DNA from: an uncultured bacterium
GTDB taxonomy: Bacteria > Patescibacteriota > Minisyncoccia > SW-4-49-11
Assembly (NCBI GenBank): GCA_937864235.1
Contig: CALMJI010000017.1
Span: forward strand, 1-41,982
DNA length: 41,982 bases
Reading direction: 5' to 3'
Shown: positions 1 through 41,982 of the stretch, in pieces
How the letters are laid out: the number at the start of each line of letters is the position of its first letter
How positions within the stretch are numbered: the stretch's first letter is position 1
The notes under the pieces: generated by a model
Seen by the model: only the letters and a program-made list of their open reading frames with translations
Told to the model about the DNA's origin: nothing
The model's database searches: none
Program-made: the position numbers and the translations under genes

Positions 1-66
1 TCCCCCTCCTAAACCCAAAAGTATAGGAGGGACTTAAAGCCTCCTAAGGGAGACAAAAAATCAAAT

Positions 67-1194
67 TTACCCTATCTCTATATTCAGAGAATATTCTCCC
101 TGTGATCCTAATGTCACAATACCAGATAATTCCAAAATTGACAAAATAGCCATGATGTCCATCACTTCCTGTTGAGTCAGCTCGGCTAATTGTTCTATTT
201 TGAGTGGGGTTTGGATGAGATGTTGTAGTATATCTCGCTGTTCTGGCTCAAATTGGCTCAAATCTAATTGTCTACGGATTATTTCCAAATCAAAGACATT
301 GAGTATATCCTCAGCTTTAGTCACAATATAAGCCCCTTGTTTGATAAGCTGATTTGTTCCTTCACTATTTTTGACATCTATATTCCCAGGAATAGCAAAG
401 ACATCTCGGTTTTGCTCCAAAGCATATTGAACTGTAGTCATTGTACCACTTTTTATAGGAGCTTCTATTACCAATATCCCTCTGGCTATACCACTGACTA
501 TACGATTTCTCAAAACGAAATTCTCTCGCCTCGGTTTGCTCTTGGGAGGAAATTCACTAATCAAAGCTCCCCCACTAGCAATAATTGCATTGGCCAAAGC
601 CTGATTAGTTTTGGGATATAAAGCCTCTGGAGATATTCCTCCACCTAACACAGCAATGGTTTTACTTTTCCCATCCATACAACCCCGATGAGCTATACTA
701 TCTATCCCCAGAGCCAGACCACTAATAATTGGAATTCCGGCCTCTGATAACTCTCGACTCAATTTCTCAGCAATTCTTGCTCCATACGGAGTATATTTGC
801 GAGTACCGACTATAGCCAAAGCATTTTCAAGTCCACTAATATCTCCTTTGACATACAAAATTGTCGGCGGAGTAGCAATTTCCAATAAAGCCTTTGGATA
901 ACTCTCATCTTGTCTAGTCAAAACTTGAATATTAGATTGGCTAATATAATCCAACTCCTGCTCCAAGAATTTAGCTCGATTCAGTTTACTAAAATCCTGA
1001 TACCAATCCAATTTGACCCTATTCCCAAGAACAGTCTCGAACTCTGCTAGACTACCTGTAAGCCAAAGCCTATGAGCACCAGCTTGTTGAATTTTAGCCA
1101 AAGACTTAGGACCAATTTGAGGCAGAGTATTGAAGCAATGTAGGCTCAGAGTGTCTTTGTCCATTATTTTAATCTTATTGATATTGATTCTCAT
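67..1194 (-). CDS. dprA: DNA-processing protein DprA (Smf family)
   Basis: 375 aa ORF with Rossmann-type motifs typical of DprA: VGTRKYTPYG, SGLALGIDSIAHRG, VLGGG, SEFPP, FVLRNRIVSG, GTMTTVQYALEQNRDVFAIPG. Confidence 0.95.
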   Translation of the reverse strand: MRININKIKIMDKDTLSLHCFNTLPQIGPKSLAKIQQAGAHRLWLTGSLAEFETVLGNRVKLDWYQDFSKLNRAKFLEQELDYISQSNIQVLTRQDESYPKALLEIATPPTILYVKGDISGLENALAIVGTRKYTPYGARIAEKLSRELSEAGIPIISGLALGIDSIAHRGCMDGKSKTIAVLGGGISPEALYPKTNQALANAIIASGGALISEFPPKSKPRRENFVLRNRIVSGIARGILVIEAPIKSGTMTTVQYALEQNRDVFAIPGNIDVKNSEGTNQLIKQGAYIVTKAEDILNVFDLEIIRRQLDLSQFEPEQRDILQHLIQTPLKIEQLAELTQQEVMDIMAILSILELSGIVTLGSQGEYSLNIEIG

Positions 1195-1228
1195 ATATAT
1201 TATACTATTTTAATTATAGAATTGATAT

Positions 1229-2203
1229 ATGCAATTAGATTTAGAAGACCAAATATTAGAGGCGAGTAAAATTATACAAAAAGGAGGCTTAGTAGCCTTC
1301 CCTACCGAGACCGTTTATGGATTAGGGGCTAATGCTTTTGACCCTGAGGCTATTGCTAAAATTTTTAAGCTCAAAAATCGCCCAGCCGATAATCCCCTAA
1401 TTGTCCATATTAGCTCACTTGAGATGTTACCCAAATTAGTAAATAATATATCCGAGACTAATCAGAAGTTAATAGATAATTTTTGGCCTGGACCTCTAGC
1501 AATTGTATTCCCCAAATCTCAACTTGTCCCAGATATAGTCACAGCCGGCCTCAATACAGTAGTTATAAGATTTCCTAACAATCCAATTGCCCAACAATTG
1601 ATTGCTAAATGTGGAGCACCCCTAGCAGCCCCCTCAGTTAACCCCTCTGGCAAACCAAGCTCTACCAACCCTCAGCATATCCGAGATTATTTTGAGAATC
1701 AGATATTTGTAGTAGAGGGAGAGCCCAGTGAAATTGGACTAGAATCCACCGTTATCAATGCACTAGAGCCAACTCCAATAATTCTAAGACAAGGAGCCAT
1801 CACCCAAGAGCAAATTAAAGAAGTTCTAGGAAAAGAAGTAGAAGTAGCTCAAAAACAAACCAAAGTCCAATCCCCTGGGATGAAATACAGACATTATGCC
1901 CCAGAAGCCAAATTAGAATTAATCCCTTTGGGAGAGAATATCCTAGATAAAATAGAATTGTATATAAAGCAAAATCTAAAAGTTGGAGCCCTAGTCTCTA
2001 GTGAAATATACAATACCCTGCCTAATGCAGTCATTGCTTTTGATCTAGGGTCAAAAGAGAATTATAAGGATATATCAGCCAATCTTTATGCTGGACTACA
2101 TTATTTTGACTCCCAAAAAGTAGATATAATCCTATCAGAGAGCTTCCAACATCAAGGTTTAGGACTTGCTATTATGGACAGATTACAGCGAGCCGCTGAG
2201 TAA
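1229..2203 (+). CDS. L-threonylcarbamoyladenylate synthase (Sua5/YciO/YrdC family)
   Basis: N-terminal GGLVAFPTETVYGLGANA, LKNRPADNPLIVHI, GLESTVI; C-terminal Sua5 domain with SPGMKYRHYAPEA. Confidence 0.94.
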   Translation: MQLDLEDQILEASKIIQKGGLVAFPTETVYGLGANAFDPEAIAKIFKLKNRPADNPLIVHISSLEMLPKLVNNISETNQKLIDNFWPGPLAIVFPKSQLVPDIVTAGLNTVVIRFPNNPIAQQLIAKCGAPLAAPSVNPSGKPSSTNPQHIRDYFENQIFVVEGEPSEIGLESTVINALEPTPIILRQGAITQEQIKEVLGKEVEVAQKQTKVQSPGMKYRHYAPEAKLELIPLGENILDKIELYIKQNLKVGALVSSEIYNTLPNAVIAFDLGSKENYKDISANLYAGLHYFDSQKVDIILSESFQHQGLGLAIMDRLQRAAE

Positions 2204-2213
2204 ATTTGATACC

Positions 2214-2383
2214 TTTCGTAGGGGCGACCTTTCAGTCGCCTGTACTTTGGTGTTTTGTCCCTCGCTGGCGAGGGGGTACCACGAAGTGGTGGGTGTGGAC
2301 TGAGCTTTGCAACTTTGAGCTTATGTCCTCCTTTGGAGGATATAAAACAAAATACAGGCGATTGAGAGGTCGGCCCTACGAAA
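2214..2383. repeat. MITE-like intergenic repeat, family A, with ~31-bp imperfect terminal inverted repeats
   Basis: Left end tttcgtaggggcgacctttcagtcgcctgta (2214-2244) matches the reverse complement of tacaggcgattgagaggtcggccctacgaaa (2353-2383) with about 3 mismatches; related termini recur at 3570-3597 and 41567-41709. Confidence 0.8.
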
Positions 2384-2399
2384 TACAGTAAAGCTTCTG

Positions 2400-3356
2400 C
2401 TAAGAGGATAGCATCATACTTACTAGATCTATCATTTTTTGTTTGTCTTTGGGATTGCTGGTGGATATGAGGAGGGTGATGGCGGTTAGGGCTTCTGGGG
2501 TTATTTTGTGGTGAAATGGAAGTTTTGCTTTTTGTAAAAACCAAATAAAAGTAAAAGCTCCGGTTCTTTTATTTCCGTCATTGAATGGATGATTTTTGAC
2601 TATAAAATATAATAGATTAGAGGCTTTAGCTTCTATGCTGGGATAGACATCTTGTCCAAAAGCTGTCTGAAATATATTACCGAATATTCCTGATAGGCTA
2701 CCATTCTCTTTCTCTTATGCAAAGAGTTCATTAGCTTCTCCCCTACTTTGTAATTCTTGTTTGAATATTTCTATATCTTTGTAGAGTTGTTCAGATTCTA
2801 ACTGTATATTTTGGGAGGTGGTTTTATGATGAGCTAATTGGTCTTTATCAAAAGCATCGAGTGAAAACCAAGTGCTACTGAATACTTTGACGAGTTCCAA
2901 GACTGCATTGGAGTTTAGTTTGTTTTGAGAAATTTTCTGTATATCTGATAGTGCATTTTGGAATAGGTTGTAATTGTTTTGTAGAACTTTTTTGTTGATG
3001 GTGTAGCCTTGAACTAAATATTCTCTGAGAGTTTGGGTTGCCCACTTTCTAAAATCAATAGCTACCTTAGAATTAGTTCTATATCCAACAGATAAAATTA
3101 CATCTAAAGAGTAAAAAGCGACCGGTTTATCTGAATTTGCAATATGCATTTTTTGCATATTACTTTTTTGGTCAACTTCTCCGTCTTTAAATATATTTCT
3201 AATATGTCTTGAAATTACTGATTGATCTACATCAAAAAGCTTTACTATTTGAGCCTGATTTGCCCATACTGTTTCCTTACTCAAATCTCCTTTGAGTTCT
3301 ATAGCTCCATTTGGGGCTTGATAGATTATTGTTTTGGATAAATTCTGCTTTTTCAT
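2400..3356 (-). pseudogene. RhuM family protein with C-terminal Fic/Doc domain, interrupted by an in-frame TAA
   Basis: ORF 2715-3356 (RhuM-like N-terminal part) stops at TAA (2715-2717). Translation continues in the same frame as EKENGSLSGIFGNIFQTAFGQDVYPSIEAKASNLLYFIVKNHPFNDGNKRTGAFTFIWFLQKAKLPFHHKITPEALTAITLLISTSNPKDKQKMIDLVSMMLSS, ending at TAG (2400-2402). HPFNDGNKRTGA is the Fic/Doc core motif. Confidence 0.85.
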
Positions 3357-3424
3357 ATTTTAATTTATTTATATAATGATATTATAGCATAGAAGTATAT
3401 AATTATATATTATATATGGTGAAT

Positions 3425-3600
3425 TATGGATTAACTTCAATCCACCCTCCCCCTACGGGTACTCCCTCCAAAGGGAGACAAAAATACATAAGTTCAATCT
3501 ACGCCCGTAGCAATATCCTCCTCCGGCACTCCGTGCCACCTCCTCCAAAGGAGGACAGAAAAACAAATATAGGCGACTGAGAGGTCGACATTACGGTAAA
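3425..3600. repeat. Composite intergenic repeat (family B arms plus a family A terminus)
   Basis: Contains aatccaccctccccctacgggtactccctccaaagggagacaaaaata (as at 18895-18928), cctccggcactccgtgccacctcctccaaaggaggacag (inverse of the 18808-18872 arm) and taggcgactgagaggtcgacattacg (family A terminus). Confidence 0.7.
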
Positions 3601-3681
3601 CAATGAGGTGACAAAACTTTCCTCCAAATACCAACTATTGCCAGATTATGCTATAATATTAAATATTAAAATATAACTTTT

Positions 3682-4464
3682 ATGATTCAAAATCTTCCCC
3701 TACATAGCAGATGGAGTCTTCTCTTAAAAACAATTCCTTTTATTATAATTATTCTGATTGTAAAATATTTAATTGATTTTTTTAATTATGATATTTTACA
3801 GTTTAGTGCTTTATTTACTGCTATTATTTCGGCTAATATTTTTTTGATTAGCTTTTTGATTTCAGGAGTTTTATCAGATTATAAAGAAAGTGAGAAAATT
3901 CCCTCAGATATGGCGTCAGCTATTATATCATTGGCTGATGAAGGTTTTATTGTGTTACAAAACAAAGAACAAGAGAAAGAAGCACGTGAATACCTTGCAC
4001 ATATCCAATTACTAAACATAACCTATATTGACTGGTTTCATCAGAAAACAAGCACTATGAATGTTATGGAGGAGCTTAGTAAACTTAATAAATATTTTCA
4101 TACACTATCTCCTCTCATATCTCCGCCTTCTCTAACTCGATTAAAACAAGAACAGAATACTTTGAGAAAATTACTAAATCGTGCTGATACTATTAGAGAG
4201 ACTTCTTTCTTGGGTACTGGGTATGCTATTGTAGAGACTATTAGTTTTATATTGATTGCTACTATGTTATTTATTGGATTTAATCCAATTTATGAAGGCA
4301 TTATTTTCACAGCTTTTGTGAGTTTGATTCTAATTTATATGATATTTTTTATCAAAGACTTAGATAATCCTTTTGGCTATTCGCAAGATGAGATTCTTAC
4401 TGAGGAAGTATCTTTGAGACCATTGATTGAAAACAAAAATATTCTCAAAAAATATTTAGACTAA
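3682..4464 (+). CDS. Uncharacterised multi-pass membrane protein
   Basis: 260 aa with four hydrophobic segments in two pairs (N-terminal and C-terminal) around a soluble middle; layout resembles bestrophin-like/DUF4239 proteins, not confirmed. Confidence 0.6.
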   Translation: MIQNLPLHSRWSLLLKTIPFIIIILIVKYLIDFFNYDILQFSALFTAIISANIFLISFLISGVLSDYKESEKIPSDMASAIISLADEGFIVLQNKEQEKEAREYLAHIQLLNITYIDWFHQKTSTMNVMEELSKLNKYFHTLSPLISPPSLTRLKQEQNTLRKLLNRADTIRETSFLGTGYAIVETISFILIATMLFIGFNPIYEGIIFTAFVSLILIYMIFFIKDLDNPFGYSQDEILTEEVSLRPLIENKNILKKYLD

Positions 4465-4466
4465 CT

Positions 4467-5117
4467 CTATTTTATAATATTTTTACAAAAGGTAACTCGA
4501 TGTATATCGGATAACCCATATTGTTGGATAGCTTCCATATGTGACTTAGTACCATAGCCTTTATGTTTAGCAAAATCATAATTGGGGTACTGTGTGTGGT
4601 ACACAGTCATTAGATTATCTCGATGCACTTTGGCATAAATTGAGGCTAGAGCGATACTAAGATGCTTATTATCCCCTTTTATTACTGCCTTATGTGGGTA
4701 TTCTATACCTGTTGGGACGGTATTACCATCTATGATGACTCCAATTTTTGACTCTAATGGTAGCTGTAAAAGACAGTTGTCCAAAGCTTCTAACCAAGCT
4801 AATTTACTGGCTTCCAATATATTAATTGTATCAATTGTATTGGCTGATATCACTCCTAAACCAATTGTATATTTATCTTTAATTGCATCATATATGGCTT
4901 GCCTTCTGGCTGGGGTGACTTTTTTGGAGTCTTTGGTATATTTGAGTGGAGCTTCTTGCCAAATTGAATTAGACAAAATATCAGCTGAAATTGCAATTGC
5001 TGTTGCTATTACTGGTCCAGCCAGAGTACCTCTACCCGCCTCATCAATTCCAATAATATAATCCAGATCCCATTTTGTAATATAGTCCCTATCTCCTGCC
5101 TGTAGAATGGCTATCAT
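4467..5117 (-). CDS. rnhB: Ribonuclease HII
   Basis: IIGIDEAGRGTLAGPVIATA, DSKKVTPARR, IIDGN, KGDNKHLSIALASIYAKVHRD, HKGYGTKSHMEAI. Confidence 0.96.
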   Translation of the reverse strand: MIAILQAGDRDYITKWDLDYIIGIDEAGRGTLAGPVIATAIAISADILSNSIWQEAPLKYTKDSKKVTPARRQAIYDAIKDKYTIGLGVISANTIDTINILEASKLAWLEALDNCLLQLPLESKIGVIIDGNTVPTGIEYPHKAVIKGDNKHLSIALASIYAKVHRDNLMTVYHTQYPNYDFAKHKGYGTKSHMEAIQQYGLSDIHRVTFCKNIIK

Positions 5118-5118
5118 A

Positions 5119-5616
5119 TTAGAGTACTTTTAACTCAATAAAGGCTTGTTTATAAATATCTATTGCTTGTTTGGCCTTATTATCTGTCAAAACAAATTCT
5201 GTGGTATGTACGAGATGATTTCTCAGTTTATGCACTTTCCAAACATTATCTATACTAGGTAATTGTGAGACTGGGATTGCTTTGAGCCTCTCTCCCATAG
5301 TAGCACCTGGAATAGTTAACTTTTTTAAGACTGTATCTAAAAGTTTATCTGCTTCTATAACTGCTAATTTGTGATTAGCCTCATCATTTGCTTCTAGTCT
5401 TTTGAGAATATTTTCCCATTCTTGAGTCACTTTGAGACTATGTTCAGTATCTACTTCTGGTATTTTACGAAAACCTATAAAGACATTATATATTTTCTTT
5501 TGCCAAAAATCTGTTTTAATCGCAAGATAAATTATTAGCACAAACATTATCCAAGAAGCAATTCCTGCAATTATTTGTACCAATAAAAAGATATTATTAA
5601 TTATTGAATTTATCAT
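5119..5616 (-). CDS. Membrane-anchored protein with a HEPN-like RX4H segment
   Basis: N-terminal TM helix, then helical domain with VWKVHKLRNHLVHTTEFVLT (R-N-H-L-V-H fits RX4H) and KAKQAIDIYKQAFIEL; overlaps the 3' end of gatA by 20 nt. Confidence 0.55.
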   Translation of the reverse strand: MINSIINNIFLLVQIIAGIASWIMFVLIIYLAIKTDFWQKKIYNVFIGFRKIPEVDTEHSLKVTQEWENILKRLEANDEANHKLAVIEADKLLDTVLKKLTIPGATMGERLKAIPVSQLPSIDNVWKVHKLRNHLVHTTEFVLTDNKAKQAIDIYKQAFIELKVL

Positions 5617-7048
5617 ATCTAATATTATCTATAGCTTGGGCTAAAGTTAACAATTTTTGTTCTTCGAAATGATTGGTCATTAACTGAAATCCAATTGGTA
5701 GTCCGGAGTTGGATAGAGTAGGCACAGAAATTCCTGGTATTCCTGCTAAATTGGTAGCTACTGTAAATATATCCTCCAAATACATAGAAACTGGATCATT
5801 AACCTTCTCTCCAATATTGAAGGCTGTATGAGGGCTGGTTGGAGTAATAATCGCATCTACCTCTGCAAAGACATTGGTAAAGTCTTTTCTTATCATATCT
5901 TGCACTTGTTTTGCCTTACCATAATAAGAGGAATAATATCCACTAGACAATACATAAGTTCCTAACATTATTCTTCTTAGCGGTTCATTACCAAAGCCTT
6001 TAGCTCGGCTAGCTCGGTACACTTCTTGCAAATCTTGGGAATTTTGTAATTCGGATAATCCATATCTAATTCCATCAAAACGAGCAAGATTCGTACTGAC
6101 CTCGGCTGGCATAATAATATAATAGGTAGGTACAGCATATTCAGTATGTGGTAGACTTACCTCGACAAATTCTACTCCTAGAGTTTTATAGACCTCTATC
6201 ACCTCATCTATTGCCTTTCTAACATCCGCATCTATTCCATCTATAAAATATTCTTTTGGAATACCAACTCTCATCCCTTTGACATTAGCCTGACGAATAC
6301 TCTCAATATCTAATAATTGACTTGTTTCTAATTGAGCGGAGGTGGCATCCATTTCATCCCTACCTTCTATTGTCTGTAGAATATGAGCTGTGTCAATAAC
6401 TCTATGGGCAAATGGTCCGATTTGGTCTAGTGATGATGCCATCGCAATTAGACCGAATCTAGAAACTCTACCATAAGTTGGCTTCAGTCCCACTATTCCA
6501 GTCAATGACGCTGGTTGGCGGATTGAGCCTCCTGTATCTGAGCCAATTGAAATTAATGCCATATCTCCTGCAACACTAGCGGCAGATCCTCCTGAAGAAC
6601 CTCCTGGAACTCTATTAGTATCAGCTGGGTTGCGAGTAGCTCCAAAAGCTGAGTTTTCGGTAGAGGCTCCCATAGCAAATTCGTCTAAATTTGTTTTTCC
6701 CAAAAATATAGCTCCGGCTTCTTTTAGCTTTTTGATTACCGTAGCATCATAAGTAGCGGTATAATCTTCTAGCATTCGAGATGAAGCAGTGGCTTTATGT
6801 CCTTCAATTAAAATTGCATCTTTGACTGAAATAGGAATACCCTCAAGCAAGCCTAGCTTTTCTCCTCGAGCTAGTTTGGCATCTAATTTTTCAGCCTGAG
6901 ACAGAGCTTCAGTATTAAAAACTTCAGTATAGGAGTTTATTTCTGTATCTTTAGAATTAATAGTAGCTAGAGTATCCTCTACTACTTTCTTGACTGTTGT
7001 ACTAGAGTTATTATATGATTGGTTAAGTTGTTCGATAGATGGCAACAT
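5597..7048 (-). CDS. gatA: Asp-tRNA(Asn)/Glu-tRNA(Gln) amidotransferase subunit A
   Basis: Amidase signature: GIPISVKDAI, GGSSGGSAASVAGDMALISIGSDTGGSIRQPASLTGIVGLKPTYGRVSR. Confidence 0.97.
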   Translation of the reverse strand: MLPSIEQLNQSYNNSSTTVKKVVEDTLATINSKDTEINSYTEVFNTEALSQAEKLDAKLARGEKLGLLEGIPISVKDAILIEGHKATASSRMLEDYTATYDATVIKKLKEAGAIFLGKTNLDEFAMGASTENSAFGATRNPADTNRVPGGSSGGSAASVAGDMALISIGSDTGGSIRQPASLTGIVGLKPTYGRVSRFGLIAMASSLDQIGPFAHRVIDTAHILQTIEGRDEMDATSAQLETSQLLDIESIRQANVKGMRVGIPKEYFIDGIDADVRKAIDEVIEVYKTLGVEFVEVSLPHTEYAVPTYYIIMPAEVSTNLARFDGIRYGLSELQNSQDLQEVYRASRAKGFGNEPLRRIMLGTYVLSSGYYSSYYGKAKQVQDMIRKDFTNVFAEVDAIITPTSPHTAFNIGEKVNDPVSMYLEDIFTVATNLAGIPGISVPTLSNSGLPIGFQLMTNHFEEQKLLTLAQAIDNIRYDKFNN

Positions 7049-7049
7049 A

Positions 7050-7340
7050 TTATTTTTTCAAAACCGATTTAACTACCAGATACCCCTCTTCTACTAATGG
7101 CATTTCTTGTATGATATTCTGTTTGATATTCTGGCTAAATCTTGGATTATTATCTAGAGCCAAATCTTGTCGCAAGGTTTGAGTATGATAAGTCGGAATA
7201 GTCTGTGACTGTAAATCTAAACTTGTAAGAGTATTTACATAATCCAATATACTACCAAAATCTTGGTTTAGCATTTCATTTCTCTCTGATGATAGATTAA
7301 TATGTGCTAATTTAGCAATATCTTGTACATTATAATTCAT
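7050..7340 (-). CDS. gatC: Asp-tRNA(Asn)/Glu-tRNA(Gln) amidotransferase subunit C
   Basis: Small 96 aa protein directly 5' of gatA; DIAKLAHINLSSERNEML..DFGSILDYVNTLTSLD. Confidence 0.9.
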   Translation of the reverse strand: MNYNVQDIAKLAHINLSSERNEMLNQDFGSILDYVNTLTSLDLQSQTIPTYHTQTLRQDLALDNNPRFSQNIKQNIIQEMPLVEEGYLVVKSVLKK

Positions 7341-7343
7341 ATT

Positions 7344-8405
7344 TTAATCTTTCATTAATAGCTTGAATTCTTCTACCATATCTACAGGAGTTGGGTCAAT
7401 TCCATAGGCAAGAGCCAGATAATAAGCAGTCCAATCTCCAATCAAAGTCATAGCTACCACATTAGCTAACTTATTTCCAAAGTCAGGTACTAATATTTTG
7501 CTAACTGCCAATCCCCTACTTTCAAATAATTGCTGTAATTTTTCAAATCTCTTGATATTTCGAGAAGTTTCCACTTCATTTTGCAATAATATAAATTGAA
7601 AATTAGCCTGTGGATTAGTAAAGCCAACCATTTCATTGTGGTTAAGCTCTGGTACATAATTCCAGAAACAAGGGGTCTTGGCATTTTCATTGATTTTAAT
7701 TTTCCATAGATGGGCGGATAATTTATAATCACAAGTTGCATATATAACTGGAGTTTTTCCCTTGATCAACTCAGCTAATACTTGTCCCTGAGATTCAAAG
7801 TCTGATGGTTTTACTTGACTGAGTAAATTCACTACTTTTTCTCTAGCTTCAGCTGATAAAATTCCAAATTGAATTAATACTTCAATAATAGCTTTGAGAA
7901 TATAGAGAGTAGCATATCGTGGTTGGAAATCTGGATTAGGATTAGGGATTACAACATAAGGTTTACCTAGCTCTCGAGCTCGTTCAATCAGAGCTCCTCC
8001 TGCTGCCATAGCAATTATTACTCTACCCTCTGCAACCGCATTCTCATAGGCTGATAAAGTCTCCTCTGTATTACCAGAATAACTAATCGCAAACATTATA
8101 GATGAATCTGTGATATATCTAGATTTACCGTAATCTCTGTGAATATAAACTGGCAATACTACACCATTTTCTGAATATTGATGTAAAGTCTCGGATAGTA
8201 ATTCAGCTGGAAGGGCTGAACCTCCCATTCCATTAATTATAATGTTATCAAACTTATAGTCTATGGAGCTAGGTATATTCTCAATTGTATATTGATGTTG
8301 AATTTGATCTACAGCTTCTAGAATTACTTGCCTTAAATTATATTTATCCAGTGTATTATTCATAATTATATATTTCTTATTATCCTTATTTAGTATAGCA
8401 CACAA
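7344..8405 (-). CDS. Bifunctional phosphoglucose/phosphomannose isomerase
   Basis: NIIINGMGGSALPAELL, SYSGNTEETLSAYENA, PELNHNEMVGF, C-terminal GDWTAYYLALAYGIDPTPVDMVEEFK. True start may be the internal ATG at 8361-8363 (MNNTLDKYN). Confidence 0.92.
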   Translation of the reverse strand: MCAILNKDNKKYIIMNNTLDKYNLRQVILEAVDQIQHQYTIENIPSSIDYKFDNIIINGMGGSALPAELLSETLHQYSENGVVLPVYIHRDYGKSRYITDSSIMFAISYSGNTEETLSAYENAVAEGRVIIAMAAGGALIERARELGKPYVVIPNPNPDFQPRYATLYILKAIIEVLIQFGILSAEAREKVVNLLSQVKPSDFESQGQVLAELIKGKTPVIYATCDYKLSAHLWKIKINENAKTPCFWNYVPELNHNEMVGFTNPQANFQFILLQNEVETSRNIKRFEKLQQLFESRGLAVSKILVPDFGNKLANVVAMTLIGDWTAYYLALAYGIDPTPVDMVEEFKLLMKD

Positions 8406-8408
8406 TTT

Positions 8409-10724
8409 CTAAAATGCCACTTTATACACATCATCAAAGTCATCTACTAAAACAAATTTAACTTCTGCCTTAACATAACTTGGGATTTCATCCAAGTCAA
8501 CCTTATTAGATCTAGGTATAATAATTGTCTTAATACCTGCTCTATGAGCCTCTAGAACTTTGTTTTTCAAACCTCCAATTTTGAGAGCTTTACCCCTAAT
8601 ATTAATTTCTCCTGTCATAGCCACTGTGCACTTGACTTTTTGCTTTGTCAAAGCCGAGAGTATTGAGGTTGCAGTAGCCAGTCCAGCGGAAGGCCCATCT
8701 TTTTGTATACCTCCTGATGGAATATGTACATGAATAGTGTGTGATTTCAGAATTTTCTCATCAATATTATATTTCTTGGCATTGGCTTTGAGATAAGATA
8801 AAGCAGCTTGTACAGATTCTTGCATCACCTTAGATACACTTCCTGTCACTTGTAGATGTGGTTCTCCTTTGAAAATATTAGTTTCAATCATCAATATAGC
8901 TCCAGTATACGGATGCCAGCCAAGCCCAGTTGCAACCCCAATTTCATCTTTTGTATTAATACGACTTTCCTCATATTTCTCACCTTTGAGGTATTTTTCT
9001 AAATTCTCAGGTTGAATAGTTATAGCTAGTTTTTTGTCGCCTTTTAATAAGAATTCTTTAGCCACCTTTCTTGCAATTTTATATAATTCTCTCTCAAAAC
9101 TTCTAAGTCCAGCCTCAAAAGTATATTTAGTGATAATAGTCTTAATAGCTAAATCTGTAAATTTTAGCTGTTTGTAAGTAAGTCCACTTTTATTCAAAAC
9201 TCTTGGGATTAAATATTTTTTGGCAATATTAAGCTTCTCGACATCAGTATAAGCACTGAATTCAATAATTTCCATACGGTCAAATAACGGCTCTGGGATT
9301 GATCCTAAGTCATTGGCAGTGGTAATAAATATAATATCTGACAAGTCATATTCGGTGTCAAGATAATGGTCGACAAAGGCATTATTCTGAGCTGGATCCA
9401 AGACTTCCAATAAGGCAGCTGATGGGTCTCCTCTAAAGTCAGAACCTAATTTATCTATTTCATCCAACATAAAGACAGGATTAGTAGTCTTAATATTACG
9501 AAGCCCTTGAATAATTCTTCCAGGCATAGCTCCAACATAAGTTCTTCTATGTCCCCTGATTTCAGTCTCGTCTCTTACTCCACCTAAAGATACTTTAACA
9601 AATTCTCTACCAGTAGCTTTGGCAATAGATTCTCCAATAGAAGTTTTACCTGTTCCAGGAGGTCCATAAAAACATAAAATTGTACCTTGTGGTTTTTTGG
9701 TCAATTGCTCTACAGCTAAATATTCTGTAATTCGCTCCTTGGCCTCGTCCAAACCATAATGTTCTTGCTCTAAAATAGCCTCAGCCTCAATAATATTTCT
9801 CTTAACTTTAGCTTTTTTACTCCAAGGAATAGTTGCTAAAACCTCTAGATAATTTTGAATATAAGAACTTTCTGGAGAGAAAGGTGGCATTTTCTCTAAT
9901 CTTGATAATTCGTGCATTGCTTTTTTATTTACATTAGATGGCATTTTGGCTAATTTTAATTTTTTCTTCAAATCTGCATATTCTCCTTGATCTGAGCTAA
10001 CACCCAATTCTTTTTCAATAGCCTTCATCTGCTCCCTTAGCATTGCTTCTTTGGCGAATCTACCAACTTGTTTTTGGGTTTCTTTTTGTACCTTTTGCCC
10101 AACCTCTAGGATTTCTCGTTCTTTCGTAATATAAATATTAATATGCTTTAATCTTTCAACTAAATTAGTATTCTCTAATAAAGCCTGCTTCTCAGTATTC
10201 TTGATTGAGAGTATAGAAGTAATCAAATAAGATAAAGTAACTGGGTCAATCGTGTCATTGATAATTTCATTCATTACTGAAAGTGGAATAGACACTCCCA
10301 TATTGACTATATCTCTAAAGACATTAGTAATATTTCTAATCAAGGCCTCCACCTCAATATTAGACTCATATTTATCTTGTGGCAAAATACTATAATGCCC
10401 CCCAAATCCTAAGTCTGTCTCATCAATTTGATGTATCATAACTGGATATAAACCCTCTACCAAAACACCTGTAGGTCCTTCTGGCATTTTCCAAACTCTA
10501 ATAATTTTACCAACTGTACCAATTCTATACAAATTATCAGCAGTAATATTATGATCATCAGTTTTTTGAAAGACAAAAACTGGATTAATATCATTATCCA
10601 TTGCATTATTTAATGCCAAAAGAGATTGCTCTCGCTCAAAAATCAAAGATACCACTTCATTAGGGAATAAGACTTTATTCTTGAGGGCAATGAGAGGTGC
10701 TAATTTTACTGTTGTATCTTTCAT
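8409..10724 (-). CDS. lon: ATP-dependent protease Lon
   Basis: Walker A CFYGPPGTGKTSIGESIAKATGREFVKVSLGGVRDE; Walker B VFMLDEIDKLG; catalytic PSGGIQKDGPSAGLA. Confidence 0.98.
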   Translation of the reverse strand: MKDTTVKLAPLIALKNKVLFPNEVVSLIFEREQSLLALNNAMDNDINPVFVFQKTDDHNITADNLYRIGTVGKIIRVWKMPEGPTGVLVEGLYPVMIHQIDETDLGFGGHYSILPQDKYESNIEVEALIRNITNVFRDIVNMGVSIPLSVMNEIINDTIDPVTLSYLITSILSIKNTEKQALLENTNLVERLKHINIYITKEREILEVGQKVQKETQKQVGRFAKEAMLREQMKAIEKELGVSSDQGEYADLKKKLKLAKMPSNVNKKAMHELSRLEKMPPFSPESSYIQNYLEVLATIPWSKKAKVKRNIIEAEAILEQEHYGLDEAKERITEYLAVEQLTKKPQGTILCFYGPPGTGKTSIGESIAKATGREFVKVSLGGVRDETEIRGHRRTYVGAMPGRIIQGLRNIKTTNPVFMLDEIDKLGSDFRGDPSAALLEVLDPAQNNAFVDHYLDTEYDLSDIIFITTANDLGSIPEPLFDRMEIIEFSAYTDVEKLNIAKKYLIPRVLNKSGLTYKQLKFTDLAIKTIITKYTFEAGLRSFERELYKIARKVAKEFLLKGDKKLAITIQPENLEKYLKGEKYEESRINTKDEIGVATGLGWHPYTGAILMIETNIFKGEPHLQVTGSVSKVMQESVQAALSYLKANAKKYNIDEKILKSHTIHVHIPSGGIQKDGPSAGLATATSILSALTKQKVKCTVAMTGEINIRGKALKIGGLKNKVLEAHRAGIKTIIIPRSNKVDLDEIPSYVKAEVKFVLVDDFDDVYKVAF

Positions 10725-10733
10725 ATAATCAAT

Positions 10734-11087
10734 TTAGGAGTTAACTTTAAAATAAATCGCATAGTCTTGGTCTATAAATTCACAAAATTCTGTGATATAT
10801 CTATGTACCAATTCATAATAATCACTAATTTCTAACTTTTCTTTGGCTACTACATATAACATTTCTGGAGAATCAAAATATTTATTGATAATTACAGGAT
10901 TATGTAGTATAGAAAATATTTTTTCTTTATCCATAGCCTCTAGCTCAAAATCACTACTAGATTCCCAATCAAACTCTTCATCTTGCCAGATATCTGGATC
11001 TATATCAGTTAATTTAGTATGAGACAAAAATACATCTGTCACTCCATTCAAAGGATCTTCCAAAATATGAAAACTCATTACTTTCAC
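10734..11087 (-). CDS. Acidic hypothetical protein
   Basis: 117 aa ORF just upstream of lon on the same strand; no family recognised. Confidence 0.5.
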   Translation of the reverse strand: MKVMSFHILEDPLNGVTDVFLSHTKLTDIDPDIWQDEEFDWESSSDFELEAMDKEKIFSILHNPVIINKYFDSPEMLYVVAKEKLEISDYYELVHRYITEFCEFIDQDYAIYFKVNS

Positions 11088-11157
11088 TATTGTACTCTTA
11101 TACTCATATGGTATATATTATATCTTATATCACTAGATTAGACAATAGTAATACAAC

Positions 11158-11967
11158 TTAATTTTGTTTTTGTAAACGATTCGAAATATCCTTGACACGA
11201 CGACTAGCCATAGTATCATTAGGCTTTAATTTTAATACATATTGGAAAGCCTCTAATGCATCTTTATAATTTCTCATATCTACATACAAGTCCCCTAATT
11301 TTTTATAAGCCTCAATATCTTTGGAATTAGCTACAATTCTATCAATATATCTCTTTTCCATATACTCATAATAATAAGTATCAGATATATCGTCTGAGTT
11401 TATATCAGTAACCGCATCTACCTCAGATAATAATTGTTCCACAAAGTCAGTAGCTTTGGTTTCTGGGTTAACTTGCTGTTTAGGCTTAACATCATTATCT
11501 TTGACATCATTTGGTATATCTGTTGACACTATAACTTCAGCTTCAAAGTGAGATGTATCTAATTCTTCTACTATAGATTCTTGTTTTTGCTTCTCTTCTA
11601 ATTCTTGAGCTTCTAAATCTTTTTGAATAGCTTCCTGTATAGCTTTTTCTTTTTCTTTAATCTTCTCAGCTTGCCTCTGCTTATATTGAAGGATTATTTT
11701 GTTCAAATTCTGCATTTGATTATTAAAGAATTTATAAATCTTACTTATAATTATAGCAAATTTTGCTTCTGACTGAGACCTATTAATATTATTGTCGTCA
11801 ATATCTTCATCAACATCTTGAGGTAACGAATTAAAGTCAGTAATAGCAGCCTCCTCTTCATATATCTCAGGCTCCAAACCAGAGGCATATGAAAGCTTTT
11901 TTATCAAAAAGAACAATCCTACACTCAAAAACACTATTAAAATGACAATAATTATAGCTGTTGTCAT
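11158..11967 (-). CDS. Membrane-anchored TPR-containing protein
   Basis: N-terminal TM, charged coiled-coil linker, C-terminal KLGDLYVDMRNYKDALEAFQYVLKLKPNDTMASRRV (TPR-like). Confidence 0.75.
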   Translation of the reverse strand: MTTAIIIVILIVFLSVGLFFLIKKLSYASGLEPEIYEEEAAITDFNSLPQDVDEDIDDNNINRSQSEAKFAIIISKIYKFFNNQMQNLNKIILQYKQRQAEKIKEKEKAIQEAIQKDLEAQELEEKQKQESIVEELDTSHFEAEVIVSTDIPNDVKDNDVKPKQQVNPETKATDFVEQLLSEVDAVTDINSDDISDTYYYEYMEKRYIDRIVANSKDIEAYKKLGDLYVDMRNYKDALEAFQYVLKLKPNDTMASRRVKDISNRLQKQN

Positions 11968-11997
11968 AGCTTTATTTAATTGAAAGTTAATTTAGAT

Positions 11998-12450
11998 TTA
12001 TAGAGAAATTTTCTTAAAATCTTTAATTTGAATATTTTCTCCTAAAACTCCGATTTTACTCTTTAGTAATTCTGCAATTGTCAAATTAGGATCCTTAATA
12101 TAGCTAGATGCTAATATATCTTCAATAGTTGCATCTTCAGGTATCAGAGCAGTAATATGAATAGCTATATTCTGAGCTAATTCTCGGAATTCATCATTAC
12201 GAGCGACAAAATCCGTCTCACAGGCCAAGGCTACTAATGAAGCTGACTTACCATTGTGAACATAAGTTCCAATAAATCCTTCTCCTGTTTCTCTATCTGC
12301 TTTTTTCTCAGCTTTTTGAGCATATTTAGCTTGCAATATTTCTTTTGCCTTCTCAAAGTCTCCTGCAGATTCTTCCAGAGCCTTTTTGGCATCCATCATA
12401 CCAGCACCTGTAATTTGTCTTAATTTAGCAACATCTTGAGCAGTAATCAT
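11998..12450 (-). CDS. tsf: Translation elongation factor Ts (short form)
   Basis: AQDVAKLRQITGAGMMDAKKALEESAGDFEKA and CETDFVARNDEF; 150 aa; immediately downstream of rpsB. Confidence 0.95.
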   Translation of the reverse strand: MITAQDVAKLRQITGAGMMDAKKALEESAGDFEKAKEILQAKYAQKAEKKADRETGEGFIGTYVHNGKSASLVALACETDFVARNDEFRELAQNIAIHITALIPEDATIEDILASSYIKDPNLTIAELLKSKIGVLGENIQIKDFKKISL

Positions 12451-12455
12451 AATTA

Positions 12456-13202
12456 TTATTCTTTATTAGTAGTTTTAGATTCTGTAACTTCTTTAGCTGG
12501 AGCTACTCTTTTAGCTTTAGCATCTACAATAACTTGAGCAACTAATCCATAAATATATTGAATAGAGCTAATAGCATCGTCATTAGCAGGTATTACATAA
12601 TTTACTAATTCTGGATTAACATTAGTATCAGCAAGAGCAATTACTGGTATATTCAAATCTTGAGCTTCTTTGATTGCCAATGCATCTTTCATTATATCTT
12701 GTACAAATATAGCTCCTGGTAAAGTTTTAAGATCCTTTACTCCTGCAAATATTTTATTCCCTTTTTCTACTTTATCCCCAAATACCTTTCTTTCTTTTTT
12801 AGTATAAGCCTTTAGCTCATTAGCTTCTAGCTTCTCTTCTAAGACTACTAATTGCTTTACTCTTTTATTAATAGCCTTAAAATTGGTAAAAATTCCACCA
12901 ACCCATCTTCGCACCATATAAGGCATTCCTGTTTCCTCAGCAATACTCTTCACAATAGGGATAGCTTGTTTTTTGGTAGATACAAATAGAATATCTTTCC
13001 CTGAAGCTACAGTTTCTGAAATAAAATCAAGAGCTACTTCTAGCTTTTCTTTAGTAGTATTAAGATCTATAATATGTATAGAATTTCTACTTCCGTATAT
13101 ATATTCCTTCATCCTTGGATGCCATTTGGATGTATGATGTCCAAAATGTACACCTGCTTTTGCCATATCTTCAAGGGAAATTGTTGGGCGTGTATTTACC
13201 AT
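12456..13202 (-). CDS. rpsB: 30S ribosomal protein S2
   Basis: MAKAGVHFGHHTSKWHPRMKEYIYGSRNSIHIIDL, ILFVSTKKQA, MPYMVRRWVGGIFTNF, IPVIALADTNVNPELVNYVIPANDDA. Confidence 0.98.
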   Translation of the reverse strand: MVNTRPTISLEDMAKAGVHFGHHTSKWHPRMKEYIYGSRNSIHIIDLNTTKEKLEVALDFISETVASGKDILFVSTKKQAIPIVKSIAEETGMPYMVRRWVGGIFTNFKAINKRVKQLVVLEEKLEANELKAYTKKERKVFGDKVEKGNKIFAGVKDLKTLPGAIFVQDIMKDALAIKEAQDLNIPVIALADTNVNPELVNYVIPANDDAISSIQYIYGLVAQVIVDAKAKRVAPAKEVTESKTTNKE

Positions 13203-13253
13203 AACTATTGTTAATTATTACTAAGTATATAAATTAAGTATATTATCTATAAA

Positions 13254-13282
13254 ATTATACTACATTTTATAATATAAATCAA
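13254..13282 (-). promoter_or_regulatory. Sigma70-type promoter for rpsB-tsf
   Basis: On the minus strand TTGATT, 17 nt, TATAAT, about 50 nt upstream of the rpsB ATG. Confidence 0.65.
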
Positions 13283-13367
13283 GTGTATGTACTAGACTAA
13301 TATATCATAGATAAAAGTAATTATATACATTCCTAAAACAATAAAAGTAAATTAGTATAGAAACTGT

Positions 13368-13580
13368 CCTCCTTTGGAGGAGGTGGTCACTGTCGTATTT
13401 ATACGGGAGTGGCCGGAGGTGGATAGAGTTCTAGTTTATGTTTTATCCACCCCCGCCTTTCAGGCTCCCCCCTCCGAAGGGGGACAAAAGTAAGAACCCT
13501 TTTTTATAACTATATAAACTACGATAATCTATCACCTACACAAGTCACAACTTGTCTATGATATTTCTCATCTTATTCAG
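13368..13580 (-). repeat. Intergenic repeat cassette copy 1 (family B plus 3' flank), between ftsW and rpsB
   Basis: Shares with 18808-19028: tgtcctcctttg..gaggaggtgg..gagtg.ccg.aggtgga.agagtt.tagttt.tgttttatccaccc..tccctcc.aaggg.gacaaaagtaagaa..ctttt, then a distal ttgtcta.gat.ttt.t.atcttattca. Confidence 0.75.
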
Positions 13581-13593
13581 TATGAGATGAGGT

Positions 13594-14730
13594 TTACTGT
13601 CTATATTTACTAATATTAGCTATAATACCAAATAAGGCACAAAAAACTATTGTCGAGCTTCCTCCGGCACTAATAAAAGGCAAGGTTACCCCTGTTACAG
13701 GAGCTAATTGAATAGTAGTAGCTATATTAAGAAGAGTTTGTAATGCAATCCAAGTAACTGTTCCGATCAAAATATATCTACTAAATTCATCAGATATTTT
13801 ACTGTGCAACCACAGTATTCTTGCGATTATAAATATAAATAAAGTTATTAGCAGTACTGAGCCTATAAAGCCCGTCTCTTCTGCAAATACTGCAAAAATT
13901 GAATCTGTGCTCGCTTCTGGTAAATAGAAAAACTTTTGCCTACTCTCCCCTAAACCTACTCCAGTCAATCCACCTGAGCCAACAGCTATCAAATTATTTT
14001 CAATTTGCATTCTTTCATCTGGAGTAGCTTGTTCAGGGCTTAGCCATGTATTAACTCTTTTTCCACGAAATTCCTCATTTGATAAAGCAAATCCTACCAA
14101 TATAGTTGCTATTATAGCTAATATTACGATAAATCTTAAATTTATTTTGGACTGGAATAAAATACTCAATGAGATAGCTAATAGAATAATCCCATTACTC
14201 AAACTAGTTTGAAATTCTACAAGTATAATAGCTCCTAACCCAATTATAAAGCTAACCATTAACACTGCCCACCAATTATTAATTTTTTTACCCAATTGAG
14301 TAAAAATCACTGCCAAGCATAAAATAATAGATAATTTCAAAATCTCAGCAGGCTGAATTCTAAAAAAACCTATATCAAGCCATCTTGCAGCTCCATTGAC
14401 TGTAACTCCAAATGGAGGAAATAATGCCATTATATTCAAGGCTATCGCCACTATCCATCCAAAAATCGCAAACTTTCTAAATAAATTAAATTTTATATAA
14501 GCAAATAAAAAGAAAATAGCAATCCCTGGTAAAACTCCCTTCACTAACTGATTAACAAGCTCATAATATATATACCCATATTTATCATTAGAAACAGGTC
14601 CACTGGCTGATTGTAAAATAACCAAACCTACTAATAAGAGAAGCCCTATTGCTATTATAAATGGAGAGTCTATGCCATTTAATTTTGGTATTGATTTCAT
14701 TATTGGATTAATTAGTTTTTCGAGATTCAA
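13594..14730 (-). CDS. ftsW: Peptidoglycan glycosyltransferase FtsW (SEDS family)
   Basis: Multi-pass SEDS protein: NGAARWLDIGFFRIQPAEILK, GVGLGESRQKFFYLPEASTDSIFAVFAEETGFIG, LPFISAGGSS; overlaps murD as in dcw clusters. Confidence 0.92.
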   Translation of the reverse strand: MNLEKLINPIMKSIPKLNGIDSPFIIAIGLLLLVGLVILQSASGPVSNDKYGYIYYELVNQLVKGVLPGIAIFFLFAYIKFNLFRKFAIFGWIVAIALNIMALFPPFGVTVNGAARWLDIGFFRIQPAEILKLSIILCLAVIFTQLGKKINNWWAVLMVSFIIGLGAIILVEFQTSLSNGIILLAISLSILFQSKINLRFIVILAIIATILVGFALSNEEFRGKRVNTWLSPEQATPDERMQIENNLIAVGSGGLTGVGLGESRQKFFYLPEASTDSIFAVFAEETGFIGSVLLITLFIFIIARILWLHSKISDEFSRYILIGTVTWIALQTLLNIATTIQLAPVTGVTLPFISAGGSSTIVFCALFGIIANISKYRQ

Positions 14731-16093
14731 TCAAAGCTACAAATTTATCTCCTCTATCAAATTCATTCAAAAACATTCCAAAACTAGTCGCTCCCGGAGA
14801 GAAAACAATTCTATCCCCAGAATTTGCTAAGACAAAAGCTTTATTCACTCCCTCAGACAAAGTATTTACCTCATATATGGGAATATTAGCAAGATATTTT
14901 TTAATTAAAATACTTGCTGAACCAGGTAATAACACTATTCCCTTTAGGTTTTTATAAGACTGTTTAGCTAAATCAGAATAATCTAGCCCCTTATCTTCTC
15001 CACCACAAATTAGAACATAAGGTTTATCTTGAAAGGTATCCATTGCTACCATCAGCGCCACTGGCATAGTGCTGGTAGTATCATTGATTATCTCTATTCC
15101 ATCAACCACACCCAATGACTGTTGCCTACCTGCAATACCTTTGAAAGTTTGTATGGAGGATATAATATTATCCGCTGGAATACTAGAACTCAAAGCTACT
15201 CCTATAGCTGCCATTACATTATATTTATTATGGTATCCATATAAAGCTATTTTATCTGTATGCATAAATTGTACTCCTGCTTGGATAATATAGTCTCTAT
15301 TTATATGAATATCTGCCTCTGTATTATCAAAAGAATAAGTAATAACTTTGGATTGCAATTGAGTAGCTAGATTTTTAATTCTATCATTATCTATATTAAG
15401 CACTGCAAAATCACTCTGAGATTGAAAGGCTACAATATGAGTTTTAGAATCAAAATACTCTTCTATGGAATTATATCTATCCAAATGGTCAGCAAAAAAA
15501 GAGGTGAAAACTCCAATATGTGGAGAATTTTTGACATAATCTAATTGGAAACTAGATAATTCTAGGACAATATAACTATCTTTTTGTATTTTATCTAAAA
15601 AATTAAATATAGATTTACGGATATTTCCTCCCAATAAAACTTTATCTTGGCCATAATAATCACTTAATATATGATGGATCAAAGCTGTAGTAGTAGATTT
15701 ACCTCTGGTACCTGTAATACCTATTACTTTTGGTTTATAATCTAGAGCATTAATATGACTAAAAAATAACTCTATATCTGTTGTAATCATAACTCCTGCT
15801 TCCCTAGCAGCTTCCAGATAAGGAGAATTATTAGGTATTCCTGGGTTTTTGATAATAATATCAACTTGAGTATAATCTTCTGTCTTTTGTTCACCCAGAA
15901 TATACCTAATTGGGACATTATGTGTGGGTAAAGCTTGAATTTTATCAATAGTTGGCTTTAATATATCAGCAGTTTTGGCATCAGTAATGATTAACTCTGC
16001 TACTTCCTGTGTTATAGCATATTTAACTGACCCTAGTCCCCCATCATTCAACCCTAGTCCCATTACCATTACTTTTTTACCTTGCAAATTCAT
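14708..16093 (-). CDS. murD: UDP-N-acetylmuramoyl-L-alanine--D-glutamate ligase
   Basis: KNPGIPNNSPYL, GITGTRGKSTTTALIHHIL, LLGGNI, LELSSFQLD, FFADHLDRYNS, GVALSSSI, LICGGEDKGLDY. Confidence 0.95.
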   Translation of the reverse strand: MNLQGKKVMVMGLGLNDGGLGSVKYAITQEVAELIITDAKTADILKPTIDKIQALPTHNVPIRYILGEQKTEDYTQVDIIIKNPGIPNNSPYLEAAREAGVMITTDIELFFSHINALDYKPKVIGITGTRGKSTTTALIHHILSDYYGQDKVLLGGNIRKSIFNFLDKIQKDSYIVLELSSFQLDYVKNSPHIGVFTSFFADHLDRYNSIEEYFDSKTHIVAFQSQSDFAVLNIDNDRIKNLATQLQSKVITYSFDNTEADIHINRDYIIQAGVQFMHTDKIALYGYHNKYNVMAAIGVALSSSIPADNIISSIQTFKGIAGRQQSLGVVDGIEIINDTTSTMPVALMVAMDTFQDKPYVLICGGEDKGLDYSDLAKQSYKNLKGIVLLPGSASILIKKYLANIPIYEVNTLSEGVNKAFVLANSGDRIVFSPGATSFGMFLNEFDRGDKFVALIESRKTN

Positions 16094-16097
16094 ATAT

Positions 16098-17666
16098 TTA
16101 TAACTTAAAGACTTCTCCTTCCAAATTCACTACTTCCCCATCTTGCAATGCAATTTTTCCATTAATAATAACCGTCTCGATACCTGTAGAATATTGAATT
16201 GGTTGCTTAAAAGTAGCACAAGATTGAATATTATTAGGATCTAAAATTACAAGGTCTGCTCTCATATTTTCTCTAATTATACCAATATTATTCAGGCCAA
16301 AAGTTCGAGCTGGTAAGTACGTTATTTTAGGAATAGCATGTTGCCAATCTAATTTCCCTGTCAAAACATAATCCTGTAAAAATTTAGTAAATGCTCCAAA
16401 AGATCTTGGATGTTCATAATTTTTGTATTTAATCAAATTATCATCATAACCAGCTGAATCAGAACCCAACATACTGTTATCAAAATCTAGAAGTTCATTA
16501 ATATGTTTATCTGAGATTGAATCTACAATTACTCTAGCTCTACCCTCAGAGGCTATAACCAATTGTATCACAGCATCCTCTACTCCCATATTTTGATTTT
16601 TAGCTATTTCTACTATACTTTTACCGATAATAGACCTATTCATAGGACTATCTGAGACTATAATTCTACTATAATCATAAGAATTAGACTTCATTTCTTG
16701 GACTAAGTTTTCTCTAATACTAGTATCTTTTAAGTTTTCTAGTAGAACTCGTCTTCCTCCAAGAGATACCCAATTTGGTAATAATAAATAAGCAACTGTA
16801 TTATTAGCAGTATATGGGAATATATCAAAGGTTAATGGTAATTTATCTAATATAGCTTTATTTATTATTTCATTTATCTCTTGGGCATATTTCCAATTTT
16901 TTCTACCAAGGATTTTGAGATGATTAATATGAGTTTTGACCTTGGTATTTGAGACAATATCTATAATTTCTTGTATAGAATCTACCACTTTTTCTCCATC
17001 ATTACGAGTATGTACTGTTATAATTTTATTATGTTTTCTAACAATATTAGCTAGTTGCAATAATTCTTTTTTATCCACAGCTTGCATATGAGAAAAGGCT
17101 AGTCCAAGAGAAACTCCAATTGCTCCCTCTTCTAGAGATTGATTGATTAATTTAGCCATAATCTCTAACTCAACATCAGTTAAGGCTCTGTTTTCATCTC
17201 CAATTAGCCCTCTTCTGACAGTATCATAGCCAATTAAACTAGCAAAATTAGGAGCAAAAGATTTTTGGTTCAAAACTTCTAAATATTCCCTAAAAGTATG
17301 CCAATCTATATTTATATTAGACATATCTGTCCATTTTTGGATTGAAGCAATAGCAGAATTACTAATGAGAGGTGCTAGAGATGCTCCACAATTACCTCCA
17401 ATCAAAGTAGTTACTCCCTGAGTAATAAGACTTTTTTGAGATGGAGCTGTGAATAAAGTTAAGTAAGTATCAGAATGACTACTCACATCTATAAATCCAG
17501 GAGTAATAATCTTATCTTTGGCTATTATTTTAAAGTTAGACCTATACCCATTATCCTTAGAAGTGATTTTGGAGATTTGACCATTTTTAATTGCAACAGT
17601 ACCTTTATAAGGCTTTTTACCCGTACCATCTACAATCAAGCCATCTCTAATAATAATATCATACAT
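16098..17666 (-). CDS. Amidohydrolase, D-aminoacylase / N-acyl-D-amino-acid deacylase family
   Basis: DIIIRDGLIVDGTGKKPYKGTVAIKNGQI, ITPGFIDVSSHSD, GVTTLIGGNCGASLAPL, ITVHTRNDG, THINHLKILG, MLGSDSAGYDD, PARTFGLNNIGIIRENMRADLVILD. Confidence 0.88.
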   Translation of the reverse strand: MYDIIIRDGLIVDGTGKKPYKGTVAIKNGQISKITSKDNGYRSNFKIIAKDKIITPGFIDVSSHSDTYLTLFTAPSQKSLITQGVTTLIGGNCGASLAPLISNSAIASIQKWTDMSNINIDWHTFREYLEVLNQKSFAPNFASLIGYDTVRRGLIGDENRALTDVELEIMAKLINQSLEEGAIGVSLGLAFSHMQAVDKKELLQLANIVRKHNKIITVHTRNDGEKVVDSIQEIIDIVSNTKVKTHINHLKILGRKNWKYAQEINEIINKAILDKLPLTFDIFPYTANNTVAYLLLPNWVSLGGRRVLLENLKDTSIRENLVQEMKSNSYDYSRIIVSDSPMNRSIIGKSIVEIAKNQNMGVEDAVIQLVIASEGRARVIVDSISDKHINELLDFDNSMLGSDSAGYDDNLIKYKNYEHPRSFGAFTKFLQDYVLTGKLDWQHAIPKITYLPARTFGLNNIGIIRENMRADLVILDPNNIQSCATFKQPIQYSTGIETVIINGKIALQDGEVVNLEGEVFKL

Positions 17667-17668
17667 AA

Positions 17669-18709
17669 TTATAGCCCTAACAAACCAATAGTAAGTCCTA
17701 TAACACTCATCACCAAAGATATAATCCAGAATCTCATCACAATTTTGGTCTCAGGCCAACCAAGTGCTTGAAAATGATGATGAATTGGAGCAGCTAAGAA
17801 TATTTTTTTCTTTAGAAATTTTTTCGACAACATCTGAGCAATAGATGAAAATCCTTCTACAAAGAATAGGAACCCAATAATTGGTAATATCACCAGAGAA
17901 TTAGTCAGCATAGCTCCAACTGCTAATACAGCACCTAGAGGAAAAGCTCCTGTTCCTCCCATAAAGAATCTAGCTGGATGAATATTAAACCATAAAAAAG
18001 CCATCAGGGCTCCGATCAAGGTACTCATAAATATTGCCAAGGATATATTACCTTGTACCAAAGCTAATGCTGACAATACACCCAATGGAGGTATTATAGA
18101 TCCTGCCAAGAGACCATCAAGCCCATCGGTAATATCAACCGCATTCATAATGAATACAACCAAGATTATAAATATAGGAATATACCAAAGCCCTAATTCG
18201 ATATCTGTTGGTAAGCCAAGTACTGCCCCTCCAGGAATATGAAAAGAAGTCCATTCTAGCTTAAAAGTAAACCAATAAGCTCCAAAGCCTGCAATTAATA
18301 GTTGCAGACCTAACTTTAACTTCACCCCTAAGCCTTTTATTTTACCAATACCTCTAATATTAGCAATATCATCAATAGCCCCCAATAGACCTGCCGAAAC
18401 CAAAAAAGCAAGAGGCAAAAAAGTCTCGGAGCGAGTCAGATTAAAAGCCAAAGTCAACAAAGCTGTAATAATCCAGAACAATATACCTGCCATAGTAGGA
18501 GTACCTTGTTTATGCTGATGAAATTTATTAAAAATTGGTACAGCTTTATTATCCCAAGTCTCTTCTCTAATATTCTTCCCCAATTTAGTACGGAATAAAA
18601 ATTCCGTCAAAAACGGAGTTAATATAATTCCGAAGACAAAAGCCAAAACAGCAAATCCAAAGATTCTAACCACCGCTATTACTGTATTTATATCTTGAAT
18701 ATACTCCAT
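17669..18709 (-). CDS. mraY: Phospho-N-acetylmuramoyl-pentapeptide-transferase
   Basis: Multi-TM; HKQGTPTMAGILFW, AIDDIANI, NAVDITDGLDGLLAG, FNIHPARFFMGGTGAFPLG, PIHHHFQALGWPETKIVMRFWIIS. Confidence 0.96.
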   Translation of the reverse strand: MEYIQDINTVIAVVRIFGFAVLAFVFGIILTPFLTEFLFRTKLGKNIREETWDNKAVPIFNKFHQHKQGTPTMAGILFWIITALLTLAFNLTRSETFLPLAFLVSAGLLGAIDDIANIRGIGKIKGLGVKLKLGLQLLIAGFGAYWFTFKLEWTSFHIPGGAVLGLPTDIELGLWYIPIFIILVVFIMNAVDITDGLDGLLAGSIIPPLGVLSALALVQGNISLAIFMSTLIGALMAFLWFNIHPARFFMGGTGAFPLGAVLAVGAMLTNSLVILPIIGFLFFVEGFSSIAQMLSKKFLKKKIFLAAPIHHHFQALGWPETKIVMRFWIISLVMSVIGLTIGLLGL

Positions 18710-18807
18710 ATATATTTATATTAAGAATTGAATATATTATATCAAATACAAATCTAAAATACAATATCATATACTAGATGAGATGAACTTAGACAAAATA
18801 TATTGTA

Positions 18808-19028
18808 AATTGTCCTCCTTTGCCTGCCTGCGGTAGGCAGGGAGGAGGTGGCACGGAGTGACCGTAGGTGGATTGAGTTATAGTTTGTGTTTTATCCACC
18901 CTCCCCCTACGGGTACTCCCTCCTAAGGGAGACAAAAGTAAGAATTCTTTTATTATAAAAGTACAAGCAAATATAAGTTTAGCTTACATACATCGTAAAT
19001 TGTCTACGATGTTTTTAATCTTATTCAA
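18808..19028 (-). repeat. Intergenic repeat cassette copy 2 (family B plus 3' flank), between the TPR membrane protein gene and mraY
   Basis: Homologous to 13368-13580; also carries a palindromic insert cctgcctgcggtaggcagg (about 18825-18843) and a hairpin acatcgta-aattgtc-tacgatgt (about 18988-19011). Confidence 0.75.
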
Positions 19029-19033
19029 TTATA

Positions 19034-21571
19034 TTATTGTAATTGCTCTAATTTGAGACGAGCAGCTTCTGCATTAGGGTCTAGCTCCAAGACTTTCTGA
19101 TAATTCTGTACAGCTAAATCAGTTTTTTTCTGAGCTTCATATAATTCCCCTAATTTGAAATATACATTTGTATACTCTGGGAAGGTTTCTAATAGTTTAT
19201 TATACACTGCTAAAGCCTCAGTGTATTGCTTATTGTTCTGATAAGCTACTCCTAATAAATAAGCCAGATCTTGATTAGTAGTTAAATTATTAGAAACTGT
19301 GAAACTAACATATTTAGTTAAAATATCAACTTGCTCAGCATATTCTTGATTAAGAGCTAAAATATCATAATAATTCTGATAAGCCTGTATAAAGTATATA
19401 TTCTTTTCTATTGAAGACTTCAAAATTGTTTTGGCTTTATTAATTTGTTCAATATTAAATTCCTGACCTTTTTGAGCTTGTCTAGCATAATATTGAGCTT
19501 CATAAATGTCCCAATATAATGAGTTTCTTTGTAATTCTCTACCTTGAGATATTAATGACAAGTACTCATTTTCATCAATTACTCCATACCTTTGAATAGT
19601 TAAATATAAATCTAATTTCCAATACACGGTTCTGGCATCTGATGGAAAACTTTTCTTATAATTATCAATCATAGCTTGAGTAGAAGTAATTTTATTTTGT
19701 AAATTATTCTGTTTTTCAGAATCTATATTTCTACTATCAGACTCTCTAGTAGAATTAGCAAGTTCAATAGCATCTCTATCAATTTGTTGAATAAGTGCTG
19801 GAATATATAATTGAGCATATTCAATAATATACGGAGACTTATTTTGAGCTTGAGCTAACAAAACTACTTGATCTGATAAATTATCCTGCACCTGACTAGC
19901 TTTTACAATATATTCTTGTGATTTTATAATATTATAAAACCTTGTAGAGACAAATAATACTGTAGCAATACCAAATAATATAATAAAAGTCAATAAAGAT
20001 GAAATTGAAGCTGGAACTTTACTAATATCTAAATTTAAGTTAAATATCGGTTTGAAATATTTAGATATAATACTACTCCACAAAAGCAAAATCATAATAA
20101 ATAAAACTTTTGTAATTACAGTAAATGGGATCAAGAATAAACCACTAATAGCTATTCCTAGGGTATAGATTTCAATAGGAATAGTCTTATGAATAAATAA
20201 TAATCGCAAAATTCCACCCAAAATCCAAATTCCCAAAACTAAAATTATAATACTAACTATCACTCCATTACGAACCACTATGTTGGCTATCTCATTATAT
20301 AATGTTTCAAAACTAAAGTCTGAGATTTGTGTTTCAGTCACAGAAGGAGTAAATTTATTCCAAGCATACATTATATTACCGCTACCAAACCAAGTATCTG
20401 TCTGTAAACTTTGTTTAGCAATGGATAAAGTAGTATCAATATTAGGTACAGTTAAAGTTGAATATTCTGGAAATTGTGAATTATTTTGAAATGGTCTAAT
20501 TATAGCTAGAGCTATTAATACTATCCCGATAATTCCATATATAAAAGATACTCTACTAGTAATTAATCTCTTATTTTGGGATAGATTATTTTTCATTAAT
20601 TTATTTATATAAAATATAGTATTAATTACTAAAGCTACTACAGTCAGAATATACATAGAATAATCTGGCAATCTAATTAATATTGCAATATGTGTAAATA
20701 CAGCTATATGATATAAAAATGCTAAGATTTTAGCTGATATATTCCTAGACTGATTCTGAAAGAAAAATATAAAAATAATATTAAAGACCAATAAACTAAT
20801 AAATATTAATTCCTGAGGAGCTTCAGTCAACCATGACCCTGTAGTCTGTAACTTCGTTAGAATTGGTAATAAAGAAGTAAATTTTGGAATATAAATTGCA
20901 ATAGCTCCAACTAATAATCCAATCAAAGATATGCAAGAGAAAGAAAATAATAAAATATCAAATGTTTTTTTCTTAAAGAAAACTTTTAATAATATATATA
21001 ATAAAATCAAAAATCCAATAAATATACCAGCATCAAAAATACGAGTTATACTACCCCAAAAAGCAATTTGATTAGGGTTAACAAAAGATATAATCAACAC
21101 AACTAATCCAAATATAAATAAAATAATATCCCCTAAATTGATCCTGACAATATGTTTAATTCCACCAAATATCCATAACACACTAGACAATATCAAAAGT
21201 CCAGCTATCCCAAATACAAATCCAATAGACTTAGGCAATTGCCAAATATTAGCCCAATCTATAACTACAATAGCAGATAATATAGATAAGAATATCGTTG
21301 TATAAATTAACAATATCCATTGTGGTTTAGATAATTTATCATTCTGATTTTTCTCAGATATTATATCAGGATTTTGTTTAAGAACATTTTTCTCATCAGA
21401 AAATTTTTCTTTTTGTATTGATTTTGGATTATAGAATTCTACTAATTCAGGTTGTGTCTTGGTGGATTCACTAATCTCTGATTGTTTTATACCAGTAATA
21501 TTAGAAATATTTTCTACTTCCTCTTTATTAGATACTACCTTTTCTTTGAGATTTCTTAAATCTATTGCCAT
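19034..21571 (-). CDS. Large polytopic membrane protein with C-terminal TPRs (O-antigen ligase-like architecture)
   Basis: 845 aa: multiple hydrophobic helices, then TPR repeats (EALAVYNKLLETFPEYTNVYFKLGELYEAQKKTDLAVQNYQKVLELDPNAEAARLKLEQL). The ligase assignment is tentative. Confidence 0.65.
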   Translation of the reverse strand: MAIDLRNLKEKVVSNKEEVENISNITGIKQSEISESTKTQPELVEFYNPKSIQKEKFSDEKNVLKQNPDIISEKNQNDKLSKPQWILLIYTTIFLSILSAIVVIDWANIWQLPKSIGFVFGIAGLLILSSVLWIFGGIKHIVRINLGDIILFIFGLVVLIISFVNPNQIAFWGSITRIFDAGIFIGFLILLYILLKVFFKKKTFDILLFSFSCISLIGLLVGAIAIYIPKFTSLLPILTKLQTTGSWLTEAPQELIFISLLVFNIIFIFFFQNQSRNISAKILAFLYHIAVFTHIAILIRLPDYSMYILTVVALVINTIFYINKLMKNNLSQNKRLITSRVSFIYGIIGIVLIALAIIRPFQNNSQFPEYSTLTVPNIDTTLSIAKQSLQTDTWFGSGNIMYAWNKFTPSVTETQISDFSFETLYNEIANIVVRNGVIVSIIILVLGIWILGGILRLLFIHKTIPIEIYTLGIAISGLFLIPFTVITKVLFIMILLLWSSIISKYFKPIFNLNLDISKVPASISSLLTFIILFGIATVLFVSTRFYNIIKSQEYIVKASQVQDNLSDQVVLLAQAQNKSPYIIEYAQLYIPALIQQIDRDAIELANSTRESDSRNIDSEKQNNLQNKITSTQAMIDNYKKSFPSDARTVYWKLDLYLTIQRYGVIDENEYLSLISQGRELQRNSLYWDIYEAQYYARQAQKGQEFNIEQINKAKTILKSSIEKNIYFIQAYQNYYDILALNQEYAEQVDILTKYVSFTVSNNLTTNQDLAYLLGVAYQNNKQYTEALAVYNKLLETFPEYTNVYFKLGELYEAQKKTDLAVQNYQKVLELDPNAEAARLKLEQLQ

Positions 21572-21636
21572 ATTTAAATCTATTTATAATATTTATTATA
21601 TCATGAATCATACATAAGTTCTAGTGCATATATACA

Positions 21637-24162
21637 CTAGAACTCAGTCACAAAAACCTTAAAGCTTCCACTAGCAGGATCTTGAGCTACTCCAGAGTTA
21701 TTGTTAAACCTAACTGTAACAGTATTAGCAACACTCACCCAAGCTGTAAAATTAGAATTTGCAGCCGGAACACTACCATTAGGAATTCCAAGGGATACTA
21801 CATCATTCAAATTAGCTCCAGTGACAGTGACTGTCAAATCAGTAAAGCTACCATTATTAGTAGAAGCAAAATCTAAAGTAGCTGTAGCGGTAAGTCCCTG
21901 ATTGATAGTTTGTCTTACTCCCCCACTAGTAGTAAGGAATAAATTCGTACCATTCCATTCCACAGCACCAGCTTCTGGAGTGGTTAAGTTAGTACCAGAA
22001 GTAAATTTAAGCGGAGCAGTATTAGCAGTAGCCGTACCAGCAGCTAAATGTAATTTAGCTGTTGGAGTATCCGTCCCAATCCCAATATTCCCGCCAGGAG
22101 TTATTATCATCCTCCGTGATAAAGTAGTCACTCCACCAGTATAAAATGCGTTAATACCTGTATTAAATATAATGGAACCACTAGTTGCATTCCTTAAATA
22201 AGTCCCACTATAACCAACAGACCCTCGTCCAGCACTGAGATTAAGGTCTGCTCCTTGATGCACTGAGTAATTTTCCCCAACTACAGCGCTTGCTCCTATT
22301 ATTTGTGCTGCAGGCAAAGTGGCTGCTGTTCCCTCTCCCGTTCCCACCACTATTGTATTATCTGTCAATACTCTCATCCTCTCTGTCGCATTTGTCCTTA
22401 TTGACAATGCCTGTGCATCAATTGTCCCTAGATAATTACTTGTTGGATTCGTCCCGCTGTTACCTGTTGTTGCCCAGAGCAAAGAATTGTTTGGACTCGT
22501 CCAGCTTAAAACTCCTGTAGTAGTGCTTGTCAAGATTTGTCCATTGGCCGTAGCTGCTGCATTCGGCAAGGTATACGATGTATTGCTACCGGTTGACGGG
22601 GCATTGAACTGCACGGAAACTGAAGAGGATGAAATCATTAACCCTCCTGCGACATGCAAAAGACTGTTTGGAGTATCCGTCCCAATCCCAATATTCCCGC
22701 CAGGAGTTATTATCATCCTCCGTGATAAAGTAGTCACTCCACCAGTATAAAATGCGTTAATACCTGTATTAAATATAATGGAACCACTAGTTGCATTCCT
22801 TAAATAAGTCCCACTATAACCAACAGACCCTCGTCCAGCACTGAGATTAAGGTCTGCTCCTTGATGCACTGAGTAATTTTCCCCAACTACAGCGCTTGCT
22901 CCTATTATTTGTGCTGCAGGCAAAGTGGCTGCTGTTCCCTCTCCCGTTCCCACCACTATTGTATTATCTGTCAATACTCTCATCCTCTCTGTCGCATTTG
23001 TCCTTATTGACAATGCCTGTGCATTACTTGTCCCTAGATAATTACTTGTTGGATTCGTCCCGCTGTTACCTGTTAATGACCAGCCAGAACCAGAACCGGC
23101 ACTGGTCCAACTTAATACTCCACTACCGTTTGTACTCAATACTTGATTGATTGTACCATCTGCACTTGGTAAGGTATAAGTTGTACTTCCAGCAGCTGCA
23201 GCGGGGGCAAAGCCTACAAATCCTGAGGTAGATCCAGATAATCTCAAGGTTCCTCTTATATCCAGAGCTGAACCTGGTGTTGTTGTGCCTATACCAATAT
23301 TACCAGTTCCTAGAATCCTCATTCGCTCATTAGCACCATTAACTCCTGTGAAGAATCTTATATCTTGAGCGGTTGGATTAGTGGTAGCTAATATCAGAGG
23401 CTGGGCACTTGTTGTTCCTAATCTTGTACCACTACTTCCATTCCAAGCATCTGTTGTTGCATTCCCTGCCAATGCCCAACCTGTACTTGTAGTTAAGGAC
23501 CCACTATTTAATGAACTCAAATTTACTTGACTAAACTGACCACTACTATTAGCTAATAATACTCTATCAAAACCTACCGGTGTGGATGCATTAGCCGTTC
23601 CACCTAGTGAAGTAGCAACTACATTACCACTTACGTCCAAAGATAATGTATCAGTATCAGTACCACCATTAGCTGCCACCAATCTCATAGCATTAATTGC
23701 TGAGACTGCTGACCCTATTCTTTTACGAGGAGAGAAAACCTCCTCATAGGAGCCATTATTATCCATATCTAATTGTAACTCTAGCCACAATGAGTCATCA
23801 TTTATTGTACTAATTGTTGTATTCTGACTTCCTAATAGAACTTCAAATCTCCCATCACTGACAGATAATAATGGAGATACGCCTGTTCCTGCATAGTTGG
23901 TAAACCCATCTCTTATCTCTTCATATATAACTGTACCAGCAGAACTAGTATTATATAATATAAACTTTGCTCTATATGATCCTTCTAAAAGAGTTCCATC
24001 GTTCTTGACTATAGTTCCAGAATATGGAATCTGTGGGTTAATACCTGTATTGGCTGAAGTAATGTTAATATTAAATAAATATATAGCCAGAAACAAAAAT
24101 CCTAATAATATAATTTTATTACTTTTGATTTCAGATATGTTTTGTACAATTGGGTGAGTCAT
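21637..24162 (-). CDS. Secreted/surface repeat protein with phage tail-fibre-like GNIGIGT repeats and conserved C-terminal domain
   Basis: 841 aa; N-terminal hydrophobic signal/anchor; repeated NIGIGT(T/D)TP and ATERMRVL units; C-terminus ATLDFASTNNGSFTDLTVTVTGANLNDVVSLGIPNGSVPAANSNFTAWVSVANTVTVRFNN..DPASGSFKVFV. Confidence 0.8.
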   Translation of the reverse strand: MTHPIVQNISEIKSNKIILLGFLFLAIYLFNINITSANTGINPQIPYSGTIVKNDGTLLEGSYRAKFILYNTSSAGTVIYEEIRDGFTNYAGTGVSPLLSVSDGRFEVLLGSQNTTISTINDDSLWLELQLDMDNNGSYEEVFSPRKRIGSAVSAINAMRLVAANGGTDTDTLSLDVSGNVVATSLGGTANASTPVGFDRVLLANSSGQFSQVNLSSLNSGSLTTSTGWALAGNATTDAWNGSSGTRLGTTSAQPLILATTNPTAQDIRFFTGVNGANERMRILGTGNIGIGTTTPGSALDIRGTLRLSGSTSGFVGFAPAAAAGSTTYTLPSADGTINQVLSTNGSGVLSWTSAGSGSGWSLTGNSGTNPTSNYLGTSNAQALSIRTNATERMRVLTDNTIVVGTGEGTAATLPAAQIIGASAVVGENYSVHQGADLNLSAGRGSVGYSGTYLRNATSGSIIFNTGINAFYTGGVTTLSRRMIITPGGNIGIGTDTPNSLLHVAGGLMISSSSVSVQFNAPSTGSNTSYTLPNAAATANGQILTSTTTGVLSWTSPNNSLLWATTGNSGTNPTSNYLGTIDAQALSIRTNATERMRVLTDNTIVVGTGEGTAATLPAAQIIGASAVVGENYSVHQGADLNLSAGRGSVGYSGTYLRNATSGSIIFNTGINAFYTGGVTTLSRRMIITPGGNIGIGTDTPTAKLHLAAGTATANTAPLKFTSGTNLTTPEAGAVEWNGTNLFLTTSGGVRQTINQGLTATATLDFASTNNGSFTDLTVTVTGANLNDVVSLGIPNGSVPAANSNFTAWVSVANTVTVRFNNNSGVAQDPASGSFKVFVTEF
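22062..22469 (-). repeat. Intragenic direct repeat, copy A
   Basis: ttggagtatccgtcccaatcccaatattcccgccaggagtt... near-identical to 22668-23075 at a constant 606-bp offset (202 codons). Confidence 0.95.
22668..23075 (-). repeat. Intragenic direct repeat, copy B
   Basis: About 400 bp almost identical to 22062-22469; the only difference seen inside the block is gcatcaattgtcc vs gcattacttgtcc (ID vs SN in protein). Confidence 0.95.
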
Positions 24163-24264
24163 TATTTATAAATATTTATTTTGTAATTATGTAATATATA
24201 CTATATTTTTTATTATATCATCTATCTCAAATAAGTTCAAGTACAAAATTGTGGGTAACTTATA

Positions 24265-24293
24265 TTGACAACATTCAGTATATAATTTAATAT
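24265..24293 (+). promoter_or_regulatory. Sigma70-type promoter for the type IV prepilin gene
   Basis: TTGACA (24265-24270), 17 nt, TAATAT (24288-24293), about 36 nt before the ATG at 24330. Confidence 0.5.
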
Positions 24294-24329
24294 ATATATG
24301 AGTTATCATTAACATTAATCAAAACTCAT

Positions 24330-24830
24330 ATGAATACATACTCAGCCCCTCAAAGAAAAGGTTTTACCTTACTAGAAATCTTATTAGTTATTGCTGCTAT
24401 TGGTATCTTAGCTGCCATTGTCCTAGTTGCTATTAACCCTAATCGTCAATTAGCTCAAGCTCGTAATGCTCAAAGAAGATCTGATGTGTTAGCTATCTCT
24501 AATGCCGTATATCAAAAAATTATTGATGAGGCTAATGCTGGTACATCAAATACCTTAACTGCAATAACTACTACTGTTGCAGAAATTTATAAAAGCGGTA
24601 CTACTACAGGAACAACAGGATGTACTGGTACTCCTATTGACTTAGCTGCTGTAGCTAGTGATGCTGGAGCTGATATTGTTCCACTATATTTAGCACAAGT
24701 CCCACAAGATCCTTCTGAGGGGGCTACTGCTGTTTGTAGTGGATATACAATAGTAAAAGATGCTAATAATCGTATTACAGTAGCTGCTCCTAATGCTGAA
24801 TTATCTGCTACAATATCTGTAACTAGATAA
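24330..24830 (+). CDS. Type IV prepilin-like protein
   Basis: Class III prepilin N-terminus RKGFTLLEILLVIAAIGILAAIVLVAINPNRQLAQARNAQRRSDVLAISNAVYQ. Confidence 0.92.
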   Translation: MNTYSAPQRKGFTLLEILLVIAAIGILAAIVLVAINPNRQLAQARNAQRRSDVLAISNAVYQKIIDEANAGTSNTLTAITTTVAEIYKSGTTTGTTGCTGTPIDLAAVASDAGADIVPLYLAQVPQDPSEGATAVCSGYTIVKDANNRITVAAPNAELSATISVTR

Positions 24831-24854
24831 TTATATTCTATATATAGAATATAC

Positions 24855-24884
24855 AAAAAGATGGGTAATATTACCCATCTTTTT
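24855..24884 (+). terminator. Intrinsic terminator downstream of the prepilin gene
   Basis: Perfect palindrome aaaaagatgggtaat/attacccatcttttt followed by gttttt. Confidence 0.85.
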
Positions 24885-24997
24885 GTTTTTATAATTTTAC
24901 AACAATACTATGTTTTTTAATTGTTCTTTTATCTATATATACTAAAGTTTAACATTATATTATATAGTTAAAAGATAAACCATATAAATTATTTAAG

Positions 24998-25031
24998 TAA
25001 AATATATTGTTTTATAAAAACAATATATTTT
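24998..25031 (-). terminator. AT-rich perfect hairpin 3' of the phosphohexomutase gene (possible terminator)
   Basis: aaaatatattgtttt-ata-aaaacaatatatttt; only AT-rich pairing, so function is uncertain. Confidence 0.4.
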
Positions 25032-25056
25032 ATAATGAGTATTAGAATAAGATATA

Positions 25057-26445
25057 TTATCTAGTAATTATAGATATAAGTCTAGTTTTAATTTCTTCCA
25101 TCTTGGGTTCATTTTTACCCTCTACAATCAATCTCAATACTGGTTCAGTATTAGATGCTCTCACTGAGAACCAAAAATCTGGATAATCTATTCTAATTCC
25201 ATCTAATTCATTTAGATTTCCTTGGCTGAATTCCTGTCTTATATCTGCTAATATTTCATCTTTAGGTCTCTCAATTTCAAAGTTAATTTCTCCAGAGTGA
25301 GCATATATAAACAAATCTTTGGTAAGTGTATTGAGGCTTATTTCATTCTCAGATAATAATTCTAGAATCTTTAAGATTACAAAGAGTGGATTTTCAAAAT
25401 AGGCATGTTCTGAACCTTTCATCACATCTAGATAAAAATGTCCCGAGAATTCTCCAGCAAAGAAAGCTTTTTCTTCTCGCATCTGAGCTTTGATAAAAGA
25501 GTGCCCAACTCTAGTCTGCATTGGAATTCCACCTTGTCGTGTGATTTCCTCTGGAGTAATATTAGATGATCTAAGATCATATAATATTTTAGCTCCTTCT
25601 CTGCCTGTCAATAACATTTGTGCTAATAGAGCAGTCGCAATATCTGGTCTAATTGTCTTGCCAGTATTATCTACAAAAGACACTCTATCAAAATCTCCGT
25701 CTCCAGCTATTCCAAAGTCAGCTTCTAATTCTCTAATTTTATTCTGTAAGTCTAATAATGTCTCTTCTTTGAGAGGGTTTGCTTCATGATTAGGGAAATT
25801 TCCATCTAGTTCTGGGTATAAATAACTAACTTCTAATTGTGGGAAATTATCCAAGAAAGCTTTAATAGCCGGATATCCCATTCCATTAGCAGTATCTACC
25901 ACAACTTTGAGAGGTTTTATCTCAATTTCTTTCCTTCGATAGGTCAAAACATTTTGAATATAATCTTGTAGGGTATTAGTTTTAATAGTCTCTAATATAG
26001 GTAAATTTTGAGCTTCTAGTGTATTGTTCATCACTATATCTCGCATCTGATATATCCCTTTATCTCCTGAGATTGGGATGGCATTATGTTTGACTAGTTT
26101 GAATCCATTATATTCAGCTGGATTATGAGAAGCTGTTATAATAATCCCCCCATCTACCCCATATTCTAAGACGGCATAGTACATCATTGGAGTTGAGGAT
26201 AGTCCTATGTTGATAATTTTAATTCCCTCATCAGCAAGTCCTTGTTTTAATCTATTTTCGAGAGCCAGACCAGATTCTCGCATATCACGGGCTAAGACTA
26301 TTGTAAGTTCAGCTTGTCTTGGATATTCTTGTCTCAAAAATTGACCATAGGCCCTACCTAATCTATAGGCTGTCTCATCAGTAAGGTCAGTCCCATAAAC
26401 ACCTCTAATATCATAAGCTTTGAATATACTGGGATTGGTATGCAT
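25057..26445 (-). CDS. Phosphomannomutase/phosphoglucomutase
   Basis: FKAYDIRGVYGTDLTDE, GIIITASHNPAEYNGFKLV, GDGDFDRVSFVD, GEFSGHFYLDVMKGSEHAYF, VRASNTEPVLRLIVEGK. Confidence 0.93.
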   Translation of the reverse strand: MHTNPSIFKAYDIRGVYGTDLTDETAYRLGRAYGQFLRQEYPRQAELTIVLARDMRESGLALENRLKQGLADEGIKIINIGLSSTPMMYYAVLEYGVDGGIIITASHNPAEYNGFKLVKHNAIPISGDKGIYQMRDIVMNNTLEAQNLPILETIKTNTLQDYIQNVLTYRRKEIEIKPLKVVVDTANGMGYPAIKAFLDNFPQLEVSYLYPELDGNFPNHEANPLKEETLLDLQNKIRELEADFGIAGDGDFDRVSFVDNTGKTIRPDIATALLAQMLLTGREGAKILYDLRSSNITPEEITRQGGIPMQTRVGHSFIKAQMREEKAFFAGEFSGHFYLDVMKGSEHAYFENPLFVILKILELLSENEISLNTLTKDLFIYAHSGEINFEIERPKDEILADIRQEFSQGNLNELDGIRIDYPDFWFSVRASNTEPVLRLIVEGKNEPKMEEIKTRLISIITR

Positions 26446-26468
26446 ATTGGATTAAATTTACTTTATTG

Positions 26469-26541
26469 TGCCCCGAGTAAGACTTGCACTTACGACACCA
26501 GGTTCTTCAGACCTGTGCTCTACTACCTGAGCTATCGAGGC
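26469..26541 (-). tRNA. tRNA-Phe (anticodon GAA)
   Basis: Minus-strand gcctcgatagctcaggtagtagagcacaggtctgaagaacctggtgtcgtaagtgcaagtcttactcggggca folds as a cloverleaf: acceptor GCCTCGA/TCGGGGC, D-stem GCTC/GAGC, anticodon arm CAGGT-CTGAAGA-ACCTG, T-stem GTAAG/CTTAC. CCA is not encoded. Confidence 0.92.
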
Positions 26542-26547
26542 TATGTA

Positions 26548-27141
26548 TTAATTATCTAATGAAATTGAAGATTTGTCAATGATAATTTGAGTATTTTTAT
26601 TCTCTAGTATATCTAAGACGAATTTGTCAAACATATTCTGTCTGTATTCAAAGTCTTTTAGAGTCAGTACTGTATAGGTTATCTCTTGGGCTAATTCTGT
26701 TTCTATGTCTTGGATTAGAGCTTCAAATTTTTTTTCATTTATATCATCGGCTACCAAGAACATATCTACTCTATCTTTATCTCTTTGCAAGAATGCCCCC
26801 ATTAGTATACAAAGATGAATTTTACCAATTTTATCAAGTTTTTGAGCAAGAGTATCGAAAAAAGACTGTCCCAAACGAAATATAACGGGTTCCAGTGCTA
26901 AGACTTCTTCAATTGGGTTAAGGATATAGGTTGTTTCTTTTTTTATTTTTATCTCTTGAATAATATTATATTTGATAGCCTGCCTTAACTCTGCTCTGAG
27001 AGTATTGATGGGGATATGAGTTCTGGTCTGTAATTCTTCCAGAGTTAATTTTTTGGTGGAGTCTTTGATAAATACTTTTAAGATTTTGACCTTTTCTATT
27101 CCTAATAAATATATTAAAGGGCTTTTCAGATTAAGCGACAT
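26548..27141 (-). CDS. Winged-helix/nucleotidyltransferase-like putative regulator
   Basis: YLLGIEKVKILKVFIKDSTKKLTLEELQTRTHIPINTLRAELRQAIKYNII resembles wHTH; C-terminal half resembles an NTase-like fold. Confidence 0.5.
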   Translation of the reverse strand: MSLNLKSPLIYLLGIEKVKILKVFIKDSTKKLTLEELQTRTHIPINTLRAELRQAIKYNIIQEIKIKKETTYILNPIEEVLALEPVIFRLGQSFFDTLAQKLDKIGKIHLCILMGAFLQRDKDRVDMFLVADDINEKKFEALIQDIETELAQEITYTVLTLKDFEYRQNMFDKFVLDILENKNTQIIIDKSSISLDN

Positions 27142-27275
27142 ATACAGTGTGAATTTATTCTAATTATTGACTACTTTCTATTGTATCGTAAATATACTAA
27201 TAAATCAATATAAGTGGGAGAATTATATTGAGATATAATCAATTTTAGCAAAGTGATTCCCCTATCACTACATAT

Positions 27276-27770
27276 TTATAAAATATCTTGTAATGTCTTA
27301 TACACTTGATCCAGAATTACTTTATCTTCTTCAGAAATAGCTCTCAATACAAATTCTTTGGCTTTCTGTCCCATGAATCGCTCGGCTCTGATACCGATTC
27401 TAATTCTTGTGACGGCTGATGAGATATGCTGAAAGATTGAATCTATACCATGATGGCCTCCGCTACCTCTATTGGCTTGAATTTTATACTCTCCGAGAAC
27501 TATATCTGAGTCATCGTGTATTATTATAATTTTATCATCTGGGATATTATAATATTGCTTGACTGCTAATACGGCCTGTCCTGAATTATTCATATAGGTA
27601 TGTGGCTTGAGATAAATTGTATCTCCATTTTTATAAATTGCTCCTAAAAATTGTTTCTTATGACCAAACTCAGCTTGATTGGTAATAAAATCTAAGAATT
27701 CAAATCCTATATTATGATAGGTGCTTTTATATTTATCTCCAATATTACCAAGTCCTACGATTAATTGCAT
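27276..27770 (-). CDS. pth: Peptidyl-tRNA hydrolase
   Basis: LIVGLGNIGDKYKSTYHNIGFEFLD, KPHTYMNNSGQAV, IHDDSDIVLGEYKIQANRGSGGHHGIDSI, RIRIGI. Confidence 0.96.
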   Translation of the reverse strand: MQLIVGLGNIGDKYKSTYHNIGFEFLDFITNQAEFGHKKQFLGAIYKNGDTIYLKPHTYMNNSGQAVLAVKQYYNIPDDKIIIIHDDSDIVLGEYKIQANRGSGGHHGIDSIFQHISSAVTRIRIGIRAERFMGQKAKEFVLRAISEEDKVILDQVYKTLQDIL

Positions 27771-27773
27771 AAT

Positions 27774-29129
27774 TTAGAATTTTAAGGGTTTAGCGATATA
27801 TAAAATTGGAGTATCCTTACTTAAGATAAGTTGTGTGTCCAGACTTGGCTTAAAAGTATCTTGAATATATTCTTTGGATATATTAATATTCTCTATCTCT
27901 GAGGAGGATTCGGTTTGGTTTTGCTGGTATGGATTGGTTCCTAAATATAAAGTGTTTTCTGTTGGTATAGTATCTAACTGATTAGAACTAATTACTTTTA
28001 CTACAAATCCTCTTGCTTGTAAAAATTCTTGAATATGAGTTTTCTCTATTTTGGTCAAATTATCTGCCAAAATTATATCTAATTCAGATTTATTTTTTCT
28101 TAAATTAGTTAACTTTTCTTCATATTTAGCTATATCAAAGATATTAGCTATTTCTTCCTGTATTTCTAAATAATTTTTCTCTCCTATTCTTGGCTCCAGA
28201 ATATATCCTCTAGCTATACCAAATTGTCTAAACCCTTCTTTGATATTCCCAGTCAATAGATTATTACCTATTACAAGAGATTTCATCGTATAATCTTTGC
28301 TATCCTGATAAGTATCATATAAGCTCTTCATATCGGTCAGGGATAAATCTGTCTTTATAGTCTCTCTTGCAATACCTAATAGAGATACTATTTTGGGAGC
28401 ATCTAAAATGGGGTTGAGACTAAATATTCTATCTTTGAGATTACCTAAAATTTGCTGCTGTCTTCTAGATCGATCTAAATCTCCTCCGGCTGATGTATAT
28501 CTTGTACGAGCATATTTGAGAGCAGTTTCTCCATCTAAGGTTTGCTGTCCTGCTGGTAAAGTAAATCTCTGATAACTATAATTATGTCCTGGATAGTACG
28601 GATCATCAATTGCCTCAGTTACATCTACCTCTACTCCACCTACTTTATCTACTACTTTTACAAATCCAGCAAAGTCTACTTCGGCATAATAATCAAAATT
28701 TATCCCTGTGATTTCGGTTATTTTATCTTGGAGGGATTTGACCGCCTCGGCTTCTGTTTTACCTTGACTTAAGTTATGAGAATATACACTATTGATCTTT
28801 CTATAATACCCTTCCTCATCGAATACTAAAAAGTCTCTAGGTATTGAGATTAAATTGATTTGTTTTTCTGGATTCAGAATCTGAGCAATCATAATAGTAT
28901 CAGTAAGATTTCCACCATCTGCTTGAGACTCACCACCCTTACCTAATAATAAAATTGTTTCCTTATCTGGCTTATTAATAATTTTATCTTGTTTAACTGG
29001 ATTTAAGTTTTGAATAATTGGGATGTTTTGAGAATTTTGGGATAAAATCCAAGCTCCTGCTCCAACAATTCCAGCTGAGAGTAGGAAAGAAATAAAAGCT
29101 AAAGCTATATTTGATTTGAAAATTTTCAT
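27774..29129 (-). CDS. LytR-CpsA-Psr (LCP) family protein with LytR_C-like tail
   Basis: N-terminal TM; DTIMIAQILNPEKQINLISIPRDFLV, YAEVDFAGFVKVVDKVGGVEVDV, GQQTLDGETALKYARTRYTSAGGDLDRSRRQQQIL. Confidence 0.92.
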   Translation of the reverse strand: MKIFKSNIALAFISFLLSAGIVGAGAWILSQNSQNIPIIQNLNPVKQDKIINKPDKETILLLGKGGESQADGGNLTDTIMIAQILNPEKQINLISIPRDFLVFDEEGYYRKINSVYSHNLSQGKTEAEAVKSLQDKITEITGINFDYYAEVDFAGFVKVVDKVGGVEVDVTEAIDDPYYPGHNYSYQRFTLPAGQQTLDGETALKYARTRYTSAGGDLDRSRRQQQILGNLKDRIFSLNPILDAPKIVSLLGIARETIKTDLSLTDMKSLYDTYQDSKDYTMKSLVIGNNLLTGNIKEGFRQFGIARGYILEPRIGEKNYLEIQEEIANIFDIAKYEEKLTNLRKNKSELDIILADNLTKIEKTHIQEFLQARGFVVKVISSNQLDTIPTENTLYLGTNPYQQNQTESSSEIENINISKEYIQDTFKPSLDTQLILSKDTPILYIAKPLKF

Positions 29130-30337
29130 TATTCTTGAGTTACTTTATATAATAATCCATTTTTCTGATCTGTGATAATCATATTACCATTATTATCAAA
29201 AGCTACCCCCTTAGGACTACCCCAGGCATTCCCATCTTCCAATAACCAACCTGTAATAAAGTTCTTAGCAGTAGAGTCCTTATTTATATCTTTAATTACT
29301 ACTTTATAACCTTTTGGGATATATTTATTCTGACCACCTTGATAAATAAAGACATATTGATTAGTAAATTTATTAAAAAATGTATTAGGAATAATATTAA
29401 ATCCAGCTAAACCATTTCCTTTTGGTAGCTCAGTTATCGATGACTCTGCTTTGTTTTTACAAAAATCTGTCTGTTCAGTATATTTAGGGTCGGTATTGGC
29501 ATCTCCATAACAATATGGCCAACCATAATCCTTACCTTCTTCTATTTTATTAATTTCAACCGCTGGTAATTGAGTACTAATACCAGTTCTACCCATATCT
29601 GCTACTATCAAATTATCTTCTTCTACAACCATATCTGTAATTTGTTTCAATCCTTGTGCAAAAAGTTTCTCATCACTACCATCTATTTCATATGACATAA
29701 TACTACCAAATTTCTTATCTTTAGGCTTACAAGTCTCACAATTAGCTGGAATTGCTATATAAATTTTATTGTTTTTGATAGCTATAGTATGATATGTATT
29801 ATTTTTAGGTCTTGGTAAATTATCAATTAAAGTTTTTCTCTCTTTATAACTACCGTCTGATTGTATATCTATATATTGTATTAGTTTTGTATCAGTCAGC
29901 ACAAAAACAGAATTTTCATACCAATATAATGTCATTATTCCTTTTAATTTATTATCTACTACTTTAGGCTCTTTTGGATTCTGCACTGGAACTATCCAAA
30001 GGGTATTGGCTTTATTATCAGTTACAAATAAATTTCCCTTATCATCAGATTTGACAAATTGAGGAGACTCAAAACCTTGACTTAAAACACTGATTTTAAA
30101 TTCTTCTGGTAAATATAAAGTTTGTTTTTTTTCTTGAATATTAATAATTTGTGGTTTTAATCCATTTAATATAGGCTCTTCTACAAATTCTTTGGATATC
30201 AAATTATTCCTCTGAATTTGCTCTTGCCTGAACTGTCGAATTTGTTGTGACTGCGACCAAAGCAGCCACACAAGACTAATTAGTACAATTCCTATGATAA
30301 TACGATATATGTATTTTGATTGTATATGTAATTTCAT
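29129..30337 (-). CDS. Membrane-anchored glucose/sorbosone dehydrogenase-like beta-propeller protein
   Basis: N-terminal TM; LPEEFKISVLSQGFESPQFVKSDDKGNLFVTD, KIEEGKDYGWPYCYGDANTDP, GSPKGVAFDNNGNMIITDQKNGLLYKV. Confidence 0.75.
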   Translation of the reverse strand: MKLHIQSKYIYRIIIGIVLISLVWLLWSQSQQIRQFRQEQIQRNNLISKEFVEEPILNGLKPQIINIQEKKQTLYLPEEFKISVLSQGFESPQFVKSDDKGNLFVTDNKANTLWIVPVQNPKEPKVVDNKLKGIMTLYWYENSVFVLTDTKLIQYIDIQSDGSYKERKTLIDNLPRPKNNTYHTIAIKNNKIYIAIPANCETCKPKDKKFGSIMSYEIDGSDEKLFAQGLKQITDMVVEEDNLIVADMGRTGISTQLPAVEINKIEEGKDYGWPYCYGDANTDPKYTEQTDFCKNKAESSITELPKGNGLAGFNIIPNTFFNKFTNQYVFIYQGGQNKYIPKGYKVVIKDINKDSTAKNFITGWLLEDGNAWGSPKGVAFDNNGNMIITDQKNGLLYKVTQE

Positions 30338-30401
30338 AACTTAAATATGTATAAATTAATTATACTATAGATTGTACTAAATTTCCAATTTAATTATAGT
30401 A

Positions 30402-30430
30402 TTCACAAAAAACCTTAAATATACTATAAT
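30402..30430 (+). promoter_or_regulatory. Sigma70-type promoter for mscL
   Basis: TTCACA (30402-30407), 17 nt, TATAAT (30425-30430); ATG at 30455. Confidence 0.6.
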
Positions 30431-30454
30431 TTATAATATGTAATATTTTAAATT

Positions 30455-30913
30455 ATGAGTAAGGTGAAGAAAAGTAAGTCATCATCAAAACAACCTGTTA
30501 TTAATATTCCTGATTTGGTACCAGATATTGATCCCACTAAAATTAAAGAATCTAGCTTCAATTTTATTAAGGAGTTTAAAGCTTTTGCTTTACAAGGTAA
30601 TGTGATTGATTTAGCAGTTGGTATTATAATTGGAGCTGCTTTTAATTCTCTTGTACAGTCTTTGGTGAAAGATTTAGTTATGCCGATTTTTGGATGGATT
30701 ATTGGAGGTACTGACTTTTCTAGTCTTTATATTTCTCTTAATGGCTCATTTAACTCTCTAGCAGATGCTCAAGCTGCTAAAGCTCCTATTATTATGTATG
30801 GTTTATTTATCAATCAAGTTATTAATTTTTTGATTGTATCATTTTCTATTTTTATAGTACTAAAAGTATTTTTGAGAAGAAAAGCTGAGGATTTAGTAGC
30901 TAATAAAAAATAA
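30455..30913 (+). CDS. mscL: Large-conductance mechanosensitive channel
   Basis: [72 protein letters not shown]; has a ~40 aa N-terminal extension. Confidence 0.95.
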
Positions 30914-30935
30914 ATATATTTATAAAATTTACATA

Positions 30936-30970
30936 TACAAAAAACTCTCTATTAAGAGAGCTTTTTTGTA
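30936..30970. terminator. Bidirectional intrinsic terminator between convergent mscL and ndk
   Basis: tacaaaaaactctct-atta-agagagcttttttgta: stem with A-tract and T-tract on either side. Confidence 0.8.
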
Positions 30971-30986
30971 TGATTTGAGATCAATC

Positions 30987-31580
30987 TTAATCTAAAATCC
31001 CATCTAGATTGACATCATAGAGTATTCTCTCATTAGCTAAATTGTATTTGATAATTTCAGACTCATCAAACCAGAGACTAATTTCTCTTTCTGCCTCTGA
31101 GACTTTATCTGAACAATGTACCAAATTTCTAACAGCTCTTGAGGAGGAGTTAGCTAAAGAATAAGTATCAACAGTATAATCTCCTCTAATCGTACCTACA
31201 TCAGAGGTAAGTGGTTCAGTTCCACCAACTAATTTTTTGACTATTCCTACCGATTGATTACCTTGCACAATAAAAGCTATTACAGGACCTGAGGTCATAA
31301 ATTCAATATTTGCTCTTAGAATATCTTTTCCATATTCAATCGCCTCTTTTTCTACTGAGAGTCCTTGAGCTTTTCTTGATTCTATAGCGATAGTTCCTTT
31401 TTCAATAAACCAAGAGTCATCTTTATTATAATGTTTCCAGAGAGTATCTTCGTTGGCAAGTATCATCTTAAGAGATATAATTTTGAGTCCAGTTCGCTCA
31501 ATTCTAGAGATAATATCTCCAATTATAGTTCTCTGTACACCGTCTGGTTTTATTATTACCAATGTTCTTTCTTTAATCAT
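30987..31580 (-). CDS. ndk: Nucleoside diphosphate kinase (long variant with insertion)
   Basis: RTLVIIKPDGVQRTIIGDIISRIERTGLKIISLKMI, FMTSGPVIAFIVQG, GTEPLTSDVGTIRGDY, RNLVHCSDKVSEAEREISLWF; 197 aa. Confidence 0.93.
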   Translation of the reverse strand: MIKERTLVIIKPDGVQRTIIGDIISRIERTGLKIISLKMILANEDTLWKHYNKDDSWFIEKGTIAIESRKAQGLSVEKEAIEYGKDILRANIEFMTSGPVIAFIVQGNQSVGIVKKLVGGTEPLTSDVGTIRGDYTVDTYSLANSSSRAVRNLVHCSDKVSEAEREISLWFDESEIIKYNLANERILYDVNLDGILD

Positions 31581-31643
31581 AAATATATCTTATTATTTAA
31601 TAATTTTATTATACCTTGCATTTGTATTTTTGACAATATAAAT

Positions 31644-31675
31644 AAAAATAGGAGGATTATATACCCCCTATTTTT
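31644..31675 (-). terminator. Intrinsic terminator downstream of groEL
   Basis: aaaaataggagg-attatata-ccccctattttt hairpin with a U-tract on the minus strand. Confidence 0.7.
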
Positions 31676-31685
31676 ATAATATAGA

Positions 31686-33347
<1,662 letters not shown>

Positions 33348-33366
33348 TTATAATTAATAATTGATT

Positions 33367-33627
33367 TTATAGAGTAGCTAATATATCTTCTTCTTTGACA
33401 ATTAGATAATCCTCTCCTTCAATACTAATTTCAGTTGGACCATATTTTGCAAAGACTACTTTTTGACCTGATGATACTACTTTAGTATTACCACCCACTG
33501 CTACTACTTCACCAAATTGAGGTTTATCTTGTTTAGCAGTATCTGGAATATAGATACCACTAGCAGTTTTTTCTTCGGCCTTTTGAGGTTTGATTAATAC
33601 TTTATCAAATAATGGCTGTATATTCAT
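33367..33627 (-). CDS. groES: Co-chaperonin GroES
   Basis: [74 protein letters not shown]. Confidence 0.97.
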
Positions 33628-33660
33628 ATCTTTATATCTTTACTTAATATCGAATTTATT

Positions 33661-33687
33661 TTAGCAGTTAAATAACTAGACTGCTAA
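33661..33687 (-). promoter_or_regulatory. CIRCE-like operator (HrcA site) upstream of groESL
   Basis: ttagcagtt-N9-gactgctaa against canonical TTAGCACTC-N9-GAGTGCTAA (15 of 18 arm positions); exact N9 spacer; lies between the promoter and groES. Confidence 0.85.
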
Positions 33688-33694
33688 TAAAATT

Positions 33695-33723
33695 ATTATA
33701 CTGCACATATAAAAATATGTCAA
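33695..33723 (-). promoter_or_regulatory. Perfect-consensus sigma70 promoter for groESL
   Basis: Minus strand TTGACA, 17 nt (tatttttatatgtgcag), TATAAT, directly followed by the CIRCE-like repeat. Confidence 0.85.
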
Positions 33724-33738
33724 TAAAAATAGTTATAT

Positions 33739-34359
33739 CTACAAAAGACTATATTGAGATTTTTGAGTATTTTGCTCTATAAAGTTATCCACATCGTACT
33801 TCATATCAACTTTTAATCTCAACCAACCATCTTTGGATGGATAAATTAGATGTTGTTTTGTAATACAATATTCAAAGATTTCTTTAGTTAGTTTAACATC
33901 ATTAAGACAATATTCTGCTAACTCTTCCAATTTGCCTTCCTGATATAATGTCATTGCATTTGACCCAGTACCTGATTTATTAAATCCTAATGTCATACCA
34001 GCAATAGCATCTAACCCAAGTCTTTTACCAGTTTTTACCCTAAATTCCCTCAGAATATCAAAAGAAGCTATACTAAAGAGATCAAATTGATAGTATTTAT
34101 TGAGAATTGGAGTATCAAAATGATCATTATTAAAACCAACTAATAAATCTGCTTGCTTCAAGTCTGATTCCAATTCAGATAACTCTTCTAGAAAATAAGT
34201 TTTATATTCATTTGTAGCATAACTATATACTCCTACTACAGTGATTTGCATCTCATCTACAAAATTTGGTGATGCTATATTACCAATAGTTTCAATATCA
34301 AATACTAATATATTAGAAAATTTACTGCTTATCATAAAAATTAATATCTTTATAAACAA
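33739..34359 (-). CDS. RNase H-like 3'-5' exonuclease domain protein
   Basis: ILVFDIETIG, LVGFNNDHFDTPILNKYY, YCLNDVKLTKEIFEY (DEDD-type motifs). Confidence 0.7.
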   Translation of the reverse strand: MFIKILIFMISSKFSNILVFDIETIGNIASPNFVDEMQITVVGVYSYATNEYKTYFLEELSELESDLKQADLLVGFNNDHFDTPILNKYYQFDLFSIASFDILREFRVKTGKRLGLDAIAGMTLGFNKSGTGSNAMTLYQEGKLEELAEYCLNDVKLTKEIFEYCITKQHLIYPSKDGWLRLKVDMKYDVDNFIEQNTQKSQYSLL

Positions 34360-35329
34360 TACGGGCTAGAGAGACAACAGGCATAGCAATAATTACTCCT
34401 AGAGCCCCAGCTAGTACACCCCCTATCATTAAGGAAAATACTACTAAGAGTGGATTTGTAGTTTTTAATGATTTAAAAATAATTGGTAAAAGTAAAAATT
34501 GTTTAATCAGTTGTATAGTTATAATTAAAGTCAATGTAATCAGCCCTAATATTGGGGACTCCATAAATGCAATTAATATAATAATTAAATATATAAGTGC
34601 AGGCCCCAAAATTGGCACTAGCTGTAATATACCAGCTAATATACCTAAGACTACAGCATACTGAAACTCCAAAATAGAAAGGACTGTATATACAAATATT
34701 CCCATAATAAGAGCAAGACTAGCCTCTACAAATGCCCATTTACCGATATGATATTGTAATTTATTTATTATACTAGGTATTTTTTCTTTTGCCTTTGTAG
34801 GAACAAATAACCTTATCAAAGCTTGGAGACCAGTATCATTAACTGCGATATAAAATGACAGGACACAAATTAAAAGAGTATATGTCAGGATTTGCCCTAG
34901 TGCAGATACAATATTTAATGTTAATTGTCCTAAATTTGGTATTAAATTAGTAAATTGACTTAATTTAAAATTTTCTATAGGCAGGCCTGTGAATATTAGA
35001 CTTGATTCTATTTGCTTCAATAAAATATTAATAACCTCAATGAGAGCATAGCTCTCTTTTATCAATAATGGTAATAGCAGAACAAAACTAGATATGAAAA
35101 GAATTAATAAAATTATAAATATAAATATTAGCCCATATTTATAAGCTATTTTATATTTATCTTGCACTATTTTAGCAAAGTATTTAGTAAATGATGCTAA
35201 TATAAAAGCTATTATAAGAGTTAATATCAAATATCTTATATATACTAAGAACAAAACTAAACTTGAGAATAAAATCAAAACTAAAAATGATTTCTTTGAT
35301 ATTGATATTTTATTTTGTTGATTAGACAT
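34322..35329 (-). CDS. AI-2E family transporter/permease
   Basis: Polytopic; GILAGILQLVPILGPALIYL, LKTTNPLLVVFSLMIGGVLAGALGVIIAMPVVSLARIVY. Confidence 0.88.
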   Translation of the reverse strand: MSNQQNKISISKKSFLVLILFSSLVLFLVYIRYLILTLIIAFILASFTKYFAKIVQDKYKIAYKYGLIFIFIILLILFISSFVLLLPLLIKESYALIEVINILLKQIESSLIFTGLPIENFKLSQFTNLIPNLGQLTLNIVSALGQILTYTLLICVLSFYIAVNDTGLQALIRLFVPTKAKEKIPSIINKLQYHIGKWAFVEASLALIMGIFVYTVLSILEFQYAVVLGILAGILQLVPILGPALIYLIIILIAFMESPILGLITLTLIITIQLIKQFLLLPIIFKSLKTTNPLLVVFSLMIGGVLAGALGVIIAMPVVSLARIVYKDINFYDKQ

Positions 35330-35332
35330 ATA

Positions 35333-36508
35333 TTATTCTGGCCTTTCTTCTAAAGTTAAAGATAATTTTTCTTCTCTACCGTCTCTAATTACTAAAAGTT
35401 CAATCTTATCACCTATTTTATATTGTGAGATTATTTCTACTAATGGTTGCTTTAAGGACAAACTTTTATCGTTAATTTTAATGATTACATCCCCTGTTTT
35501 TAGACCTGCTTTGGATGCAGGTGAATTAGGCACTATGGCAGGAGCCTGAGCATCCCCAATAATTAAAGCCCCATTTTCTACTCCATACTCTTTAGCTTGC
35601 TCTGAACCAGGTACAATCATATTATATCTAACTCCAATAAAAGGGACTTTTACTTTACCAAATTTTTTATAGTCCTCAATCATTCTGACAACCACATTAG
35701 AGGGTATGGCAAAACCAATACTCTGTGCCCCAGTAGCTGTGGCTACATTTACCCCTACTACTTTAGCATTAATATCTAGTAAAGGACCTCCTGAGTTACC
35801 TTGATTAATAGCAGCATCAGTTTGAATCACCTGAGATAATTGCTCAGAATTACCCATATTGTCTGAAGCCACAATAGATCTTCTCAAACCTGAAATAACT
35901 CCCCTACTAACTGTATTATCAAATTCATTCAAAGCATTTCCTATCGCTATTGCAGTTTGTCCAACTTTTAGATTGTCCGAATCTGCAAATTCAACTGGCT
36001 TGAGATTATTTTTATCTACTTTTATAATTGCTAAATCTTGAGTAGGATGTAGTGCCTTAACCTCAGCTTTAACTTCAGAACCATCATTAAACAATACTTT
36101 ATATTTGGCTGTGGAATCCGAAACTACATGCTTATTGGTAACAATCAGACCATCAGATGATACAACAAATCCAGTCCCCCCTCCTATAGTTCTATCTATG
36201 TCTTGATTTTGTGGATTGTTTTCTTGTACTGGAATGCCAAAAAAGTAATCAAAGGGATTAGATCTTCTCAGAGGAATCTGTTTTGAAATAGATATACTAA
36301 CAACTGATTGATTAGACTTTTCTACCAAATCAATAATAGCGGACTGCTCTTCTGAGACATTAAGAGTACTAGTTTGAGTATTAGTATTTTGTACTCTATC
36401 TATATATGAGAATGCTATACCCCCTCCTAAGAATCCAGTTAGAGATGACGCTAAAACACTTATTAAAACTATATTTGCTATCTTTTGTTGATTTAATTCT
36501 GTAGACAT
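35333..36508 (-). CDS. HtrA/DegP-like trypsin-like serine protease with PDZ domain
   Basis: N-terminal TM; GGGTGFVVSSDGLIVTNKHVV, DLAIIKVD, QTDAAINQGNSGGPLLD, SPASKAGLKTGDVIIKIND. Confidence 0.94.
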   Translation of the reverse strand: MSTELNQQKIANIVLISVLASSLTGFLGGGIAFSYIDRVQNTNTQTSTLNVSEEQSAIIDLVEKSNQSVVSISISKQIPLRRSNPFDYFFGIPVQENNPQNQDIDRTIGGGTGFVVSSDGLIVTNKHVVSDSTAKYKVLFNDGSEVKAEVKALHPTQDLAIIKVDKNNLKPVEFADSDNLKVGQTAIAIGNALNEFDNTVSRGVISGLRRSIVASDNMGNSEQLSQVIQTDAAINQGNSGGPLLDINAKVVGVNVATATGAQSIGFAIPSNVVVRMIEDYKKFGKVKVPFIGVRYNMIVPGSEQAKEYGVENGALIIGDAQAPAIVPNSPASKAGLKTGDVIIKINDKSLSLKQPLVEIISQYKIGDKIELLVIRDGREEKLSLTLEERPE

Positions 36509-36573
36509 ATTATTAATTATATTATCTAGTAAGTTTATAATCTTATTATATCATAATTTTATATATTTCAAAA

Positions 36574-37689
36574 TCAGCCAAATATATCTTGATTATCTTT
36601 CATAAATATTGTACCTTGTGACAATTTATGTTTTTGTACCGATAATACTAGCCCTATTAATATCCAATAAACCAACATCGCACTCCCTCCATAACTCATA
36701 AATGGCAATGGCACCCCTGTAATTGGAAGTATCCCTATATTCATACCGATATTAATTACTAGCTGAATCAAAATAGACAAAATCACCCCTAATATAATCA
36801 TTTTAGGGAAACTATCTTGAGCTTTAAATCCTATATACATAACTCTAGCAATAATTATTAATATAATTAAAAAATAGATAGAAACTCCTACAAATCCCCA
36901 TTGCTGAGCAAAGCCTGAAAAGATAAAATCAGTATGGACTTCTGGTACTAATATAATTTGTTCTTTGATTCCCATCATTCCACCAGAACTAATAGCTCGC
37001 ATAGACTGCAATGTATTATAACCACTGCCCAAAGGATCGGAAGTTGGGTCAAACAAAGTTATAATTCGCTGCTTCTGGTAATCTCTAAACACCCAAAGCC
37101 ATAAAGTAGCAAAACCAGCTAACCCAAGAGTAAATAGAACTAAAATATGTTTGAATTTAATACCACCAAAAATAAACATACCTAGCCAGATAAAGATCAA
37201 AATAATAGCCGTTCCAAAGTCTGGTTGCAATAAAATCAAAGTAACTATTAATAATACTGGTAATAATGACAATAAGATTAAGAAAAAGTTATTAAGTCTA
37301 TGATGATATCTAGAAAAATAATGAGCTACTATAAGTACTAATACTATTTTTGCAAATTCGCCTGGTTGTAAATTCAGTGGACCAATAGAAAACCAACTCT
37401 TAGCTCCATTTAGTCTTACTCCAAATATTAAAACTAACAATAACAGCCCACTAATACTAAAAAATAAAGGTTGTATTAGAGTTGAAAAACTCCTATAGTC
37501 AACTTTAGAAATTATAATAGCTATAATCAGTCCAAGTAAAATAGATATAATATGCTTAATAATTAAACCCTGACTAACTACTGTAACTCCATTTATATTT
37601 AGACTAATCAATATAATTAGCCCCATAATTGTAATAGCCAGTACTGGTAAGATTGTCAACCAATCTATTTCTAAGAAAAACTTTCTCAT
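36574..37689 (-). CDS. rodA: Rod-shape SEDS glycosyltransferase RodA
   Basis: Multi-pass; LNGAKSWFSIGPLNLQPGEFAKIVLV, LLQPDFGTAIILIFIWLGMFIFGG, LVPEVHTDFIFSGFAQQWGFVG, LPFMSYGGSAMLVYW. Confidence 0.94.
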   Translation of the reverse strand: MRKFFLEIDWLTILPVLAITIMGLIILISLNINGVTVVSQGLIIKHIISILLGLIIAIIISKVDYRSFSTLIQPLFFSISGLLLLVLIFGVRLNGAKSWFSIGPLNLQPGEFAKIVLVLIVAHYFSRYHHRLNNFFLILLSLLPVLLIVTLILLQPDFGTAIILIFIWLGMFIFGGIKFKHILVLFTLGLAGFATLWLWVFRDYQKQRIITLFDPTSDPLGSGYNTLQSMRAISSGGMMGIKEQIILVPEVHTDFIFSGFAQQWGFVGVSIYFLIILIIIARVMYIGFKAQDSFPKMIILGVILSILIQLVINIGMNIGILPITGVPLPFMSYGGSAMLVYWILIGLVLSVQKHKLSQGTIFMKDNQDIFG

Positions 37690-37692
37690 AAC

Positions 37693-38457
37693 TTATCTAT
37701 CGAAAATAGGAGTTTGCTGTAATTCAATTAATAAAGCTCGGTTATTCAACACATTACTTTGGGCATATATTTTGGTATTAAATATAGAAGCTCCAACAAC
37801 CTCATTTTGCCAAGTCATCTCAAAATCTCTTGCCTCTAGAGTCAGAACATCCCTGATTATAGTTCTATTCACACCTATTATATTATCTTTATCATCGGTA
37901 ATGACAGCTATGACTTCTATATTCTTTAAGTTTACTGGACTTGCATTGGTCAAAGTACCAAAAGCCGTAAAATCATTCCCAACCTTTGGCGAATCACCTA
38001 TTTTTGTATTTCTAATCACTAATTCAGGCAAATTGAATCTAGATAATTGTGTCCATTCTGGATCTTTAGTCATCTCAAATCTCTGTAATTCATATTCTGC
38101 TGGCATATCAAATAATAATACATATCTCTTTTTATCTCCGGGCAAAATAAATGTATCTCCATTTTTTGTAATTTCCTCCCCATTAGAGTTTGTTAGAACA
38201 AAGCTATATTCTAGATTAGAAGCACCAAAATCATCGTTAGGGTTGCTAATTTCAGCCCAAAAATCAACAAGTCCATTTCCTAAGTCAACTTTACCAGATC
38301 TTGTAACTTGTAATGACTGTATCAAAGGCTTATCTTCAACTACTATTGGAGTGGGTGGGAAAAAATTTATTACGATAAAAAATATAATTGTAGCTGTAAT
38401 CAATAAATATATTGAAGCAATTATGATTTTTTTTATGCGTCTTTGTGATTCTATCAT
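37693..38457 (-). CDS. Single-pass membrane protein with FxLYD-like extracytoplasmic domains
   Basis: N-terminal TM; two beta-domain-like halves (NPNDDFGASNLEYSFVLTNSNGEEI, TNASPVNLKNIEVIAVITDDKDNIIGVNRTII); directly 5' of rodA. Confidence 0.6.
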   Translation of the reverse strand: MIESQRRIKKIIIASIYLLITATIIFFIVINFFPPTPIVVEDKPLIQSLQVTRSGKVDLGNGLVDFWAEISNPNDDFGASNLEYSFVLTNSNGEEITKNGDTFILPGDKKRYVLLFDMPAEYELQRFEMTKDPEWTQLSRFNLPELVIRNTKIGDSPKVGNDFTAFGTLTNASPVNLKNIEVIAVITDDKDNIIGVNRTIIRDVLTLEARDFEMTWQNEVVGASIFNTKIYAQSNVLNNRALLIELQQTPIFDR

Positions 38458-38546
38458 ATTAGTTTATAAATATTATCTAAATTTAGTATATCAGAAATTT
38501 TATTTTTATGATATAATGCATTACATAGGTAATAAATATTAAAATA

Positions 38547-39614
38547 ATGTATAAATCCGGGTATAGTGTATTATTACTAACAATCATCATCTCAGCTATA
38601 GGAGTAGCTTTAGCTGTTAATGCACTTAGTAATAGCACTCAAATTGCTAAAACTAATATTAACATTACTGATGCTGCGTTAAATCAATCACAAAATTCAA
38701 GTTGTGTGGAAAAAGTGTTTGCTAAGCTAAGAGCTTACAAATTTTATGGTGGTGATGAGACATTTGAGGATGGATGTCGAGTATATACAATATCTGGAAC
38801 TGGGAATGGACAGAGAATAATTCATACCAAAGTAGACTCTACTATATTAGAGACTAAAATCAAACAAATTAACCCTAGTATAGTAATTGATTATCAAAAA
38901 CAAATTACATCTGCTGAACTCAATCAAAGTCAAGAGAATAACCCATATCTAATAGCCCCATCGGCACTAAGATTGTGGCTCAAAGCAGATAGAGCTGAGG
39001 CTAATAATGGACAGCCTGTTTTAAGTGTCAAGAATGCTACCGATGATTTGATAGATTTTGCTCAAGTTATTACAACTCCTAATCTTGCTCCTACATTAGT
39101 TACTAATGCTATTAATAATAGGCCTGCACTTAGATTTGATGGAATAGATGATTTCTTAACTAGTACTACAACTTCTATACATACTACTAATGGTCTTAGT
39201 GTAATTATAGTAGGTAAAACATCAAATACAACTAATAGTAATCAAACTTATATATCTAAATTCAATTCCACCAATAGAGAATGGCGATTACAAAATGATG
39301 AATTTAATGTGGTGAATGATACACTAAATTTCTCAAATAATAATACCAACTTTAATATATTATCTGCTCTATGGTCACCAACTAACCCGCAGCTTAGTAT
39401 ATCTATCAATAATAACACAACCTCCACAACTACTGGAGCTAATACCATTGCCACTACTAATGAGCCGCCTATTATAGTTGGAGCTAATAATCAGGGAAGT
39501 ACGGGCTTCCTAAATGGAGATATAGCTGAAATTTTAGTCTATAATAAAAAACTAAGTGATACTGAATTAACAAAAGTTCGAACATATTTTAATAATAAAT
39601 ATAGTATTTACTAA
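38547..39614 (+). CDS. Minor-pilin-like protein with C-terminal LamG/lectin-like domain
   Basis: N-terminal SGYSVLLLTIIISAIGVALAVNAL (pilin-like helix without the canonical GFTLLE), pilin-like first domain, then RPALRFDGIDDFLTSTTT...FLNGDIAEILVYNKKLSDTELTKVRTYFNNKY. Confidence 0.75.
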   Translation: MYKSGYSVLLLTIIISAIGVALAVNALSNSTQIAKTNINITDAALNQSQNSSCVEKVFAKLRAYKFYGGDETFEDGCRVYTISGTGNGQRIIHTKVDSTILETKIKQINPSIVIDYQKQITSAELNQSQENNPYLIAPSALRLWLKADRAEANNGQPVLSVKNATDDLIDFAQVITTPNLAPTLVTNAINNRPALRFDGIDDFLTSTTTSIHTTNGLSVIIVGKTSNTTNSNQTYISKFNSTNREWRLQNDEFNVVNDTLNFSNNNTNFNILSALWSPTNPQLSISINNNTTSTTTGANTIATTNEPPIIVGANNQGSTGFLNGDIAEILVYNKKLSDTELTKVRTYFNNKYSIY

Positions 39615-39621
39615 AAATAAT

Positions 39622-41532
39622 ATGAAAAAATACTCTGGATTTACATTATTAGAAATATTATTATATGTAGTTATAGGAGGTGTGACTTTGGTTGTTGCTG
39701 TATTTTCATTCGCACAACTAAATAGATTGTCCACTTCCTTTAGAGTTAATAATGAATTGAATCAAACAGCTAATTCTATAATTGAGCAAATTAAAAATTT
39801 AGCAAATGAAGCAGATAATATTATAAGCCCTAAACTTGGGGCGAATGCTGATGATGAAATAATCTTGAGAAAAGATAATGTAGAGACTACTATCAAGCAA
39901 GAATCCAATAATATTACTGTTAGCTATAGTAATGGTGATCCCTCTTATAATCTTAATACTACTGGTATATTAGTAGTAAATGACCCAGCTACTACCCTAT
40001 CTTTTGAGCAAATTGATACTCAGGATAATAGTAATAAATCTAGTATTTCTCAATCTATCAAATTAAAATTCACACTCCGTTATAATAAACCTGAATTTAG
40101 TAGCTATGAATATGAAGCAGAAAAACTCTTTGAGACCACAATTAGTTTATCCAAGCAAAGCCAAGCCTTTAAACCAATTCTCAATACTTACCCAACTGGA
40201 GCCAATGGAGTTGCTTATGGATTAAGGAAATTATCTGGCTTCAATACTAACCCTAATCAATTATCTTCAGCCTATAATGGACCAGCTATTCGAGTCAGGA
40301 GAGATAGAGGTTTGGACCAAACTGAAATGGATATAGGATTTAACTCTAAAGGAGAATTAGACCAAGTAGCTCTACAAAATTTTGTGGGTTATCAAAATTT
40401 TTTGAGTTATTCTGAGGATATTACTACTACTGGTGGGTGGGTATTTTCCAAAGATATTAATGATAATAATGACACTATATCAATTACGGCTGATAATACT
40501 CAAGCCCCTGATGGGACAAATACGGCTGAGAAAGTGAATTTGAGTGCAGGGAATAATAATAAATCTATTACCAAAAACACTAATTTAACTATCGGCTCTA
40601 CCTATACTGAATCCTATTATGTCAAAGCTAATGGCTATAATTTTGTGCAGATAGCTCCAGATACTGAATTCTCAACTACAGCTTATCAGAATTATAATCT
40701 TAGCAATGGGACTTTGGGTAGCTCATCTGGAATAAGTTCAGGACAGGCTAATATTCAAAGTGTTGGTAATGGCTGGTATAGAATTTCTCTTACGGCTACA
40801 GCTAATTCAACTACATCTTCCCCGATTAATTCAATTAGATCTGGTAGAATGGTATTATCTATTGTGAGTTCAGCTAGTTCAGCTAGATTAGAGAGTATAA
40901 ACACAACCACAGCTACCGACTCTATATTTGTCTGGGGAGCTATGCGACATCTTGGCTCTACCTTGAAGCCGTATCAGCAAACTTTAGCCAATGCCAATAC
41001 AGGAGATGGGTATGTAACAACTTGGTATGACCAGTCTGGCAATCGCAATAATGCTACTCAAACTTCTACAAGTTCACAACCTAAAATAGTAGATGGGGTA
41101 AATGGTATTATTAGGATGAATAATAAGCCGGTTCTTAGATTTGATGGGACTGATGACCAATTAGTTAGTAATTCCTTTAATAATCCTACTAATTCTACAG
41201 CTTTTTTTGTCGCTAGTAGACTTGCTAATAATCAATCATTTATGGCAAGATCTACTAATTATGCTATATTAGGTTCTCCTGATTTATTTAATAGTTATTA
41301 TCTGAATAGATCTAATACAGCAGCCACAACTGGAGGAGATACTAAAAACTCTCTCAACTTATATACCGCTATACGAACATCCGCTATAAATAGTACGCTT
41401 GCTATAGGAGCTGGCAGTGCTGGTAACTTTCTAAATGGGAATGTGGCTGAGTTAATTATTTACGATGGGAATAAATTAAGCAATAGAACTAATATTGAAA
41501 ATAATCTAAGAGATTATTACGGGACACCGTAA
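39622..41532 (+). CDS. Type IV prepilin fused to arabinofuranosidase-like/LamG-like modules
   Basis: N-terminal YSGFTLLEILLYVVIGGVTLVVAVFSFAQL; C-terminal AYGLRKL...GPAIRVRRDR...YVTTWYDQSGNRNNATQ...KPVLRFDGTDDQLVSN...FLNGNVAELIIYDGNKLS. Confidence 0.82.
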   Translation: MKKYSGFTLLEILLYVVIGGVTLVVAVFSFAQLNRLSTSFRVNNELNQTANSIIEQIKNLANEADNIISPKLGANADDEIILRKDNVETTIKQESNNITVSYSNGDPSYNLNTTGILVVNDPATTLSFEQIDTQDNSNKSSISQSIKLKFTLRYNKPEFSSYEYEAEKLFETTISLSKQSQAFKPILNTYPTGANGVAYGLRKLSGFNTNPNQLSSAYNGPAIRVRRDRGLDQTEMDIGFNSKGELDQVALQNFVGYQNFLSYSEDITTTGGWVFSKDINDNNDTISITADNTQAPDGTNTAEKVNLSAGNNNKSITKNTNLTIGSTYTESYYVKANGYNFVQIAPDTEFSTTAYQNYNLSNGTLGSSSGISSGQANIQSVGNGWYRISLTATANSTTSSPINSIRSGRMVLSIVSSASSARLESINTTTATDSIFVWGAMRHLGSTLKPYQQTLANANTGDGYVTTWYDQSGNRNNATQTSTSSQPKIVDGVNGIIRMNNKPVLRFDGTDDQLVSNSFNNPTNSTAFFVASRLANNQSFMARSTNYAILGSPDLFNSYYLNRSNTAATTGGDTKNSLNLYTAIRTSAINSTLAIGAGSAGNFLNGNVAELIIYDGNKLSNRTNIENNLRDYYGTP

Positions 41533-41566
41533 AGTTTTTTGAGGTATAATTTTTTTTAATATCAAT

Positions 41567-41709
41567 CGTAGGGGCGTCACGCCCGAGGCGGATGTACTCA
41601 ACCTTTTAGTCGCCTGTATTGTATTTAAATTCCCCTCAAGAGGGGAATTAGCTCAGTTCACACTTATCCTATTCCACAAAAAAATTACAGGCGACTAGGA
41701 GGTCGCCCC
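41567..41709. repeat. Family A intergenic repeat, left arm interrupted by a 24-nt insert
   Basis: cgtaggggcg (41567-41576) + insert + accttttagtcgcctgta (41601-41618), opposed by tacaggcgactaggaggtcgcccc (41686-41709); internal hairpin aattcccct-caag-aggggaatt (41628-41649). Confidence 0.75.
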
Positions 41710-41741
41710 CTCCTAATATCTCTTAACATAGCTAATATGAG

Positions 41742-41788
41742 GGACAAAAGCCCTACGATAGAATACATAAGGACTTAAAGCCCTACGA
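41742..41788. repeat. Two short direct repeats GGAC(a/t)(t)AAAGCCCTACGA
   Basis: ggacaaaagccctacga (41742-41758) and ggacttaaagccctacga (41771-41788); related to gggacttaaagcctcctaagggagac at 29-54. Confidence 0.6.
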
Positions 41789-41908
41789 ATACAAAAACAA
41801 TTTATAATTCTTAACTTTTAATTTCTCATTTTTAATTGCATCTCCCCTCCACTATGAAAAACTATAAGTATAGAGCTTAATATGGAAGATTCTATAGTAT
41901 ACACTGAT

Positions 41909-41982
41909 CTAATATGTTGGTAACTTATACCTCACAACTACGATACCAGAGCCACCATTGCCACCCGCACCTTCAAATACCG
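41909..41982 (-). CDS. C-terminal end of a Gly-rich surface protein, truncated by the window edge
   Basis: Minus-strand translation VFEGAGGNGGSGIVVVRYKLPTY followed by TAG; GG.GGSGIVVVRY is a typical C-terminal motif of Gly-rich tail-fibre/surface proteins. Confidence 0.7.
   Translation of the reverse strand, partial: VFEGAGGNGGSGIVVVRYKLPTY

Follow-up and report, generated by a model that had tools for sequence, protein, structure and literature searches.

The locus analyzed here raises the question of whether a type IV prepilin of an uncultured patescibacterium carries one domain lodged inside another, and of what use such an arrangement might be to its bearer. The window, i.e., the whole stretch of DNA that was analyzed, is one complete contig of 41,982 bp (C17) from a source genome (G000) of 815 kb distributed over 29 contigs. 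A reading of the sequence alone had proposed a 636-aa prepilin in which an arabinofuranosidase- or LamG-type module is interrupted by about 200 residues resembling phage tail carbohydrate-binding modules (CBMs). An open reading frame starting with ATG, hereafter P0001, has exactly the proposed position and length (Table 1). Taken together, the evidence presented below makes P0001 most likely a tip adhesin of the minor-pilin type, constructed from a phage-type receptor-binding module, its tip position and ligand being inferred.

Table 1. Coordinates of P0001, its parts and the adjacent pilin-like gene in the window.
Feature	Coordinates	Strand	Basis
Pilin-like P0002, PilX/GspK-like, lacking E5 (MYKSG/YSVLLLT), with its own C-terminal LamG domain	38547..39614	+	PF13385, E 8e-7
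Predicted nested modular minor pilin P0001, 636 aa	39622..41532	+	Full-length orthologues L019 and L020 at 56-57% identity
Class III signal peptide (MKKYSG/FTLLE, with E5) and long N-terminal helix, residues 1-63	39622..39810	+	Pfam N_methyl; helix 9-63 in AF2 model
Globular pilin domain, residues 64-180, PilW/GspJ/ComGF-like by position and weak profile similarity	39811..40161	+	AF2 strands 66-175, pLDDT mostly 80-96; GspH/ComGF matches weak, below cut-off
Shell N-part, GH54-like, residues 193-257	40198..40392	+	Strands 223-229 and 235-238 and helix 248-255 have counterparts in the insert-less module
Imperfect tandem repeat of 18 nt (QNFVGY/QNFLSY), coinciding precisely with the upstream junction of the insert	40375..40410	+	
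Inserted phage-type jelly roll, putatively carbohydrate-binding, residues 258-460 (~203 residues)	40393..41001	+	phmmer 6tb9, 9b45, 8env; phrog_5939; Foldseek CBM16/22/61; viral homologues at the same insertion point
Shell C-part, GH54-like, residues 461-636	41002..41529	+	PF09206 match when joined to N-part; pLDDT 80-94 at 461-530
Terminator-like hairpin overlapping the P0001 stop codon	41517..41542	+	Pattern match only

The prepilin portion of P0001 comprises residues 1–180. Its N-terminus (MKKYSG/FTLLEILLYVV) matches Pfam N_methyl at 23–25 bits, above the cut-off of 21.2, and in the AF2 model the long hydrophobic helix is followed by a β-sheet domain, in keeping with the canonical prepilin N-terminus initially recognized. 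P0001 thus unites a pilin moiety and an extra functional module, the combination that defines modular pilins. A Pfam search with the whole protein returned nothing besides N_methyl; standard annotation misses the additional domain because the insertion site splits it. P0002 lies directly upstream, and the gene pair is conserved in five relatives. Its E5-less, pilin-like N-terminus follows the pattern of PilX/GspK-type tip subunits. The PilW-like assignment of P0001 and the PilX-like assignment of P0002 are drawn from gene order and weak profiles only.

Further evidence for a pilus context comes from related genomes. The orthologue in G001 is immediately adjacent, in convergent orientation, to genes coding for PilB, PilC and ComGD/GspH-like, GspG-like and PilV/ComGE-like prepilins, and the orthologous locus of G002 has the same order of open reading frames. 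G000 itself encodes PilD, PilB/PilT-type ATPases and PilC, and its matching pilus operon stops at the end of contig C24; since no sequence overlap was found between the end of the window and C24, adjacency of P0001 to this operon in G000 is deduced from synteny with G001 only. Display on a type IV pilus, as first suggested, fits both the prepilin N-terminus and the neighboring pilus genes. At the very end of the window (41909-41980, minus strand), the C-terminus of a glycine-rich protein (VFEGAGGNGGSGIVVVRYKLPTY, then the stop codon) runs off the contig; this fragment may be the missing distal part of the prepilin that is truncated where C24 stops, and a similar motif occurs in a prepilin on C7. 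Elsewhere in the window, an 841-aa protein without a Pfam match (21637-24162, minus strand) lies beside an 845-aa TPR protein. The genome as a whole contains 15 prepilin N-termini, at least eight of them in frames of 380–770 aa, a large modular pilin set for 0.8 Mb. A truncated 63-aa prepilin N-terminus on contig C21 (G000:C21:126-203, L200; MNKIHKRTRKGFTLLE...RSDVNT, with a stop soon after) is near-identical to the beginning of a full-length pilin on C18 (compare C27) and is possibly a remnant or cassette of pilin exchange.

The landmarks of the proposed interruption are readily located in P0001: AYGLRKL begins at residue 198, FVG ends at 256, and NFLSYSED and GYVTTWYDQSGN begin at 259 and 463, respectively. 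When the insert was excised in silico, by joining residues 180–256 to residues 459–636, the joined flanks matched the GH54 catalytic family PF09206 (ArabFuran-catal) as a single stretch across the junction (E 5.4e-7, 29.4 bits; cut-off 25 bits), as would be expected if the first module resumes after the insert. The N-half and the C-half of this shell, searched separately, gave zero Pfam matches at E ≤ 10. Most insert-less relatives have 3–12 residues where P0001 has its insert. They are found in Niastella vici (NFVGSGDGYVTTWYDQSGN), in Roseateles, in many viral contigs and in L034 (FCGTSNCYVQTWHDQSGN), a modular pilin of the same bacterial family that matches PF09206 in one stretch; the contiguous form described in the sequence-only reading, and the insert-free versions that it thought worth seeking, therefore exist, one of them in a pilin of the same family. 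The AF2 model of the L034 module (pTM 0.85) has strands 31–35 and 41–44, helix 53–60, a 3-residue loop and strand 64–70, and in a Foldseek search against the PDB its top five matches are GH54 arabinofuranosidase B (E 5e-9 to 3e-8, TMq 0.55–0.62). The elements of P0001 come in the same order in its AF2 model, the insert falling between helix 248–255 and strand 462–468; the alignment behind this model took in insert-less homologues, so the model is no independent test of nesting. Because the excision match, the insert-less relatives, the L034 fold and the order of elements agree, both flanks are assigned to one fold, and the insert is predicted to fill the 3-residue helix-strand loop of a GH54-like β-sandwich. 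Of the dual description of this module as arabinofuranosidase- or LamG-type, the former part holds, with GH54 as the specific family; likeness to LamG is confined to the C-terminal half. The tandem repeat at the upstream junction may be due to chance.

The insert resembles by sequence the head spike Rcc01080 of a gene transfer agent (GTA; 6tb9) and baseplate proteins of phages Pa193 and E217 (9b45 and 8env). The phage "tail protein" family phrog_5939 matches P0001 over residues 259–616, i.e., the insert and the C-shell only (E 8e-15), and these matches bear out the phage-tail resemblance originally attributed to the interruption. Foldseek retrieved CBM16, CBM22 and CBM61 folds, the insert region of the AF2 model being of moderate confidence (pLDDT 40–85). 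In Pfam, the insert alone (residues 258–460) had no match, including none to the curated CBM_4_9 profile; L042, a viral relative arranged in the same way, does match CBM_4_9 (PF02018). As the insert itself lacks a Pfam match, the label "carbohydrate-binding" derives from its viral relatives, from CBM_4_9 in L042 and from fold similarity. The insert is best described as a phage-type, putatively carbohydrate-binding jelly roll, and sugar binding by it would follow from these likenesses.

The same loop carries inserts in phage and Bacteroidota proteins as well. All loci retrieved, in a retrieval biased toward proteins with recognizable halves, were searched with profiles of the N-half, the C-half and the insert; the two halves were balanced like brackets in 128 of the 131 distinct complete open reading frames that carry an N-half. 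Of the three others, L040 is a frame-broken frame, L067 has an additional lone LamG half and L049 is a true exception: L049:4533-5591 is the only clear case of an outer N-half without its outer C-half (order NNC). A CBM occupies this loop in P0001 and its two orthologues and in the viral proteins L042/43, L156, L159 and L183. Other contents of the loop include the module itself (L044, L057 and L061), a module that in turn carries a CBM (L038) and two modules side by side (L003). A secreted Bacteroidia protein with a Por secretion tail (L013:4914-8603) has the order N N N C C C, i.e., three nested levels, and the phage frame L159:167-4825 has CBMs lodged in two neighboring loops of the same shell, an arrangement that occurs twice in the protein. 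Exactly two residues separate the end of the N-half from the start of the CBM in P0001, L019, L020, L038, L156 and, twice, in L159, with profiles built without L156 and L159.

The closest parallel is viral. Residues 186–636 of P0001 are colinear with the phage frame L156 through the N-junction, the entire insert and the C-junction (35% over 338 aa, E 1e-39), and the neighbors of L156 include long tail fiber and virion structural families. The nested phage relatives come from metagenomic viral contigs of IMG/VR; isolated phage genomes gave four partial matches, to the C-shell only, and a search of plasmids yielded no relatives. It is about evenly balanced whether the helix-strand loop is a general docking slot for other binding domains and for further copies of the module, such "matryoshka" adhesins being traded among phage tails, secreted Bacteroidota proteins and patescibacterial pilus tips, so that host-seeking bacteria would build pilus tips from phage receptor-binding parts.

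Within the Patescibacteriota, full-length nested orthologues (L019 and L020) occur in two other genomes of the genus, and the nested pilin is absent from the other genomes among the 384 sampled in the class. When the whole phylum was scanned with the module, 28 of 380 genomes had matches, most of which are LamG-like halves within very long proteins. At the equivalent position of the gene pair, other genera of the family have a prepilin with a plain LamG-like domain (L021, L023 and L024); the tip module has therefore been exchanged. Between orthologues, the shell N-half (65–69%) and the insert (61–63%) are the best conserved segments, and the pilin part (44–50%) and the C-shell are the least (42–50% for the two). 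In a tree of 77 shells, the nested pilins group together (97) and fall, with weak support, near the insert-less L034 and a single viral module; the tree does not separate donor from recipient. A second prepilin of G000, 559 aa in length (G000:C21:3498-1822; L203 and L217), has as its C-terminal part a near-intact phage tail domain (phrog_5939, E 2.7e-89), and orthologues of it occur in G001 and G002; contig C21 also bears a transposase-like open reading frame. Recruitment of phage-type modules to pilins was therefore not a single event.

Several other accounts of P0001 need to be weighed against a nested adhesin. Two unrelated modules could simply follow the pilin domain in series, and annotation does not force nesting upon us, as Pfam sees N_methyl only in the whole protein; this serial arrangement is nevertheless very improbable, and was rejected on the excision test, since a curated match that neither half gives is restored by excision, contiguous relatives and other inserts in the same loop are on record, and both halves form part of one predicted GH54 fold. 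That a phage gene fragment was misjoined to a pilin gene during assembly or binning might be suspected of a contig from a fragmented genome, the more so for a module common in phages. Such an artefact can be practically dismissed: the same architecture is found full-length, in a syntenic gene pair, in two further genomes of the genus, which was the ground for its rejection, and P0001 is a single open frame without stops among cellular housekeeping genes. These neighbors in the window code for Lon, ribosomal protein S2, a Mur ligase, a chaperonin and RNase HII; together with the pilus genes, they also led to the rejection of a prophage gene. The shell could, on the other hand, be an active α-L-arabinofuranosidase, or another glycosidase, carried on the pilus and directed to its substrate by the inserted CBM, and indeed its closest relatives are PF09206 and the GH54 structures. 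However, sequence similarity to GH54 ends after about 70 residues, short of E221, which is mutated in the substrate-soaked GH54 entry 6sxr. A retaining glycosidase requires two carboxylates, whereas one near-invariant carboxylate only was seen in the C-part (E, position 237 of L034) across 33 insert-less modules, a comparison confined to conservation among these modules. CBM42, expected C-terminally in GH54 enzymes, had no Pfam match in P0001 at E ≤ 1. Catalysis by the shell is the less likely reading, and we consider an enzymatic role improbable.

The function of the pilin is a matter of finer judgment. P0001 probably belongs to a patescibacterial type IV pilus as a modular minor pilin; its GH54-like shell with the nested phage-type CBM would sit at the tip with P0002 and bind glycans of partner cells. 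Through its N-terminal helix and pilin domain, P0001 would be built into the filament, most likely at the tip alongside its E5-less neighbor P0002. Anchored at two points, the CBM would be held rigid at the distal end of the shell, from where it could bind partner-cell glycans before the pilus retracts. Placement of both proteins in a tip complex that shows the insert to such glycans is suggested by gene context and by the precedents of Streptococcus sanguinis PilC and TM7x PilX2, and the high conservation of the shell N-half and the insert fits this presentation. The module might instead serve filament-filament contacts, binding to the biofilm matrix or to polysaccharide, either the cell's own or from the environment; type IV pili have many functions and many carriers of the module are non-pilins, but Patescibacteria in cultivation live on host cells, and in TM7x a minor pilin that bears an extra domain has a part in host binding (PMC12206443), which makes such roles rather unlikely, if worth keeping in mind. 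The source bacterium, a tiny one, is probably host-attached and probably uses this pilin to grip other cells. P0001 is a concrete and expressible candidate for host recognition by uncultured Patescibacteria.

Each ingredient of this arrangement is already known. Modular pilins number more than 1,200 in 264 architectures, Patescibacteria included (PMC8179133), and S. sanguinis PilC is a lectin minor pilin (PMC9934059). Like PilC, P0001 has a class III signal peptide, a pilin moiety and a C-terminal sugar-binding-type module (ConA/LamG-type in PilC), and both would likely belong to a minor-pilin tip complex. In contrast, as far as the available text of these two papers goes, the modules of PilC and of other modular pilins follow in series at the C-terminus, none being nested within a lectin module, whereas P0001 combines a GH54-type shell with a phage-type CBM. 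TM7x (Nanosynbacter lyticus) PilX2, a proposed adhesin, is likewise a patescibacterial minor pilin with an expanded C-terminal domain, and its deletion lowers host binding (PMC12206443); unlike P0001, PilX2 has a β-propeller module without nested insertion, and its noncanonical signal peptide resembles that of P0002. In the literature searched, no pilin whose lectin-like module carries a nested phage-type module, no self-nesting of a GH54-like module and nothing specific on GH54-like nested tail proteins were found.

Beyond pilins, the shell fold is that of the catalytic domain of GH54 α-L-arabinofuranosidase B (1wd3, 6sxr; PF09206), with sequence similarity across the insertion junction; the enzyme is without insert, and P0001 is without a detected CBM42 and without recognizable catalytic residues. 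The phage frame L156:1487-2872 and the phrog_5939 tail proteins share the nested order and similar junctions (FxGYQN ... PYQ(K/Q)T ... YVTxWYDQSGN) with P0001 but are stand-alone or multi-module virion proteins that lack a pilin domain. The evolved Dit proteins of siphophages also bear CBMs in loops of a β-sandwich (galectin) domain, for display in host-glycan binding (PMC7291167); their carrier domain is different and located in the virion baseplate, whereas P0001 is a pilin, and no Dit-type domain (N-terminal ring) was matched in P0001 with Pfam or PHROGs. Hierarchical domain nesting is known as well from the recursive insertions of RNA polymerase β′, where inserts are consistently smaller than their hosts (PMC13114784). 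The folds are other ones there, and the phage and Bacteroidota relatives described here, unlike β′, insert a module of the same family and the same size into itself; this common self-nesting site suggests a route by which phage-tail and pilus adhesins could gain new specificities while their anchoring remains unchanged.
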